The notes under the pieces: generated by a model
Told to the model about the DNA's origin: nothing
The model's database searches: none
The model's input: only the letters and a program-made list of their open reading frames with translations
DNA from: Caulobacter segnis ATCC 21756
GTDB lineage: Bacteria; Pseudomonadota; Alphaproteobacteria; Caulobacterales; Caulobacteraceae
Assembly (NCBI RefSeq): GCF_000092285.1
Contig: NC_014100.1
Span: 3,038,001-3,102,000 of the forward strand
DNA: 64,000 nt
Direction: 5' to 3'
Made by a program: the position numbers and the translations under genes
Shown here: positions 1 through 64,000 of the stretch, piece after piece
Layout: each line of letters opens with the position of its first letter
Numbering within the stretch: position 1 is the stretch's first letter

Positions 1-546
1 GCCAAGAAGAAGGGCCTGCGGATCCACGCCTCGGTGTCGATCAACCACCTGTCGTTCAACGAGCTGGACATCGGCGACTACCGCACCTTCGCCAAGCTCA
101 ATCCGCCCCTGCGCGGCGAGGACGATCGCCAGGCGCTGATCGAGGCGCTCGCCTCGGGCCTGATCGACGTCGTGGTGTCCTCGCACAGCCCCGCTCCGGC
201 GGAGGACAAGCGCCTGCCGTTCGACGAGGCCGCGCCGGGCGCGGTGGGCCTCGAGACCCTGCTGCCGGCCTTGCTGTCGCTTTATCACGAGGAACGCATC
301 GCGCTGGTCGACCTGATCCGCGCCGTCACCTTGGCGCCGGCCGAGCTGCTGGGCCTGCGCGGCGGCCGCATCGCGCCGGGCGCGCCGGCGGATCTGGTGC
401 TGTGCGACATCGACGCGCCGATCATCATCGACGCCGCCCGCCTGCTGTCGAAGTCCAAGAACTCTCCGTTCGACGGCCGTCGCCTGCAGGGCCAGGTGCT
501 GATGACGGTCGTGGACGGCCGCGTGGTCCACCGCGCGGAGGGCTAG
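1..546 (+). CDS. pyrC: Dihydroorotase, C-terminal part (5' end outside window)
   Basis: The reading frame is open from base 1, so only the last 181 codons are present. The product belongs to the cyclic amidohydrolase superfamily and resembles the multifunctional-type dihydroorotase of pyrimidine synthesis. The motif IDVVVSSHSPAPAEDK, followed by a GAVGLETLLPALLSL helix and a closing beta segment (GRIAPGAPADLVLCD), is typical of the C-terminal half of these enzymes. Whether this copy is catalytically active or the inactive partner of aspartate carbamoyltransferase cannot be judged, because the N-terminal metal ligands lie outside the window. The stop overlaps the stop of the convergent membrane-protein gene by 4 nt. 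Confidence 0.88.
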   Translation, partial: AKKKGLRIHASVSINHLSFNELDIGDYRTFAKLNPPLRGEDDRQALIEALASGLIDVVVSSHSPAPAEDKRLPFDEAAPGAVGLETLLPALLSLYHEERIALVDLIRAVTLAPAELLGLRGGRIAPGAPADLVLCDIDAPIIIDAARLLSKSKNSPFDGRRLQGQVLMTVVDGRVVHRAEG

Positions 547-1220
547 CCCTCCCGCGTCATGAAGGCGAAGGCGACGGCGGTCGATACGCCGACGACGCCG
601 CCGGCGACGACGCCACCGATCGCGGCCAGGGCCCATACCGGTCCCAGCGCCCAGCCCGAGGCGGCCAGATAGATCGCCGGCAGCCCCAGGCTCCAACCCA
701 CCGCGTTGCCAGCGATCCACGGCCAGCGCTTCACGCCCAGGCCGCCCAGCGCCAGGGTCTGGACTCCGCCGAACAGCGCGCCCACCGTCAGGCCAAAGCC
801 CGCCGCCATCAGGATCGTCTCCCCCACGCTCGGCTCGAAAGCCCCGACGCCGCCCTGCCCCGTGGCGAAGATCGAGAACGACGAGCCCGCCGCCCAGCCG
901 ACCATGGCGACCACGCAGGTCGCCATGGTCCAGCGCACGATCGAGAGGTCCGGCAGCCGGCGGCTCATCAGATTGGCCTGGACCAGGCCCAGGACGATGC
1001 CCTCGGGCACGCCTGACAGCGCCTTAAACAGCAGCATGGAGATCTGCCAGAACAGCCCGTTCGGCTCGGGCATCAGGCCATCGGCCCAGACCCACCAGGA
1101 CGCCCCCAGAAGGATCCCGAACAGTTCGGCCAGCGCCGTCAGCAGGATCCAGCCGACCCAGCCCCCGCTCCCCGCGCGCCGTCCCTCAACGCCATGAGCC
1201 GCGCCCGCACTGCCCGCCAT
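543..1220 (-). CDS. Polytopic membrane protein, function unknown
   Basis: 225 residues with about six hydrophobic segments and a short basic N-terminus. I place the start at ATG 1220, which is preceded by GGCGGAG; an in-frame GTG lies immediately upstream. I recognise no catalytic or transport motif. The gene is convergent with pyrC (stop codons overlap by 4 nt) and divergent from plsY, so it is probably a single-gene unit. It is a genuine ORF by its consistent hydrophobic pattern and its fit between neighbours, but no function can be assigned. Confidence 0.7.
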
Positions 1221-1333
1221 CACTCCGCCCCCCAGAAAATCCGCGCGACTTTGCCAGCGGATCGAAGCGATTTACACCATCCTTCGACACGGCGCGCTTG
1301 AGCTCGCACAAAACTCTCTCTAAGGTAGAAAAC

Positions 1334-1984
1334 GTGGAAAGTCTCGCCTCTGCCGTTTATCTGACTCTCGCGATCGCCGTCGTCGGCGGCTATCTGCTGG
1401 GATCGATTCCGTTCGGCCTCATCGCCACGCGTCTTGGCGGCGCGGGCGACATCCGCCAGATCGGTTCGGGCAATATCGGCGCGACCAACGTGCTGCGCTC
1501 CGGGCGCAAGGATCTGGCCCTCATCACCCTGCTGGGCGACGCCGGCAAGGGCGTGGTGGCGGTGCTGCTGGCCCGTTACCTGACCCACGGAAATCCCATG
1601 GTGATCGCCCTGGCCGGCGGCGCGGCGTTTCTGGGCCACCTGTTCCCGGTGTGGCTGAAGTTCAAGGGCGGCAAGGGCGTGGCCACCTTCTACGGCGTGC
1701 TGCTCAGCGCGGCCTGGCCGGTGGGCGCGCTCGCGGCCATCACCTGGCTGGCCATGGCCGCCATCTTCCGGATCAGCTCGCTGGCCGCCCTGACCGCCGC
1801 CGTCCTGGCCGCCCCCTTCGCCATCGCCACCGACCAGCCGCGCCCGATCCTGGGCCTGGCGATCTTCATGGCCATCCTGATCTTCATCCGTCACCGCGAG
1901 AACATCGCGCGCCTGCTCAAGGGCGAGGAGCCGAAGATCGGCAAGAAGAAGCCGGCCGAGCCGGCGCCCGCCGAGGCGCCGTGA
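1334..1984 (+). CDS. plsY: Glycerol-3-phosphate acyltransferase PlsY
   Basis: Integral membrane acyltransferase that moves an acyl group from acyl-phosphate to glycerol-3-phosphate, the first step of phospholipid synthesis. The family motifs are visible: [10 protein letters not shown], then [12 protein letters not shown] (phosphate-binding loop), then [18 protein letters not shown]. Length (216 aa) and hydrophobicity fit the family. I prefer GTG 1334, which has AAGGTAG about 6 nt upstream; an in-frame TTG at 1298 would add 12 polar residues. The C-terminus is short, basic and rich in Lys, Pro and Ala. The stop codon overlaps the dprA GTG (GTGA), so the two genes are translationally coupled. 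Confidence 0.93.
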
Positions 1985-3078
1985 TCCCCGGCCGGCTCTC
2001 GGACATCCAGCGCCTGGCCTGGCTTCGCCTGGCGCGCACCGAGACGGTCGGCCCCGTCGCCTTCGACCACCTGCTGGCCCGTTACGGCACGCCCGAGCGG
2101 GCCCTGTCGGCCCTGCCCGACCTCTCCCGCAAGGGCGGCCGCGCGGTCCCGCTGACCCTGCCGCCACGCGAGGCGATCGAGCGCGAGCTCGAAGCCGGCG
2201 AAAAGCTGGGCGCGCGCCTCATCTGCGGTTGCGAGCCTGACTTCCCGCCGCGCCTGGCGGCCCTCGATCCGCCGCCGCCGGTCCTCTGGGCGCTGGGTCG
2301 GGCCGAGCTGCTGTCCGAACCGTCGATCGCCATCGTCGGCGCCCGCATCGCCTCGGCCGCCGGCCAGCGCTTGGCCCGCCAGTTGGCGACGGACCTGGGA
2401 ACCGCCGGCTATGTCGTGGTCTCGGGCATGGCGCGCGGCATCGACGGCGCGGCGCACGAGGGCTCCCTGACCACCGGCGCCGTGGCCGTGCTGGGCGGCG
2501 GGGTCGGCGACATCTACCCGCCCGAGCACGATAGGCTGCATGCGCGGCTCGCGGCGGAAGGCTGCGTCGTCTCCGAGAGCGCGCCCGACCGCCGCGCCCA
2601 GGCCAAGGACTTCCCGCGCCGCAATCGCGTGATCTCCGGCCTGTCGCTGGGCGTCGTCGTGGTCGAGGCCGAGCTGAAATCCGGCTCGCTGATCACCGCG
2701 CGGCTGGCCGCCGAACAGGGCCGCGACGTCTTCGCCGTGCCCGGATCGCCGCTCGATCCGCGCTCGAAGGGCACGAACGACCTGATCCGCCAAGGCGCGA
2801 TCCTGTGCGAGGGCGCCGAGGACGTCCTGCGCTCGCTGGCCGGCGAGGCCAGGCTGCGCGAGCGCGATCGCGCTTACGAGGCCGAGCCGCCATCCGACCT
2901 CGACCCTGACGCCCTGCGCGAGCGCGTCGCAGCGCTGCTCTCCCCCACGCCCGTCCCGCGCAACGACCTGATCCGCGCCGTCGCCGCCCCGACCTCGGCG
3001 GTCATGGCGGCGCTGGTGGAGCTGAGCCTGGCGGGCCGCGCGGAGTTCCTGGACGGCGGGCTGGTGGCGCGGCCATAA
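1981..3078 (+). CDS. dprA: DNA-processing protein DprA/Smf
   Basis: 365 aa. DprA binds incoming single-stranded DNA during transformation and loads RecA. The central Rossmann-like domain is clear: [20 protein letters not shown], then [16 protein letters not shown], then [13 protein letters not shown], and an [12 protein letters not shown] segment. The N-terminal SAM-like region (about residues 1-70) and a C-terminal winged-helix region (about 310-365, [11 protein letters not shown]...) complete the usual architecture. The GTG start overlaps the plsY stop, so an upstream frame extension to 1651 is a shadow over plsY. It is probably cotranscribed with plsY. Confidence 0.93.
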
Positions 3079-3101
3079 GGAGCCGACACGGAGCCGCTGA
3101 A

Positions 3102-4286
3102 TTGAACACCCTGCAGGAAACCTTCGACCGCGCGCTGGCCTCCGCCGCCGAGGGGCGCTTCGACGCCGCGGTGTCCGACTTCCAAGCTGTGCTGGCGTTG
3201 CGTCCCGATGAAGGGCCAGTGCTGTTCAGCCTGGGCGTCACCCTGATGAACGCCCGACGCTTCCCCGAGGCGGCGGCGGCTTTGAGCCGCGCCGTGGCGA
3301 CCCAGGACGTGGAGCCGTTGTGGCGCAACTGTCTGGCCCAGGCGCAGTACATGACCGGGGACTTCGCCGGCGCGGCGGCGAGCTTCGAGGCCGTCGGCGA
3401 GCCGCTGGGAGACGGCGCCGTCCTGACCTGGGCCCGCGCGGCCGCCTACGCCGCCGTCGAGACCTCGACCGCGGACACCGCCTTGGCCCTGTATGAGCGG
3501 ATCGCCGGTCCGCTCGCGGAAGACCCGACAACCGTGGTCCGCGAGGGATTTTCCATCCTCGTCGCCTTCAAGCGGCTCGCGGCCGCTCGCGTGCTGGGAG
3601 ATTGGCTGGCCGCGAACACGGCTGATGATCCGGTCCAGGCGCACGAGCGCCGCGTCCTGACCGAACAGGACATCGATCGCGCGCCGTCGGACTATGTCGA
3701 AGCCTTGTTCGACAACTTCGCGGACCGCTTCGACGAGCAGTTGGTCGACAACCTCGGCTATGACGCGCCGGCCCTGCTGGCCGACAAGGTGGCCGCGCTT
3801 GACGACCGCTTCGCGCGCATCCTGGACCTGGGTTGCGGCACGGGCCTGGCCGGACCGCATCTGCGACGTTTCCAGGGGCGGATAACCGGCGTGGATCTTT
3901 CGAGCGGCATGCTGGCCCGAGCGGCCGAGCGCGGCGACTACGACCAACTCATCCAGGCCGAGGCGATTGATTTTCTACGCGGCGCTTCGGATGGCTTCGA
4001 CCTGATCTTCTCGACCGACGTGCTGATCTATTTCGGCGACCTGACCCCGCTGTTCGCGGCGGCGGCCGGCGCCCTGCCCTCCGGCGGCGTATTGGCCGTC
4101 AGCACGGAACGCGGCGAGGATGGCTGGATGCTGCTCCCCTCGGCCCGCTACGCGCACGGCGAGGCCTATGTGCGCCAGGCCAGCGCCCCTTGGTTCGACC
4201 TTGTCGACCAGGTGGAGATCTCGCTGCGCCGGGACGCGACCGACATCACGCCGGGCGGCCTCTACGTGATGAGGCGAAAGGGCTAG
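3102..4286 (+). CDS. TPR-repeat SAM-dependent methyltransferase
   Basis: 394 aa. The N-terminal ~150 residues form tetratricopeptide-like helical hairpins (AAEGRFDAAVSDFQAVLALRPDEG, then ARRFPEAAAALSRAV). A class I methyltransferase follows, with motif I ILDLGCGTGLAGPHL at about residues 243-257, an acidic strand (GVDLSSGMLARA) and a motif IV-like region (LIFSTDVLIYFGDL). This resembles the predicted TPR-methyltransferases common in alphaproteobacteria; the substrate is unknown. The start is TTG 3102, 23 nt after dprA. The product is presumably cytoplasmic. The stop overlaps the convergent TonB-like gene. Confidence 0.8.
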   Translation: MNTLQETFDRALASAAEGRFDAAVSDFQAVLALRPDEGPVLFSLGVTLMNARRFPEAAAALSRAVATQDVEPLWRNCLAQAQYMTGDFAGAAASFEAVGEPLGDGAVLTWARAAAYAAVETSTADTALALYERIAGPLAEDPTTVVREGFSILVAFKRLAAARVLGDWLAANTADDPVQAHERRVLTEQDIDRAPSDYVEALFDNFADRFDEQLVDNLGYDAPALLADKVAALDDRFARILDLGCGTGLAGPHLRRFQGRITGVDLSSGMLARAAERGDYDQLIQAEAIDFLRGASDGFDLIFSTDVLIYFGDLTPLFAAAAGALPSGGVLAVSTERGEDGWMLLPSARYAHGEAYVRQASAPWFDLVDQVEISLRRDATDITPGGLYVMRRKG

Positions 4287-5074
4287 CCCCCTCGCCGCGC
4301 GCCCTTGGCGAACAGCATGTCCGACCACCGCCAGTGGCCGCCGCCTAGGGCGAAGCGGGCCGCGCCGGGGCCGTCGTTCAGCGAGATCAGGACGAGACCC
4401 CGCATCGGCTCGGCGCGGCAGGCGGCGGGGGCGAAAGCGACCTCCATCATGATCATCTCGCGCAGGCCCGACAGACCGTCGCCCTCCTCGCCGTCTGTGC
4501 GGACCCAATCGCCGCTCCAGACCAGAGGCGCGCGGCCGGCGTTCACGGTGGCCGCGTGGGCGCGCATCAGGGAAGCCCGGGCCCTGGGGTTCTTGCGCAA
4601 CCCCTCCTGCAGCAGCCGAACCATGTCGCAGCCCGCCCCCCCGCCGCCGCCGCCAGCGCCTGATCCCGCCGTCGCCGCGCCCATCAGCTCGGACTCGCCC
4701 AGACCCATCACCCGCGCCGGCGCGGGCTTCGGGCTGGCCGGCAGCGGCGTCACGTCCTTCGGGATCGGCGCCTTGGTCACGCGCAGCGGCGACCGCGGCG
4801 CGGCCCTGGCGGTGTCTTTCGGCTTCTCTGGCGACGGCGGCTTCTTGGGGGCCTTCACCGGCGACTTGGGGGCGTCATGGGGCGCGGGCGGTCTTGGAGG
4901 AGGCGGTGGCGGCGGAGGGGGCGGCGGATCGACCAGCGTCACCATGACGGACGGCGCTTCCGGCGGCGCTGGGGTCACGTGGGCGGCCAGCAGCACCGCC
5001 ACGGCCCCGGCGTGCGCGGCGAGGCTCACGACCACGGCCACGCCCTTCCCGCCCCTTCGTTTCCAGTTCGCCAT
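4283..5074 (-). CDS. TonB-like proline-rich envelope protein with unusual C-terminus
   Basis: 263 aa. A basic N-terminus (MANWKRRGGKG) is followed by one transmembrane segment (VAVVVSLAAHAGAVAVLLAAHV), a run of about eleven prolines and a long Pro/Lys/Ala linker. This is the layout of TonB and TolA-like energy transducers. The C-terminal ~110 residues, after a Gly-rich stretch, do not resemble the TonB beta-hairpin domain: they carry CDMVRLLQEGLRKNPRARASL and WSGDWVRTDGE. I chose ATG 5074 over an upstream in-frame start at 5125 because the hydrophobic anchor then follows directly. Role in the envelope is inferred only from the layout. Confidence 0.65.
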   Translation of the reverse strand: MANWKRRGGKGVAVVVSLAAHAGAVAVLLAAHVTPAPPEAPSVMVTLVDPPPPPPPPPPPRPPAPHDAPKSPVKAPKKPPSPEKPKDTARAAPRSPLRVTKAPIPKDVTPLPASPKPAPARVMGLGESELMGAATAGSGAGGGGGGAGCDMVRLLQEGLRKNPRARASLMRAHAATVNAGRAPLVWSGDWVRTDGEEGDGLSGLREMIMMEVAFAPAACRAEPMRGLVLISLNDGPGAARFALGGGHWRWSDMLFAKGARRGG

Positions 5075-5212
5075 CTGCTCGCCACGCCACGGGCCAAAGC
5101 GCCGGCCCAAGGACCTGTGGACCACGCGTCCACGTCAGGAAATGGGCGAATGGTCGAGCTTGCGAGCGACCAAGACGCAGTTGAAGATCGCAATGCGGCG
5201 GGAGAGACGATT

Positions 5213-5803
5213 GTGGATTTTCTGACGAAGCTGGCGTGGATACTGCTGCTGGTCGCTCCCGCCGCGGCTCTTATGGCGCAGGCGGTGATCGACTGGATCC
5301 CGGCGCGTCTCCAGCGGACAACGGTCCAAGCGCTTTCCGTGTCGCTGGGCGTCCTGCTGGGCGTTGTGGCCCTGGCGAGCTTCGCCGGTGTTCGCTTCGT
5401 GCCGCTGGCCGCCAATATCTGGACGCTAGGCGCGGCCTATTTCGCCTACTGCTTCCTCGCCTTCGGGATAGGCAGGCTGCCCTTGCGCGGCATGCCGAGA
5501 AACGTGGCCCTGATCCTCGCCGCACTGCCTATCGCCTTTGGCTATTTCCTCAGCACGGTGGGGCTCTTGGCCATCATGTTCACGGTCGGCGCCTACGCCA
5601 CTGCGTCGAAGGAAACCCGCCTGGCGACGAACTTGGTCTGCACCCGGATCGAGGGCGGCGGCCCCAGCGGCGGCTACGCGCTGCACATCCATCGGCAATG
5701 GCCCTTGCTGCCGGTGCTGCATCGCCAGGTGAAGGTTATCGCGGCCAAGAACGAATACTACGGTCCGCCAGACTGCGAGGCTCTGCGCGGAACGAAGCTC
5801 TAG
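5213..5803 (+). CDS. Hypothetical membrane protein
   Basis: 196 aa with about four transmembrane helices in the first 130 residues and a soluble C-terminal domain of about 60 residues containing two cysteines (NLVCTRIEGG and PPDCEALRG). The GTG start at 5213 is preceded by GGAGAG at good spacing; an in-frame ATG at 5150 is a possible alternative. The layout suggests an envelope protein with a periplasmic tail whose cysteines could pair. No family is recognised. Confidence 0.6.
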   Translation: MDFLTKLAWILLLVAPAAALMAQAVIDWIPARLQRTTVQALSVSLGVLLGVVALASFAGVRFVPLAANIWTLGAAYFAYCFLAFGIGRLPLRGMPRNVALILAALPIAFGYFLSTVGLLAIMFTVGAYATASKETRLATNLVCTRIEGGGPSGGYALHIHRQWPLLPVLHRQVKVIAAKNEYYGPPDCEALRGTKL

Positions 5804-5970
5804 ACGCTCAGATCCACCAGCAGCCCCGTCCCCGCGGCCGGCGCGGCGCGCACGGCTTCCTTCAGCCGATCGGCGATTTCCGCGCGCTCGGCGTTCGAAG
5901 TCACGGGCTTGATCGGGCGGATCGGCGAGACATAGGCCTCGGTGGCGATCCGATTGACGGTCAGATCCAT
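5800..5970 (-). CDS. Small conserved-looking hypothetical protein
   Basis: 56 aa (MDLTVNRIATEAYVSPIRPI at the N-terminus, then a helical, Ala-rich segment). The start could instead be ATG 5997, adding nine residues; neither start has a strong ribosome-binding site. The gene is convergent with the upstream membrane-protein gene (stops overlap). The amphipathic helix AERAEIADRLKEAVRA suggests a real folded peptide or protein-interaction segment. No function is recognised. Confidence 0.5.
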   Translation of the reverse strand: MDLTVNRIATEAYVSPIRPIKPVTSNAERAEIADRLKEAVRAAPAAGTGLLVDLSV

Positions 5971-6144
5971 CGGCGAGCAGTCACAAAACCAGGCCATAAA
6001 ACTCGCACAAGGGTCTTAACAAGCGGCTACTAGGGCTTCAAAGCACGGCCGTTCGGCAGAGCCCGCGTTGACAGACCCCCAAGCGGGCCCCACTTTCCCC
6101 GGCGCTCGCCTCCCGGGCGATCCGCTTTCCAGCCCAGAGTCAGA

Positions 6145-8829
6145 ATGAACGTCGTCGTCGTCGAGAGCCCGGCCAAGGCCAAGACCATCAACAAGTACCT
6201 CGGGTCCGACTACACGGTTCTCGCTTCCTACGGTCACATCCGCGATCTGCCGTCGAAGGACGGCTCGGTGGAGCCCGACAACGACTTCGCCATGAGCTGG
6301 GAAGTCGACGCCAAGGCCTCCAAGCGCGTCTCCGACATCGTCGACGCCCTGAAGAAGGCCGACCGCCTGATTCTGGCCACCGACCCGGATCGCGAAGGCG
6401 AAGCGATCAGCTGGCACGTGCTGGAAGTCCTGAACAAGAAGAAGGCGCTGAAGGACAAGTCGGTCCAGCGCGTCACCTTCAACGCCATCACCAAGACCGC
6501 CGTCACCGAGGCCATGAAGGCCCCGCGCGACCTCGACATGGAGCTGGTCGAGGCCTATCTGGCCCGCCGCGCCCTCGACTATCTGGTCGGGTTCACCCTC
6601 TCGCCGGTGCTGTGGCGTAAGCTGCCCGGCAGCCGCTCGGCCGGCCGCGTGCAATCGGTGGCCCTGCGCCTGGTCGTCGACCGCGAGATCGAGATCGAGC
6701 GCTTCAAGACCCAGGAATACTGGACCGTCGAGGCCGACGTCTCGGCCGGCTCGGACCCGTTCCTGGCGCGCCTCGTCAAGCACGAAGGCAAGAAGCTCAC
6801 CAAGTTCGACCTGGGCAACGAGACCTCGGCCCTGGCCGCCAAGGCCGCCGTGCAGGCCGCCGTCTTCAAGGTCGAGGCCGTCGAGAAGAAGCCCGGCAAG
6901 CGCTCGCCCGCGCCGCCCTTCACCACCTCGACCCTGCAGCAGGAAGCCGCCCGGAAGCTGGGCTTCAGCGCCCAGCGCACCATGCAGGCGGCCCAGAAGC
7001 TGTACGAGGGCGTCGACATCGGCGGCGAGACCGTGGGTCTCATCACCTACATGCGGACCGACGGCGTCTCGATGGCGCCCGAAGCGATCACCGAAGCGCG
7101 CGACGTGATCGGCAAGGTCTATGGCAAGGAATACGTCCCGGACGTCCCGCGCCTCTACAAGTCCAAGGCCAAGAACGCCCAGGAGGCCCACGAAGCCATC
7201 CGTCCGACCAGCATGGGTCGGAACCCCGGCTCGTTGCGCCTGGATCCTGAGCTAGGCCGTCTGTACGAGCTGATCTGGAAGCGCACGATCGCCTCGCAGA
7301 TGGAAAGCGCCCGTATCGAGCGCACCACGGTCGACCTGGAGAGCGCCGACGGCAAGACCGGCCTGCGCGCCACCGGCCAGGTCGTGCAGTTCCCCGGCTA
7401 CCTCGCCGTCTACGAGGAAGGCCGCGATGACGAGGGTGATGAAGACAGCGCCCGCCTGCCCGCCATCGTCGAGGGTTCGCCCGCTCAGGTCCGCGAGGCC
7501 CGCGCCGACCAGCACTTCACCGAACCGCCGCCGCGCTATTCGGAAGCCAGCCTCGTCAAGAAGATGGAAGAGCTGGGCATCGGCCGTCCGTCGACCTACG
7601 CCTCGGTGCTGGGCGTGCTGCGCGACCGCGAATATGTCCGCATGGAGAAGCAGCGCTTCATCCCCGAGGACAAGGGCCGACTGGTCACCGCGTTCCTGGA
7701 GCAGTTCTTCAAGCGCTATGTCGAGTACGACTTCACGGCCGCGCTCGAAGAGCAGCTGGACTTGGTGTCCGACGGCAAGCTGGACTGGAAGCAGTTCCTG
7801 CGCGACTTCTGGAAGGACTTCCACGCCGCCGTCGGCGAGATCGCCGAGCTGCGCACGACCAACGTCCTCGACGCCCTGAACGAGGCCCTGGGCCCGCACA
7901 TCTTCCCCGACAAGGGCGATGGCTCCAATCCGCGCCTGTGCCCGACCTGCGGCACGGGACAGCTCTCCCTGAAGACCGGCAAGTTCGGCGCCTTCATCGG
8001 CTGCTCGAACTATCCGGAGTGCCGCTACACCCGTCAGCTGGGCGTCTCCGAAGGCGACGGCGAGGCCGAGAGCGCCGACAAGGAGCTGGGCGTCAATCCG
8101 GCGACGGGCCGGGCCGTGTGGCTGAAGAACGGCCGCTTTGGTCCCTATGTCGAGGAGCTGGCGGCCGAGGGCGACAAGCCCAAGCGCTCGTCCCTGCCCA
8201 AGGGCTGGATCGCCTCGGCCATCGACCTGGAGAAGGCCCTGCGCCTGCTCTCGCTGCCGCGCGAGGTGGGCAAGCACCCGGACGACGGCAAGGTCATCAC
8301 GGCGGGCCTCGGGCGCTTTGGGCCGTTCGTTCTGCACGACGGCACCTACGCCAACCTGGAGAACGCCGACGAGGTGTTCGACGTCGGCCTGAACCGCGCC
8401 GTCGCCATCCTGGCCGACAAGCGCGCCGGCGGCGGTCGTCCGCAGCGTGGCGCCGCGGCGGCCCTTGCCGAGCTTGGCAATCACCCCGAGGACGGCAAGC
8501 CGATCCGCGTGCTGTCGGGCCGCTTTGGTCCCTACATCAAGCACGGCGACACCAACGCCAACGTGCCCAAGGGCAAGGATCCGGCCGCGATCACGCTCGA
8601 GGAGGCGCTGGCCTTGATCGCCGAACGCGCGGCCAAGGGCGGCGGCAAGAAGCCGGCGAAGAAGGCCGCCGCTTCCAAGGCCAAGGCCCCGACCAAGGCG
8701 GAAGGCGACAAGCCGGCCAAGAAGACGGCGGCTAAGAAGCCGGCCGCCAAGAAGACCGCTCCCAAAGCCAAGGCCAAGGCGCCCGCCGCCTCGGACGATG
8801 GCGCCGCGCCGTGGGACGACGAGGCCTGA
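6145..8829 (+). CDS. topA: DNA topoisomerase I
   Basis: 894 aa. Relaxes negative supercoils by a type IA strand-passage mechanism. The TOPRIM domain opens with VVVESPAKAKTINKYLG and carries the acidic ATDPDREGEAISWH motif. The catalytic tyrosine lies in GLITYMRTDG (Tyr302). A C4 zinc ribbon follows (CPTCGTGQLSLKTGKFGAFI, then GCSNYPEC), then three repeats of the KFGAF/RFGPY type. The last ~60 residues form a Lys/Ala/Pro histone-like tail, typical of alphaproteobacterial TopA. A GAGTC (CcrM-type) site sits just before the ATG (6137-6141). Confidence 0.97.
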   Translation: MNVVVVESPAKAKTINKYLGSDYTVLASYGHIRDLPSKDGSVEPDNDFAMSWEVDAKASKRVSDIVDALKKADRLILATDPDREGEAISWHVLEVLNKKKALKDKSVQRVTFNAITKTAVTEAMKAPRDLDMELVEAYLARRALDYLVGFTLSPVLWRKLPGSRSAGRVQSVALRLVVDREIEIERFKTQEYWTVEADVSAGSDPFLARLVKHEGKKLTKFDLGNETSALAAKAAVQAAVFKVEAVEKKPGKRSPAPPFTTSTLQQEAARKLGFSAQRTMQAAQKLYEGVDIGGETVGLITYMRTDGVSMAPEAITEARDVIGKVYGKEYVPDVPRLYKSKAKNAQEAHEAIRPTSMGRNPGSLRLDPELGRLYELIWKRTIASQMESARIERTTVDLESADGKTGLRATGQVVQFPGYLAVYEEGRDDEGDEDSARLPAIVEGSPAQVREARADQHFTEPPPRYSEASLVKKMEELGIGRPSTYASVLGVLRDREYVRMEKQRFIPEDKGRLVTAFLEQFFKRYVEYDFTAALEEQLDLVSDGKLDWKQFLRDFWKDFHAAVGEIAELRTTNVLDALNEALGPHIFPDKGDGSNPRLCPTCGTGQLSLKTGKFGAFIGCSNYPECRYTRQLGVSEGDGEAESADKELGVNPATGRAVWLKNGRFGPYVEELAAEGDKPKRSSLPKGWIASAIDLEKALRLLSLPREVGKHPDDGKVITAGLGRFGPFVLHDGTYANLENADEVFDVGLNRAVAILADKRAGGGRPQRGAAAALAELGNHPEDGKPIRVLSGRFGPYIKHGDTNANVPKGKDPAAITLEEALALIAERAAKGGGKKPAKKAAASKAKAPTKAEGDKPAKKTAAKKPAAKKTAPKAKAKAPAASDDGAAPWDDEA

Positions 8830-8867
8830 GCCTGTTCAGCCGGTTTGGACGAGAGTAGATTGCGCGG

Positions 8868-9233
8868 ATGACGACGCTGGAACGTCCCCTGCCGCTGAAC
8901 GTCGTGCTGACGGCGCTGGTCCTGTGCTGCCTAGGCGGCTTCGCCTTCGGGCTCACCAACGCGATGAAGCTCGACCGCGGCGGCGCGACGACCTCCACGC
9001 AGCCGCTGGCCGAGGTGTCGGGCGTGCCGGTCAAGGACGCCGCGCCCGCCCTCGCCTATGAGCCGCCGCCGGTCGAGGCCCCCAAGCCGAAAGCCGTCGA
9101 GGTCGAGACGCCGGAGCAGGAAGCCCCCGCCCCGGTGATCGAGGCCCCGCCCGCCGCGACGACGCCCGCGCCCGACGCCGCCTCCAAGCCGGCCGATCCG
9201 GCGCCGCCGAAGTCGATCGAGGATCTGTACTAG
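8868..9233 (+). CDS. Single-pass membrane protein with Pro/Ala/Glu-rich tail
   Basis: 121 aa. A short N-terminus is followed by one transmembrane helix (VVLTALVLCCLGGFAFGL). The remaining ~85 residues are a low-complexity Pro/Ala/Glu tail ending KSIEDLY. This is typical of small bitopic envelope proteins of unknown role. It lies between topA and rnr on the same strand, 38 nt after topA and 60 nt before rnr, so cotranscription is likely. Confidence 0.65.
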   Translation: MTTLERPLPLNVVLTALVLCCLGGFAFGLTNAMKLDRGGATTSTQPLAEVSGVPVKDAAPALAYEPPPVEAPKPKAVEVETPEQEAPAPVIEAPPAATTPAPDAASKPADPAPPKSIEDLY

Positions 9234-9293
9234 GTTTAGGGGCAGCCTCCACCTCGCGTTTCCCTAAGTCCGCCGAACGCGTTAAGGCAGGAC

Positions 9294-11576
9294 ATGGCCA
9301 AACTTCGCCCGCCCAAGACCTTCAAGCCCAAGCCCGCCGCCGGCCTGCCGGATCGCGAGACGCTGCTGGCGTTCCTGCGCGACGCGGGCGAGACGGGGAA
9401 AGCCGACATCGCCCGGCACTTCGGCCTCAAGGGCGCCGACCGCCGGGCCCTGCGCGAGATGATCCGCGAGCTCGAGGCCCAAGGCGCGCTAGCCAAGCGC
9501 GGCCGCAAGGGCTTTGCGGAAGCCGGCTCCCTGCCCCCGGTCGGGGTGGCCGACGTGGTCGAGCGCGACGGCGACGGCGAGCTCTACGTCAAGCTGACCA
9601 AGTCCGACGATGACGTCCCCAATGTCCGTCTCGCGCCGACCAAGGGCGAGGCCGCCGCCGGCGCGCCGGGCCTGGGCGACCGCCTGCTGGTCCGCTTCGA
9701 ACGGCTGGAGAGCGGCGAGTTCGAGGCCAAGCTGATCAAGAAGCTGGGCCAGAGCGCCCACAAGATCCTGGGCGTGATCCGCAAGCACCGCCGCGAGGTC
9801 CGCGTCGAGCCGGTCGACCGCAAGTCCAAGGAAAGCCTGGTCCTCGATCCCAGCGTCGCCCACGAGTACAAGGACGGCGACCTCGTCGTCGCCCAGGTCG
9901 GCACGCACGGCGGCCGTTATGGTCCCAAGCCCGGCAAGGTGCTGGAGGTGGTCGGCACCGAGAACGATCCCCGCGCCGCGTCGCTAATCGCCATCCACAG
10001 CCACGGCATCCCGACCGGCTTCTCCGAAGAGGCCGAACGCGAGGCCAAGGCCGCCGTCGAACCGACGCTGTCGGGGCGCGATGACCTGCGCGACCTGCCG
10101 TTCGTGACGATCGACCCGGTGGACGCCCGCGACCACGACGACGCCGTCTACGCCCACCCCGACCCGGACGCGACCAACGTGGGCGGCTGGATCGTCTGGG
10201 TCGCCATCGCCGACGTCGCGGCCTATGTGCGCCCCGGCTCGGCTCTGGACCGCGACGCCCGCGAGAAGGGCAACAGCGTCTACTTCCCCGACCGCGTCGA
10301 GCCGATGCTGCCCGAGACCCTATCCAACGGCCTGTGCTCGCTGCGCGAGGGCGAGAACCGCGCCACCCTGGCCGTGCGGATGGTGTTCGACAAGTCGGGC
10401 CGCAAGAAGGGCCACAAGTTCGTGCGCGGCCTGATGCGCTCGGCCGCCAAGCTCTCGTACGAGCAGGCCCAGGCCGCCATCGACGGCCAGCCCGACGACA
10501 AGACCGGCCCGCTGCTGGACCCGATCCTGAAGCCCCTGTGGGCCGCCTATCACACGATGAAGATCGGCCGCGAGGCCCGCTCGCCGCTGGCCATCGAGAG
10601 CGACGAGCGTCGGATCATCATCCGCGAGGGCGAGATCGCCTCGATCACCAAGCGCGCCTCCCTCGAAGCCCATAAGCTGATCGAGGAGATGATGGTGCAG
10701 GCCAATGTCTGCGCCGCCGAGAGCCTGGAGGCCAAGCGCTCGCCCCTGATCTACCGGGTGCACGATACGCCGAGCCTGGAGAAGGTGCAGAACCTGGCCG
10801 ACTTCCTGCAGACCCTGGAGATCCGCTGGAGCAAGGGCGAGGCGCCGCAGACCTCGCGGTTCAACAAGCTGCTGGAAGAGACCCGCGAGAGCCCCAACGC
10901 GGCGATCATCAACGAGGTGGTCCTGCGCACCCAGATGCAGGCCCACTACAGCGCCGACAACATCGGCCACTTCGGTCTGAACCTGGCCAAGTACGCCCAC
11001 TTCACCAGCCCGATCCGCCGCTACGCCGACCTGATCGTGCACCGAGGCCTGATCCGCGCCCTGGGCCTGGGAACCGACGGCCTGACCGACCAGGACATCG
11101 CCCAGATCAAGGACACGGCCGAGGTCATCACCCACGCCGAGCGCCGGGCCATGGCCGCCGAGCGCGACGCCACCGACCGCTACATCGCCGCCTTCCTGGC
11201 CGATCGCGTGGGCGCGACCTTCGAGGGTCGGATCACCGGCGTCACCCGCTTTGGCCTGTTCATCAAGCTGGCCGACACGGGCGCCGACGGCCTCGTGCCC
11301 GTCTCCAGCCTGGGCGCGGAGTTCTTCATCCACGACGACAAGATGCACGCCCTGGTCGGCGAGCGGACCGGCAAGCGCTGGCCGCTGGGCATGGGCGTCG
11401 AGGTCAAGCTGGTCGAGGCGACGCCCGTCACCGGCGGCCTGCTGTTCGAGATGCTCAGCGACCCGCTGCCGCCCGATCCGAAGGCGCCGCGTCCGAGGCT
11501 GGGGGCTCGGCGACAGGCGGCGGTCAAGCCGCGCGGCGGGTTGCCGAAGGGTGTCCGACGCGGCAAGCGGCGGTAG
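9294..11576 (+). CDS. rnr: Ribonuclease R
   Basis: 760 aa. A 3'-to-5' hydrolytic exoribonuclease for structured RNA. An N-terminal winged-helix region (RETLLAFLRDAGETGKADIA) is followed by cold-shock-like domains. The RNB catalytic domain carries the acidic metal-binding motif FVTIDPVDARDHDDAVYA. A C-terminal S1 domain (GATFEGRITGVTRFGLFIKL) and a basic tail ending RRGKRR complete it. The ATG is preceded by AAGGCAGG. A palindromic repeat element follows the gene. Confidence 0.96.
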   Translation: MAKLRPPKTFKPKPAAGLPDRETLLAFLRDAGETGKADIARHFGLKGADRRALREMIRELEAQGALAKRGRKGFAEAGSLPPVGVADVVERDGDGELYVKLTKSDDDVPNVRLAPTKGEAAAGAPGLGDRLLVRFERLESGEFEAKLIKKLGQSAHKILGVIRKHRREVRVEPVDRKSKESLVLDPSVAHEYKDGDLVVAQVGTHGGRYGPKPGKVLEVVGTENDPRAASLIAIHSHGIPTGFSEEAEREAKAAVEPTLSGRDDLRDLPFVTIDPVDARDHDDAVYAHPDPDATNVGGWIVWVAIADVAAYVRPGSALDRDAREKGNSVYFPDRVEPMLPETLSNGLCSLREGENRATLAVRMVFDKSGRKKGHKFVRGLMRSAAKLSYEQAQAAIDGQPDDKTGPLLDPILKPLWAAYHTMKIGREARSPLAIESDERRIIIREGEIASITKRASLEAHKLIEEMMVQANVCAAESLEAKRSPLIYRVHDTPSLEKVQNLADFLQTLEIRWSKGEAPQTSRFNKLLEETRESPNAAIINEVVLRTQMQAHYSADNIGHFGLNLAKYAHFTSPIRRYADLIVHRGLIRALGLGTDGLTDQDIAQIKDTAEVITHAERRAMAAERDATDRYIAAFLADRVGATFEGRITGVTRFGLFIKLADTGADGLVPVSSLGAEFFIHDDKMHALVGERTGKRWPLGMGVEVKLVEATPVTGGLLFEMLSDPLPPDPKAPRPRLGARRQAAVKPRGGLPKGVRRGKRR

Positions 11577-11591
11577 GGCGGCGGATAGATG

Positions 11592-11704
11592 CTCCCCCGC
11601 GATGCGGGGGAGCTGTCGCGGAGCGACTGAGGGGGCTAACGCGGCATCGGAGGCGCTCGCCCCCTCCGGCCCTCTGGGCCACCTCCCCCGCGAAGCGGGG
11701 GAGG
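11592..11704. repeat. GC-rich intergenic palindromic repeat cluster
   Basis: Two hairpins of the form CTCCCCCGC-nnn-GCGGGGGAG flank a spacer: 11592-11612 (loop GAT) and 11682-11704 (loop GAA). Between them GAGGGGGC (11629-11636) and GCCCCCTC (11659-11666) are inverted. The whole element is therefore a nested inverted repeat. Such palindromic intergenic repeats are common between genes in Caulobacter-type genomes. It separates rnr from the convergent SGNH esterase and may end both transcripts. Confidence 0.7.
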
Positions 11705-11706
11705 AA

Positions 11707-12702
11707 CTAGTTCTCCAGGATCGCCGCCTCTAGCCGATCGGCCATCATCCTCTGATCCGCCGCCGACGGATGCGAGTGGCACGCCGTGCGCTCCATGCCG
11801 GTGATCCGCACCGCCGTCGCGCCCGCGCGGGCGGCGACCTCAGCGACATCGTCGACGAAGGTGTCGCCCTGGATCAGGAAAAAGCTCGCGCCCGGGCGAC
11901 TGGCCTTCAAGCCCTCGACGAAGGCCACGTAGCTGTCGCGATAGTCCTTGCGCAGCGCCGCCTCGTCCGCCCAGGTCTCGCCCGCGTGCAGCGAGGTCGA
12001 GAAGTCGTTGGTGCCGAGGCCGATCACCACGATCTCCGGCTTCCAGGGATCATTCGCGGCGATGCGCGGCTCGCCCTGCCCCGGGATCAGGCGCGGGAAC
12101 AGCGCCGGCAGCGGCTCGCCGGGCGCCAGGCCGTTGTAGTTGCGCACGACGCCGCGCCCCGAGAAGGCTTCGATGCGGTAGTCGGCGTCGAGCCGGGCGG
12201 CCAGGGCCGGAGCGAACGACAGACTGGTGTCCGTCAGGTCGTGGACCTGTTGCTCGGTGCAATCGCGGGTCGTCGAGCGGACGCCGTAGGCGACGGTGTA
12301 GGAGTCGCCGATGAACTCGATGCGGCGCGGCCGCGCGGGCGCCGGCAGCGCCCTGCCCTCGCGTCCCACGAAGAAGCCCTCGAACCGCGCCGAGCCGGTC
12401 TGGCTCTCGGTCAGCTTGTCTAGCCGCACGACGTGCTCGCCAGGACCGAGACGGTCGAGCTTCAGCCGCGTTTCGCCGGACTTGATGAGCTCGGCCTTGC
12501 GTACGCCGTCGACGCTGACCGCCAGGTGCTCGACGCCCGTATCGACCGCCACCTCGACGGAGGGGCCGCTGAACCGCCCCTCGAAATAGACGCCGGGCCA
12601 CCCGAAGTCATAAGCGCCGCTGGGCGCTGGCGCGACGCGGCCGCCGATGTTCAGCGGCAGCGGGGTCTGGACGATGGCGGCGGCGAGCAGCAGGGAGAGC
12701 AT
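11707..12702 (-). CDS. Secreted SGNH/GDSL esterase, CE2-like
   Basis: 331 aa. An N-terminal hydrophobic signal (MLSLLLAAAIVQTPLPL) leads into a beta-sandwich-like domain of about 120 residues, followed by an SGNH hydrolase domain. The catalytic blocks are visible: FIGDSYTVAYG (nucleophile Ser), VIGLGTNDFS (block III) and CHSHPSAADQ (catalytic His). A beta-sandwich plus SGNH is the architecture of CE2 carbohydrate acetyl esterases, so a deacetylase for acetylated sugars is likely but inferred. ATG 12702 is chosen because AGAGG precedes it and the signal peptide begins there. Confidence 0.75.
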   Translation of the reverse strand: MLSLLLAAAIVQTPLPLNIGGRVAPAPSGAYDFGWPGVYFEGRFSGPSVEVAVDTGVEHLAVSVDGVRKAELIKSGETRLKLDRLGPGEHVVRLDKLTESQTGSARFEGFFVGREGRALPAPARPRRIEFIGDSYTVAYGVRSTTRDCTEQQVHDLTDTSLSFAPALAARLDADYRIEAFSGRGVVRNYNGLAPGEPLPALFPRLIPGQGEPRIAANDPWKPEIVVIGLGTNDFSTSLHAGETWADEAALRKDYRDSYVAFVEGLKASRPGASFFLIQGDTFVDDVAEVAARAGATAVRITGMERTACHSHPSAADQRMMADRLEAAILEN

Positions 12703-12720
12703 GACCTCTGCTTCCCACGA

Positions 12721-12815
12721 AAGCCCCCTCCGCGCTACGCGCTCCTCCCCCAGAGGGGGAAGAAGGTGTTCCTTCCGCCCGCCTTTGGGGGCGGACGACT
12801 TGCGAAGCAAGTCAG
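12721..12815. repeat. GC-rich palindromic repeat, degenerate copy
   Basis: Contains CCCCC/GGGGG inverted stretches and the hairpin GACTTGC-GAA-GCAAGTC (12797-12813). It resembles the repeat at 11592-11704 in style, but not base by base. It lies between the divergent starts of the SGNH esterase and the aminotransferase, so it occupies their promoter region. Confidence 0.5.
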
Positions 12816-12857
12816 GTGGGGGCTGCGCGGCGGTTCAAAGCTGGCTATGCAGACCTC

Positions 12858-14006
12858 ATGCGCGCCGAGATCGAACCCTTCCACGCCATCGCCATCAGCC
12901 GCCTGGCCCATGAGCTGAAGATGCAGGGCCGCTCCATCATCCACATGGAGTTCGGCCAGCCCTCGACGGGCGCGCCGAGCAAGGCGATCGCCAAGGCGCA
13001 CGAGATCCTCGACGCCGAAGCCATGGGCTATTGGGAAAGCCCGCTGCTGCGCGAGCGGATCGCCCAGCGCTACCAGGACCTCTACGGCGTCACGGTCGAA
13101 CCCGAGCGGATCGTCCTGACCTGCGGGGCTTCGCCGGCCCTCGTCCTGGCGCTATCCAGCGTGTTCCAGCCCGGCGACCGCATCGCCATCGCCCGCCCCG
13201 GCTATGTCGCCTACCGCAACACCATCAAGGCGCTGCACCTCGAGCCCGTCGAGATCGCCTGCGGCCCGGAAGACCGCTTCCAGCTGACCGCCCAGCATCT
13301 CGCCGAGCTAAACCCCGCTCCCGCCGGCGTCATCGTCGCCAGCCCCGCCAATCCGACCGGCACGATCATCGCGCCCGAGGAACTGGAAGCGATCGCCAAG
13401 GTCTGCCGCGAGCGCGGCATCCGGATCATCAGCGACGAGATCTATCACGGCCTCAGCTACACGGGCCGCACGCCCTCGATGCTGGAGTTCGCGCCCGACG
13501 CCCTGATCGTCAACAGCTTCAGCAAGTACTTCAGCATGGCCGGCTGGCGGCTGGGCTGGCTGCTGACGCCCAAGGGCGAGGACCTGGATCGGGCCCGCGC
13601 CTATGTCGGCAACCTGTTCCTGACCGCGCCCTCCCTGGCCCAGCACGCGGGCCTGGCGGCCATGGACTGCCTGGACGAGCTGGAAGGCCACATCGACGTC
13701 TATCGCCGCAATCGCGAACTGATGCTGGAGGCTCTGCCGGCGCTGGGCCTGCGCAAGATCGCCCCGCCCGACGGCGCCTTCTACATCTGGGCCGACATCG
13801 GCCACCTGACCAACGACTCGCTGAGCTTCTGCAAGGACCTTCTGCGCGACACGGGGGTCTGCACCGCGCCCGGCGTCGACTTCGACCCGGTCGAGGGCCA
13901 CCACTTCATCCGCTTCAGCTTCGCGGTCTCGACGCCGGAGGTCGAGGAGGCTATCCGCCGGATGGCTCCGTGGTTTTCCGCTCGAGCCGCCAGTCCAGCC
14001 CCATAG
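12858..14006 (+). CDS. PLP-dependent aminotransferase, class I/II
   Basis: 382 aa, fold type I. It shows IHMEFGQPSTGAPS at the substrate-binding N-terminus, TCGASPALVLALSSVF, the Asn motif SPANPTGTII, the Asp motif ISDEIYHGLSY, and the PLP lysine in NSFSKYFSMAGWRLGW. The Arg that binds the substrate carboxylate is likely in HFIRFSFA. This is the aspartate/aromatic aminotransferase group; the exact amino acid cannot be read from sequence. ATG 12858 is preferred to 12816 because the conserved region begins there. The 3' end overlaps the convergent channel gene by 56 nt. Confidence 0.85.
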   Translation: MRAEIEPFHAIAISRLAHELKMQGRSIIHMEFGQPSTGAPSKAIAKAHEILDAEAMGYWESPLLRERIAQRYQDLYGVTVEPERIVLTCGASPALVLALSSVFQPGDRIAIARPGYVAYRNTIKALHLEPVEIACGPEDRFQLTAQHLAELNPAPAGVIVASPANPTGTIIAPEELEAIAKVCRERGIRIISDEIYHGLSYTGRTPSMLEFAPDALIVNSFSKYFSMAGWRLGWLLTPKGEDLDRARAYVGNLFLTAPSLAQHAGLAAMDCLDELEGHIDVYRRNRELMLEALPALGLRKIAPPDGAFYIWADIGHLTNDSLSFCKDLLRDTGVCTAPGVDFDPVEGHHFIRFSFAVSTPEVEEAIRRMAPWFSARAASPAP

Positions 14007-14409
14007 CCAGGAAGGTGAACGAGCCGGACCAGCCGATGAGGATCAGGCCGGCCAAAGGTTCGAGGCTGGCGATCAGACGCAGCGCGCCGACCGGATAGAC
14101 ATCGCCGACGCCTTGAGTGGTGAAGGTCTCGATCGAAAAGAAGAACAGCTGGCTCGCGGTCATGGCCGGAACGCCCACGAACGCGCCCAGGTCCAGGACG
14201 CGTTCACCGACCCAATAACCGCCGGCGAACAATCCAGCTTCCAGGACGTGAGCGACGATCAGGCCGAAGATCACGAGGAGAATCTTCAGCCCGCGCGATA
14301 GCCGGGTGGAGGCTTGACCGACGGACAGCAGTCGCAACGCCTGGTAGTGGATCATGACCGCGGCGAAGATCAGCGCCAAGGACAGCACGAAGGCGTAGAA
14401 TTCGACCAT
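13951..14409 (-). CDS. Two-pore-helix ion channel family protein
   Basis: 152 aa with three or four hydrophobic segments. Near the C-terminus the pore-loop signature FFSIETFTTQGVGDVYP stands between two helices. This resembles the TVGYGD selectivity filter of Ion_trans_2 channels, but reads TTQGVGD. I chose ATG 14409 (MVEFYAFVL) because GAGAG lies 8 nt upstream; starts at 14415 and 14430 are possible. It is probably a cation or K+ channel subunit, with ion selectivity uncertain because of the altered filter. Confidence 0.65.
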   Translation of the reverse strand: MVEFYAFVLSLALIFAAVMIHYQALRLLSVGQASTRLSRGLKILLVIFGLIVAHVLEAGLFAGGYWVGERVLDLGAFVGVPAMTASQLFFFSIETFTTQGVGDVYPVGALRLIASLEPLAGLILIGWSGSFTFLAMGLDWRLERKTTEPSGG

Positions 14410-14498
14410 GGTCATTCTCTCGTAAGCCACAAGGTCGGGAGACGCTCCGACCGCCAGTCAGGATGTGGTCTAGGCGGGGACGCCCAAGCGCCGCCAGC

Positions 14499-15794
14499 CT
14501 ACTTCTTCTCCAGATAATCCAGCGCCATGAACGCCTCGGCCTTTACGCCCGTCTCAAACACCGCCTCATCGACGTCGAAATAGGGCGAGTGGTTGGCGGG
14601 CGCCGTGGCCGCCGGGACGTCGGCCTTGCGGCCGCCCAGCTGGACGAACACCGCCGGAACCTTCTCGGCGTAGAGCGAGAAGTCCTCGGCCCCGGTCACC
14701 AGGGGCGCGTTGTCGTCGACCTTGGCCGAGGCCTTCAGCAGGCTGGTCTTCACCCACTTCGACAGCTCGGGATTGTTGTAGGTGACCGGATAGGGCTGGC
14801 TGAACACCGCTTCGGCCTTGGCGCCGTAGCGGTCGCCGATGGCGGCCACGGCCTTCTGGACCTTGGCGATCAGGTCGGCCTTCCGCTCCGGCGAGAAGGT
14901 CCGCATCGTCCCCTCCATCTTCAGGTCTTCGGGAATGATGTTCTGGCGCAGGCCCATGTTGATGGTCGCGACGGTGACGACCGAGGGCTGGACGCCGACA
15001 TCGACCTGGCGCGCGGCGATCTGGTTGATGGCCTGGATGATGTCGGCCGCGACGCTGGCCATGTCGACGCCCGCCCAGGGACGCGCGCCGTGCGTCTGGC
15101 GGCCCTTCACCGTGATCGTCAGGCGATCGGCGCCCGCGTAGAAGCCTTCCGGTCGATAGTTCAGCTGGTGGGCGTCGCCGGGGCCGATATGGACGCCGAA
15201 CATCGCGTCGACCTTGGGATTGTCCAGAGCCCCGTCCTGGATCATCAGCTTGGCGCCGCCTTCTTCGCCGGCCTGGGGCCCTTCTTCGGCGGGCTGGAAG
15301 ACGAAGACCACCGTGCCCTTGATGTCCTTCTTCATGCCGGCCAGCACCGTGGCGGTCCCCAGCAGCATGGCGACGTGGGTGTCGTGGCCGCAGGCGTGCA
15401 TGACCGGGACCGTCTTGCCTTCCCAGGTCGCGGTCGCCTTGGAGGCGAACGGCAGGCCCGTCTTTTCGGCGACCGGCAGGGCGTCCATGTCGGCGCGCAG
15501 GGCCACGACCTTTCCAGGCTTGCCGCCGCGCAGGATCCCGACCACGCCGGTCTTGCCGACGTTCTCGCGGACCTCCAGGCCAAGCGCCTTCAGCTCCTTG
15601 GCGATCAGGGCCGCGGTCCGGACCTCCTGGTTGCCAAGCTCGGGATGCTCGTGGATGTCGCGTCGCCAGGCCACGACCTTGGGCTGGACCGCCTTGGCCG
15701 CCGCCGCCACCTGGGCCGCCGTAGGCGCGGCCATCGCCGGCGCGCCAAGAGCCAAGCCGGCGGCCAGCGCCAGGATGGAAATCCGTCCAATCAT
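14499..15794 (-). CDS. Secreted M20-family amidohydrolase (hippurate/aminoacylase type)
   Basis: 431 aa. A signal peptide (MIGRISILALAAGLALGAPA) is followed by a metal-dependent M20D amidohydrolase. Motifs include WRRDIHEHPELGNQE, VVALRADMDALPV, and the metal-binding MHACGHDTHVAMLLG, then QPAEEGPQAGEEGG. A dimerisation lid follows, then GAEDFSLYAEKVP near the C-terminus. It likely cleaves N-acyl amino acids in the periplasm. AGAGGGG precedes ATG 15794, which makes the longer upstream frame unlikely. Confidence 0.85.
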   Translation of the reverse strand: MIGRISILALAAGLALGAPAMAAPTAAQVAAAAKAVQPKVVAWRRDIHEHPELGNQEVRTAALIAKELKALGLEVRENVGKTGVVGILRGGKPGKVVALRADMDALPVAEKTGLPFASKATATWEGKTVPVMHACGHDTHVAMLLGTATVLAGMKKDIKGTVVFVFQPAEEGPQAGEEGGAKLMIQDGALDNPKVDAMFGVHIGPGDAHQLNYRPEGFYAGADRLTITVKGRQTHGARPWAGVDMASVAADIIQAINQIAARQVDVGVQPSVVTVATINMGLRQNIIPEDLKMEGTMRTFSPERKADLIAKVQKAVAAIGDRYGAKAEAVFSQPYPVTYNNPELSKWVKTSLLKASAKVDDNAPLVTGAEDFSLYAEKVPAVFVQLGGRKADVPAATAPANHSPYFDVDEAVFETGVKAEAFMALDYLEKK

Positions 15795-16090
15795 CGTAGA
15801 GCCCCTCTGAATTGAGGCGCGAGCTTGGGACGGGTCGCGGCGGAGGGTCAAGCTGGACACCTTCAACACATCTAAAACTCCGCCTTCCTCGCCCTTGTGG
15901 CGAGGACCCATGCATCAACTGGTTGGGCTTGAACGGAGTGCTTGGCTCGTATCGGCGCACACCAGCCAGCGCTTAGGCGACTGAACGCTGGGTCCTAGGC
16001 ACAAGGCCTAGGAAGGCGAATTAAACGATAAGGTTGTGATTGACCCAACGTCCGCCTTTCCCACCGAGGCAAACCGTCTAACCTTCACCC
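15795..16090. other. Intergenic region with two hairpins
   Basis: No convincing gene. A perfect hairpin TCCTAGGC-ACAAG-GCCTAGGA (15993-16013) sits beside CAGCG...CGCTG, giving a compact two-stem element without a T-run. The region carries the divergent promoters of the amidohydrolase and the NUDIX gene. A short structured RNA is possible but unproven. Confidence 0.35.
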
Positions 16091-16819
16091 ATGAGCCTGC
16101 CGCCGATCGACGCGAAGTTCGACACGATCAACGACGGCGCCGTGCGCGAGACCGGCGCGGCGCTGAAGCCAAAGCACGCGGCCACGCTGATCATCGTGCG
16201 CACCGACGGCCCTCAGCCGCGCCTGCTGATGGGCCGTCGAAATCACGGCCACGCCTTCATGCCGGACAAGTGGGTGTTCCCAGGCGGCCGAGTCGATCGG
16301 ACCGACTACGACGCGCCGAGCGCCAGCGAGCTTTCGCCCGACGTCGCCGTCCGCCTCGAGCAGGACCCGCGCCACCCCAAGCCGGCGCGCCTGGCCCGGG
16401 CGCTGGCCCTGGCGGCGGTCCGAGAGACCTTCGAGGAGACGGGCCTGCTGCTGGCGACGGATGCGCCCGAACGCCCGGGCGCGGGCCCCTGGCGGCCGTT
16501 CCTGGCCCAAGGCGCCCTACCCGACCTGGCGCCGCTGAGCTTCGTGGCCCGGGCCATCACCCCGCCCTATCGTCCCCGCCGCTTCGACGCCCGCTTCTTC
16601 ATGGCGCCGGCCGAGGCGCTGCTGTCGCTGGATCGTCGCCCCGATTGCGGCGAGTTGGACGAGATCGCCTGGGTGGATTTCAAGGAAACCATGGCGCTGG
16701 ATCTGCCCAACATCACGCGGTTCGTGGTCCACGAGGTGGGGCAGAGACTGGCCGAGGCTGGACGGCCCGCGCCGTTCATGCGCTTCCTGAACGGCAAACG
16801 GCGCCTGACCCATCTTTAG
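16091..16819 (+). CDS. NUDIX hydrolase
   Basis: 242 aa. The Nudix box is visible around residues 105-125 as AAVRETFEETGLLL (REx2EExG core), preceded by KWVFPGGRVDRTD. A long insert separates the glycine part from the helix, as in the larger coenzyme-A-type and ADP-ribose-type Nudix enzymes. It hydrolyses a nucleoside diphosphate linked to some moiety; the substrate is not readable. The C-terminal region is basic. It is followed 23 nt later by the lipocalin-like small protein gene. Confidence 0.8.
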   Translation: MSLPPIDAKFDTINDGAVRETGAALKPKHAATLIIVRTDGPQPRLLMGRRNHGHAFMPDKWVFPGGRVDRTDYDAPSASELSPDVAVRLEQDPRHPKPARLARALALAAVRETFEETGLLLATDAPERPGAGPWRPFLAQGALPDLAPLSFVARAITPPYRPRRFDARFFMAPAEALLSLDRRPDCGELDEIAWVDFKETMALDLPNITRFVVHEVGQRLAEAGRPAPFMRFLNGKRRLTHL

Positions 16820-16842
16820 GGCCCTTAGCGAAGGAGCATCGC

Positions 16843-17307
16843 ATGATCGCTTTGGGTCTCGCCCTGGCCCTGGCCACGACGCCGCCCGTCCCGGCCGCCG
16901 AGATCGACCGGCTGGGCTTCATCGCTGGCTGCTGGACGCTGACGCGCCCGAACGGCGCGAAGATCGAGGAGCAATGGCTCGCCCCGGCCGGCGGCGCCAT
17001 GATCGGCATGAGCCGCAGCGTGCGCGAGGGCAAACTGCGCGAGTACGAGTTCATGCGCATCCTGCCCGCCGCCGACGGCAAGCTGCAATTCGTGGCGCTT
17101 CCCTCCGGCCAGGCCGAAGGCGCCTTCCCGGTGAAAGAGATCGGCGACAACACCGTCACCTTCGAGAACCCGCAGCACGATTTTCCACAGCGGATCCTGT
17201 ATCGCCTCGTCGACAAGGACACCTTGGTGGCGCGGATCGAGGGCTCGGTCGACGGAAAGGCCCGATCGGCCGACTTTCCTTACAAGCGTTGCGCGGCCGG
17301 CAATTGA
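16843..17307 (+). CDS. Secreted DUF6265-type protein
   Basis: 154 aa with a signal peptide (MIALGLALALATTPPVPAAE). The mature domain opens LGFIAGCWTLTRPNGAKIEEQW and carries ENPQHDFPQRILYR, the recurrent pattern of DUF6265 (a lipocalin-like beta-barrel family). AAGGAG precedes ATG 16843 at 6 nt; the long frame upstream overlaps the NUDIX gene and is a shadow. The product is probably periplasmic, role unknown. The stop TGA lies inside the rpmG -35 box. Confidence 0.75.
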   Translation: MIALGLALALATTPPVPAAEIDRLGFIAGCWTLTRPNGAKIEEQWLAPAGGAMIGMSRSVREGKLREYEFMRILPAADGKLQFVALPSGQAEGAFPVKEIGDNTVTFENPQHDFPQRILYRLVDKDTLVARIEGSVDGKARSADFPYKRCAAGN

Positions 17308-17331
17308 CTTTGAGTCCCCGATGAGTATGTT
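17304..17331 (+). promoter_or_regulatory. Predicted rpmG promoter (sigma-70 type)
   Basis: TTGACT (17304-17309), a 16-nt spacer and TATGTT (17326-17331) form a housekeeping-type promoter about 58 nt before rpmG. A GAGTC (GANTC) methylation site lies in the spacer (17312-17316). Confidence 0.5.
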
Positions 17332-17388
17332 CCGCGCCTCTTATTTCCAGCGCGCGGGAACCTGCGCGACCACCGCAGGGATTCGACC

Positions 17389-17556
17389 ATGGCCAAACCG
17401 GCTTCCATCAAGATCCGCCTGAACTCGACGGCGGACACCGGCTTCTTCTACGTGACCAAGAAGAACGCCCGCACCAAGACCGAGAAGATGGTGCTGAAGA
17501 AGTACGATCCGGTCGTCCGCAAGCACGTCGAATTCCGCGAAGGCAAGATCAAGTAA
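17389..17556 (+). CDS. rpmG: 50S ribosomal protein L33
   Basis: 55 aa, too short for a length-filtered ORF list. It reads [20 protein letters not shown] and ends REGKIK; the [17 protein letters not shown] core is that of the zinc-free (cysteine-free) L33 type. A promoter lies upstream and a strong intrinsic terminator 28 nt downstream, so the gene is probably monocistronic. Confidence 0.95.
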
Positions 17557-17581
17557 GATCGCCCTTCAGCGCTGAGACACG

Positions 17582-17616
17582 AAAACGCCCGGCTATCGCT
17601 AGCCGGGCGTTTTTTA
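17582..17616 (+). terminator. Intrinsic terminator of rpmG
   Basis: Perfect 10-bp stem ACGCCCGGCT/AGCCGGGCGT (17585-17594 and 17601-17610), loop ATCGCT, then a run of T. Confidence 0.92.
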
Positions 17617-17646
17617 TGGTCGCTTGTCGCGGGAGCAGAGGGCCCC

Positions 17647-17889
17647 TCAGCCCGTCCACACCCAGCGTAGGAGCGTGAAGCTGCCCCAGAGCAGCGTCAG
17701 GGCCAGCAACACCGGCCCGACGCAAACCGCGACGAACGCGCCGATCATGGCCACGCTCGACAGCCCGGTGTTCGGTTGGTCGAAGGTCGCCCCACCGACC
17801 AAGAAGAGCACCGAGCAGATCGCCAAGCCGAGAAACAACCAGCGCCCGGTCGGCGTACGCTTTCTGAAACTGATCTTCGATTTCGCCAT
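17647..17889 (-). CDS. Small two-TM membrane protein
   Basis: 80 aa. A basic N-terminus (MAKSKISFRKRTPTGR) precedes two transmembrane helices (WLFLGLAICSVLFLVGG and the C-terminal AFVAVCVGPVLLALTLLWG). GGGAG lies just before the ATG. It sits between the rpmG terminator and the PafA-like gene. Function unknown. Confidence 0.6.
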   Translation of the reverse strand: MAKSKISFRKRTPTGRWLFLGLAICSVLFLVGGATFDQPNTGLSSVAMIGAFVAVCVGPVLLALTLLWGSFTLLRWVWTG

Positions 17890-17970
17890 CCCCGCCTCTC
17901 CCTTAGGATGTATCTGCGAAGATGCGCGACGAAGGTGTGCGAAAAGCTAAGAAAGCGCACTAATCTATGC

Positions 17971-19644
17971 TTAGCATTTACCGCCGTACGCCAACGGGCG
18001 ACAGACGCCGTCGAGGTCGGCCGGCGGCTTGACCCCCGTGACCGCCGCCAGGGTGGGCGCGATATCCACGGTGTCCAGCGGCAGCACGCGCTCGTGCGGG
18101 GCCGCGCCCTTCCACCAGAACAGGATCGGCACGCGGCGATCATAGTCCCAGGGGCTGCCGTGGGTCGAGACGTAGGTGGCGCCCGCCGTGGCCGGAACGC
18201 GATCTGGCCTGAAGGCGATCAAGATGTCGCCCACCCGCCCCGGATAGGCGCTGCGCCGCACCCGCTCGGCCACCGAAAGCTCCTCGGGCGAGGCGTCCGC
18301 CGGCGCCGCCTCCATGGTGAAGATGGCATTGGAGTCAAAGGCTTGCGCCACCACCGGGTCGCGGTTGATCAAGGTCAGGGCCGCGGCCGTGATCCGCGCG
18401 CGGTCGGCCGGCGACGGCGTCTTGCGGTCCGGCCCGACGACATAGATCTGGTCGATGCCGCCGTCGGCGACCAACGGATCCCAGGCCAAACCGAGGTCTG
18501 ACCGCAGCTGAGCGTTCAGCTTGGCGATCCACGGCTTGCCGATCACGCGCTCGACGCCGTAGCCCTCATCGTGCAGGCGCTCGGCGAAGTCCGCGCCGCC
18601 GTGGTCGGCCGCCAGAACGACCAGGACGCCGCCTTTCACCTTGTCCAGGCTCTTCAGGAAGACGCCCAGCCGCGCGTCGAGACGCGCGACTTGGTCGCAC
18701 ATTTCCGGACCGCGCGTGCCGTAGCGATGGCCGATGAAATCGGTCGCCGACAGGCTGATCGTCAAGAGATCGACCTGCGGACCGTCGCCCAGGCCATAGG
18801 TCTCACGCAGACGTTGAGCCAACTCCAGGGTCACCTGGTCGGTGTAGGGGCTGGCGTAGAGGTCGCGCTGCTTGTCCGCGTCGCTGGTCCCCGCCGGGAT
18901 CGGCAGGGCCGCGCGCCAGTGGCGGCCGCCCGTGTCGTACTCGGCCTCGAGGGTCCTGCAGCGCTTGGCCGAGGCCTTGGCGTAGTCCCAGGCGAAAGGA
19001 TGGGCCTTCAGGTCCGCCGAAAGCTTGGCGTTGAAGGCCGCGACGGGCTTGAGGCGCTCCTGCGCCGTCTGCCCCGGCGCGACCCAGGTCGTGAAGCCAA
19101 AGCCGGGCTGGTACCAGAACTGGCCGTCGGCCTTGTGGCCCGACATGGTGATCGCGCCGCGATCCTTGCCCGACACGCCGAACACGCGACTGCCCGGCGA
19201 CACCGCCTTCAGCCAGTCGCCATAGGTGGTGGCGACCATGTTGGCGGGCGAGACCGCCCTGCCCTTGGGATCATCGGCCAGGGTCACGGTCGGATCGGCC
19301 AGGCAGTAGACCGTCTTGCCCGTGGCGCGGTCGTACCAGTCGTTGGCGCTGATGCCGGTCTTGTTGGGATGCTTGCCCGTCAGCAGCGTCGAGTGGCCGG
19401 GGCAGGTCTCGGTGAAGGCGTGCGACTGGTAGCCGTTGGGATAGACGACCCCCTGGCTCAGCGTCGCCAAGCCGCCGACGAACTCCGGCCGGTGCTGGGC
19501 GTAGAGATTGGCGCTGAACTGGTCGACCGAGATCACGACCACCAGCTTGGGGTCAGGCTTGGTCTCGGCGGCCAGAGCGGATTGGGCGGCGAAACCGGTC
19601 GCCAGGACGGCGGCGAGCGCGCCGCAGGTAAGCATCGTCTTCAT
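17971..19644 (-). CDS. PafA-like alkaline phosphatase, secreted
   Basis: 557 aa. Signal peptide MKTMLTCGALAAVLATGFAA. The alkaline phosphatase fold starts at KLVVVISVDQFSANL; the nucleophile threonine is Thr80 in FTETCPGHSTLLTG, followed by Asn101 in SANDWYD. The pair Lys160/Arg162 in VSGKDRGA matches the KxR substrate-binding motif of phosphate-insensitive PafA-type phosphomonoesterases. Later metal ligands lie in SLSATDFIGHRYG and AADHGGAD. It is probably a periplasmic phosphatase that scavenges phosphate. The NPP phosphodiesterase group is the alternative. Confidence 0.82.
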   Translation of the reverse strand: MKTMLTCGALAAVLATGFAAQSALAAETKPDPKLVVVISVDQFSANLYAQHRPEFVGGLATLSQGVVYPNGYQSHAFTETCPGHSTLLTGKHPNKTGISANDWYDRATGKTVYCLADPTVTLADDPKGRAVSPANMVATTYGDWLKAVSPGSRVFGVSGKDRGAITMSGHKADGQFWYQPGFGFTTWVAPGQTAQERLKPVAAFNAKLSADLKAHPFAWDYAKASAKRCRTLEAEYDTGGRHWRAALPIPAGTSDADKQRDLYASPYTDQVTLELAQRLRETYGLGDGPQVDLLTISLSATDFIGHRYGTRGPEMCDQVARLDARLGVFLKSLDKVKGGVLVVLAADHGGADFAERLHDEGYGVERVIGKPWIAKLNAQLRSDLGLAWDPLVADGGIDQIYVVGPDRKTPSPADRARITAAALTLINRDPVVAQAFDSNAIFTMEAAPADASPEELSVAERVRRSAYPGRVGDILIAFRPDRVPATAGATYVSTHGSPWDYDRRVPILFWWKGAAPHERVLPLDTVDIAPTLAAVTGVKPPADLDGVCRPLAYGGKC

Positions 19645-19728
19645 TCGAGCGATTTCGCCCGAATGATTGGTCCGTGCAAGGACGGAAGGATTTCAGGGCT
19701 GAAATGTCGCCGATCGCCCTTGGAACCG

Positions 19729-21399
19729 TCAAGCGCCGCCAAAGATGAAGTCGGTCTTGTAGTAGCCCAAGGACGGATCGAGGATATTGATCGCGAAAGG
19801 CGCGGAGCCATCCGAGACATCCGTCAGCCAGGCGTCGTTCGACCGCGCCATCACGCCTACATCCGCTTTGACGGCCTCGGCCAGCAGCCAGCCCACCATC
19901 GCCGCCTTGGTTCCCAGCCCGCCAGAACCGTCCCCGCCATAACTCGCGAAATAGGCTTCGCGCCCGTCGATCAAGGCGTGGGTCTTGGCGTCATTGGGCG
20001 CGGCGCCGAAGATCGCCTTGTAGGCCTCTCGTGTGGCCTCGAAGAGAGACAAGGCGCCGTACTTGGCTTCGAACTGCGCTCGCCCCTCGCCGACGCCGCC
20101 CAGGTTGACCGCGAAGTTGATGAACCGATTTTCCAGGTTGAACGCCTGATAGTAGGCGCTGTTGAGATTGTTGCCGTTGGGCCCCTCCGGCGACACGAGG
20201 TAGTCCATGCCGGCATCACCCGGGATTTTGCCCGTGAAGAACAGGTAGCTGAGGGTCGCCACGGAGGTCGTCTGACCAGCGCTCGTCATAAGCGTCGCCA
20301 CCGCCGACGCCAGCGTCCGTGAGCCATCGGCCACCTTGGCGTCAAGGTCGGCCACAAGATCGGACTGACCTCCGCGCAACAATGCGCCCGCCGCGATGGC
20401 CAAGGGCGAGGTGCTGGCGAGGCTGACGGTCTTGTCGCTGAACTTCAGCGTCTCAACGCCATGCAGGGTGTCGATCCCCTCCGGCGCGCCGGTGCGAAGA
20501 TCTCGGACAGTCCAGCTTCCTTTGGCGTCCTTCGACCAGGCGTAGTTCTCCGAAGCGCCGGCATAGATCGCCGTATCGGCGCCGAGGCCGCCTTCTATGA
20601 CATCGTCGCCAGCAAAACCTTGGATCTCATCGTTTCCGGCCCCGCCATGGATCACGTCGCCCTTGGGGCTTCCAAGCAGCTTGTCGGACAGGATCGTCGC
20701 CGTTCCCATATCTCTCAGGATCGCGACATCCAGGGCGCTGACCAGGTAGCGAACGTCGGTCCGGAAGGCCAAGCCGTTCATCAGATCGGTGTTCAGCGGG
20801 GTGCTTGTGTTGCCGACATGAAAGACGTTGCCCGCCGTCAGGGGCACGGCGCCGCCATAGAGCGCCACGGCCTGCTCACCCACGAAATAGGGCAGTCCGT
20901 TCTCAACCTGGATCAGACGGTCGAAACGCGTGCCGTATGACCCGAGCGCGTAAGTCGCCCAGTCAGAGAAGCCATTGAAGCCAAGGGCGTGGCCGAGCTC
21001 ATGGGCGAGCACCTCGACCAGGCTGTTCATGCCCGGCGGTTTGGTCGATCCATCCAGCGGGTCAATCCAGTACCATTTGGTCAGGAAGTCACCATCGAGG
21101 AAGATCTCGATGTCCGCGGATCCGCCATTGGGATCCTGACCTGTTCGGAGCTCAAAGACCGTGCCCGCGGCGGCCGTGACCTTGCCGTCCGTCGTGACCT
21201 CCGGGCTGGTGGCCAGCGCCCTGCCTCCGCCTCGATTCGCGTAGTTGGTGACGATGTGGAAGTCGACTTCCAGCGTTGCGTTGGAGGGGGCCAGGTATGA
21301 AGACCAAAGTCCCCACGCCGCCTGCATGTCCTTGACCATGAGATCGACCTTGGCGGCGAAGGCGCCTGTCGGGTCGGTGAAGGTGACGTTGAGCGGCAT
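19729..21399 (-). CDS. RTX-containing metalloprotease-like exoprotein
   Basis: 556 aa. No signal peptide: the start MPLNVTFTDPTG suits type I secretion. The zinc motif AHELGHALGF (His133, Glu134, His137) marks a metzincin-like catalytic domain, but the residue after GFN is Gly, not the usual third His. RTX nonapeptide repeats follow (GGAGNDEIQG, FAGDDVIEGGLGAD). The C-terminal ~200 residues form a separate domain ending in a hydrophobic DFIFGGA, plausibly the secretion signal. The start has GGGGGA upstream. No dedicated ABC exporter is adjacent. Confidence 0.75.
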   Translation of the reverse strand: MPLNVTFTDPTGAFAAKVDLMVKDMQAAWGLWSSYLAPSNATLEVDFHIVTNYANRGGGRALATSPEVTTDGKVTAAAGTVFELRTGQDPNGGSADIEIFLDGDFLTKWYWIDPLDGSTKPPGMNSLVEVLAHELGHALGFNGFSDWATYALGSYGTRFDRLIQVENGLPYFVGEQAVALYGGAVPLTAGNVFHVGNTSTPLNTDLMNGLAFRTDVRYLVSALDVAILRDMGTATILSDKLLGSPKGDVIHGGAGNDEIQGFAGDDVIEGGLGADTAIYAGASENYAWSKDAKGSWTVRDLRTGAPEGIDTLHGVETLKFSDKTVSLASTSPLAIAAGALLRGGQSDLVADLDAKVADGSRTLASAVATLMTSAGQTTSVATLSYLFFTGKIPGDAGMDYLVSPEGPNGNNLNSAYYQAFNLENRFINFAVNLGGVGEGRAQFEAKYGALSLFEATREAYKAIFGAAPNDAKTHALIDGREAYFASYGGDGSGGLGTKAAMVGWLLAEAVKADVGVMARSNDAWLTDVSDGSAPFAINILDPSLGYYKTDFIFGGA

Positions 21400-21517
21400 G
21401 GTTGTCCCCCGAAGCGCCAGCTCTACGCTAGCGCTTACAGAAACGTGAGGCTCAACCTTTAATTGCCCATGAACTCTCGCCGCGGTTTGGCGAGCAATCG
21501 CCGGCTACGTGTCGTGG

Positions 21518-22882
21518 TCAGGCCGCCTTGCCGACCACGGTATTTCGGCCGGAAGCCTTGGCTTCATAGACGCCCTCGTCGGCGCGTTTGAGCAAGGCCT
21601 CGGGCGTGTCCTCGGGGCCGCCCGTGGCCGAGACACCGACCGAGACCGTCACGGTCAGCATTTCATCGCCATTGGCGACCTTGAACGGCGAAGCCGAGAC
21701 GTGCTTGCGGATCCGCTCGGCGATGCGCAGGGCGTCGGCCATGCGCGTCTCGGGCATGATCACCGTGAACTCCTCGCCGCCGTAGCGGCAAGGCAGGTCG
21801 ATGGCCCGCACGTTGGAGGCCAGGCGCAGGGCGAACTCGCGCAGCACCTCGTCGCCGATGTCGTGGCCGAAGGTGTCGTTGATCTTCTTGAAGTGGTCGA
21901 TGTCGATCAGCAGGGCCGAGACCTCGTCCCCGCCCATCGCCGCGCGGCGCACCAGAGTCTCCAGCTGGCCGACCATGTAGCGGCGATTGTGCAGGCCGGT
22001 CAGCTGGTCGGTGACGGCCAGCTCCAGCGAGTGGTCGAGATTGTTGCGCAGGTAGTCGGTGTAGCGCTTGCGCTGGATCTGGGTCTTGGCGCGCGCGGAC
22101 AGTTCTTGAGGATCCACCGGACGCGTCAGGATGTCGTTCACCCCGATCTCCAGCGCCTTGACCATGCGGGCGCGGTCGTCGGGATCGACCAGGGCCAGCA
22201 CCGGAAGGTGACGCGTGCGCTCGTCCGAGCGCAGAGCGGCGGTGAAGCGCAGGCCGTCGAAGCCCTTGGCCGCGGCGTTGACGATGACGAGGTCGACCGG
22301 GCCGCTGGCGCTGACCCGGGCCGTCTCGGGATCGGTCTCGACCACCGGGCGGTGATCGGCGGCCAGTTCGCCGGCCAGGCGCTCGGCCTGGCGTTCGTTG
22401 TCGTCGACCACCAGCACCCGGCCACCGAGGCCGTCCAAGCGCGCGGCGGCGCCGGCGATCACGCCGATGCGGCGGCCCGAGGCCTCGCGCTGGCGCAGTT
22501 CGTCGATCACGAGCTTGAAGCGCGTCAGGCTGCGCACCCGGGCGAACAGCATGACGTCGTCGATGGGCTTCGTCAGAAAGTCGGAGGCGCCGGCCTCCAG
22601 GCCCTGGATCCGGTCGGCCCGGCCGTCCAGGGCGGTGATCATCACCACCGGAATGTGCCGCGTGGCGGGATCTTCCTTGAGCTTGCGGCAGACGGTGAAG
22701 CCGTCGATGCCGGGCATCATCACGTCCAGCAGAATGATGTCGGGCGGATCGCGTTGCGCCATGTTGATGGCCGTCTGGCCGTCCATGGCGGTGGAAACTT
22801 CATAGTATTCAGCCGCCAGCTTGGCTTCCAGCAGGCGGACATTGGCCTCGATGTCATCGACGACGAGGATCCGGGCGCTCAT
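21518..22882 (-). CDS. pleD: Diguanylate cyclase response regulator PleD
   Basis: 454 aa. Two receiver domains precede a GGDEF domain. The phosphoacceptor is Asp53 in [13 protein letters not shown]. The catalytic motif is GGEEF, with the allosteric I-site RAID five residues before it ([14 protein letters not shown]). PleD makes c-di-GMP at the stalked pole during the swarmer-to-stalked transition. ATG 22882 overlaps the divK stop (ATGA), so the pair is translationally coupled; the extension upstream to 23059 runs through divK and is a shadow. Confidence 0.98.
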
Positions 22883-23256
22883 GCAGGCTGCCTTTCCAGC
22901 AGGCGCTTGATCGTTTCGAGGAAGTGGACGACCGAGATCGGCTTGGAGATATAGGCCTCGCAGCCGCCTTCGCGGATGCGCTCCTCGTCGCCCTTCATGG
23001 CGAAGGCGGTCACGGCCACCACCGGAATGTGGGCCAGTTCCTCGTCTTCCTTCAGCCACTTGGTGACTTCCAGGCCCGAGATTTCCGGCAGCTGGATGTC
23101 CATCAAGATCAGGTCTGGCTTGTTGTCGCGGGCGATGGACAGCGCCGACAGACCCTCGCGGGTCTGCAGGGTCTCGTAACCCTGGGCCTCGAGCAGATCA
23201 TGAAAGAGCTTCATGTTCAGCTCGTTATCCTCCACGATGAGGACCTTCTTCGTCAT
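22879..23256 (-). CDS. divK: Single-domain response regulator DivK
   Basis: 125 aa, a receiver domain alone. Asp53 lies in [13 protein letters not shown]; the acidic pair is in VLIVEDNE; the conserved Lys is in YISKPISV. It controls CtrA phosphorylation through DivL and CckA and is essential for asymmetric division. The start is ATG 23256; the 24 residues upstream in the open frame are non-coding in style. Upstream lie a GATTC (GANTC) site and a CtrA-like box. It overlaps pleD by 4 nt. Confidence 0.98.
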
Positions 23257-23334
23257 CCTTACCCCGACCGTACGGTCATGTGGCGACGCCTGCGGATTCG
23301 CGCCACCTTCCAGAAGTTGTTCGCACAAATATCC

Positions 23335-23349
23335 TTAAGCGCCCGCTAA
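23335..23349 (-). promoter_or_regulatory. CtrA-like box upstream of divK
   Basis: Read on the minus strand, TTAG-N7-TTAA occupies 23349-23335, one base away from the CtrA consensus TTAA-N7-TTAA, about 80 nt before the divK start. CtrA activates divK in Caulobacter crescentus, so this is a good candidate for that site. It also lies in the shared region with the divergent HAD gene. Confidence 0.55.
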
Positions 23350-23377
23350 TCGCTTTTAGACCGACCGCCAAGAGCCC

Positions 23378-24025
23378 ATGAAACCGCGCCTTACCGATCT
23401 TCAGGCCTGCCCCATCAGTCCCGCAGCGCCGCTGGTCATCGTCGATGTCGACGAGGTGCTGGCCCAGTTCATGCTCGGCTTCGGAGCCTTCATCTCGCGA
23501 TACGGCTTCGAGCTGCGGGTGGATCGGTTCGCCCTGTTCCAAAATATCTATCGCCCCGGAGAGACCGAACACCTCGATCTGATCGCGGGCAAGGCCCTGT
23601 TCGACGATTTCTTCCGCGATGGCGCCGAGGACCTGCCGCCGGCGACCGGCGCCGCCGACGCCCTGGCCGACCTTTCGACGCGAGCCGAGGTGGTGATCCT
23701 GACCAATGCGCCCGAGCACGGCCGCCTCGCCCGCGCTCAATGGCTGAAGACCCACGGCTTCGACTACCCCCTGATCATCAACACCGGCCCCAAGGGCCCC
23801 GCCGCCGCCGAGCTGGCCGCGCGCACCTCCGGTCGCGCGGTCTTCATCGACGACCTTTTACCGCAGCTGGAATCGGTGGCGGAAAGGGCGCCCAAGGTTG
23901 GACGCTTCCAGATGGTCAGCGATGAGCGCTTACGCCCCCTCGCCCCATCCGCGCCCGACCGCCATGTCCGTATCGACGAATGGCCGCTGCTGAAGACGGC
24001 CATCGAGGAGCGTCTGTTCGCATGA
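23378..24025 (+). CDS. HAD-family hydrolase
   Basis: 215 aa. HAD motif I is IVDVDEVLAQFM near residue 22, motif II is VVILTNAPEHG, and the acidic motif IV is RAVFIDDLLPQ. The N-terminal insert after motif I forms a cap. It is a cytoplasmic phosphatase-like enzyme with unknown substrate. Its stop overlaps the start of the ROK kinase gene (ATGA), and the pairing suggests sugar-phosphate metabolism. Confidence 0.8.
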   Translation: MKPRLTDLQACPISPAAPLVIVDVDEVLAQFMLGFGAFISRYGFELRVDRFALFQNIYRPGETEHLDLIAGKALFDDFFRDGAEDLPPATGAADALADLSTRAEVVILTNAPEHGRLARAQWLKTHGFDYPLIINTGPKGPAAAELAARTSGRAVFIDDLLPQLESVAERAPKVGRFQMVSDERLRPLAPSAPDRHVRIDEWPLLKTAIEERLFA

Positions 24026-24912
24026 TCCGTTTTGGCATCGATTTCGGCGGCACCAAGATCGAAGCCGCCGCCATCGACGAGTCCGGGGCCTTTGTCGCGC
24101 GGGTGCGCAAGCCCAATCCCGGCGAGTATAAAGCAGCGCTCGAGGTCGTCGCCGAGCTGGTCGCCGACGCCGAGGCGATGGCCGGCGCGTCCTGCGCGCG
24201 GCTGGGGCTGGGGATCCCCGGCTCGATCTCGCCTCGCAGCGGCCTGATCCGCAACGCCAACAGCGTCTATCTGAACGGCCAGCGCTTCGGCGAGGACCTG
24301 GAGCAGCGCCTGGCTCGCCCCGTCCGTCTGACCAACGACGCCAACTGCCTAGCTCTGTCCGAGGCTGCGGACGGCGCGGGCGCGGGCGAGGGCGTGGTCT
24401 TCGCCGCCATCCTGGGCACCGGCTGCGGCGGCGGCGTTGTCGTCGACGGCAAGATCATCGACGGCCGCAACGGCTTCGCCGGCGAATGGGGCCATTCGCC
24501 CCTGCCCTGGCCCAAGCCCGAGGAATATCCCGGCCCCGACTGCTGGTGCGGCCGCAAGGGTTGCCTGGAGACCTGGATCGCGGGCCCCAGCTTCGCCCGC
24601 GACGCCGGCTTCCCGAACGGCCAGGCCACGATGGAGGCGATCGCCGCCGGCGACGCGTCCGCCGCCGCGGCGCTGGATCGCTATGTCGACCGGCTGGGCC
24701 GGGCCCTGGCCGTGGTCTGCGACCTGATCGATCCCGACGTCATCGTCCTGGGCGGCGGCATGTCGAATGTCGACGTGCTCTATGATCGCCTGCAAGGTGC
24801 CATCGCCCCGAACGTCTTCTCCGACGTGTTCGAAACGCCGGTCCGCAAGGCCATCCACGGCGACAGCTCCGGCGTGCGCGGCGCGGCCTGGCTGTGGCCG
24901 CAGGAGGCCTAA
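24022..24912 (+). CDS. ROK-family sugar kinase
   Basis: 296 aa. The N-terminus FGIDFGGTKIEAAAID holds the phosphate-binding loop. GLGIPGSISP is followed by RNANSVYLNG, NDANCLALSEA with the catalytic Asp, GTGCGGGVVVDG, and the ROK zinc motif CWCGRKGCLETW. This is the fructokinase/N-acetylglucosamine kinase group; the sugar is uncertain. ATG 24022 overlaps the stop of the upstream HAD gene, so the two are cotranslated. dinB follows 11 nt later. Confidence 0.88.
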   Translation: MIRFGIDFGGTKIEAAAIDESGAFVARVRKPNPGEYKAALEVVAELVADAEAMAGASCARLGLGIPGSISPRSGLIRNANSVYLNGQRFGEDLEQRLARPVRLTNDANCLALSEAADGAGAGEGVVFAAILGTGCGGGVVVDGKIIDGRNGFAGEWGHSPLPWPKPEEYPGPDCWCGRKGCLETWIAGPSFARDAGFPNGQATMEAIAAGDASAAAALDRYVDRLGRALAVVCDLIDPDVIVLGGGMSNVDVLYDRLQGAIAPNVFSDVFETPVRKAIHGDSSGVRGAAWLWPQEA

Positions 24913-24923
24913 AGGAGCCCGAC

Positions 24924-26180
24924 ATGAAATCCTTGTGCCGCGACTGCGGGTGGACGGGCGAGGCCAAGGCCGCGCGCTGTCCGTCCTGCGGCTCGCCGCG
25001 CACGGTGTTTCACGAAGAGCTGGGGACGCTCTCGATCGCGCACCTAGACTGCGACGCCTTCTACGCCTCGGTCGAGAAGCGGGATGATCCGTCCCTCCGC
25101 GACAAGCCGGTGATCGTCGGCGGCGGCAAGCGCGGGGTGGTGACCACCGCCTGCTACATCGCCCGCATGAGCGGGGCGAAGTCAGCCATGCCGATGTTCA
25201 AGGCGCTGAAGCTGTGCCCCGACGCCGTGGTCATCAAGCCGAACTTCGCCAAGTACAAGGAAGAGAGCCGGCGCATCCACGAGAAGCTCGACAAGCTGAC
25301 ACCTCTCATCCAGCCGCTGTCGCTGGACGAGGCCTGGATCGACCTGACCGGCACCGAGCGCCTGCACGGCGCGCCGCCGGCGGCGATGCTGGCCAGGCTG
25401 CAGGCCGAGATCGAACGCGACATCGGCCTGACCGTCTCGATCGGCCTGGCGCCCAACAAGTTCCTGGCCAAGATCGCCTCGGAGCTGGACAAGCCGCGCG
25501 GCTTCTCGGCCATCGGCGCGGCCGAGGCGCAGAGCTTTCTGGCGAACAAGCCGGTCGGCATCCTGCCCGGGGTCGGCCCGGCCACCGTCTCGGCCCTCGC
25601 GGAGATCGGCCTACGCACGGTGGGCGACATCGCGGCCTCGGACCTGAAGCTGCTCGCCAACCGCCTCGGCTCCGGCGGTCTGCGCCTGCATCGTCTGGCT
25701 CACGGCCAGGACAGCCGGATCGTCGATCCCGACCAGGCCCGTAAGACGATCAGCGCCGAGACCACGTTCAACGACGACCTGCACAAGCGCGACGATCTGG
25801 AGGACGAGCTCTGGCCCCTCTGCGAAAAGGTCGCCAAGCAGGCGCGCAAGGAGGGCGTCGCCGGCCGCGTGGCGACGCTGAAGCTGCGCACCCCCGACTT
25901 CAAGATCCACACCCGCCGCCGCACCTTGGCGGTGCCGACCCAGACCGCCCGCACCCTGTTCCAGGTGGCGCGGGAGCTGTTGGCGGCCGAGCCCAAGGGC
26001 TTCTCCTATCGTCTGATCGGCGCCGGCCTGACCGAGTTCGTCGACGCCGAGACCGCCGGCTCGGACATGTTCGCCGACGAAGAGCGGCGCTCTCTAAAAA
26101 GTGAGACCGCTATCGACGCCTTGCGCGGAAAGTTCGGCGCCGCGGCGGTCGTCACTGGCCGAGCGTTGAAGAGCCGCTGA
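24924..26180 (+). CDS. dinB: DNA polymerase IV with N-terminal zinc ribbon
   Basis: 418 aa. A four-cysteine zinc-ribbon-like start (CRDCGWTGEAKAARCPSCGS) precedes a normal Y-family polymerase: AHLDCDAFYASVE (catalytic Asp), TTACYIARMSGAKSAMPMFK, PLSLDEAWIDLTGT (catalytic Asp-Glu), helix-hairpin-helix GILPGVGPATVSALAE, and a little-finger domain. It performs translesion synthesis. The start has AAAGGAG 7 nt upstream and sits 11 nt after the kinase gene. The zinc ribbon is not part of the classic E. coli protein. Confidence 0.93.
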   Translation: MKSLCRDCGWTGEAKAARCPSCGSPRTVFHEELGTLSIAHLDCDAFYASVEKRDDPSLRDKPVIVGGGKRGVVTTACYIARMSGAKSAMPMFKALKLCPDAVVIKPNFAKYKEESRRIHEKLDKLTPLIQPLSLDEAWIDLTGTERLHGAPPAAMLARLQAEIERDIGLTVSIGLAPNKFLAKIASELDKPRGFSAIGAAEAQSFLANKPVGILPGVGPATVSALAEIGLRTVGDIAASDLKLLANRLGSGGLRLHRLAHGQDSRIVDPDQARKTISAETTFNDDLHKRDDLEDELWPLCEKVAKQARKEGVAGRVATLKLRTPDFKIHTRRRTLAVPTQTARTLFQVARELLAAEPKGFSYRLIGAGLTEFVDAETAGSDMFADEERRSLKSETAIDALRGKFGAAAVVTGRALKSR

Positions 26181-26405
26181 GTCGCGGCTCGCCCTCTTGC
26201 GCGACAGCTTGTCGCTAACCATTTGGGCCTCTCCATCACGGAACCGTTCGCGCGCGGTCTTCGCTCTCCCAAACGTGAAGCCGATTTCCGCGGCGCCCCT
26301 GTGCTAAAGCGGCGCAGCGGCGCTTCGGGCTCTTCCAAAGCCGCCGCGTTTCCATATCTAATCCAGAATAGGCGGGTGATTTGCTCGCCAGGAGAGAACA
26401 AGTCG

Positions 26406-26735
26406 ATGGCCGAGCGGAAGCAAGGCGGACAAAGCAACGGCGCTGGGTCGTCGGTCGTCACGGAAGTGAAGCCGAAGACGCAGAAGCCTTCGCTTTATCG
26501 GGTTCTGATTCTCAACGACGATTACACGCCAATGGAATTCGTCGTTTACGTGCTCGAGCGGTTCTTCAACAAGTCGCGCGAAGATGCGACACGCATCATG
26601 TTGCATGTCCACCAAAACGGTGTGGGTGTGTGTGGTGTCTATACTTACGAAGTCGCAGAAACCAAGGTCGCCCAAGTCATCGACTCGGCGCGACGCCATC
26701 AGCACCCCCTACAGTGCACCATGGAAAAGGACTGA
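26406..26735 (+). CDS. clpS: ClpS adaptor protein
   Basis: 109 aa. It carries the ClpS core [20 protein letters not shown], ending in the [12 protein letters not shown] motif. ClpS binds N-terminal degrons and delivers them to ClpAP. The extended N-terminus ([12 protein letters not shown]...) is flexible and typical. The ATG at 26406 has AGGAGAG upstream. clpA follows 12 nt downstream, so the adaptor and unfoldase are cotranscribed. Confidence 0.96.
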
Positions 26736-26747
26736 GGAGCCTCCCCG

Positions 26748-29078
26748 TTGCCCTCTTTTTCGCGCCCCCTGGAAGAATCCCTGCATCGCGCCGTCGCGTA
26801 CGCCAACCAGCGTAAGCACGAATACGCGACCCTTGAGCACCTGCTGCTCTCCCTGACCGACGACGATGACGCCGCCGGAGTTATGCGCGCGTGCGACGTC
26901 GATCTCGCCGCGCTGAAGAAGAGCCTTTCGAACTATCTCGACGTTGAACTGGCCTCGCTGGTCGTCGACGACGAGGAGGACGCCAAGCCGACCGCCGGCT
27001 TCCAGCGCGTGATCCAGCGCGCGGTGATCCACGTCCAGTCGTCCGGCCGCGAGGAAGTGACCGGCGCCAACGTGCTGGTCGCGATCTTCTCTGAACGCGA
27101 GAGCCACGCCGCCTATTTCCTGCAAGAGCAGGACATGACGCGGTACGACGCGGTTAACTTCATCGCCCACGGCATCGCCAAGAAGGCCGGCGCCTCGGAA
27201 GCCAAGAGCATCAAGGGCGCCAGCGCCGGCTCGAACCAGGCCGAGGACGACGGCGAAAAGCCCAACACCAAGACGGGCGGCGAGGCTCTCGAAGCCTATT
27301 GCGTCGACCTCAACGAAAAGGCCCGCCAGGGCAAGGTCGACCCGCTGATCGGCCGCGCGAACGAAGTCGAGCGCGCGATCCAGATCCTGTGCCGTCGCAC
27401 CAAGAACAATCCGCTGCTCGTGGGTGATCCCGGCGTCGGCAAGACCGCCATCGCCGAGGGCCTGGCCCGCAAGATCGTCACGCACCAGGTCCCCGAGGTC
27501 CTGGAAGGGGCCACCATCTACTCGCTCGACATGGGCGCGCTGCTGGCCGGCACCCGCTATCGCGGCGACTTCGAGGAACGCGTCAAGCAGGTGGTCAAGG
27601 AGCTGGAGAGCCACCCGAACGCGGTGCTGTTCATCGACGAGATCCACACCGTGATCGGCGCCGGCGCGACCAGCGGCGGGGCGATGGACGCCTCGAACCT
27701 GCTGAAGCCGGCCCTGGCCTCGGGCAGCCTGCGCTGCATGGGCTCGACCACCTACAAGGAGTTCCGCCAGCACTTCGAGAAGGATCGGGCGCTCGTCCGT
27801 CGCTTCCAGAAGATCGACGTGAACGAACCGACGGTGGAAGACACCATCAAGATCCTCAAGGGCCTGAAGACCTACTACGAGGACTTCCACAAGCTGAAGT
27901 ACACGGCCGAGGCCCTGAAGGTCGCGGTCGAGCTGTCGGCCAAGTACATCACCGACCGCAAGCTGCCGGACAAGGCGATCGACGTGATCGACGAGGCCGG
28001 CGCCAGCCAGATGCTGCTGCCGGAAAGCCGTCGCAAGAAGACCATCGGCGTGAAGGAGATCGAAAGCGTCGTCGCCAAGATCGCCCGCATCCCGCCGAAG
28101 TCGGTCAGCAAGTCGGACACCGAGGCCCTGAAGGAACTCGAGACCGACCTGAAGCGCGCCGTGTTCGGCCAGGACGAAGCCCTGACCCAACTGTCGGCCG
28201 CCATGAAGCTGGCTCGCGCCGGCCTGCGCGAACCGAACAAGCCGATCGGCTCGTACCTGTTCAGCGGCCCGACCGGCGTGGGCAAGACCGAAGCCGCCAA
28301 GCAGCTGGCCCAGACCCTGGGCATCGAGATGCTGCGCTTCGACATGTCGGAGTACATGGAACGGCACACCGTGAGCCGCCTGATCGGCGCCCCTCCCGGC
28401 TATGTCGGCTTCGACCAGGGCGGTCAGCTGACCGACGCGGTCGACCAGCACCCGCACGCCGTCGTCCTGCTCGACGAAATCGAGAAGGCGCACGGGGATG
28501 TCTACAACATCCTGCTGCAGGTGATGGACAACGGCGCCCTGACCGACAGCAACGGCAAGAAGGTCGACTTCCGCAACGTGGTCCTGATCATGACCACCAA
28601 TGCGGGGGCTTCGGACGCCCAGCGCAACTCGATCGGCTTCGGCCGCTCGAAGGTCGAAGGCGAGGAAGAGGCCGCCCTCAAGCGCCTGTTCACGCCGGAA
28701 TTCCGCAACCGCCTGGACGCCGTCGTGGCCTTCAAGCCGCTGACGCCGGAGATCATCCGCCAGGTCGTGCAGAAGTTCGTGATGCAGCTGGAGGCCCAAC
28801 TGGCCGACCGCAACATCACGATCGAGCTGAGCGACGACGCGGCCGACTGGCTGGCCAAGAACGGCTTCGACGAGCTCTACGGCGCCCGTCCGCTGGCCCG
28901 GGTCATCCAGGAGCACATCAAGAAGCCGCTGGCCGACGACATCCTGTTCGGCCGCCTGGTCCGCGGCGGCCACGTCAAGGTCGTGCTGGAGAACGGCAAG
29001 ATCGAGTTCGAGATCGACAGCAATGTCGATCCCAAGGCCGGCAAGACCGACGAGACCGAACCGGCCATGGCCGAATAG
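26748..29078 (+). CDS. clpA: ClpA ATPase subunit of Clp protease
   Basis: 776 aa. The N-domain ([20 protein letters not shown]) binds ClpS. Two AAA+ modules follow, with Walker [14 protein letters not shown] and [13 protein letters not shown], Walker [12 protein letters not shown] and [10 protein letters not shown]. The start is TTG with GAGGAG 8 nt upstream. It unfolds substrates for ClpP. A strong terminator follows 23 nt after the stop. Confidence 0.97.
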
Positions 29079-29101
29079 GCGTCGACCTAGAACCGAAACG
29101 G

Positions 29102-29130
29102 AAAGGCCCGGAGCGATCCGGGCCTTTTTC
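29102..29130 (+). terminator. Intrinsic terminator after clpA
   Basis: Perfect 11-bp stem AAAGGCCCGGA/TCCGGGCCTTT (29102-29112 and 29117-29127), loop GCGA, followed by T-rich sequence. It lies between convergent clpA and the HIT gene and may serve both. Confidence 0.92.
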
Positions 29131-29135
29131 TTTGC

Positions 29136-29570
29136 TTACAGCGCCGCCGCGATCTTGGCCGCCAGGGCCTTCAGCTCGTCGGTATCGGCCATGCCGCCCT
29201 CGCCGTGCCGCCCCAAGGCTTCGCCCTCGTAGCGCGGGATCACGTGGAAATGCAGGTGGAAGATCGTCTGGCCGGCCGGCGCGCCGTTGAACTGGGTGAC
29301 GACCACGCCATCGGGCTTCAGCGCCGAGACCACCGCTCGTGTCAGCTTCTGAGTCGCCGCGGCCAGCTCGGCCAGCACCTCCGGCTCGGCCTCCAGCAGA
29401 TTGCGGGCCTGGCTGACCTTGGAGATCACCAGGGCGTGGCCGCGCGACTGAGGGAAGACGTCCATGAAGGCCAGGACGCGGTCGTCCTCGAACACCTTCA
29501 CGCTGGGGATCTCGCCCCGGATGATCTTGGCGAAGATGTTGTCCGCGTCGTAGCGTCCGTCGAGGCTCAT
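29136..29570 (-). CDS. HIT-family nucleotide-binding hydrolase
   Basis: 144 aa. NIFAKIIRGEIPSVKVFEDD starts the HIT domain; the histidine triad is HLHFHVIPR near the C-terminus. The product hydrolyses purine nucleoside phosphoramidates or related dinucleotides. ATG 29570 has GGGAG upstream; the frame extends to 29621 but has no second site. It is divergent from the DUF4287 gene with only 53 nt between the starts. Confidence 0.93.
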   Translation of the reverse strand: MSLDGRYDADNIFAKIIRGEIPSVKVFEDDRVLAFMDVFPQSRGHALVISKVSQARNLLEAEPEVLAELAAATQKLTRAVVSALKPDGVVVTQFNGAPAGQTIFHLHFHVIPRYEGEALGRHGEGGMADTDELKALAAKIAAAL

Positions 29571-29623
29571 GATCGTCTCCCTGTCTCGGATCGGTCGTAG
29601 CAAACCAGGGGACGGGCGCAACC

Positions 29624-30205
29624 ATGGACGAGAAACCTCAAGGCCTGACGGAGCAGCAACAGAAGTGGTTCGCGTCCCTGCGCGCCAACCTCGAGCGCGA
29701 GACCGGCAAGACCCTGGACCAGTGGGTCGAGATCGTCCGACGCGAGTGTCCGGAGACCAAGCCCAAGGCCCGCGCTGAGTGGCTGAAGGCGACCTATGGC
29801 CTGGGCCAAAACCGCGCTGCGAACATTTTCGCCATCGCCTATCCGGAGAGCGGCGGCTGGGACGACGCCGCCGGCCTGCGCGCGGCGCTGTGGACCGATC
29901 CGGCGTCGACCGCGATCCTGGCCGCCGTGGAGGCCGCGATCGCGGACTTTCCGGGCCTCGTGACCGGCCAGCGCAAGGGCTACACGGCCTGGTCCCATAA
30001 GGCGCAGTTCGCGGCGCTGAAGCCTCTCAAAGGCGGCCAGGCGGTGCTGGGCCTGGCGATAACGCCCGACGCTTCGCCGAGCCTCGCCACGCCGAAGAAC
30101 GAAGGCTGGTCGGAGCGTCTCAAGGCCAAGCTCGTCCTCGCCTCGCCCACGGAGGTCGACGCCGAGGTCAGAGCGCTGTTGAAGGCGGCCTGGGAGCGGT
30201 CTTAA
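29624..30205 (+). CDS. DUF4287/DUF5655 domain protein
   Basis: 193 aa. The N-terminal segment (QQKWFASLRANLERETGKTL, then WVEIVRRECPETKPKARAEW) matches DUF4287. The C-terminal region beginning AAVEAAIADFPGLVTGQRKG and YTAWSHKAQFAALKPL matches DUF5655, a small domain seen in DUF1801/YdhG-like proteins. It is a small cytoplasmic protein of unknown role. Confidence 0.7.
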   Translation: MDEKPQGLTEQQQKWFASLRANLERETGKTLDQWVEIVRRECPETKPKARAEWLKATYGLGQNRAANIFAIAYPESGGWDDAAGLRAALWTDPASTAILAAVEAAIADFPGLVTGQRKGYTAWSHKAQFAALKPLKGGQAVLGLAITPDASPSLATPKNEGWSERLKAKLVLASPTEVDAEVRALLKAAWERS

Positions 30206-30275
30206 CCCCGCCAAGCTTCACCCTAGGAACGCGCCTCCTCCGCCGCCGTTCGTCTCACGAGCAAAGGAGACGACG

Positions 30276-30764
30276 ATGTCCAAGGAAGCCGAACTGGCCG
30301 AGAAGTTCTGGAAGGCCCTCAAGTCCGACCGTACGGTGATGCTGGGCCTGCCCGATCACGAGAACGGCCGCGCGCAACCGATGACGGCGGTGTTCGAGGG
30401 CGATCATTCCGGTCCGATCTGGATCTTTAGCGCCGTCGACGTCGATCTGGTCCGGGCGGTGGACAGCGGCGAGCATGACGCCATCCTCCACTTCGCCTCG
30501 AAGGGCCACGATGTCTTCGCCACGGTCGAGGGCCGCATGCGGATCGATAACGATCGCGAGACGATCGAACGGCTCTGGAATCCCTTTATCGCCGCCTGGT
30601 ACGAGGGCAAGGACGATCCCAAGCTGCGCCTGCTGCGCTTCGAACCGGGCGACGCCCAGATCTGGCTGAACGAGAACAGCCTGTTCGCCGGGCTGAAGAT
30701 GATGCTCGGGGCCGACCCTAAGAAGGACTACAAGGACAAGGCCGCAGAAGTCCGCCTGCAGTAG
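30276..30764 (+). CDS. Pyridoxamine-phosphate-oxidase-like general stress protein
   Basis: 162 aa. The split-barrel flavin-binding fold of general stress protein 26 is recognisable: TVMLGLPDHENGRAQPMTAV, then HDAILHFASKGHDVFATVEG. AAAGGAG precedes ATG 30276. It may bind FMN or F420-like cofactors; the enzymatic role is unproven. Single-gene unit on the + strand. Confidence 0.78.
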   Translation: MSKEAELAEKFWKALKSDRTVMLGLPDHENGRAQPMTAVFEGDHSGPIWIFSAVDVDLVRAVDSGEHDAILHFASKGHDVFATVEGRMRIDNDRETIERLWNPFIAAWYEGKDDPKLRLLRFEPGDAQIWLNENSLFAGLKMMLGADPKKDYKDKAAEVRLQ

Positions 30765-30785
30765 CCGCTCTTGTCGGGAGGGGCC

Positions 30786-31958
30786 TTACCGCTCCTCCCG
30801 GAACGGCGAGTATTCCTCGGTCAGCATCTCGATGTCCGCGGCCACCGCCTCGCGCTCACGCTCGAGATAGCGGGCCACCGGCTCGCGCAGGGCCGGGTCG
30901 ACGATCCAGTGGGCGGAATAGACGGGACTGGGCAGATAGCCGCGCGCGATCTTGTGCTGCCCCTGCGCGCCCGCTTCGACACGCGGCAGTCCCAGTCGGA
31001 TCGCGTGCTCTATCGCCTGATAATAGCAAAGCTCGAAGTGCAGGAACGGCACGTCTTCGACGCAGCCCCAATGCCGCCCGTAGAGGCAGTCGCGGCCCAG
31101 CAGATTCAGCGCCCCCGCGATAAAGGGCCCGCCCGGCCGCCGCGCCATCAGCAGTAGCACCTTGTCCGCCATTCGCTCGCCCAGCAGCGAGAAGAAGCGC
31201 CGGTTCAAGTAGGGTCGACCCCACTTGCGGCTTCCGGTGTCCATGTAGAAGGCGAAGAACGCGTCCCAGTGGTCTTCCGTCAGGTCCGCTCCGGTAAGGG
31301 CGACGATCTCGAGCCCCTCCTGAGCGTCCCGGCGCTCACGGCGGATGGTCTTCCTCCGGTTGGCCGAGAGCGCCGCCAGGAAATCGTCGAAGGTCGCGTA
31401 GCCCTTGTTCTCCCAATGGTACTGCTGGTCCTGGCGAAGCAGCATTCCGCGCTCGCCCATCCAGCGCCACTCGTCCTCGATCGGGAAGGTCACGTGCGCC
31501 GATGAAGCGCCCATGCGCTCGCACAGCGTCAGCGCGCTCCCCAGCAAGGCCGAGCGTCCTTCGTCAGGGTCGACATCCGGTCGTATGATCAGGCGTGAGC
31601 CAGTCACCGGCGAGAACGGCGAGGAGCACTGAAGCTTGGGATAGTATCGCCCGCCGGCCCGCTCATAGGCGTCGGCCCAGGCGTGGTCGAAGACGTATTC
31701 GCCCTGGCTGTGGGACTTCAGGTAGAGAGGCATGACGCCAGCGACGACGCCGTCTTCATCCGCGACCGATAGGTGCTGCGGCGCCCAGCCGGTGCGCGCC
31801 GAGACGCAGCCGCTTTCCTCAAGGATCGACAGGAAGTCGTAGGAGACGAACGGATCGCCCGTCGCGCCTGCGCAAGCGTCCCAGGCGTCCTTGCCGAGCT
31901 CTGAGATCGCGCGATGGACGCGAACCTCCGGCCGGACGCCCCCGGGACCGCGCGTCAC
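30786..31958 (-). CDS. FemAB/GNAT-like acyltransferase (PF04339 type)
   Basis: 390 aa. The PF04339 pattern is present: FVSYDFLSILEESGCV at the N-terminus, GYATFDDFLAALSANRRKTI, RRERRDAQEG, RKWGRPYLNRRFFSLL and RVEAGAQGQHKIARGYLP. The tandem GNAT fold resembles peptidyltransferases that act on cell-wall precursors, but the substrate is unknown. The GTG start 31958 overlaps the stop of the GDPD gene (GTGA). It is the last gene of a three-gene coupled operon. Confidence 0.8.
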   Translation of the reverse strand: MTRGPGGVRPEVRVHRAISELGKDAWDACAGATGDPFVSYDFLSILEESGCVSARTGWAPQHLSVADEDGVVAGVMPLYLKSHSQGEYVFDHAWADAYERAGGRYYPKLQCSSPFSPVTGSRLIIRPDVDPDEGRSALLGSALTLCERMGASSAHVTFPIEDEWRWMGERGMLLRQDQQYHWENKGYATFDDFLAALSANRRKTIRRERRDAQEGLEIVALTGADLTEDHWDAFFAFYMDTGSRKWGRPYLNRRFFSLLGERMADKVLLLMARRPGGPFIAGALNLLGRDCLYGRHWGCVEDVPFLHFELCYYQAIEHAIRLGLPRVEAGAQGQHKIARGYLPSPVYSAHWIVDPALREPVARYLEREREAVAADIEMLTEEYSPFREER

Positions 31959-32728
31959 GCGTGGAAGCCCTCGAAGATCAGGTTGTCGCAATGGTCCTGC
32001 ACGCCTTCCCACTGGTCGGGGCTGCGGACCGTCCAGGCGATCACCGGCATACCCTTGGCGCGATATAGGTCGGCGCGCGGGCTGGGCAACATGTCGAGAC
32101 CCAGGGACAGGAAATCGGGCCGCGCCAGCTCGATCTGCTCCAGCGCCGCCAGCGACTTGCGCATCTCCGGCGCCAGCTTGCGGGCGTTGTCGTCGTTCCA
32201 GCCGTAGGAGTTCAGACCGCGCAGGATCTGCGGATGGTGGTCCGCGAACCAGGCGTGCGAGTAGGGATTGAAACCGATCACGGCGGTCGGACCGTTATGG
32301 TCGACCAACACGTCGGTCACGCGCTTTTCCAGCGGCCCGACCTCGCCGAAGGGGGTCTTCAGTTCGATGAAGACCATGGCGCGATGGCCGATCATCGTCA
32401 GGGCGTCGGCCAGGGTGGGGATGGTCTCGTCCGTGCCCTTCAGGGTCATGGCCCCGAGGTCGGCGGCGGTATGGTCGCGCATGCGCCCTTCCCGCCCCGT
32501 CATCCGCTCCAGGCGGTCATCATGAAAGACCACCGCCTCGCCGTCGGCGGTCAGCTGGACATCAAGCTCGATGGCGTAGCCGTGGGCGCAGGCGGCCTGG
32601 AAGGCGGCCAGGGAGTTCTCCGGCGCGCCGTCGGGGCTCCAGAGGCCACGATGGGCGGCGGGCGGATCAAACAGGCGCTCCCACGCCTCGCCGAAGGTGT
32701 CGGTCGAGGGGCGTTCGCGCGTGCGCAT
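31955..32728 (-). CDS. Glycerophosphodiester phosphodiesterase
   Basis: 257 aa, no signal peptide. The GDPD barrel is evident: AHRGLWSPDGAPENSLAAF, then YAIELDVQLTADGEAVVFHD, with the catalytic His in AHRG and VFHDD and acidic metal ligands in ENS and ELD. The C-terminal strand ends VIAWTVRSPDQWEG. It cleaves glycerophosphodiesters to glycerol-3-phosphate and an alcohol. The ATG overlaps the RidA stop (ATGA), and its stop overlaps the acyltransferase start. Confidence 0.88.
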   Translation of the reverse strand: MRTRERPSTDTFGEAWERLFDPPAAHRGLWSPDGAPENSLAAFQAACAHGYAIELDVQLTADGEAVVFHDDRLERMTGREGRMRDHTAADLGAMTLKGTDETIPTLADALTMIGHRAMVFIELKTPFGEVGPLEKRVTDVLVDHNGPTAVIGFNPYSHAWFADHHPQILRGLNSYGWNDDNARKLAPEMRKSLAALEQIELARPDFLSLGLDMLPSPRADLYRAKGMPVIAWTVRSPDQWEGVQDHCDNLIFEGFHA

Positions 32729-33189
32729 CAGGCGATCTCCACCACCGCGTCGACCTCGACCGCGAAACCGAGGGGAAGCTTGTAGACGCCCACCGCGGAG
32801 CGGGCGTGGCGGCCAGCGTCGCCCAGCGCTTCGACCATCAGGTCCGAGCAGCCGTTGACGACCTTGGGGATGTCGATGAAATCAGGCCCGGCCTGGACGA
32901 AACCGCCCAGCTTCACCACCCGTACGACACGGTCCAGGTCGCCGTCACAAGCCGCCTTCATCTGGGCCAAAAGGTTGATCCCGCAGATGCGCGCGGCCTT
33001 CTGGGCGGTCTCCAGGTCGACATCGACACCAACCGTGCCCTTGATGCCCCCGGCGGCGTCGAGCGAGATCTGGCCGGAGATGTGGACGAGATCGCCCGAG
33101 CGGACGAAGGGCACGTAGTTGGCCACCGGCGCCACCGGCTGGGGTAGCTCCACGCCCATCGCCTTCAAACGCTCTTCAACCTTCGACAT
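32728..33189 (-). CDS. RidA-family protein
   Basis: 153 aa, the long subgroup of RidA/YjgF proteins. It carries VPFVRSGDLVHISGQI, ICGINLLAQMKAACDGDLDR, VVNGCSDLMVEALGDAGRHA and RSAVGVYKLPLGFAVEVDAV. Family members hydrolyse reactive enamine/imine intermediates. ATG 33189 has GGGAG at good spacing. It is the first gene of the overlapping RidA-GDPD-acyltransferase operon. Confidence 0.87.
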   Translation of the reverse strand: MSKVEERLKAMGVELPQPVAPVANYVPFVRSGDLVHISGQISLDAAGGIKGTVGVDVDLETAQKAARICGINLLAQMKAACDGDLDRVVRVVKLGGFVQAGPDFIDIPKVVNGCSDLMVEALGDAGRHARSAVGVYKLPLGFAVEVDAVVEIA

Positions 33190-33240
33190 CCGCACGCTCC
33201 CAAGATTCCCCGGCATCCTTAACGCGAGCGGCGCGGGCGC

Positions 33241-33276
33241 AAAAGAAAAAAGCCCGGACCTTCCGGCCCGGGCTTT
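33241..33276 (-). terminator. Intrinsic terminator of the phasin gene
   Basis: Stem AAAGCCCGG (33249-33257) and CCGGGCTTT (33268-33276). Read on the minus strand, a T-rich tract follows (33250-33241). It terminates phasin transcription and separates it from the RidA operon. Confidence 0.85.
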
Positions 33277-33315
33277 CTCGTCTTGGGTCGCGTCCGAAGA
33301 CGCGAAAGCCTGCTC

Positions 33316-33750
33316 TTAGCGAGCGGCTTGGAACTTCTCGACGGCGGCGCTGACGCGTTCGTTCAGCGGCTTCACCGAGTCTTTGATCGAGGCCGAGACG
33401 ATCTCCGAGGCCTTGCTGACCTGGGCGATGTAGGCTTCAAGCGCCGACTTGGCCCAGGCGGTTTGCAGTTCGACGGCTTCCTGCACGCTCTTGGCGGCGG
33501 CCAGCGACTTGGCGGCGGCGACCTGGTCTTCAGCCAGCTTCTTCGAATAGGCGAAGGTCTCGGCGCCCAGGGCTTCGGCGCCCTTGGTGGCGGCCGTCAC
33601 CGAGGCGACGACGGCTTCGAGGTTCTTCTTCGAGTGGGTGTTGGCTTCGGCCAGCGCGGCCAGCGACTTCTCGACACCATCCTTGAAGGCTTGGTTCGAC
33701 GCGGACGTGAACTGTTCGACGGTGTTCTTGACGGTTTCGGCGGCGGCCAT
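33316..33750 (-). CDS. Phasin family protein
   Basis: 144 aa, almost entirely helical and Ala/Val/Lys-rich: MAAAETVKNTVEQFTSASNQ, then KDGVEKSLAALAEANTHSKK. Phasins coat polyhydroxyalkanoate granules. The start has AGGAG upstream. The upstream region is rich in TGCA motifs suited to a PhaR-type repressor. A terminator follows downstream. Confidence 0.9.
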   Translation of the reverse strand: MAAAETVKNTVEQFTSASNQAFKDGVEKSLAALAEANTHSKKNLEAVVASVTAATKGAEALGAETFAYSKKLAEDQVAAAKSLAAAKSVQEAVELQTAWAKSALEAYIAQVSKASEIVSASIKDSVKPLNERVSAAVEKFQAAR

Positions 33751-34060
33751 GGGAATCTCCTGGGGAGGAAGGCGGCGGGGCGGACGGTCGAGCTGCAACT
33801 CGTCCATCTGCGCTTGGGACAACGGCGGTTTGCCATGTTGCAGTGCAGCAGTCAAGGATTTTGTGCAGCGCACCATAACGTAGGGGCATGCCTCCCGCCG
33901 CCTTCCCAAGCTGCAGCATTGGAAGCACGCGCCTATTTTTTTCGCCCCTGCGGCAAGTTCGCTCACCACTTGTTTACTTTAGCGAAAGGGGCCGGCCATC
34001 ATGCTAAGAACACGCGTGTGGCGGTGCGGAACCGCTCAGTTCAAATGACGGACGTCCCTC
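33751..34060. promoter_or_regulatory. Divergent promoter region with TGCA clusters
   Basis: No gene in these ~310 nt. Five TGCA tetramers occur at 33794, 33839, 33844, 33864 and 33912, including TTGCAGTGCAGCA. PhaR regulators of PHA genes bind TGC/GCA-type sites in several alphaproteobacteria, so these may control the phasin gene. The AT-richer part (33921-34010) probably holds the carboxypeptidase promoter. Confidence 0.45.
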
Positions 34061-35362
34061 ATGTTCGCCAAGCTTACCTCCGCTCGTTCCGTTCTGGTCG
34101 CCGCCGGCCTGGCTCTGGCCGGCCTGTTTGGCGCTCTGGCGCCGACGCCCGCCTCGGCCGCCATACCCTATCTCCAGCTGAACGCTTCAGAGCCGAAGTA
34201 CGCCGCCATCGTGATCGACGCCAACTCGGGCGAAGTCCTTTACGACAAAAGGGCCGACAGCCCCCGCTATCCAGCCTCGGTGACCAAGGTGATGACGCTG
34301 TACCTCACCTTCGAGGCGCTCAGCGAAGGCCGAATGAAGCTGACCGACCGGGTCGTGATGTCGCCCCGCGCCGCCGCCCAGGCCCCGACCAAGATCGGCC
34401 TGCGCCCGGGCGACAGCATGAGCGTCGACGAGGCCATCAAGGCCATGACCGTGAAGTCGGCCAATGACGTGGCCGTGGCCATGGCCGAGCGCCTGGCCGG
34501 CAGCGAGTCGCGATTCGCCGCCTTGATGACCCTGCGCGGCCAGGAACTGGGCATGCGCAACAGCCGCTTCGTGAACGCTTCGGGCCTGCCTGATAGCCGC
34601 CAGATCTCGACGGCCCGCGACCTCGCCATCCTGTCGCGCGCCATCATGCGGGACTTCCCGCAGTACTACAGCTACTTCTCGATCCGCGGCTTCACGTTCC
34701 GCGGCAACTACGTCAAGGGCCACAACCGCCTGCTGGACAGCATGGAAGGGTTCGATGGCCTGAAGACCGGCTACACCAACGCCTCGGGCTTCAACCTTGC
34801 CGGCTCGGCCGTCCGTGACGGCCGCCGCCTGATCGCCGTGGTCCTGGGCGGCCCCTCGACCGCCTGGCGCGACAACAACATGGAAGACCTGCTGCTGACC
34901 GGCTTCGACGTGATGAAGCGTCGCTCGCGCGGCGAGCGCACCACCATCGCCGCTAACATCTATGAGGACGATCCCTCGGGTCCGATCCAGCGCCCGTCGG
35001 TCGAACAGGGCGATGGCGACCAGGCCGGCCTGAAGATTGTGCTGACCGAGAACCCGCACAATCCGGGCCCGATGAAGGTCTCCCCCACCCTGCGCGCCGC
35101 TCAGGCCAAGCCGGCCAAGAAGCCGCAAGGCGAGTGGAGCGTGCAGGTCGGCGCCTTCAAGTCCAAGTCGCTGGCCAACGAACAGCTGAAACTGGTGCGC
35201 GGGCGTTTCGCCAAGGTCGTCGCCGACGCCGAGGCCGCCGTCGAAGGCGCGGGCGGCACGTTCCGCGCCCAGTTCCAGGGCCTGACGGCCGACGCCGCTC
35301 GCAGCGCCTGCTCGACCCTGAAGGCCAAGCGCGTGCCCTGCATGGTGCTGTCGCCGCGCTAG
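34061..35362 (+). CDS. D-alanyl-D-alanine carboxypeptidase (PBP5/6 type) with SPOR domain
   Basis: 433 aa. A signal peptide (LVAAGLALAGLFGALAPTPA) precedes an S11 peptidase with SVTK (SxxK), SAND (SxN) and KTGYT motifs. After an Ala/Pro linker, a C-terminal SPOR domain (GEWSVQVGAFKSKSLANEQL, ending RVPCMVLSPR) should bind denuded septal glycan. It trims pentapeptides at the division site; the SPOR domain suggests septal localisation. An efficient terminator follows. Confidence 0.93.
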   Translation: MFAKLTSARSVLVAAGLALAGLFGALAPTPASAAIPYLQLNASEPKYAAIVIDANSGEVLYDKRADSPRYPASVTKVMTLYLTFEALSEGRMKLTDRVVMSPRAAAQAPTKIGLRPGDSMSVDEAIKAMTVKSANDVAVAMAERLAGSESRFAALMTLRGQELGMRNSRFVNASGLPDSRQISTARDLAILSRAIMRDFPQYYSYFSIRGFTFRGNYVKGHNRLLDSMEGFDGLKTGYTNASGFNLAGSAVRDGRRLIAVVLGGPSTAWRDNNMEDLLLTGFDVMKRRSRGERTTIAANIYEDDPSGPIQRPSVEQGDGDQAGLKIVLTENPHNPGPMKVSPTLRAAQAKPAKKPQGEWSVQVGAFKSKSLANEQLKLVRGRFAKVVADAEAAVEGAGGTFRAQFQGLTADAARSACSTLKAKRVPCMVLSPR

Positions 35363-35385
35363 GCGACAGCGCGCGACGAACAAAG

Positions 35386-35418
35386 AAAACCCCGGAAGGT
35401 CAACCTTCCGGGGTTTTT
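35386..35418 (+). terminator. Intrinsic terminator after the carboxypeptidase gene
   Basis: Stem AACCCCGGAAGG/CCTTCCGGGGTT with a short loop around 35400, then a T-run. It lies only 6 nt before the convergent aminotransferase stop and may act in both directions. Confidence 0.9.
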
Positions 35419-35423
35419 GCTGT

Positions 35424-36644
35424 CTAGGCCTCGGCCATCACCCGCCCAATCAGCCGAGCCAGGCGCTGGACGCCCTCCTCGATCTGGTCGTCGGTCGGCA
35501 GCGAGTAGCTGAGGCGGATCGCGTTCGCTCTCTGGACTTCCGCGAAGAACGGCGCGCCGGGCACGAAGGCCACGCGCTCCTCGGCGATGGCCCGCGCCAG
35601 CAGTTCGGCGCCGTCGATCCCCTCGGGCAGGTCGATCCAGACGAACATGCCGCCTTCCGGATGCGACCAGGTCACGCCCTTCGGCATCGTCTTGTCGAGC
35701 GCCGCCAGCATCACCCGCGCCTTGTGGCCATAGGCGCCCCGCAGGCGGTGCAGGTGCTGGTCGTAGCCTTCCGAGACGGCGCGGTGAGCGACCATCTGGT
35801 TGATCGTCGACACGTGCAGGTCCGCGCCCTGCTTGAGCAGGACGAGCTTCTCGATCACCGCCTTGGGCCCGCAGACCCAGCCGATGCGCAAGGCGGGCGA
35901 CAGCGTCTTGGACAACGTGCCCAGGAACATCGTGCGGGCGTTGTCGACGCCGCCCGAGCGGGCGATATCCAACGACAGCAAGGTCGGCGTCGGCTCTCCT
36001 ATGAAGCGCAGCTCGCGATAGGCCGCGTCCTCGACCAGGGTCATGTCCAGACGATCGGCCATCGCCAGCAGCGCCTCGCGTTCGGCCAGGGTCAGGCTGA
36101 CGCCCGTCGGATTGGCGAAGTCGGGCACGAAATAGCCCAGCGCGCCCGAAGGCAGATCGACCGCCTCCGGCGCGGCGAGCGCGCCGTCCGGCAGGTCGCG
36201 ATAGGCTGGCTCGTAGCCGTTGAAGGCCTGTAGGGCGCCGAGATAGGTGGGGCGCGCCACGACCACGGGATCGCCGGGGCTGATGAACAGCTTGCCGATC
36301 AGGTCTAGCGCCTGCTGCGAGCCGGCGGTCAGCATGATGTTGTGCGGCTCGCACGGCATGCCGTTGCGGGTCATGCGCTCGGCGATCCACTGGCGCAGCG
36401 GCAGGTAGCCTTCGCTGACCGAGTACTGCAGGGCCTGGCGCGACAGCACCGGATCGGCCAGCACCGCCTGGTAGCCCTTCTGGATCTCTTCGGCCGGGAA
36501 GAGGCCAGGATCGGGGATGCCCCCGGCGAAGGAGAGGATGTCGGGCTGGTCCAGAAGCTTGAGAAGCTCGCGGATCTCGCTGGCGCGGACGCGGGCCATA
36601 CGATCGCTGAAGCGCGCGGCCCAGTCGTGGGATTGGTCGGTCAT
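35424..36644 (-). CDS. PLP-dependent aminotransferase (ARO8/2-aminoadipate type)
   Basis: 406 aa. N-terminus with ASEIRELLKLL and LSFAGGIPDPGLFP, then the Asn motif FVPDFANPTGVSL, the Asp in TLVEDAAYRELRF, and the PLP lysine in LGTLSKTLSPALRIGW. This is the aminotransferase group of the MocR-like catalytic domain without a DNA-binding domain, often 2-aminoadipate or aromatic aminotransferases. The precise substrate is not readable. It lies between a terminator and a likely promoter gap of ~150 nt. Confidence 0.87.
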   Translation of the reverse strand: MTDQSHDWAARFSDRMARVRASEIRELLKLLDQPDILSFAGGIPDPGLFPAEEIQKGYQAVLADPVLSRQALQYSVSEGYLPLRQWIAERMTRNGMPCEPHNIMLTAGSQQALDLIGKLFISPGDPVVVARPTYLGALQAFNGYEPAYRDLPDGALAAPEAVDLPSGALGYFVPDFANPTGVSLTLAEREALLAMADRLDMTLVEDAAYRELRFIGEPTPTLLSLDIARSGGVDNARTMFLGTLSKTLSPALRIGWVCGPKAVIEKLVLLKQGADLHVSTINQMVAHRAVSEGYDQHLHRLRGAYGHKARVMLAALDKTMPKGVTWSHPEGGMFVWIDLPEGIDGAELLARAIAEERVAFVPGAPFFAEVQRANAIRLSYSLPTDDQIEEGVQRLARLIGRVMAEA

Positions 36645-36801
36645 GGGGTGATCAGAAGTCCGAACGGGAAAGACACGGGAAAGAGACGCGCGATGGCGAC
36701 TCGCCTGAACTCAAGGATTCAGGGCGTCATACCGAGCAGGTCGGACCCGAGGAACGGCGGCGCCAGAAGCGTTCGCGATTGATCATGGCGCATGTCCTAG
36801 C

Positions 36802-37236
36802 TCAGCCGCGCCGCTTGATCAAACGATCCCGCGCCGCGTTCAGTTGGGCGGCGAGGCCCTCGGTGCCCCCGACGTCAGGATGGGCCATGCGGATCAGGCG
36901 GGCGTAGGCGGCCTTGATCTCTTCAAGGCTCGCGTCGGCGGAGACGCCCAGAATAGCGCGCGCCTCGGATAGGGTGAGGTCGTCGCGCGGCGGATGAACG
37001 ACCTGGCGACGGATCACCGGCCGCCGGCGCGCTTCGGTGACGGTCCACAGGCCCAGGACGCCCAGCACAATGCCCGTGCCCCACGAGCCCCGGATCGTGG
37101 CGTATCCGGCGAAGGCGAAGGCGACGATCGCCGCCACGCCCGCCGCGACCCGCCAGCCGTCGCCCTTCAGCAGGTTGCGACGGCGCGGCCAGAGCAGGAA
37201 GGCCAGGACGGCCACGCCCAGCAGCAGATAGATCAT
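36802..37236 (-). CDS. Membrane-anchored J-domain protein
   Basis: 144 aa. Two or three transmembrane helices occupy the first ~70 residues. The C-terminus is a partial J-domain: SEARAILGVSADASLEEIKA, then YARLIRMAHPDVGGTEGLAA with the HPD signature. It probably recruits DnaK to the membrane. ATG 37236 has GGAG upstream at 5 nt; a GTG lies just before. It is 70 nt downstream of mipZ on the same strand. Confidence 0.8.
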   Translation of the reverse strand: MIYLLLGVAVLAFLLWPRRRNLLKGDGWRVAAGVAAIVAFAFAGYATIRGSWGTGIVLGVLGLWTVTEARRRPVIRRQVVHPPRDDLTLSEARAILGVSADASLEEIKAAYARLIRMAHPDVGGTEGLAAQLNAARDRLIKRRG

Positions 37237-37306
37237 CACGACTCCGGATACGAAACGGGCGGCAGGGTCGCCCCGGCCGCCCGCCTCAGATCATGTAGCG
37301 CTCGGA

Positions 37307-38143
37307 CTACTGCGCCGCCAGCAGCGTCTCGCCCGAATAGGCCGACAAGCCCAGGCTGTGCATGAGCGCGCGCAACTCCTGGCGCGCGGCCAAGTGCTGC
37401 AGCGAGACGGGCACCGGACGCACCTGCGGTGACAGGTCGGCGATGGTCAGGCCGAACGGGAACAGCTCGCGATAGATGACGCGATCGCGCAGGCCGGGGC
37501 CGATGCGGAAGCCGACCCGCTTGGCCAGGGCCGTGAGACGATCCTCGAGGCGCTTGCGGTTCCGGGCCTCGGTGGTCGCCAAACGATTGCGCAGCACGAC
37601 CCAATCAAGCGCCTGGCGTTGGCCGGAAAGCGCCCTCTGCTTGCGCGCTTCCCAAACGGTCAGCGAGTAGAGGCTGGGCTTGGTCAGCTCCATGCTCACC
37701 GGGTCGACGTGGCCCAGCATGTCGAAGTCGACGAAGCTGTCGTTCATCGGCGTGACGATCAGGTCGGCGCGGCCATGGGCCAGGCGCGAGACGGCGGTGT
37801 CGCCCCCGGGCGTGTCGATCAGCACGAAGTCGCATTCGGCCAGCCCCCTGGCGAAGGCCGCCTCGAAGCCGGCGACCTGCTCCTCCTCCGGCTTCTCGGC
37901 CAGGGCGATGTCGTTCTCCGACAGGCGCAGAGACAGGGGCTCGGGCAGTTCGAGCTTCTTGCTTTCCAGCCAGGTGCGCCGGTTCTCGAAGAACCGCGCC
38001 GAGGTGCTCTGGCGCAGGTCCAGGTCGATGACCGCGACCTTGGCGCCGCCGTACAGCAGCGCGGTGACGAGATGGACGGCGATGGTCGACTTGCCCGCCC
38101 CGCCCTTCTCGTTGCCGACGACGATGACACGCGTTTCGGCCAT
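37307..38143 (-). CDS. mipZ: MipZ, division-plane positioning ATPase
   Basis: 278 aa, ParA/MinD family. Deviant Walker A is GNEKGGAGKSTIAVHL, with VIDLDLRQSTSARFFENRR and LIDTPGGDTAVSRLAHGRAD. The C-terminal region (RNRLATTEARNRKRLEDRL, then LFPFGLTIADLSPQ) is that of MipZ. It forms a bipolar gradient with ParB and inhibits FtsZ assembly. The start is ATG 38143, preceded by GACTC and a CtrA-like box. The upstream open frame to 38197 is not supported. Confidence 0.97.
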   Translation of the reverse strand: MAETRVIVVGNEKGGAGKSTIAVHLVTALLYGGAKVAVIDLDLRQSTSARFFENRRTWLESKKLELPEPLSLRLSENDIALAEKPEEEQVAGFEAAFARGLAECDFVLIDTPGGDTAVSRLAHGRADLIVTPMNDSFVDFDMLGHVDPVSMELTKPSLYSLTVWEARKQRALSGQRQALDWVVLRNRLATTEARNRKRLEDRLTALAKRVGFRIGPGLRDRVIYRELFPFGLTIADLSPQVRPVPVSLQHLAARQELRALMHSLGLSAYSGETLLAAQ

Positions 38144-38166
38144 GAGTTCGATCCTTGATGCGTCGC

Positions 38167-38205
38167 GACTCGCGCGACCTTGGACGGAGGTTAACACGAT
38201 GTTAC
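38167..38205 (-). promoter_or_regulatory. mipZ promoter region: GANTC and CtrA-like site
   Basis: GACTC (38167-38171) is a CcrM methylation site 24 nt before the ATG. TTAA-N7-TTAC (38191-38205) is one base from a CtrA half-site pair. In C. crescentus mipZ transcription depends on CcrM methylation, so the GANTC site fits; the CtrA-like box is an inference. Confidence 0.5.
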
Positions 38206-38343
38206 CAGCGCCTCATGGGGTCAACGACCTCCATCCACAGACCTAATTGTCGCACGGGCGGCGAAACACGGTTTCCCCAGCGTCGCGGTGGACCTTCGGC
38301 CGCGCGAAGGCCATAAGCCCCGCCTGTCCGCGTGGAGGCCGTC

Positions 38344-39207
38344 ATGACCCAACCGACCATCGTCCGCACCGTCGCCCAGATGCGTGAGCACGTCCGCGCC
38401 TGGAAGGCGGCCGGCCAGCGCGTGGCCCTGGTACCGACCATGGGCGCCCTGCATGAAGGTCATCTGACGCTGATCCGCCTGGCGCAAGAGAACGCCGACC
38501 GCGTGATCGCCAGCGTCTTCGTCAATCCCAAGCAGTTCGCCCCGCACGAGGATTTCGACGCCTACCCCCGGGGCGAGGCCGTCGACGCCGAAAAGCTCGC
38601 TTCGGTCGGCTGCGACCTGATGTTCGCGCCCAACGCCAGCGAGATGTACGCTCCAGGGTTCTCGACCCTGATCACGGTGTCGGGGGTGTCGGAGCCGCTG
38701 GAAGGCGCGGCGCGGCCGCAGTTCTTCGGCGGCGTGGCCACCGTCGTCGCCAAGCTCTTCATTCAGTCGCAAGCCGACGTCGCCGTGTTCGGCGAGAAGG
38801 ACTACCAGCAGCTACAGGTGGTCAAGCGCATGGCCCGCGATCTGGACATCCCGATCGAGATCATCGGCGCGCCGACCGCGCGGGCCGAGGACGGCCTCGC
38901 CCTCTCCTCACGCAACGCCTACCTGTCGGCGGAAGAGCGCGCGGCGGCCGTGGCCTTGCCGGACGCCATGAAGGCCGCCGCCCAGGCCGTGGCGGCCGGG
39001 AGCCGCGTCGACGAGGCCGAGGCGATCGCGGTCGAGGCGCTGAAAGCCGCGGGCTTCCGCCAGGTCGACTATGTGGAAGTGCGCGAGGCCAGCGATCTAT
39101 CCCGACTGGGACCGGGTCCGATCGGCGAGGCGGAGGGCCGTATCCTGGTGGCGGCCTGGCTGGGCGGCACGCGCCTGATCGACAACATGGCGGTCGGACA
39201 GGCCTAG
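38344..39207 (+). CDS. panC: Pantothenate synthetase
   Basis: 287 aa. Joins pantoate and beta-alanine with ATP to make pantothenate. The signature ALVPTMGALHEGHLTLI (with the HxGH-type motif) is followed by VIASVFVNPKQFAPHEDF, VAVFGEKDYQQL and DGLALSSRNAYLS. ATG 38344 has GGAGG 5 nt upstream; an in-frame GTG at 38332 is the alternative. It is divergent from mipZ. Confidence 0.96.
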   Translation: MTQPTIVRTVAQMREHVRAWKAAGQRVALVPTMGALHEGHLTLIRLAQENADRVIASVFVNPKQFAPHEDFDAYPRGEAVDAEKLASVGCDLMFAPNASEMYAPGFSTLITVSGVSEPLEGAARPQFFGGVATVVAKLFIQSQADVAVFGEKDYQQLQVVKRMARDLDIPIEIIGAPTARAEDGLALSSRNAYLSAEERAAAVALPDAMKAAAQAVAAGSRVDEAEAIAVEALKAAGFRQVDYVEVREASDLSRLGPGPIGEAEGRILVAAWLGGTRLIDNMAVGQA

Positions 39208-39217
39208 GCCGGTTGGC

Positions 39218-39307
39218 TCAGATCGCCGGATGCAGCGCGATGAAAATGCCGACGGCGAAGCCCACGAACAGCATGCCCGCGCCCAAGACGGCGTAACTGG
39301 ACCTCAT
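39218..39307 (-). CDS. 29-residue single-TM small protein
   Basis: MRSSYAVLGAGMLFVGFAVG followed by IFIALHPAI: one clear transmembrane helix. GGAGG lies 7 nt before ATG 39307; a second ATG at 39313 is too close to that site. It is convergent with panC (10 nt between stops). A typical bacterial membrane micro-protein, function unknown. Confidence 0.6.
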   Translation of the reverse strand: MRSSYAVLGAGMLFVGFAVGIFIALHPAI

Positions 39308-39381
39308 CGTCATTCCTCCGCTTCCCTGCGAAGAAGAAACACCCGCCCTAGTTGCTATTAAGCTAACGCCGCGCGCGTGGG

Positions 39382-39780
39382 TTACCAGGCGCCCAGTTCG
39401 CGCAACTGACGCGCCAGGTCCGGCGGGAGGTCGGCGGCCTCGCTTTCGGTGAGGTCGGGAGGCGCGTCCTCCGGCGTGAGATAGCGCCATCCCTGGAACG
39501 CCCGGCGAGGCTGCGGCGCGACGCGCACGATGGTCGGGTCCACCGTGACTTCGCACCGGGAGGCCGGTCCCGAGCCCACCGTATCGATGGCCAGGATCTT
39601 CTGGCGGCACAGGATCTGGCCCTTGAACACGCGGTACAGCGAGCCGCCGTCCAGGACCTCGTCGATCCGCTTGGGCGTCATGCGCGTGTGCATGACCCAG
39701 GGATGCCCCTCCTTGTGCCAGGCCAGGAGATCCTCGATCGTGTCGCAGCCGACGACCAGCTTGATGATGTGCAGCGCCAT
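39382..39780 (-). CDS. DUF1489 family protein
   Basis: 132 aa. MALHIIKLVVGCDTIEDLLA at the start, with TRMTPKRIDEVLDGGSLYRV and VFKGQILCRQKILAID, matches DUF1489. These are cytoplasmic alphaproteobacterial proteins without a known role. ATG 39780 is preferred over 39810. Confidence 0.82.
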   Translation of the reverse strand: MALHIIKLVVGCDTIEDLLAWHKEGHPWVMHTRMTPKRIDEVLDGGSLYRVFKGQILCRQKILAIDTVGSGPASRCEVTVDPTIVRVAPQPRRAFQGWRYLTPEDAPPDLTESEAADLPPDLARQLRELGAW

Positions 39781-40095
39781 GGCCGCGTAGATAGCGCGCC
39801 CAGGCCGCAAGGCAATCGCCTGGACGACGTTACCGCTCGCGTGAAGGGTGAAAGCGCTCGCGACTTTGCATCACGGCGTTATGGATGACGCATCGTGCTT
39901 CACCAGGGCGCGATGACTCGGCGGATTCGTCCGCCCGGCGCCGCCGCTGTGGACGTTGTCGCATGCGTCCAAAGCGGCGGTTCTCTTTTCCAGGCTCAAG
40001 GCAAGCTCGTCGCCAGCCCGGCCCCCGGCGGCTCCGAAGCCGCGGCCGAGGCGCTGCTCCCTCAACTCCGCTAGCGGGGTCGACCAGAACGGTGA
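39781..40095. other. Intergenic region, possible short ORF
   Basis: Most of this region carries no recognised gene. A + strand ORF at 39913-40074 encodes 53 aa (MTRRIRPPGAAAVDVVACVQ start) whose second half has high third-position GC. It has no clear ribosome-binding site and ends 22 nt before the convergent mccA stop, so it may be a decayed or small gene. A promoter for DUF1489 is expected near 39800. Confidence 0.3.
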
Positions 40096-42054
40096 TCAGG
40101 CGCCTTCCAGCCGGGCCAGCACCACGCCCTCGCTGACCTGGCCGCCGGCCGAGGCCGAGAGTTCGGCGACCACGCCGTCGAACGGCGCGACCAGGGCGTG
40201 CTCCATCTTCATGGCTTCCAGGGTCAGCAGGGTCTGGCCCTTGCTGACGGTCTGGCCGGCTTCCACCGAGACCGAGACGATCTTGCCCGGCATCGGCGAC
40301 AGGATCGCGCCGTCCGAGGCCGCGCCCTCGCCCACTCCGCCGACATGGGCCTCGAAGTCGAACGCCTGGACGTCACCGCCCTCGAACACGTGGATCGGCC
40401 CCTTGCCGTAGGTCGTCGGCAGGCGCGCGACCTCGTCGAAAGTCCGGCCGTCGGCATGACGGATGTCCCAGGACCAGTCCTCGGTCCCGCCGCCCAGCAA
40501 GGCCACGCGCAGCGGCGTCGGCTTGCCGTCCGCGGACATGGGCAGCGTCATGGTCGCGCGATCGGCGTTCATGCGGAAGCCCAGCAGCTTGGACGGCGCG
40601 CTTTCCCACGGATCGGGCCGCGCCTCGGCCTCCAGAAAGCTGTCCAGCCGCCAGCCGATCGCGGCCATGGCCGGCTCGTCGCTGAAGGTCCGTTCGATCA
40701 GTTCATCCAGCCGCGCCTCGATGAAGCCGGTGTCGACCGCGCCGTCGACGAAGTCCGGGTGGCTGGCGCACTTGGCCAGGAAGGCGGCGTTGGTCTTGAC
40801 CGGCCAGACCTCGACCAGGGCGCAGGCCTCGGCCAAGCGCTGGGCGGCGTCTTCACGGTCGACGCCGTGGGCGATCAGCTTGGCGATCATCGGATCATAG
40901 AAGGGCGTGACCTCGCCGCCCTCCTCCACCGCGCTGTCGACGCGGACATCGCCCTCCGGCAGGCGGAAGTGCTTGAGCTTGCCCGTCGAGGGCAGGAAGC
41001 CGGTGGCCGGGTTCTCGGCGTAGAGCCGCGCCTCCATGGCCCAGCCGTCCAGGGTGATCTCATCCTGTTCCAGCGGCAGGCGCTCGCCGGCGGCCACGCG
41101 CAGCTGCCATTCGACGAGATCCTGGCCGGTGACCATCTCGGTGACCGGATGCTCGACCTGCAGGCGGGTGTTCATCTCCATGAACCAGATGCGGTCGGCC
41201 CGCAGGCCTTCGCTGGCGTCGGCGATGAACTCGACCGTCCCGGCGCCGACATAGCCCACGGCCTTGGCGGCCTTCACGGCGGCGGCGCAGACCGCTTCCC
41301 GGGTCTTCTCGTCCATGCCGGGCGCCGGCGCTTCCTCGATGACCTTCTGGTGGCGGCGTTGCAGCGAGCAGTCGCGCTCGAACAGGTGGACGACGTCGCC
41401 GTGGCTGTCGCCGAACACCTGCACCTCGATGTGGCGCGGCCGGGTGACATACTTCTCCAGCAGCACGCGGTCGTCGCCGAACGCGGCCGAGGCCTCGCGG
41501 CGGCACGAGCCCAGCGCGGCCTCGAAGTCCTCCGCCCGCTCGACCTTGCGCATGCCCTTGCCGCCGCCGCCCGCCACGGCCTTGATCAGCACCGGGTAGC
41601 CGATCTTGTCCGCCTCGGCCGCCAGGCGCGGGGCCGACTGGTCCTCGCCCAGATAGCCGGGCGTCGTGGGGACGCCCGCTTCGATCATCACCGCCTTGGC
41701 GGCGTCCTTCAGGCCCATGGCGCGGATCGCCGAGGGCGGCGGGCCGATCCAGGTCAGGCCGGCGTCGATCACGCTCTGGGCGAAGTCGGCGTTCTCGGAC
41801 AGGAAGCCGTAGCCGGGGTGGATCGCGTCCGCCCCCATCTGCTTGGCCGCCGCCAGGATCTTGCGCGGGTCGAGATAGCTCTCCTTGGCCGGCGCGGGTC
41901 CGATCAGGATCGCCGCATCGGCCTCCATCACGAACGGCGCGTCGGCGTCCGCCTCCGAATAGACGGCGACCGTCCGCACGCCCAGCTCACGGGCGGTGCG
42001 GATGATGCGGCGGGCGATCTCGCCGCGATTGGCGATCAGGACGGAGGCGATCAA
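40096..42054 (-). CDS. mccA: Methylcrotonyl-CoA carboxylase biotin-carrying alpha subunit
   Basis: 652 aa. Biotin carboxylase domain: IANRGEIARRIIRTARELG, VDAGLTWIGPPPSAIRAMGL, then VAGGGGKGMRKVERAEDFE (ATP-grasp) and the EMNTRLQVEHPVTE active-site segment. The C-terminal biotinyl domain carries EAMKMEHAL with the biotinylated lysine. The neighbouring genes (mccB, hydratase, ivd) place it in leucine degradation rather than fatty-acid synthesis. It is 8 nt downstream of the DUF3667 gene. Confidence 0.9.
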   Translation of the reverse strand: MIASVLIANRGEIARRIIRTARELGVRTVAVYSEADADAPFVMEADAAILIGPAPAKESYLDPRKILAAAKQMGADAIHPGYGFLSENADFAQSVIDAGLTWIGPPPSAIRAMGLKDAAKAVMIEAGVPTTPGYLGEDQSAPRLAAEADKIGYPVLIKAVAGGGGKGMRKVERAEDFEAALGSCRREASAAFGDDRVLLEKYVTRPRHIEVQVFGDSHGDVVHLFERDCSLQRRHQKVIEEAPAPGMDEKTREAVCAAAVKAAKAVGYVGAGTVEFIADASEGLRADRIWFMEMNTRLQVEHPVTEMVTGQDLVEWQLRVAAGERLPLEQDEITLDGWAMEARLYAENPATGFLPSTGKLKHFRLPEGDVRVDSAVEEGGEVTPFYDPMIAKLIAHGVDREDAAQRLAEACALVEVWPVKTNAAFLAKCASHPDFVDGAVDTGFIEARLDELIERTFSDEPAMAAIGWRLDSFLEAEARPDPWESAPSKLLGFRMNADRATMTLPMSADGKPTPLRVALLGGGTEDWSWDIRHADGRTFDEVARLPTTYGKGPIHVFEGGDVQAFDFEAHVGGVGEGAASDGAILSPMPGKIVSVSVEAGQTVSKGQTLLTLEAMKMEHALVAPFDGVVAELSASAGGQVSEGVVLARLEGA

Positions 42055-42062
42055 ACGGGGAC

Positions 42063-43376
42063 CTACATCTGTGTAAGGGTGAACAGCATCAACGCCGTGA
42101 TCAGCAGGGCGAAGGCGAAGACGCTCATGAACCAGACGATCAGCGTCTTGAAGATGGCCCCCACGACGGTCGAGCCGTAGCCGCCGCGCAGGGTCTGGAA
42201 GAGGTTGATCGGCGTCCAGAAAGTCAGGATGGCGAACCAGGGGCCGATAAGGGACGCGGGCAGCACCATGCCGATGGCGTTGGTCAGGAACGCGAACGAC
42301 AGCAGATTCGTCGCCACCAGCAGGTGATCGTAGATGTAGAACTGCCGACGGTTCACATAGACGAGCGCCAGGCTCAGACCGATGATCGGCAGCAGCAGCA
42401 CGGCCAGACGGTGGGCCCAGCCAAACATGACCAGGATATAGTAGTCGGGGTTGGCGATGGCCTTGGCCAGACCTTCCTTGAACCCATTGGCGAAGCCGTA
42501 GCCTTTGGAGGTTTTGCCAAGGTCTATGTCGGCCTTGACCTCCTTGTGGGCCGCGCCGTCGGGCGTGACCACGTTGAAGTGCTGGCCGCCGATATTGGCT
42601 TCGCCAATCTTCCGGCTATCGCCGTCGATGGCGCCCACTTCCTGCAGGTCCAACCCGCGGATCTGTTCGGCGGCGTTCTCGCCGCGCTTCTCGATCTTGG
42701 CCTTGGCTTCGGCGGCGGCGTTGGGGTTCTTCTCCAGCGCGTCGGCCTCGGCGACCTTGGCGGCGTAACGATCCTGAGCCTTTTTGACCCTCTCGTCATA
42801 GTCGGCGGCGATCTCGGCCTTGTCCGCGCCCGCCTCCTTCAGCGCCTCGTCACGCACTTCGACGGCGGCGCTGAGGCGGCTGTCACGGGTCTCCGCGGCG
42901 TCCTTGCGCATCTCGTCAGCCTTGGCCTTGCGGCCGGCGGGCGTGGCGAGCGCCGCGATCTCTTTCTCTTCCTTGAGCTCGATCTCGTGGCGAATGTTGT
43001 GGATGGCGTGCTCGGCCGCGAAGATGAACAGCAGCAGGGCGACAAGGAACGTGCGGAACGGCGGCGCATGCCGCGCGATCCGTCCTTCCATCAAGTCCTT
43101 GGCCAGCACGCCCGGCTTGAAGAACAGCAGCGGCAGCGTGTTGGCCAGGCGACCATCGAGGTGGAACATCCCCTCGATGGTCTCCCAGATCAGGTGTAAA
43201 ATAGAGCGATGATGCGTGTCGGCGTTCTGGCCGCACGAATAGCAGTACCACCCCTCCAAGGGCGTACCGCAGTTCTTGCAAGGCTCGCCCTTGTGAGGGA
43301 ACGGCTTCTTCTTCGACCGGGCGAAGCTCCCAGCCGAATCCGCCGCCACCGCTTCCAGTTCCGCGCCAGTTACCAC
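42063..43376 (-). CDS. DUF3667 membrane protein with zinc-ribbon start
   Basis: 437 aa. An N-terminal CKNCGTPLEGWYCYSCGQNA zinc ribbon precedes a RSILHLIWETIEGMFHLDGR segment, as in DUF3667. Transmembrane helices follow, interrupted by a charged, coiled-coil-like insert (about residues 160-260) rich in Glu/Lys/Ala. About four C-terminal helices close the protein. GTG 43376 is chosen because the hydratase ends at 43399. It sits between the hydratase and mccA in the liu-type cluster, though no metabolic role is evident. Confidence 0.75.
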   Translation of the reverse strand: MVTGAELEAVAADSAGSFARSKKKPFPHKGEPCKNCGTPLEGWYCYSCGQNADTHHRSILHLIWETIEGMFHLDGRLANTLPLLFFKPGVLAKDLMEGRIARHAPPFRTFLVALLLFIFAAEHAIHNIRHEIELKEEKEIAALATPAGRKAKADEMRKDAAETRDSRLSAAVEVRDEALKEAGADKAEIAADYDERVKKAQDRYAAKVAEADALEKNPNAAAEAKAKIEKRGENAAEQIRGLDLQEVGAIDGDSRKIGEANIGGQHFNVVTPDGAAHKEVKADIDLGKTSKGYGFANGFKEGLAKAIANPDYYILVMFGWAHRLAVLLLPIIGLSLALVYVNRRQFYIYDHLLVATNLLSFAFLTNAIGMVLPASLIGPWFAILTFWTPINLFQTLRGGYGSTVVGAIFKTLIVWFMSVFAFALLITALMLFTLTQM

Positions 43377-43398
43377 GCCTACATCCCCCCGGTTGAGT

Positions 43399-44238
43399 CT
43401 ATTCAGCCCAGGTGGGTTTACGACGGGAGAGGAAAGCGCGCACGCCTTCTTGTCCTTCTTCCGAGACACGGCGACGCGCGATGCGGCGGGCGGTCTCTTC
43501 GACCAGGCCTCTGTCGAGTTTCTGACCAGCGAAATCGTTGACCAAGGCCTTGGCGTCGCCGATCGCGCCCGGCGCGCAAGGGACCATCTCCTCGATCAGA
43601 GCGTCGCGAGCGGCTTCGAGGCCAGCGGCGTCATCGAACACCTCGTCGACCAGGCCGTAGCTCCAGGCCGCGTCGGCGTCGAAGACGCGGGCCGTGGCGA
43701 ACAGCAGCTTGGCGGTGCGCGGACCGAGCGCGGCGATGACATAGGGGCTGATCGTCGCCGGGGTGAGGCCGAGCTTCACCTCGGAGAACGAGAACTGGGC
43801 GTCAGCCGTGGCCAGGGCGTGGTCACACGCCGCGACAAGACCCGCGCCGCCGCCATAGGCCGCGCCTTCGACCAGGGCCACGGTCAGGGCCGGGATGTCG
43901 TGCAAGGCCTTGAGCATATGGGCCAGTTCGAGCGCGTCCTCGCGATTGTCGTCCTCGTCCCACTCGACCGCGTCGGCCATCCAGGAGAGGTCCGCGCCGG
44001 CGCTGAACGTCCCGGCGACGCCGCGCAGGAACACCACGCGCACGCCCTCGGCCCCGTGCAGGGTCTCGAGGGTCTGGCGCAGGGCGGCGATGGTCGCCGC
44101 GTCGAAGGCGTTCTTCTTCTCGGGGCGATTGATCCAGACGGTGACCGCGCCCTCGGGCGTGCTCTCCATGTGGACCAGCGGGCTCATCGCGTCGGTGTCG
44201 GGGACCTCGACGATGGGATCGGCGATGGGGTTGGTCAT
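43399..44238 (-). CDS. Enoyl-CoA hydratase family, likely methylglutaconyl-CoA hydratase
   Basis: 279 aa, crotonase fold. [20 protein letters not shown], then [10 protein letters not shown] (oxyanion hole) and [39 protein letters not shown]. Its position between mccB and mccA strongly suggests the hydration of 3-methylglutaconyl-CoA to HMG-CoA in leucine breakdown. CAGGAG lies before the ATG. A leader of ~20 residues precedes the fold, and a downstream start is possible. Confidence 0.85.
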
Positions 44239-44256
44239 GGGAAGCTCCTGTAAGCG

Positions 44257-45851
44257 CTACATCCGGAAAACGCCGAAGGTCGTCTCCGGGATAGGGGCGT
44301 TGAGACTGGCCGAGATTGCAAGCCCCAGCACGTCGCGGGTTTGAGCCGGGTCAATGATCCCGTCATCCCATAGCCGCGCCGTGGCGTGATACGGGTTGCC
44401 CTCATCTTCGTAGCGCTGGCGGATCGGCGCCTTGAAGGCTTCAGCCTCTTCCGGCGTCCACTTGGCCGCGTCGCGCGGTGGACGGTGGCCAGCACGCTGG
44501 CGGCCTGCTCACCGCCCATCACCGAAATGCGGCTGTTGGGCCAGGTGAACAGGAAACGCGGGGAATAGGCCCGTCCGCACATGCCGTAGTTGCCGGCGCC
44601 GAAGCTGCCGCCGATCAGCACGGTGAACTTCGGGACCTCGGCCGAGGCGACGGCGGTGACCAGCTTGGCGCCGTCCTTGGCGATGCCGCCGGCCTCATAC
44701 TTGCCGCCGACCATGAAGCCCGAGATGTTCTGCAGGAACACCAGCGGGATCTTCCGCTTGCAGGCCAGCTCGATGAAATGCGCGCCCTTCAGCGCGCTCT
44801 CGCTGAACAGCACGCCGTTGTTGGCCAGGATCGCCACCGGCTGGCCCCAGATGCGGGCGAAGCCGCAGACCAGCGTCGTGCCGTACAGCGCCTTGAACTC
44901 GTCGAACTTGGAGCCGTCGACGATACGGGCGATGACCTCGCGCACGTCATAGGGCGCCCGGACATCGGTCGGAACGACACCGTAGAGTTCTTCGGGATCG
45001 TACAGGGGCGGCTCGGCTTCGGCGAGGACCAGCTCCTGCGGCTTGGTCGTGTTCAGGTTGGCGACGATCGCGCGGACGATCTCCAGCGCGTGCTCGTCGT
45101 TCTCGGCGACGTGGTCGACGACGCCCGAGCGGCGACCGTGGGTCTCGGCCCCACCCAGCTCCTCTGCGCTGATGACCTCGCCCGTGGCCGCCTTCACCAG
45201 CGGCGGGCCGGCCAGGAAGATGGTGCCCTGGTTGCGGACGATCACCGTCTCGTCGCTCATCGCCGGGACATAGGCGCCGCCGGCGGTGCACGAGCCCATG
45301 ACGCAGGCGATCTGCGGGACGCCCGCCGCGCTCATCCGCGCTTGGTTGAAAAAGATGCGGCCGAAGTGGTCGCGGTCTGGGAAGACCTCGGCTTGGTGCG
45401 GCAGGTTCGCCCCGCCGCTGTCGACCAGATAGACGCACGGCAGGCGGTTCTGGGCGGCGATCTCCTGGGCGCGCAGGTGCTTCTTCACCGTCATCGGGAA
45501 GTAGGCGCCGCCCTTCACCGTGGCGTCGTTGGCGACGATCATCACCTCGCGCCCCGACACCCGCCCGACGCCGCAGATGATCCCCGCCCCCGGCGCCTCG
45601 CCGCCATAGAGGTCGCAAGCGGCCAACTGGCCGATCTCCAGGAAAGGCGAGCCGGGGTCCAGCAGGCGCTCCACCCGCTTCCGGGGCAGCAGCTTGCCAC
45701 GCGAGGCGTGACGCTCGCGGGCGCCCTCCGGACCGCCCAGCGCCGCCTCGGCGACCTTGGCGCGCAGCTCGGCGACCAGGGCGCGATTGTGCGCGGCGTT
45801 GCGGGCGAAGGCGTCGCTGGACGCGTCGATAACGGAGTTCAACTTCGGCAT
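44257..45851 (-). pseudogene. mccB: Methylcrotonyl-CoA carboxylase beta subunit, frameshifted near the 3' end
   Basis: The carboxyltransferase subunit reads normally from ATG 45851 to about 44480: [70 protein letters not shown] and [15 protein letters not shown]. At 44471-44480 the frame slips (one base missing or two extra). The remaining ~74 codons lie in another frame: [20 protein letters not shown], then [20 protein letters not shown], ending [10 protein letters not shown] with TAG at 44257-44259. The native frame runs on as Arg-rich junk to 44235. It is either a sequencing error or a true mutation of a leucine-catabolic gene. Confidence 0.85.
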
Positions 45852-46052
45852 GACCGACGCTTAGCCTTTTCCACCCATCCCCGGAAGTCGGAGTTTTTTG
45901 GACCCCAAAGCCGAAGATTCAGGGCCAAAACCGTTCTTAGTCATTTTATCTTAGAGAGCAATGATTGCGCCCGAAGCCGCGCTTGGGGTCAAGCCTGCCG
46001 ATCAGCGCGAGGCCGTTTACAGCTTCGCCCCGGGCGCTCTACCGTCCGCGCC

Positions 46053-47819
46053 GTGGAAACGCCCCTGCCTGATGACTCGGCCCTAGCGCGCCTTTTCGCC
46101 CGCGAGCGGCGAAAAGGAACGGCGGCGTGGTTTTCGCTGCCCGGCGGCGCCACCCTGTTCGAGCCTGGCGAACCGGCCGATCAGCTCTACTTCCTGAAGA
46201 CCGGACGCCTCGGCGCTTTCCGCCGCGAGGATGGTCAGGAGCCGCAGTTCCTGGGCTTGATCCGCCCCGGCGAACCAGCCGGCGAGATGGCGATGATCGG
46301 CGACACCGCCCATTCGGCCAGCATGGTCGCGCTGCGCGACAGCGAGATGCTGGCCATGCCGCGCGATATCTTCTTCGAGGCGGCCGAGGAGGACCCCAGC
46401 GTCCTGCTGGAGCTGTCGCGGCTGATGATCCATCGGGCGCGGCAGGCGCGAAACCAGCCGGCGGTCGGCGATCCCTCGGTGTTCGGCTTCATCGCCGTCG
46501 AGCCCGGCGCGCCGATCCGTCCGGTCGTGGAGCGGCTGAGCCGCTGCATCGAGAACCTGGGCTATACGGTCACGGTTGAGGGCGGCGAAGCCCTGCTGGC
46601 GCCGACCGAGTGGTTCGGCAATGTCGAGCACGCTCACGACTTCGTCCTCTATGTCGCCGAGGCCGACGAGACCGCTTGGAAGCACGTGGTCGGCCGTCAG
46701 GTCGACCGTCTGTTCCGGGTGGGACGCGGCGATCGCCCGCCGCCGACGGTCATCCCCAGCTATGCCTCGGGTCCGCTGCAGGCCCAGCGCCTGGTCGACC
46801 TGATCCTGCTGCAATCGGCCAGCCTCGATCGGCCGCACGGCTCCGAAGCCTGGGTGGCCGCAACCCAGCCCGCCCGCCTTTTCCATCTGCGCGAGAACGG
46901 CGTGGCCGACCTGCAGCGCCTGGCCCGAGTCATGACCGGTCAGTCGGTGGGGCTGGTGCTCTCCGGCGGCGGCGCGCGCGCCTACGCCCACATCGGCGCC
47001 ATCCAGGCCATGCGGGAGCGGGCCATACCGATCGACTTCGTCGGCGGCGCCTCGATGGGCGCGATCATCGCCGCGGGTCTGGCCATGGGCTGGGACGACG
47101 GCGAGATGGAGGCGCGGATCAAAAAGGCCTTCGTCGATTCCAGCCCCCTGGACGACATCGCCTTCCCGATGATCGCCATGACCCGCGGCGAAAAGGTCAA
47201 GGCCAGGCTGGAAGAGCACTTCAGCGGCGTCGAGATCAGCGATCTTTGGCTGCCGTTCTTCTGCGTCTCGTCGAACCTGACTTCGGGCGCCTATCAGCTG
47301 CATCGCACCGGCGAGCTGCAGGCGGCGCTGCGGGCTTCGATCGCCCTGCCCGGCGTCATGCCGCCCGCCACCGACCATGGCTCGGTGCTGGTGGATGGCG
47401 CGGTGATGAAGAACTTCCCCGCCGACGTGATGCGCGCCCTACAGCCTGGGCCGATCGTCGGCGTCGACGTCACGCGCGGTCGCAGCATCACGCCCGAAGA
47501 CCTGGTCACGCCGCCGTCGCTCTGGAGCTGGATCGCCTCGGGCGAGTGGCGGCGGGGCCCGCCGATCGTGGCCCTGCTGATGCGGGCGGCTACGGTCACG
47601 TCCGGCCGCGACATCACCGCGGCCCGCGAGGCCACAGACGTCCTGATCACGCCCAAGCTGGAAGGGGTCGACATCCGCGACTGGCGGGCCTTCGAACCCG
47701 CCGTGAAGGCCGGACACGTCGCCGCCGGCTTCGCGCTCGACACTCTGCGCCAGCCCGTCACGACGCTTCGCCGCCGCCTCAGTCTGCGCGAACGGCAGGC
47801 CGCCTCGAGTCGTCCTTAG
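46053..47819 (+). CDS. NTE-type patatin phospholipase with cyclic-nucleotide-binding domain
   Basis: 588 aa. A cNMP-binding domain (GATLFEPGEPADQLYFLKTG, then GEMAMIGDTAHSASMVALRD) covers about residues 20-140. A linker domain follows to about 290. The patatin domain holds the oxyanion loop VLSGGGARAYAHIG, the nucleophile GGASMGAII and the DGAVMKNFP aspartate. This is the architecture of neuropathy-target-esterase-like lysophospholipases. GTG 46053 begins the protein; the long upstream frame overlaps mccB. It splits the liu-type cluster and is transcribed in the opposite direction. Confidence 0.86.
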   Translation: METPLPDDSALARLFARERRKGTAAWFSLPGGATLFEPGEPADQLYFLKTGRLGAFRREDGQEPQFLGLIRPGEPAGEMAMIGDTAHSASMVALRDSEMLAMPRDIFFEAAEEDPSVLLELSRLMIHRARQARNQPAVGDPSVFGFIAVEPGAPIRPVVERLSRCIENLGYTVTVEGGEALLAPTEWFGNVEHAHDFVLYVAEADETAWKHVVGRQVDRLFRVGRGDRPPPTVIPSYASGPLQAQRLVDLILLQSASLDRPHGSEAWVAATQPARLFHLRENGVADLQRLARVMTGQSVGLVLSGGGARAYAHIGAIQAMRERAIPIDFVGGASMGAIIAAGLAMGWDDGEMEARIKKAFVDSSPLDDIAFPMIAMTRGEKVKARLEEHFSGVEISDLWLPFFCVSSNLTSGAYQLHRTGELQAALRASIALPGVMPPATDHGSVLVDGAVMKNFPADVMRALQPGPIVGVDVTRGRSITPEDLVTPPSLWSWIASGEWRRGPPIVALLMRAATVTSGRDITAAREATDVLITPKLEGVDIRDWRAFEPAVKAGHVAAGFALDTLRQPVTTLRRRLSLRERQAASSRP

Positions 47820-48015
47820 CTGCGGCCTCTTCGGCCCTCGACTCTGGACGCGCAGTTATAGATGGCCGAGCGCCCGCTCCTATACCTACCGCATGCGACA
47901 ATCAGACACCGTGCAACTTCGCGGTTTGTGAAGAATTCTTCTCATAGGCGAAGATTCGTCATATGGTTTAGTCAGGTCTCCGGCAGAGGGGCCCCAGGGA
48001 AGGATTTCACGCGGA
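47820..48015 (+). promoter_or_regulatory. AT-rich intergenic region with palindrome
   Basis: A low-GC segment containing the perfect palindrome GAAGAATTCTTC (47930-47941), followed by AAGATTCGTCATATGGTTTAG. It probably carries a promoter for the small + strand unit at 48016-48416; I cannot pick the -10 with confidence. Confidence 0.35.
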
Positions 48016-48165
48016 ATGGCCACGCAAATTCATCTGGCGCCCGGTGGCGCCCCGGTCCCGACTCCGAGCATCCGGCGGATCAGCTTCGATCGCCCTCTGG
48101 CGGTCGGCGCCGCCATGGCGATGTGGGTCCTGATCCTGATCGGTCTCCGTCTGCTGACGCTCTGA
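48016..48165 (+). CDS. 49-residue single-TM small protein
   Basis: MATQIHLAPGGAPVPTPSIR followed by RISFDRPLAVG and a transmembrane helix AAMAMWVLILIGLRLLTL. Composition and single C-terminal helix suit a real small membrane protein. The ribosome-binding site (CGCGGA) is weak. It lies 95 nt upstream of the 22-codon ORF and before a shared terminator. Confidence 0.5.
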   Translation: MATQIHLAPGGAPVPTPSIRRISFDRPLAVGAAMAMWVLILIGLRLLTL

Positions 48166-48244
48166 CCGCGACCTCGCGTCGCGCACGCGCCCTCTTCCCA
48201 TCGCGGCAAGAAGGCCCATATCCTCCCTGTGTTGTTCAACTACT

Positions 48245-48261
48245 GAAAGGAGGTGATCCAG
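48245..48261 (+). promoter_or_regulatory. Extended Shine-Dalgarno mirroring the 16S rRNA 3' tail
   Basis: GAAAGGAGGTGATCCAG is complementary to the 16S rRNA 3' end (CTGGATCACCTCCTTTC) over about 17 nt. The GGAGG core sits 7 nt before GTG 48261. Ordinary genes in this window pair over 4-7 nt. Confidence 0.8.
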
Positions 48262-48329
48262 TGTCTCATTGTCTCCAACCGCGGTCGCAAGTCGTGACCT
48301 GGAGCCTGAAGAGCGAGGTCTCCGCCTGA
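48261..48329 (+). CDS. 22-residue ORF with extended Shine-Dalgarno
   Basis: GTG start; the peptide reads (M)SHCLQPRSQVVTWSLKSEV followed by SA, 22 residues. The site before it is the strongest ribosome-binding site in the window. A terminator lies 57 nt downstream, and no + strand gene follows for 4.7 kb, so it is not a classic leader peptide. It could be a small protein, a toxin-like peptide, or a decoy ribosome-binding RNA. I do not recognise the family. Confidence 0.6.
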   Translation: MSHCLQPRSQVVTWSLKSEVSA

Positions 48330-48386
48330 AGCGTTGAGCGCCGAAGGTTTCATGTCACGCGCTGCGCAAGCGGCTACGACGATGGA

Positions 48387-48416
48387 AGGGCCGTCCCGAT
48401 CGGGGCGGCCCTTTTT
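48387..48416 (+). terminator. Intrinsic terminator of the small + strand unit
   Basis: An 11-bp stem AGGGCCGTCCC/GGGGCGGCCCT (one G-T pair) with loop GATC and a T-run on the + strand (48412-48416). On the minus strand no T-run follows, so it belongs to the + strand unit, not to ivd. Confidence 0.88.
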
Positions 48417-48427
48417 CATGGCCTGTA

Positions 48428-49585
48428 TCAGGCGCCGATCAGCTCGCGACCGATCAGGAAGCGGCGGATTTCATTGGTGCCGGCGCCGATATCGTAGAGC
48501 TTGGCGTCGCGCAGCAGCCGCTCGACCGGCCATTCCTTGGTGTAGCCGGCGCCGCCCAGGGCCTGAATCGCTTCCAGCGACACCTTCACGGCGTTCTCGC
48601 TGGCCATCAGGATCGCGCCGGCCGCGTCGAAACGCGTGGTCTTTCCAGCGTCGCAAGCCCGCGCCACGGCGTAGACATAGGCCCGAGCCGAGCTCAGGGC
48701 CACATACATGTCGGCGACCTTGCCCTGCATCAGCTGGAAGCCGCCGATCGGTTGGCCGAACTGCTTGCGGTCGCGCACATACGGCAGGACGATGTCGAGG
48801 CAGGCCTGCATGATGCCCAGCGGCCCCGCCGCCAGCACCGCGCGCTCGTAGTCGAGGCCGCTCATCAGCACCCCGACGCCGCCGCCGACCGGGCCCATGA
48901 CGTTGTCTTCCGGGATCTCGCAGTCCTCGAACACCAGCTCGGCGGTGTCCGAGCCGCGCATGCCCATCTTGTCCAGCTTCTTGGAGACGCTGAAGCCCTT
49001 CATCCCCTTCTCGACGAGGAAGGCGGTGATGCCGCGGGTCCCCTCCCCGGTCTTGGCGTAGACCACCAGGGTGTCGGCGTGAGGGGCGTTGGTGATCCAG
49101 AACTTCGTGCCGTTCAGGACATAACGGTCGCCGCGCTGCTCGGCGCGCAGCTTCATCGACACGACGTCGGAGCCCGCGCCGGCCTCGCTCATCGCAAGCG
49201 AGCCGACGTGCTCGCCGCTGATCAGCTTGGGCAGATAGCGGCGCTTCTGCTCGGGGGTGCCCCAGCGACGGATCTGGTTGACGCAGAGGTTCGAGTGCGC
49301 GCCGTACGACAGGCCCACCGAGGCCGAAGCGCGGGAGACCTCCTCCATCGCCACCACGTGCTCGAGATAGCCCAGGCCCAGGCCGCCAAACTCCTCCTCG
49401 ACCGTGATGCCGTGCAGGCCGAGGTCACCCATCGGGACCCACAGCGACCGCGGGAAGGTGTTGGTTTCGTCGATCTCGGCGGCCAGCGGCGCGATGCGGT
49501 CGGCGGCGAAGCGGGCGGTCGTCTCGCGGATCGCGTCGGCGGTCTCGCCCAGCGCGAAGTCCATCGTGGGTGCGAAATTCGTCAT
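48428..49585 (-). CDS. ivd: Isovaleryl-CoA dehydrogenase
   Basis: 385 aa, acyl-CoA dehydrogenase family. [40 protein letters not shown] and [20 protein letters not shown] form the substrate and FAD sites; the catalytic Glu is in [20 protein letters not shown], the isovaleryl-type position. [16 protein letters not shown] closes it. ATG 49585 has GGGAGGA upstream. It opens the leucine route continued by mccB, the hydratase and mccA. Confidence 0.93.
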
Positions 49586-49604
49586 GATAGTCCTCCCATA
49601 GCAC

Positions 49605-49639
49605 GAACGCCCGCGGATCAACGAGACCCGCGGGCGTTC
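49605..49639. terminator. 12-bp hairpin between lysozyme gene and ivd
   Basis: GAACGCCCGCGG (49605-49616) pairs with CCGCGGGCGTTC (49628-49639). It lies 20 nt before the ivd start. It may end the lysozyme transcript, or act in the ivd leader. No strong T-run follows on either strand. Confidence 0.5.
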
Positions 49640-49670
49640 TTGCTCAGCTTCCCCAGAGTAAGGGAAGTTC

Positions 49671-50912
49671 TTATTCGCCCGCCCTGTCCGGCCCCGCCAG
49701 TCGGCGCAACAGAAGATACGCCGAAACCACGAAGCAGATGGCGCCGATCATGCTCGCGCCATAGCCGAACAGCCTGACCTGATCACCGGCCCCGGCCGCG
49801 ACGGTCAGGATCCACAGGACGCCGCCGCCGAACAGCGCAAGGCCCAGCAGTCCGAGGACGATCAGCAGGCTCGCATTGCTCGAACGCGCCGCCTTCCGAC
49901 GACCGCCGGCGATTTCGGCCGCGGGCGAAAGCTCGGTTGCGGCGCTGGTCGAGAAGCCGTCGAGATTGAAGGCCGACCCACCGTCCGCCGACGGGCTGAA
50001 CAGCGTCGGCTCATTGGCGACGGGACCCGGCGCGAAAGCCTCCACGGTCGCCGGCTTGTCAGGAGCCTGAGGCGACGGGCGGAAGGGCGTCAGCTCGACC
50101 GGCATGTCCGGGAACAGGACGGGCCCCGGCGCGGCGCCGGCGGCCTTCCCGGTTTGGGGCGCGGGCGGCTCTGGCAGGCCAAGGTCCGGCTGCGCCTTGC
50201 TGGGCGGCGTTTCCGCCTCGGCGAGGATGGCCTCGAGCCGCGCGCTGACGGCGGCGGCCGACTGCTCGGTCGCGGTCGGCCTGTCCTCTTCCGGGACAAC
50301 GATGCTGAACGGCAGGTCGCCTTCGCGGTGGGCGACGACGCGGTCGCCGTCGGTGCGGGTGCTGACCGTCGCCGGCGTCTGCTTCGGGATCGCGTTGCTG
50401 GCGTCGTAGTCGATCTTCGGCCGCAACACGGGACTGGGCGCGGGCACCCACTCGCCGTTCGCCGGCGTCAGGAACAGGGTCTTTTCAGCCGAACGGCGAC
50501 GAACCAGGGCGTCGATGACGATGCGTTCGCCCTCGAAGTCGGCCTTGCGCCACATCTCCATGGCGCAGGCGGCCTGCAGCAGCGAACCTTCGTTGATCCG
50601 GCGCAGCACGCCCGAGCGCACGAAGTTCTCGATCCCGATGTTGAAGGCGAAGCAGACCAGGGCGTCGAATTGGTTCTGGGTCAGCGGCGTGTAGGTGTGT
50701 TCGTTGACCGAATGGGCCACCGAGATCAGGTCATAGAGCAGCAGCGCCTCGGCGTCCTTTTCCGAGACAGTCGCGCCCGGGCGCGCGGTCAGCGTGTGGC
50801 CATAGCCGATCGTCCAGCGTCCATCGGGAAGCTGGGCGGACGTCTGACGGTAGCCCTCGAATCTCTTGATGAGATCGACGGCGGCGCGGGAGACCTGATG
50901 ACGCGGTTTCAT
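49671..50912 (-). CDS. GH24 lysozyme with C-terminal membrane segments
   Basis: 413 aa. The lysozyme domain occupies about residues 1-150: [15 protein letters not shown] with catalytic Glu19, [20 protein letters not shown], and [18 protein letters not shown] long Pro/Ala linker follows, and two transmembrane helices sit at the C-terminus ([22 protein letters not shown] and [17 protein letters not shown]). No signal peptide is visible, so topology is unclear. It is a chromosomal peptidoglycan hydrolase rather than part of a prophage: no phage genes surround it. Confidence 0.82.
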
Positions 50913-50995
50913 CGCCTAGTTTGACCCAAATTGAGACAGACGCGGGTGCGCTCGCCTGTCCCGGCGCAAGGTCCGCGCCAGTTTGGCCGGATTCC

Positions 50996-52450
50996 TCAGT
51001 GCAAAAGCAGGGACGCGATCAGCAGTACCGCGAAGAACCCCGTGAAGTCCGTCAGGAAGGTGACGAAGATCGACGAGGACACCGCAGGGTCGCGCCCCAT
51101 CTTCTCCAGCGCTAGCGGCATCAGGATGCCGCCGACCGCTGCGGTGAAGATGTTGGCCACCAGCGCCGCCCCGACGATGATCGCCAGCTTGTCGTGGTGA
51201 TCCGCAGGCCCGAAGAACAGATAGGTCGCCGTTCCCATCACCACAGCAAGACACAGGCCATTGACCAGGCCGACCAGCAGCTCGCGCAGGATGATCCGGC
51301 GGGCGTTGGCCGTGGTCAGCTCCTTGCTGGCCAGGGCGCGCACGGCGACGGCCAGGGTCTGGGTGCCGGCGTTGCCGCCCAGGGACGAGACGATCGGCAT
51401 CAGGATGGCCAGGGCCACCAGTTGAGCGATCTCGGCCTGGAAGATGGCGACGCCGCTGACCGCCAGGGTCGCGGTGGCCAGGTTCAGCATCAGCCACGGC
51501 AGGCGCGATTTGACGATCTCGACCACCGAGGCGTCGCGACCGGCGTCGGACACGCCGGCCAGGGCCAGGATGTCTTCCTGGGCCTCGTCGCGAATGACCT
51601 CGACGATGTCGTCGACGGTGATCTGGCCGACCAGGCGACCGCCCGGCTCGATCACCGGGGCGCTGATCAGGTGGTATTTGTCGAAGATGTAGGCGACCTC
51701 TTCCTGGTCCATGTCGACCGGGATTTCGGTGACGGCCTCCATCAGCTCGGCCAGCGGCGTCTCGCGCCGGCTGCGCAGAAGGATGCTGATCGGGATGGCG
51801 CCGACGGGCTTGAAGGTCGGATCGACCACATAGACGTCGAAGAACAGTTCGGGCAGCGTCTCGCCCGCCTCGCGGACGTGGTCGATCGTCTGGCCGACCG
51901 TCCAGAACTCCGGCGCGGCCAGGAACTCGCGCTGCATCAGGCGGCCGGCCGTCTCGTCCTCGTAGGACAGGGTGGTCTCGATCGCGGCGCGGTCGGTTTC
52001 GCCCATGGCGGCCAACACCTGGAAGCGCTTGGTGTCGTCCAGGTCATCGATGACGTCGGCGGCGTCGTCGGTGTCCAGTTCCTCCAGCGCGCGGGCCAGG
52101 GTCACGGACGGCGTGGCTTCCAGGACCTCCTCGCGGATGTTGTCCTCGAGCTCGGAGATGATCTCGCCCAGCGCCTCGGGATCCAGCAGCGGGATGATCT
52201 GCTCCCGATAATCGGCGGTCAGGAAGCCCATCAGGTCGGCGACGTCGGCCGGGTCCAGTGCGCCCACCAGCTCACGCAGACGCTTGGAATCACCGCTGTC
52301 GGCGGCGTCCACCACCATCTCGACATATTCGGGATTGAGGGCGTAGTCCTCGCCAAGGGCCAGGTCTTCCAGCTCCTCGGGCGTCTCGGATTTGGCCAGC
52401 GGAATGTCGTCCAGCACGTCGTCGGTCAGTTCGGCGGTGTCCCGGGTCAT
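50996..52450 (-). CDS. mgtE: Magnesium transporter MgtE
   Basis: 484 aa. An N domain of HEAT-like repeats (LVGALDPADVADLMGFLTAD) and paired CBS domains (DMDQEEVAYIFDKYHLISAP, GQITVDDIVEVIRDEAQEDI) precede about five transmembrane helices with the pore motif MPIVSSLGGNAGTQTLAVAV. It conducts Mg2+ into the cell and is gated by cytosolic Mg2+. Confidence 0.95.
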   Translation of the reverse strand: MTRDTAELTDDVLDDIPLAKSETPEELEDLALGEDYALNPEYVEMVVDAADSGDSKRLRELVGALDPADVADLMGFLTADYREQIIPLLDPEALGEIISELEDNIREEVLEATPSVTLARALEELDTDDAADVIDDLDDTKRFQVLAAMGETDRAAIETTLSYEDETAGRLMQREFLAAPEFWTVGQTIDHVREAGETLPELFFDVYVVDPTFKPVGAIPISILLRSRRETPLAELMEAVTEIPVDMDQEEVAYIFDKYHLISAPVIEPGGRLVGQITVDDIVEVIRDEAQEDILALAGVSDAGRDASVVEIVKSRLPWLMLNLATATLAVSGVAIFQAEIAQLVALAILMPIVSSLGGNAGTQTLAVAVRALASKELTTANARRIILRELLVGLVNGLCLAVVMGTATYLFFGPADHHDKLAIIVGAALVANIFTAAVGGILMPLALEKMGRDPAVSSSIFVTFLTDFTGFFAVLLIASLLLH

Positions 52451-52597
52451 GGGGGCCTCCTGAGCTCTTAGAGCGCGTGGGTTCGTGCTGCTTGGTCCGA
52501 TGAAGCGACCCCGAGGCGAAATCAGGGCCAGAAACGATTAGAGCGCCCCTTGCGAGTCGGAAACCGATTTCGCCGGAGCGCCCTATTCAAGTTCACC

Positions 52598-52682
52598 TGG
52601 TGCGGTCGAGAAGACTCGAACTTCCACATCTTGCGATACAGCGACCTCAACGCTGCGCGTCTACCAATTCCGCCACGACCGC
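52598..52682 (-). tRNA. tRNA-Leu (anticodon GAG)
   Basis: Reads GCGGTCGTGGCGGAATTGG from 52682, with an anticodon stem CAGCG/CGCTG around loop TTGAGGT. The long variable arm (TGTATCGCAAGATGTG), T-arm GGAAGTTCGAGTCTTC and the 7-bp acceptor GCGGTCG/CGACCGC with encoded ACCA fit class II tRNA-Leu. Confidence 0.96.
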
Positions 52683-52731
52683 TCGTGGTGAGGGGCGGCA
52701 CGTAGCAAACTGAATCGGCTTTGGGAAGTCG

Positions 52732-52754
52732 GAAGTTCGAGTATGTCGAACTTC
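52732..52754. repeat. Hairpin resembling the tRNA T-arm
   Basis: GAAGTTCGA-GTATG-TCGAACTTC is a perfect 9-bp hairpin between fliN-type and tRNA-Leu genes. It shares GGAAGTTCGAGT with the tRNA T-arm sequence but lies on the other strand. It may be a processing or termination signal. Confidence 0.4.
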
Positions 52755-52767
52755 TCTGTGCGACGAA

Positions 52768-53043
52768 TTACGCCCCGCCCGCCATGTAGTCGTAGACGTC
52801 GGCCGCGCGGGTCACCTGGATGGCGATGCGGTCGTCGCTGATCTGGATTTCGCCGCGGGCGATCGGGTGGTTGTTGGCCAGGATCCAGACCTCGTCGTTG
52901 GTCTTGGCGTCCAGCGGGATCACCGCGCCACGGCCCATGCGCAGCAGTTGCTGCATCGGCAGGATCGAGCGGCCCAAAAGGACGGAGATCTCGACATTGA
53001 CGGCGTTGACCTGGGTCACGAAGTAAGGCCCCTGAACTGACAC
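52768..53043 (-). CDS. fliN: FliN/SpoA-type flagellar motor switch protein
   Basis: 91 aa. NAVNVEISVLLGRSILPMQQ, then LLRMGRGAVIPLDAKTNDEV and GEIQISDDRIAIQVT form a SpoA (FliN) domain. It would sit in the C-ring of the flagellar switch or an equivalent export apparatus. The start is GTG 53043. Its site next to lipB and a tRNA is outside a flagellar cluster, so a second FliN-type paralogue is possible. Confidence 0.8.
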   Translation of the reverse strand: MSVQGPYFVTQVNAVNVEISVLLGRSILPMQQLLRMGRGAVIPLDAKTNDEVWILANNHPIARGEIQISDDRIAIQVTRAADVYDYMAGGA

Positions 53044-53089
53044 GCGACCAACCGGGTCGCCGCGTCCAAGATTGCAAGATTAGGGCCGT

Positions 53090-53815
53090 ATGCTTGCGCT
53101 CCCGTTAAACGCTGAAAACACTGAACTTCCGACCATGAGGCGCGATGACGCAGCGCCCGTGGGGTGGGCGGTTTCGACCGACTACGTGGATTACCCGGCA
53201 GCCGTTGCCGCCATGGAGGCGCGCGCCGGCGCCATCGCCGACGGGACGGCGGGCGAGCTCGTCTGGCTGCTGGAGCACCCGCCGCTGTACACCGCCGGCG
53301 TCTCGGCCAAGGCGGGCGACCTGCTGACGCCCGACCGCTTTCCGGTGTTCGAGAGCGGCCGCGGCGGGCAGTTCACCTATCACGGCCCCGGCCAGCGCGT
53401 GGCCTATGTGATGCTGGACCTGACCAAGCGCGGGCGCGACGTGCGCGCCTTCGTCGCGGCGCTGGAGGCCTGGATCATCGATGCCCTCGCCGCCTTCAAC
53501 GTCACTGGCGAGCTGCGCGACGGCCGCGTCGGCGTTTGGGTCGAACGCAAGGGCGCGGGCTGGAGCCGCGAGGACAAGATCGCCGCCATCGGCGTCAAGC
53601 TGCGCCGCTGGGTCAGCTTCCACGGAATCAGCCTGAACGTGGAGCCCGACCTCTCGCACTTCTCGGGCATCGTCCCGTGCGGCCAGACCGAGCATGGCGT
53701 GACCAGCCTCGTGGACCTGGGCCTGCCGGTGACCCTGGACGAGGCGGACGCGGCGCTGAGGGTGAGCTTTACGAAGGTGTTCGGAGCGGTCGAGGAGGCG
53801 GCGACGCCGGTCTAG
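53090..53815 (+). CDS. lipB: Octanoyltransferase LipB
   Basis: 241 aa. Transfers octanoyl from ACP to lipoyl domains. [20 protein letters not shown], then [20 protein letters not shown], the catalytic Lys in [17 protein letters not shown], and Cys in [16 protein letters not shown] are all present. ATG 53090 lies 46 nt from the divergent fliN start; ATG 53135 is an alternative. Confidence 0.95.
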
Positions 53816-53825
53816 GACGGACGAC

Positions 53826-54230
53826 CTAGATCGAAATCGTCTTCAAGGGATTGGGCCCATAGCGGTTCGCGCCCTGCTCGCCGCCCATGACCCCCAGCTC
53901 GACCACCGCCCAGGCGATGACCAGGCAGAACATGAAGTCCAGGAAGTGCTCGGGCTGCGGCCAGACGGCGATGAAGGCCACCAGGATGAGCAGCGCCCAC
54001 CAGCCGGATCGACCGCGATCGTGCAGCCGCTTGGACAGCACGCAGGCGCCCGAGAACAGAAGGGCCGGATAGACGACCCAGCCGGTCAGCCAGTGCAGGG
54101 TGTAGCCGGCGATGGCCTCGTACAGCACCGCCACGCCGATCAGGATTCCCGCGGCGACCAGGAACGGCGTGCGCGATAGCCGGCCGTTCGACGACAGGAA
54201 CAGCTCCGCCCACTCGCTACGTTCGCTCAT
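53826..54230 (-). CDS. DUF805 membrane protein
   Basis: 134 aa with about four transmembrane segments and the DUF805 signature FLSSNGRLSRTPFLVAAGIL and KRLHDRGRSGWWALLILVA. The function is unknown. It is convergent with lipB and 54 nt upstream of the pccA stop. Confidence 0.8.
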   Translation of the reverse strand: MSERSEWAELFLSSNGRLSRTPFLVAAGILIGVAVLYEAIAGYTLHWLTGWVVYPALLFSGACVLSKRLHDRGRSGWWALLILVAFIAVWPQPEHFLDFMFCLVIAWAVVELGVMGGEQGANRYGPNPLKTISI

Positions 54231-54284
54231 GCTCGCCTTGGCTCCGACTCGGCGTTCAATCTCGTCGCCAATCTAAGCGCAGCT

Positions 54285-56279
54285 TCAGGCGAACTCCACC
54301 AGCACCTCGTCGGCCGCGACCGGGTCGCCGCCCTTGGCGTTGACGGCCTTCACCACCCCGTCGCGTTCGGCGCGGATGATGTTCTGCATCTTCATGGCCT
54401 CGAGCACGCAGACCACCTCGCCCTCGCGGACCTGCTGGCCGGCGGCGACGTCCATCGAGACCACCAGGCCCGGCATCGGCGAGAGCACGAGCTTGGAGGT
54501 GTCGGCCGCCTGCTTTTCCGGCAGCTTGTCGTGCAGTTCGGCCGAGCGCGGCGTCAGCACCAGCACACGCGCCTTGGCGGCGCGGTGGCGGATGGTGAAG
54601 CCCTCGGCGGCGGGCGTCGCCTGGACCGTGAAGGTCTTGCCGTTCAGGGCGGCCTTGAACACCGGCTTGCCTGGTCGCCAGTCGATGTCGGTCAGGCTCA
54701 GGACCCGGCCCTCGTCGAGCAGTTCGACGGTGATGTCGCCCTCCCCCGCAACCTTCACCCTGCGCTTGGCGTGGCCGACCGAGACGACCCACTCGTCGCG
54801 CGGCGTTGAGGCCAAACCCGCGGCGTCGGAGCGCGCGCGGGCCGCGTAGACGCGCTGCATGGCCGCACCGACGGCGGTCAGAATGTCCAGCTGATCGGGC
54901 GTGGGCTCCGTGCCGTTAAAGCCCTCGGCGAACTCGTCCTTGATGTAGTTGGTCGAGATCTTGCCCGAGCGGAAACGCTCTTGGTCCATCACCGCCGCCA
55001 GGAACGGGATATTCTGGCCCAGGCCCTCGATGTGGAAGTCCTCCAGCGCCCGCCCCATCCCGTCGATCGCCGCGATCCGGGTCGGCGCCCAGGTGCAGAG
55101 CTTGGAGATCATCGGGTCGTAGAACATCGAGATCTCGTCGCCCTCGCGGACGCCGGCGTCGTTACGGACCTTGTAGCCGTCCTTGTCGCCTTCCGACGGC
55201 GGATCGTAGCGGACGAGGCGACCGATGCTGGGCAGGAATTTGCGGTAAGGATCCTCAGCGTAGATCCGGCTCTCGATGGCCCAGCCGTTGATCTTGAGGT
55301 CCTTCTGCTCGAAGGCCAGCTTCTCGCCCCAGGCCGAGCGGATCATCTGCTCGACGAGATCCAGACCCGTGATCAGTTCGGTGACCGGGTGCTCAACCTG
55401 CAGGCGGGTGTTCATCTCCAGGAAGTAGAAGCTCTTGTCCTGCCCGGCGACGAACTCGACCGTGCCGGCGCTGTCGTAGTTCACGGCCTTGGCCAGGGCG
55501 ACGGCCTGGGCGCCCATGGCGGCGCGGGTCGCCTCGTCCAGCAGCGGCGACGGCGCTTCCTCGATGACCTTCTGGTTCCGGCGTTGGATCGAGCATTCGC
55601 GCTCGAACAGGTGAACGACGGCGCCGTGCTTGTCGCCCAGCACCTGGATCTCGATGTGGCGCGGACTTTCGATGAACTTCTCGATAAAGATCCGGTCGTC
55701 GCCGAAGCTGGCCTTAGCCTCGGCCCGCACGGCCGGGAAGCCTTCCTCGACGTCCTGGCGGGTCCAGGCGACGCGAATGCCCTTGCCGCCGCCGCCAGCC
55801 GAGGCCTTGATCATCACCGGATAGCCGATCTCCTCGGAGATCTTCACCGCCTCGGCCGTGTCGGCGATCTCGCCGATGTGTCCGGGCACGCAGGAGACGC
55901 CGGCCTTTTGCGCGAACTTCTTGCTCTCGATCTTGTCGCCCATGGCCGAAATGGCGCCGGGGTTGGGACCGATGAAGACAATCCCCTCATCCGCGCAACG
56001 CTGGGCGAAGCCGGCGTTCTCGGACAGGAAACCGAAGCCTGGGTGGACGGCCTGGGCGCCGGTCTGCTTGCAGGCGGCGATGATCTTGTCGGCGACGAGA
56101 TAGGACTGAGCGGCCGGCGAAGGCCCGATGTGCACGGTCTCGTCGGCCATCTCGACCGCCAGGCTGCCGGCGTCGGCGTCGGAATAGACCACCACCGTGG
56201 CGATCCCCAACCGACGGCACGTCTTGATGACGCGAACGGCGATCTCGCCGCGGTTGGCGATCAGGATCTTGCTGAACAT
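54285..56279 (-). CDS. pccA: Propionyl-CoA carboxylase alpha subunit
   Basis: 664 aa. Biotin carboxylase domain with IANRGEIAVRVIKTCRRLGI, FGFLSENAGFAQRCADEGIV, KASAGGGGKGIRVAWTRQDV and FLEMNTRLQVEHPVTELITG. A BT-type interaction region precedes the C-terminal biotinyl domain with EAMKMQNIIR. The beta subunit is not in the window. Length and the long middle domain suit propionyl-CoA carboxylase better than methylcrotonyl-CoA carboxylase. Confidence 0.88.
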   Translation of the reverse strand: MFSKILIANRGEIAVRVIKTCRRLGIATVVVYSDADAGSLAVEMADETVHIGPSPAAQSYLVADKIIAACKQTGAQAVHPGFGFLSENAGFAQRCADEGIVFIGPNPGAISAMGDKIESKKFAQKAGVSCVPGHIGEIADTAEAVKISEEIGYPVMIKASAGGGGKGIRVAWTRQDVEEGFPAVRAEAKASFGDDRIFIEKFIESPRHIEIQVLGDKHGAVVHLFERECSIQRRNQKVIEEAPSPLLDEATRAAMGAQAVALAKAVNYDSAGTVEFVAGQDKSFYFLEMNTRLQVEHPVTELITGLDLVEQMIRSAWGEKLAFEQKDLKINGWAIESRIYAEDPYRKFLPSIGRLVRYDPPSEGDKDGYKVRNDAGVREGDEISMFYDPMISKLCTWAPTRIAAIDGMGRALEDFHIEGLGQNIPFLAAVMDQERFRSGKISTNYIKDEFAEGFNGTEPTPDQLDILTAVGAAMQRVYAARARSDAAGLASTPRDEWVVSVGHAKRRVKVAGEGDITVELLDEGRVLSLTDIDWRPGKPVFKAALNGKTFTVQATPAAEGFTIRHRAAKARVLVLTPRSAELHDKLPEKQAADTSKLVLSPMPGLVVSMDVAAGQQVREGEVVCVLEAMKMQNIIRAERDGVVKAVNAKGGDPVAADEVLVEFA

Positions 56280-56380
56280 CGGCTACTTCCGCCCGTGATT
56301 TTTGTGCTTTGCAGCATGGCCTATCAGGCCGCGTCGGGTTTGCAAGCCTGCCCTTACGGCGCTACACCAAGGCTGCGGAA

Positions 56381-56394
56381 TGACACCGGTTACC
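56381..56394 (+). promoter_or_regulatory. Operator-like ACCGGT motif upstream of the LamG gene
   Basis: TGACACCGGTTACC is centred on the palindrome ACCGGT, 38 nt before the ATG. This layout resembles LacI-family operators of sugar-use genes. No regulator is adjacent. Confidence 0.4.
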
Positions 56395-56431
56395 AAAAAC
56401 GGGATATCCGCTAGTCGGAGGAGACGGTTGT

Positions 56432-59400
56432 ATGAAGGCGATTTTCCTAGGCTCGGCCTGTGCGCTGATCCTGGCCAACGCGGCCGCCGCCGCCCAAGCC
56501 CCGGCTGAGCCAAGCCTGCTGTTCAAGCTTTCGGGCGATAAGGGCCTTGTGGCCGACATCGCCGCCGGCGACCCCGTTCCCAACTTCGCTGACAAGGTCA
56601 CGCCGATCGACGGCAAGGCCGGCAAGGGCTTCCGCGCCGCCGACGATGGGATCGTCTCGTGGAATGCGCCGAGCAACATCCTGGCCCAACGCGGCACGCT
56701 CTCTTTCTTCTGGCGCTCGGGCTATCCGGTCGGCGTCGCGCCGTTCGTGATCTTTCGCGTCGGCTACGCCGACCACTCCAGCTGGGACATGGCGTTCCTG
56801 CGCATCGACTGGAACGGCCACGGCTTCGACGCCTTCGTCACCGACAACGGCCTCTCGCGCACCCGCGTCTCGTTCAAGGTCGACAAGAATCCCGCGCCCG
56901 ACGCCTGGACGCACTTGGCCTTCACCTGGGACGAGACGACCGGCGTCCAGCTCTATGTCGACGGCAAGCTGGCGGCGAAGAAGGAAGCCAAGGCGGTCTA
57001 TGACGCCGGACTCGACCAGTTCGGCGTCGCCGGCCGCGTGATCGCGCCGCACCAGGTGCAGAGCCGCTACAACTTCACGCGCGGCGGCGACCTGGACGAG
57101 CTGCGCGTGTATGACCGCGCGCTGGACGCCTCGGCCGTCGCGTCTCTCGCTCGCAACGAGACGCCGAGCCTTGCCGCGCCGGTCGCCACGCTTGAAGACC
57201 CGGCCATCCACGCCGCCTGGAAGCAGCGCTACGGCTGGAACAAGGACCTGCCGCCCGTCCTGGCTGACCCGCAGACCACGATCCGCAAGGTCGAGATTGT
57301 CGACGCCAAGGACACCAAGCAATGGATGTGGCGCGCCAATGACGGGATCTCGGAAACCACCTGGCCCGGCGTCTACAACCGTTCGCGCCTGACCGGTCGC
57401 GACGACTATTTCCAGCTGCCTGACTGGAACGTCTATGTCGACGGCGGCAAGGCCCTGACGCTGACCCTGCCCGACGAACCAATCAATCGCCTGGAGATTC
57501 AGGGCCCGGCCTACGGCGCCCTCTCCTGGTCGGCCAAGGTGGGCGAAAAGGCCGTTGGCGTTGGGAGCCGCGCCAAGGACCAGCAGCGCACGGTCACCAC
57601 CCTGGCCCAGCCACTGAAGGGCGGGGTCCTGACCTTCACCAACATCGCGCAGGAAACCCCGATCCAGGAGATCTGGGCCTATAACGTCTCGGCCGGCGCC
57701 GAGCCGAAAGACGCCTTCAAGATGAGCTACACGGTCCGCGCCGAAGTGGCGCCGGACTATCTGAACCTGGCCGATCTCAACGCCTATATCGCCGGCCGCC
57801 ATCCCGCTGGTGAGCGGGCCACCGTCGTGGCCATTCCGGACGCCGCGCCCACGCGCCCGCGCGCGCCCTCGGACCTGACGGGATCGCCTGCCCTTGGGGG
57901 CCTGCCGATCGTCCACGTGCTGATCCCGTCGGGCTTCGGCGACGCCCCGGCGGCCAAGCCGCTGGCTCGCAATTGGGCCTATGGCTGGGAGAATGCGCGC
58001 GACGGCCTGGATGGGATCGCCATCGACATCCCCGCCCTGCCCGGCGCCGCCGGAGCGATCATTCCCCTGAACATCCAGGTGAAGGATCCGATCTGGCCCG
58101 GCCGCAACATGATCGACGTCAGCGTGTCGGTGAAGGCCGGCGAGGCCCGCACCGTCTGGCTCGACCTGCGTGACCGCATCCTGACCGCCGACAGCCTCTA
58201 TCTGACCCTCGCCGCCGGCAGCGCCGACTTCGGCCCCAAGGCCCTGGACGGCGCCAAGATCCGCCTGGTGCTGAAGGACCGCGACAAGGCCAAGGTCGAG
58301 CACATCCAGGACCGCCTGAACCAGGTGAAGGACAACTGGGCCTTCCTGGTCGAGGAGCACACCACCTCAAAACGCCAGGGCCTCTATCGCCGCCTCTACG
58401 CCGACATCTCCGACCTGCTGCGCGTCGATCCCGACAACCAGATCGGTCGCGAGTACTGGGGCGACATCACCTATGGCAGCCAGGGCTGGCCGGCGTTCGA
58501 ACAGCCCAAGCCCAAGGACGACACGCCCCTCTGGGCCTTCCGCCAATTGGAAGACCTCAAGCTGGTCTCCAAGTACGTCAACTGGTGGATCGACGAGCGC
58601 CAGGCCGATTTCGGCGACTTCGGCGGCGGCCTCTCGGACGACAGCGATCTGCTGCAGCAATGGCCGGGCCTGGCGCTGATGGGCGTCCAGCCCGACAAGA
58701 TCACCCACTCGCTGAATCGTCTCACCGACGCTGTCTACAAGAACGGCATGTTCACGGACGGTCTCTCGACCATCGTGACGGACGAGCTGCACGCCTACGA
58801 GGAGGGCATCAACTCCAACTCGGAGGCGATGTACGTCAACTACGGCGACCCGCTGGCGGTCGAGCGGCTGTTCACGACGGTGAAAGCCCTGCCCAAGGTG
58901 GTCAGCAAGAACCCCGCCGGCCACGTCCACTTCAACACCAACTGGTACAGCGGCAACGTCTTCTACCGCGAAGGCCCGTGGGAATGGCAGAAGCCGTACT
59001 CGTTCGGCGTCACCCATCCGTCGATCCTGATCAGCGACTTCAACGGCGATCCGACCGCGCGCGACACGGTCATCGGGCTGGCCGACGGCTATCTGGCGCA
59101 TGTCCGGCCGGATGGCTCGTACCCCAACGAGATCAACTGGCGCACTGACGCCGAGCGCGGCGGCACAGTGCTGCAGGGTTCGGGCGCCGATGGTCCGTTC
59201 CAGGTGTTCTGGGCCGCCTACCGCCTGACCGGCGATCTCAAGTATCTGGTCCCGATCCAATGGCGGATTGGCAAGAACGGCCTGAGGTCGCTGCAGAACG
59301 TCAACGAGAACGCGCTGACCGAACTGAAGCTGGGCGAGGCCAACAAGGACGCCCTGGTCAAGGGCGCGGCCAAGGGCGGCGCGTTCGAACGCTACGCCGC

Positions 59401-60220
59401 CTGGTCGCTGACCGGCGACAAGTCGTTCCTGGAGGCGCTCTACGCCGACGAGATCCAGTGGAACGCCCAGCACATGTACATGCACACAGAAGGCCATTGG
59501 TGGTCCGACCGCGTGGAGCTGCCGTCTGACTTCCTGCAACGCACGCGCCTGGGCGGCATCGCCAACAAGCGCGCCCAGATGACGCCAGGCCATGTCGTCT
59601 CCTGGCGCTTCGACAACGCCGACGGCACGGACGTGGCGCTGCTGGTCAAGGACGCGACCAAGACCAGCTTCAAGGTCGTGGCCTACAACACGACCGACAA
59701 GCCGGTGACCGCCACCATGACCGGCTGGAACATCGCGCCCGGCCAGTGGAGTCTCTCCCAGGGTCTCGACGCCAATGGCGACGACGCCATCGACGGCGCG
59801 GCCCAGAGCCGTTCGGTCGCCTTCGAGCGCAGCCTGGGGACCCAGGTCGTCCTGGCCCCGCGTCAGACGACGGTCATCGACATGAGGCTGACGACTGCGG
59901 GTGACGATCCGGCCAAGCGCGCCGATCTCGGCGTCGGGCGCGGGGACGTGACGGTGAAGGGCTCGACGGTCACCGCCGTCGTCCACAGCCTGGGCGCCCA
60001 GGACGCCGCGGCGGCCAAGCTCGAACTGGTCGACGCCTCGGGCAAGGTGCTGGCCAGCACGCGGACGCCGGCCCTCAAGGCGCCGCGCGACCTGCTGCCC
60101 AAGACGGCTTCGGTGAAGCTGAAGATTCCCGCCGGCGTGAAGGCCCAGGGCCTGCGGGTGCGGATCGTGACCACCCAAGCCCAGAACACCGGCCTGAACG
60201 ACGAGGTCATGCTGCCATGA
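56432..60220 (+). CDS. Large secreted LamG-domain protein, putative glycan-active enzyme
   Basis: 1262 aa. Signal peptide MKAIFLGSACALILANAAAA. A LamG/concanavalin-like domain covers about residues 30-230 (GTLSFFWRSGYPVG, then WTHLAFTWDETTGVQLYVDG). A middle beta-rich region is followed by a helical domain (about 640-1060) with repeated Trp/Tyr/His segments: WIDERQADFGDFGGGLSDDS, HVHFNTNWYSG, HMYMHTEGHWWSDRVELPSD. This suggests an alpha/alpha-toroid lyase or hydrolase. The C-terminus is beta-sandwich-like. GGAGGAG precedes the ATG. The stop overlaps the next gene (ATGA). Confidence 0.7.
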   Translation: MKAIFLGSACALILANAAAAAQAPAEPSLLFKLSGDKGLVADIAAGDPVPNFADKVTPIDGKAGKGFRAADDGIVSWNAPSNILAQRGTLSFFWRSGYPVGVAPFVIFRVGYADHSSWDMAFLRIDWNGHGFDAFVTDNGLSRTRVSFKVDKNPAPDAWTHLAFTWDETTGVQLYVDGKLAAKKEAKAVYDAGLDQFGVAGRVIAPHQVQSRYNFTRGGDLDELRVYDRALDASAVASLARNETPSLAAPVATLEDPAIHAAWKQRYGWNKDLPPVLADPQTTIRKVEIVDAKDTKQWMWRANDGISETTWPGVYNRSRLTGRDDYFQLPDWNVYVDGGKALTLTLPDEPINRLEIQGPAYGALSWSAKVGEKAVGVGSRAKDQQRTVTTLAQPLKGGVLTFTNIAQETPIQEIWAYNVSAGAEPKDAFKMSYTVRAEVAPDYLNLADLNAYIAGRHPAGERATVVAIPDAAPTRPRAPSDLTGSPALGGLPIVHVLIPSGFGDAPAAKPLARNWAYGWENARDGLDGIAIDIPALPGAAGAIIPLNIQVKDPIWPGRNMIDVSVSVKAGEARTVWLDLRDRILTADSLYLTLAAGSADFGPKALDGAKIRLVLKDRDKAKVEHIQDRLNQVKDNWAFLVEEHTTSKRQGLYRRLYADISDLLRVDPDNQIGREYWGDITYGSQGWPAFEQPKPKDDTPLWAFRQLEDLKLVSKYVNWWIDERQADFGDFGGGLSDDSDLLQQWPGLALMGVQPDKITHSLNRLTDAVYKNGMFTDGLSTIVTDELHAYEEGINSNSEAMYVNYGDPLAVERLFTTVKALPKVVSKNPAGHVHFNTNWYSGNVFYREGPWEWQKPYSFGVTHPSILISDFNGDPTARDTVIGLADGYLAHVRPDGSYPNEINWRTDAERGGTVLQGSGADGPFQVFWAAYRLTGDLKYLVPIQWRIGKNGLRSLQNVNENALTELKLGEANKDALVKGAAKGGAFERYAAWSLTGDKSFLEALYADEIQWNAQHMYMHTEGHWWSDRVELPSDFLQRTRLGGIANKRAQMTPGHVVSWRFDNADGTDVALLVKDATKTSFKVVAYNTTDKPVTATMTGWNIAPGQWSLSQGLDANGDDAIDGAAQSRSVAFERSLGTQVVLAPRQTTVIDMRLTTAGDDPAKRADLGVGRGDVTVKGSTVTAVVHSLGAQDAAAAKLELVDASGKVLASTRTPALKAPRDLLPKTASVKLKIPAGVKAQGLRVRIVTTQAQNTGLNDEVMLP

Positions 60221-60720
60221 AGAAAGCTCTCGCCCTGATCGTCGTGGGCCTCTCCTTGGTCGGCGCGCCCGCCATGGCCCAGACAGCCGCGCCGCCGGCT
60301 TTGGCGCCCGCTGTTCATCCGGCGTATTCCGCGCGGGTGATCACCCTGGCCGAAGCCAAGTCGGTGGTCGCCGCCGCCGAGGCCGAAGCGCGCAAGAACG
60401 GCTGGTCCATGGTCATCACCGTGGTGGAGTCCAACGGCGCGGTCGTGCTTTCCGAGAAGATGGACGGCGCGCAGTATGGCTCGCTCGAGGTGGCGCTGAA
60501 GAAGGCCCAGACCGCCACCAACTTCCGCCGCCCGACGTCCTATTTCCAAGACGCGGTGAAGGCCGGCACGCTGAACGCCATCTTCACCGGCGCCACAGCC
60601 CTAGACGGCGGCGAGCTCTTGCTGGCGGACGGCAAGATCGTGGGCGCCATCGGCGTTTCCGGCGGTTCGACCCCACAGGACGGAGCCGTCGCCCGCGCGG
60701 CCGCCGCCACGCTCAAATAA
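60217..60720 (+). CDS. Secreted GlcG/HbpS-like protein
   Basis: 167 aa. Signal peptide MKKALALIVVGLSLVGAPAM. The DUF336/GlcG fold is seen in VITLAEAKSVVAAAEAEARK, VITVVESNGAVVLSEKMDGA, SLEVALKKAQTATNFRRPTS and GELLLADGKIVGAIGVSGGS. HbpS-like relatives bind heme or small ligands in the periplasm. ATG 60217 overlaps the stop of the LamG gene, so the two products are made together, which is unusual and suggests a shared task. Confidence 0.8.
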   Translation: MKKALALIVVGLSLVGAPAMAQTAAPPALAPAVHPAYSARVITLAEAKSVVAAAEAEARKNGWSMVITVVESNGAVVLSEKMDGAQYGSLEVALKKAQTATNFRRPTSYFQDAVKAGTLNAIFTGATALDGGELLLADGKIVGAIGVSGGSTPQDGAVARAAAATLK

Positions 60721-61729
60721 GCGACTTCAGATAGGCCCGGAACGCGGCCATGGTCATCAGACGGGCGGGGTCGGCCAGGGCCCCGCCTGGGTCGTTTTTG
60801 CGGGTCGGCGCCACCTCGTCATGACCGAACACGCGATCCAGGCTGAAGGTCGCCGGAAAGGTCTTGGCCAGATACAGGCACAGGTTCGTCAGCGCCTCGA
60901 ACTGGTCGAAACTGTAGGGCAGATAGGTCCCCGCCTTGATGTTGCCGTCCGCCGTGACAGTGCGGACCTCCGAGGCCACGTACCATTCGTCGTGGATAGA
61001 CTTCCTCTGGCAGCGCCCGCGCGAGTCGAGCACCACATTGCCAGTCGCGTCGCGCACCGCGTTGAACCAGGGGCAGAAGATCCCGTCTTCCTGCGCCTCG
61101 TACAGGCGGCCAGGGTTGTTCATCTCGACACCGACATAGTAGCGCGAGACGCCGGTTCTCTGGGTGAGGGGGCACTGGCTGACGCCAGCATGCGAGCCCC
61201 ACTCGCTCCATTCGAAATTCTCGGGCAGGAAGATCGTCCCCGTGCGGCTGATCTCGCCATAGTGGAAGCCGTTGGCCTGGCCCGAGCGCATCATGTCCAG
61301 CGACCGGGTGTCGGAGTCCTCCACGCCGTTGCCCGCCTTCCTGATGCGGTAGGCGTCGAAGTGGACGATCAGACCCTCAAGGCCGTGAGGTCGCCGTCCC
61401 TGGATCCTATGACGCACGCCGGCGGCGATCTTGAAGCGCGGTGGGACATAGTCATGGAGGTGTCGGCGGTCCGGACGGTCGGCGTCTTCTTCCACGAGCG
61501 GTTGGAAGTCTCGGCAGCCGCCCGCCCAAACATACTCGCCGCCGCCCAGGTCGAACCACTGGCTGACGCCGGAGACGAGGTCGCCAGTAATGGAGTTTCT
61601 GACGGGAAAGCGCGTCCCTGCCTCGACGACCCGTGCCTTGGGCGAGTTGGTGCGCGGCTTGTCGCGCCGGACGTTCAACCGCCCGGCGGCCTCGACCATT
61701 CCTCGCCCTGATGGAAACGGATCAACCAT
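60713..61729 (-). CDS. N-acetylmuramoyl-L-alanine amidase with N-terminal SH3-like domain
   Basis: 338 aa, no signal peptide. An SH3-like segment (GRLNVRRDKPRTNSPKARVV) precedes an Amidase_2 domain: zinc ligand His in LEGLIVHFDAYRIRK, then GSHAGVSQCP, and GHDEVAPTRKNDPGGALAD (His and Asp ligands). It cleaves the amide bond between muramic acid and L-alanine. An internal ATG at 61699 is an alternative start. The 3' end overlaps the GlcG-like gene by 8 nt. Confidence 0.8.
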   Translation of the reverse strand: MVDPFPSGRGMVEAAGRLNVRRDKPRTNSPKARVVEAGTRFPVRNSITGDLVSGVSQWFDLGGGEYVWAGGCRDFQPLVEEDADRPDRRHLHDYVPPRFKIAAGVRHRIQGRRPHGLEGLIVHFDAYRIRKAGNGVEDSDTRSLDMMRSGQANGFHYGEISRTGTIFLPENFEWSEWGSHAGVSQCPLTQRTGVSRYYVGVEMNNPGRLYEAQEDGIFCPWFNAVRDATGNVVLDSRGRCQRKSIHDEWYVASEVRTVTADGNIKAGTYLPYSFDQFEALTNLCLYLAKTFPATFSLDRVFGHDEVAPTRKNDPGGALADPARLMTMAAFRAYLKSLI

Positions 61730-61805
61730 GCCGCGGCCCCCTCTAGCGCTCCAAAGCGCCTAACGGGAAAGGCGGATGATTGCAATCTATGAGAGACTAA
61801 ACCGC

Positions 61806-62378
61806 TTAAGAAAACTCACGCGCGAACATCGCTTCGTACCCGGCGATCATCTCTTCGGCCTCCGGCGCCACCAGACGCGCCACAGCGGCGGCGAAGGTCA
61901 CCGGCGCCAGGCCCGAGGCGCTGACCACCTTGCCGTCCGTCACCGCCTTGGTCGTGTCGACATAGTGCTCAGATCCGGCGTAGCCTGGGACCACGCCCTC
62001 CAGCCAGTCCTTGCCGTTCGAGGTGTGCTTACGGCCTTCGAACAGGCCAGCGCGCGCCAGGGCCGTCGTCCCTGCGCAGATGCCCGCCACCGGCTTGCCG
62101 TCCGCGAAGGCTTGGCGCAGCAGCGCGGTGACCGCCGGGGCCTCGCCCTCCGACCACGCGTCGCTGCCGATCAGGATGAAGAGGTCGGCGTCGCTCAGCA
62201 CCGGATCGTCGAACCGATAGTCGGCGGCGGCCAGGATTCCGCCGATCGAGGTCTCCGGATCGCCGGTCGGGGTGGCGATCTCGATCTGGACCTTCAGATG
62301 CTCGCGCAGCAAGGCCAGCACCGCGCCGGCCTCCCAATCGGCCCAGCCCGGTTGCAGAAAGGCGACGGCGACGGTCAT
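61806..62378 (-). CDS. DJ-1/PfpI family protein
   Basis: 190 aa. The Cys elbow is KPVAGICAGTTALARAGLF, with the acidic partner in FLQPGWADWEAGAVLAL. The fold is that of DJ-1/PfpI glutamine-amidotransferase-like proteins, which include glyoxalases and stress proteins. It is divergent from msrB (52 nt). Confidence 0.85.
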   Translation of the reverse strand: MTVAVAFLQPGWADWEAGAVLALLREHLKVQIEIATPTGDPETSIGGILAAADYRFDDPVLSDADLFILIGSDAWSEGEAPAVTALLRQAFADGKPVAGICAGTTALARAGLFEGRKHTSNGKDWLEGVVPGYAGSEHYVDTTKAVTDGKVVSASGLAPVTFAAAVARLVAPEAEEMIAGYEAMFAREFS

Positions 62379-62430
62379 GGGACGCTCCTGGTTCTACCGC
62401 TGGCGCGCGTAAGCGCCTACATTAGCTGTC

Positions 62431-62910
62431 ATGACAGACGCAGCCATCCTTTCAACCGCCGGCTTCGATCTCACGCCGCCGACGGAGCCCGAACGCGAAC
62501 GCCTGGAGGCCGACCTGACGGCCGAGGAGGCGCGCGTCCTCCTGCACCACGGCACCGAGGCGCCGTTCTGCGGCGGCCTGCTGGGCGAGAAGAACCCCGG
62601 CGCCTATTGCTGCCGCCTCTGCGGCCTGCCGCTGTTCAAGCACGAGACCAAGTTCGAGAGCGGCACGGGCTGGCCCAGCTTCTACGCGCCGTTCGCCGAG
62701 GACCATGTGGTCGGGGTGCGGGACACCTCATACGGCATGGTCCGCATCGAGACCCGTTGCGCCCGCTGCGACAGCCACCAGGGCCATGTCTTCCCCGACG
62801 GCCCCGCGCCGACGCGGCTGCGCTACTGCATCAACTCGGTGTCGCTGCAGTTCGTGAAGTCAGGCGATCCTTTGCCCGATCCCTTGCATCGCGGCGATCA
62901 GGTCGCTTAA
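62431..62910 (+). CDS. msrB: Peptide methionine (R)-S-oxide reductase MsrB
   Basis: 159 aa. Zinc cysteines in CCRLCGLPLF and CARCDSHQGHVFPDGP; the catalytic Cys lies in LRYCINSVSLQF. The region FESGTGWPSFYAPF completes the active site. It repairs oxidised methionine using thioredoxin. Confidence 0.96.
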   Translation: MTDAAILSTAGFDLTPPTEPERERLEADLTAEEARVLLHHGTEAPFCGGLLGEKNPGAYCCRLCGLPLFKHETKFESGTGWPSFYAPFAEDHVVGVRDTSYGMVRIETRCARCDSHQGHVFPDGPAPTRLRYCINSVSLQFVKSGDPLPDPLHRGDQVA

Positions 62911-62921
62911 GGCGAAACGGT

Positions 62922-62978
62922 GGTCTCGCCCCAGCTTTTCTCAATTCCTATTGAATTCATATGAATTGAGTCGAGACC
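62922..62978 (+). repeat. Nested AT-rich inverted repeat
   Basis: Outer arms GGTCTCG (62922-62928) and CGAGACC (62972-62978) enclose inner arms CTCAATTC (62940-62947) and GAATTGAG (62963-62970), with TGAATTCA between. This is markedly AT-rich for the window and lies right before the leader ORF of the hydrolase gene. It may be an operator or a leader hairpin. Confidence 0.6.
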
Positions 62979-62990
62979 CCGAAAGGAGCC

Positions 62991-63032
62991 ATGTGCGCTC
63001 GACGGCCCCCCGTTGACCCGAGCGCATCATGA
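62991..63032 (+). CDS. 13-residue leader ORF
   Basis: ATG TGC GCT start, preceded by AAAGGAG. The peptide is MCARRPPVDPSAS. Its stop overlaps the start of the hydrolase gene (ATGA, 63029-63032), so translation of the leader would control the hydrolase by coupling. Confidence 0.55.
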   Translation: MCARRPPVDPSAS

Positions 63033-63643
63033 CCCCCGCCCCGCACACTTTCGAAACGCCGCGTCGCCGCGGTCGCGACGACACCGACGGTCCGCCGATC
63101 CTGATCGTTCCGGGTCTCTACAATTCGGGCCCTGATCACTGGCAGACCCATTGGGAGCGCGAGCTGCCCAACGCCGAGCGGGTCGAGCAGCAGGATTGGG
63201 AGCGTCCCCTGCTGGGGGATTGGACGATCAGCCTGGCCGAGGCCGTGCGACGGAGGCCGGGCGCGATCCTGGTGGCCCACAGCCTGGGCTGCGCCCTTGT
63301 GGCGCACTTCGCCCAGGTGACCGGCGGACGTGGTGTCGGCGGGGCGATGCTGGTGGCGCCGGCCGACGTCAATCGTGAGGGTCCGGCGGGCCGCCTGCTG
63401 GTCGGTTTCTCGCCGATCCCGCGTCAGCGCCTGCCCTTCCCCACCCTGGTCGTCGCCAGCCGCAACGACCCCTATGTCGAGATCGAGCGCGCCGAGGCCT
63501 TCGCCCGCGGCTGGGGTTCGACGTTCGTCGACCTGGGCCGCGCGGGCCACATCAATGTCGATTCGGGCCATGGCCCCTGGCCGAAGGGTCGCACGCTGCT
63601 CAAGGGCTTGATCGACCAGGTCGAGGCGACGCGGCGGATCTAG
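63029..63643 (+). CDS. RBBP9/YdeN-type alpha/beta hydrolase
   Basis: 204 aa. IVPGLYNSGPDHWQTHWERE begins the fold; the nucleophile is in LVAHSLGCALVAHF, the Asp in VASRNDPYVEIERA and the His in LGRAGHINVDSGHG. This is the RBBP9 serine-hydrolase family, with unknown substrate. ATG 63029 overlaps the stop of the leader ORF. A long AT-rich inverted repeat sits 50 nt upstream. Confidence 0.87.
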   Translation: MTPAPHTFETPRRRGRDDTDGPPILIVPGLYNSGPDHWQTHWERELPNAERVEQQDWERPLLGDWTISLAEAVRRRPGAILVAHSLGCALVAHFAQVTGGRGVGGAMLVAPADVNREGPAGRLLVGFSPIPRQRLPFPTLVVASRNDPYVEIERAEAFARGWGSTFVDLGRAGHINVDSGHGPWPKGRTLLKGLIDQVEATRRI

Positions 63644-64000
63644 AAGGTGGTTTCGACCGCCACCGGCGCCCAGGCCTCAAGCTCGGCGAGCAGCCGTTCG
63701 GCGTGACCGCGGACCATGTCGACCGCGTCGGCGCCCAGTTGCAGACGCAGGGGCGTGACGTCGGCGGCCAGGGCCTTGGCGATCGCTCGCGCGGCCTTGG
63801 CCGGATCTCCCGGCTGGGTGTCGTGCATGGAGTGGGCGAACTCCCGGGTCGGGCCGACCGTCTCGGCGTAGGCCGGGTTGGCCGGCATGTGCCGCATGGC
63901 GCCAGACGCGAGATTGGTGCGGAACGCCCCGGGTTCGACGATCAGCACCTTGATGCCGAAGGGCGCGAGCTCTCCGGCCAGCGCCTCGGACATCCCCTCC
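63640..64000 (-). CDS. Short-chain dehydrogenase/reductase, C-terminal part (5' end outside window)
   Basis: The frame is open to base 64000. EGMSEALAGELAPFGIKVLI is the typical SDR helix after the active-site YxxxK, and VEPGAFRTNLASGAM the following loop. The nucleotide-binding part lies beyond the window. The stop overlaps the convergent hydrolase stop. Confidence 0.8.
   Translation of the reverse strand, partial: EGMSEALAGELAPFGIKVLIVEPGAFRTNLASGAMRHMPANPAYAETVGPTREFAHSMHDTQPGDPAKAARAIAKALAADVTPLRLQLGADAVDMVRGHAERLLAELEAWAPVAVETTF

Follow-up and report, generated by a model that had tools for sequence, protein, structure and literature searches.

Why would a bacterium keep a free-standing transcription unit whose ribosome-binding site matches nearly the whole tail of its 16S rRNA, yet offers the ribosome only 22 codons to translate? 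The question is raised by a locus on the + strand of Caulobacter segnis ATCC 21756, at 48237-48416 of the window, i.e., the whole 64,000-nucleotide stretch of DNA that was analysed (contig NC_014100.1, positions 3,038,001 to 3,102,000).

Anatomy of the locus

The leader carries a 17-nt extended Shine-Dalgarno sequence (48245-48261, +) that is exactly complementary to both 16S copies and overlaps the start codon by one base, the last G of GAAAGGAGGTGATCCAG being the G of GTG (48261-48263). The ORF that follows (48261-48329, +; VSHCLQPRSQVVTWSLKSEVSA) has 22 codons and ends at a TGA (48327-48329). After another 56 nt comes the stem of an intrinsic terminator (48386-48416, +; about 13 bp plus a U tract), which is seen in the sequence and the fold and is absent from the output of our pattern scan. 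The original prediction, made from the letters alone, had described a 17-nt anti-16S site, a GTG-started 22-codon ORF and a strong + strand terminator, and all of these are present. The element RNA folds better than its shuffles (z-score -3.5), and the pattern scan gave no sigma-70 consensus promoter within 47900-48700.

The upstream neighbour, on the + strand, encodes a cNMP-binding/patatin protein, and the recognisable genes downstream are all on the - strand (acyl-CoA dehydrogenase, a lysozyme-domain protein and MgtE; also a tRNA-Leu). Just 5' of the element is a 49-codon + strand ORF (48016-48165) with a hydrophobic, membrane-like C-terminal end and no Pfam match.

Family and distribution

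The prediction had recognised no described family, and in this it was mistaken: the element (48237-48411, +) is a member of RF01867, "Caulobacter sRNA CC2171" (cmscan, model positions 1-159, E 6.6e-25, 121.3 bits against a gathering cut-off of 75). In the Rfam scan, only RF01867 and one tRNA reached their gathering score in the window. The founding paper of the family is reportedly Landt 2008. In the open-licence literature, which covers few subscription papers and not the founding one, we found no function for RF01867 and no paper naming CC2171 and Caulobacter together. According to PMC4117421, two earlier ncRNAs are translated.

The prediction had proposed a search of Caulobacterales for the peptide and the site. 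Of 149 genomes from the family of C. segnis, 120 have an RF01867 match at E<=1e-3 (above the cut-off in 76/149), and among 14 named control genomes the family matched Caulobacter vibrioides only. Further afield, 50 of the 385 class genomes have the site pattern GAAAGGAGGTGATCCAGTGTCTCAT with <=3 mismatches (backwards control, 0). A scan of named genomes gave at least 120 loci, with Sphingomonas, Novosphingobium, Erythrobacter, Bosea, Methylobacterium, Microvirga, Roseomonas and Azospirillum among the matches listed. The Rfam cut-off was reached by 6 of 20 class-wide loci tested. R1, a covariance model that we built from 63 elements, matched (E<=1e-4) 82/121 genomes of family f176 and 88/100 of family f24, labelled as putatively Rhizobiaceae-like and Rhodobacteraceae-like, respectively; there was one match per genome, and a few were short pieces.

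A phylum-wide draw of 398 genomes gave 110 with a match at E<=1e-3. All 90 matches of at least 25.3 bits, in 89 genomes, lie inside Alphaproteobacteria. Outside the class, 16 genomes match; apart from G568 (25.0 bits, 66 nt) and G540 (23.2 and 22.4 bits), they have 17-nt matches of 20.7 bits, as long and as high-scoring as the tail antisense to 16S. Within the class draw, 126/385 genomes match; setting aside 33 with 17-nt matches only and 10 more with only pieces shorter than 75 nt leaves 83, so many class members have no detectable copy.

The element is thus spread through Alphaproteobacteria, mostly in single copy and in changing neighbourhoods. Neighbouring genes are mostly common within groups and not between orders or groups: a crude ORF comparison, in which some loci had only ~1.5 kb of flank, gave 16 clusters of at least four related neighbours, mostly from a single group; one of them (L052, L090, L129, L164) spans several groups. 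The locus set comprised 180 loci (L001-L060, L064-L183), of which 171 were compared; L047 and L048 did not match the search expression, and in seven the downstream sequence was too short.

Some individual loci stand apart. One genome (G160, family f14) has two differing versions of the element (G160:C1:805112 and G160:C1:2922045). Two viral contigs (L184, L185) carry it, one at the contig end, possibly as host sequence next to a prophage. Element L123, identical over 145 nt to L202 from the window's class, comes from a planctomycete MAG recorded as Candidatus Kuenenia and probably lies on a misbinned contig. L014 has an ~85-nt insertion with repeated AGAGCC/GGCTCT between the stop codon and the 3' strand of helix P1 (below), which its near relatives lack.

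Sequence upstream of the element varies by group. Elements of f176 have CTTG, about 17 nt and then CCCCA upstream of the leader, which we take to resemble a heat-shock (RpoH) promoter. Two f24 members (L235 and L236, with a near match in L239) have the palindrome CCACAAAATCTGTGG after TTGACAT, perhaps an operator.

Pairing with the 16S tail

Both 16S copies in the genome have a tail with which all 17 nt of GAAAGGAGGTGATCCAG pair, confirming the match that had been predicted. The 17-mer CTGGATCACCTCCTTTC occurs at three places genome-wide, i.e., the 3' ends of the two 16S genes and the complement of the element site, and at both 16S loci a 16S start motif lies ~1.46 kb upstream of it. The site was also said to be far longer than any other in the window, and the second-longest match to the 16S-tail complement there is 11 nt. 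Even the 12-mer AAGGAGGTGATC has only four places in the genome: antisense to the two 16S tails, at the element site and at 4122228, where the 200 nt inspected hold no normally spaced start codon. The match begins ~8 nt from the 5' end of the RF01867 model, which is the sole source of the element's 5' end.

Because many loci had been found by the site pattern itself, we added 20 hand-picked lower-scoring RF01867 matches (29.6-78.6 bits, 19/20 below the cut-off). GGAGGTG precedes the start in all 20, and contiguous pairing to the 16S tail (GU allowed) extends over 16-18 pairs in 18 of them and 12 in the other two. At least 14 pairs form in 276 of 283 loci, most of which were picked by the site itself and some of which are repeated.

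A stronger argument for selection comes from wobble pairs, since neither choice of loci is free of the site. Across 105 loci selected by the Rfam or R1 models (both of which include the site), its 15-nt core has 30 substitutions, coming from related loci and so not 30 independent events; pairing is kept through wobble in 26 and broken in 4. A 1-nt deletion within the site occurs in five further Caulobacteraceae loci. By this comparison, leader substitutions mostly preserve pairing with the 16S tail, and the site is under selection.

In f24 elements, a CACCTCC-like anti-Shine-Dalgarno sequence occurs inside the element (above the 95th shuffle percentile in 68% of 37, compared with 0-14% elsewhere), and its predicted pairing can mask the ribosome-binding site. 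An internal sequence mimicking the entire 16S tail (CTGGATC..CCTCC) was rejected as a general feature, 6/122 'other' elements having one.

The mini-ORF and its peptide

Selection keeps the stop codon a stop, to judge from how it changes. Where the stop triplet differs between sequences, another stop takes its place in 82% of cases among 51 sphingomonad sequences, 90% among 30 Caulobacteraceae and 89% among 84 others; for control stop-like triplets, the figures in these three groups are 6, 3 and 0%. All these percentages are pair counts among sequences that share ancestry. Gaps in the ORF rows of the printed alignment are of 3 nt. The mini-ORF therefore looks translated.

Its start and stop usually lie 14-30 codons apart, with lengths that cluster by group (e.g., 18 codons in 45/49 sphingomonad and 35/36 f24 ORFs), and the peptides are dissimilar between orders. 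Synonymous and non-synonymous tests in five groups gave no clear signal of purifying selection on the peptide. Past codon 5, the observed and expected synonymous shares of codon changes were 0.235 and 0.232, 0.155 and 0.233, 0.150 and 0.249, and 0.200 and 0.264 in four groups; the fifth was slightly above expectation (0.241 and 0.202, sd 0.031; 1.3 sd). The test may be biased by pairing constraints on third positions. The residues that do recur, Ser-His near the start (SHC) and Thr-Trp (TW), fall on the strands of helices P1 and P0, respectively.

Five Azospirillum-type loci (L033, L036, L103, L133, L144) share the leader and an MSH start and have an ORF of 56-59 codons, with a secretion-signal-like N-terminus and a Ser/Ala/Pro-rich end; these could be real proteins. 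The f176 members L227-L232 and L247-L276 encode 23 aa (MSSDF...), acidic in several relatives. According to PMC10117765, SEP1 of S. meliloti has 23 aa and a pI of 4.18, is conserved in Rhizobiaceae and has the highest translation efficiency among unannotated sORFs. SEP1 might be the f176 member in this species, a lead suggested by length and acidity.

Helices P1 and P0

Helix P1 joins codons 3-5 (CAUUGUC, 48267-48273) to a segment immediately 5' of the terminator (GACGAUG, 48378-48384). It corresponds to the pairing of CAUuGuC with GaCaAUG in the Rfam consensus and is seen in covariation and in the fold. For its test, 164 elements with a terminator were reduced to 146 over score 28, 135 unique and finally 126 with an ATG shortly 5' of the terminator. 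The base 5' of that ATG pairs with ORF position +10 in 121/126 (shuffles: mean 70.7, maximum 85), through U-A, G-C, A-U, C-G and U-G pairs. Given a class-wide alignment, RNAalifold found P1 unaided, and one of its pairs had 19 double changes. The 20 lower-scoring matches include strand pairs such as CATTTGTC/GACAAATG, CAATGTC/GACATTG and CACCAAA/TTTGGTG; 13 of the 20 exceed the 95th shuffle percentile, and P1 is not evident in six (L313-L317, L324). On this covariation, P1 is under selection at the sequence level. Between the stop codon and its 3' strand, the alignment shows little conservation.

The case for a second helix, P0, is weaker. It would pair the spacer and start (UCCAG, 48257-48261; GAUCCAG in many relatives) with the ORF interior (CUGGA, 48299-48303), as covariation between the two suggests. 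For example, elements whose spacer and start read TCCAGTG have CTGG in the ORF in 76/78 cases and CTGGA in 58/78 (shuffles 5.1), and TCCGATG elements have CTGGA in 0/56 and TCGG in 56/56 (shuffles 20.6). CCGGTG elements have the complement CCGG(A/G)TC in 6/7, and one CCTGTG element has CACAGG. For CCGATG and CCAATG elements, the cognate ORF scores little better than non-cognate or shuffled ones (CCGATG, 12.59 vs 11.80), P0 is absent from single CTAGT and CGAAT elements, and one of its pairs is broken in 36/63 sequences. In the window, P0 has 5 bp and is not part of the minimum-energy fold, in which the 3' UTR is the pairing partner of the ORF and the leader has an internal 3-bp GGA/UCC hairpin.

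When P0 and P1 were tested jointly, three of five measures exceeded the shuffles: 87.4% of cells were paired (shuffled 81.8%, slid controls 17-50%), 51 cells were double-changed (16.7), and the covariation score was 0.243 (0.148); double changes and score were each reached by 0/500 shuffles. The other two were within the shuffled range, i.e., 7 pairs with a double change (5.5; 82/500) and 17 further pair types (16.3; 222/500), and many of the changes are common by descent. Because P0 crosses P1, forming both at once would produce a pseudoknot whose junction holds the start codon.

What the element may do

Ribosome engagement is the function suggested by five features together: a site on which almost all of the 16S tail can dock, a start codon at normal spacing, a selected stop, a drifting peptide and structure closing over the start. 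We rate the chances as even that this is a structured alphaproteobacterial sRNA which works by ribosome binding and translation, not by its peptide, as a sensor or buffer of free 30S. A 30S subunit would catch the tail-matching leader while it emerges from RNA polymerase, and translation of the mini-ORF would open P0 and P1, freeing the 3' strand beside the terminator. With free 30S scarce or initiation blocked, the RNA would close around its own start codon. The open and closed states would differ in stability or in trans activity, and the RNA could thereby sense or buffer free 30S. Among the roles offered in the original prediction, ribosome sequestration and the sensing of 30S subunits would both fit the comparative evidence; the long-range helices, class-wide spread and selected stop codon go beyond what it saw.

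A fuller version is more tentative, and we would sooner bet against it than for it: that this is a 'leader without a gene', ancient in Alphaproteobacteria, whose extended anti-16S site and peptide-indifferent ORF let ribosomes open a start-locking structure and so set a trans activity that senses or buffers free 30S. If true, what is catalogued as a Caulobacter sRNA is a ribosome-tied RNA widespread in a large bacterial class, usually in single copy, and translation itself, its product ignored, can serve as the input of a trans-acting RNA. The 16S-tail match, the stop codon and helices P0 and P1 supply an anatomy on which this can be tested.

The element might instead be an ordinary base-pairing sRNA with an active 3' region, in which the mini-ORF and the strong ribosome site merely stabilise the transcript, in the manner of STAB-SD leaders. 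This would suit its Rfam type ('sRNA'), its strong terminator, a 16S match so near the modelled 5' end and a free-standing unit whose neighbourhoods change. However, the region from the stop to the P1 strand is little conserved, and a leader that only stabilises would need no selected stop, so we regard this as unlikely.

The original prediction had offered a micro-protein as one reading, and a gene for one, with a ribosome-binding site of unusual strength, is rather less likely still. The selected stop, the 3-nt gaps, the slight synonymous excess of one group and the possible kinship with SEP1 (PMC10117765) would all agree with it. It is disfavoured because the amino acids are without clear purifying selection: the other four groups have no synonymous excess, the recurring SHC and TW residues lie on the P1 and P0 strands, and peptides of mostly 14-33 aa are unlike between orders.

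It is improbable that translation is incidental and that the RNA is a 30S decoy or a checker of 16S maturation, occupying the 16S tail and thereby lowering initiation or testing whether the 3' end is complete. The pairing of 16-18 nt in most loci does exceed a usual ribosome site, but a decoy has no need of a normally spaced start and a selected stop.

Finally, a leader-peptide attenuator (a short ORF 5' of a terminator) or a stray 16S fragment (a site antisense to the 16S tail) can practically be dismissed: no + strand gene was identified downstream in the window and the crude ORF comparison found no same-strand regulated gene in relatives, with mostly no neighbour common between orders, which bears out the predicted stand-alone unit and the prediction's view that the ORF is no leader peptide; and 16S homology stops at 17 nt, the remainder being a conserved RNA family.

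Comparison with known systems

In the open-licence literature, outside which most subscription papers lie, we found no comparable ribosome-engaged design with a function, and the element is best placed by its partial likeness to several known systems. STAB-SD leaders of B. subtilis have an extended Shine-Dalgarno sequence ahead of ordinary genes or UTRs. The element likewise has one, complementary to the 16S tail and probably near the 5' end (to judge from the Rfam model), that a 30S subunit could hold; unlike them, it stands alone, with a mini-ORF, a selected stop and closing helices.

The rpsO/S15 pseudoknot traps the 30S subunit before initiation and resembles the element in having structure around the start codon beside the ribosome site. 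Entrapment of this type was rejected here: the unit has no ribosomal protein gene and no conserved downstream gene, and its helices are different.

SgrS/SgrT and RNAIII/hld are dual-function sRNAs, i.e., small RNAs with a short ORF, which is translated there and looks translated here. Their peptide is functional, whereas that of the element lacks clear conservation, and with four of five groups at or below the synonymous expectation a dual-function sRNA with a functional peptide is disfavoured. Another RNA of this kind is rnTrpL/peTrpL, as described in PMC10117765.

The closest system is RF01867 itself, to which the element belongs. Rfam labels it a Caulobacter sRNA; what our analysis adds is its ORF, its match to 16S, helix P0 and a range that extends across the class.
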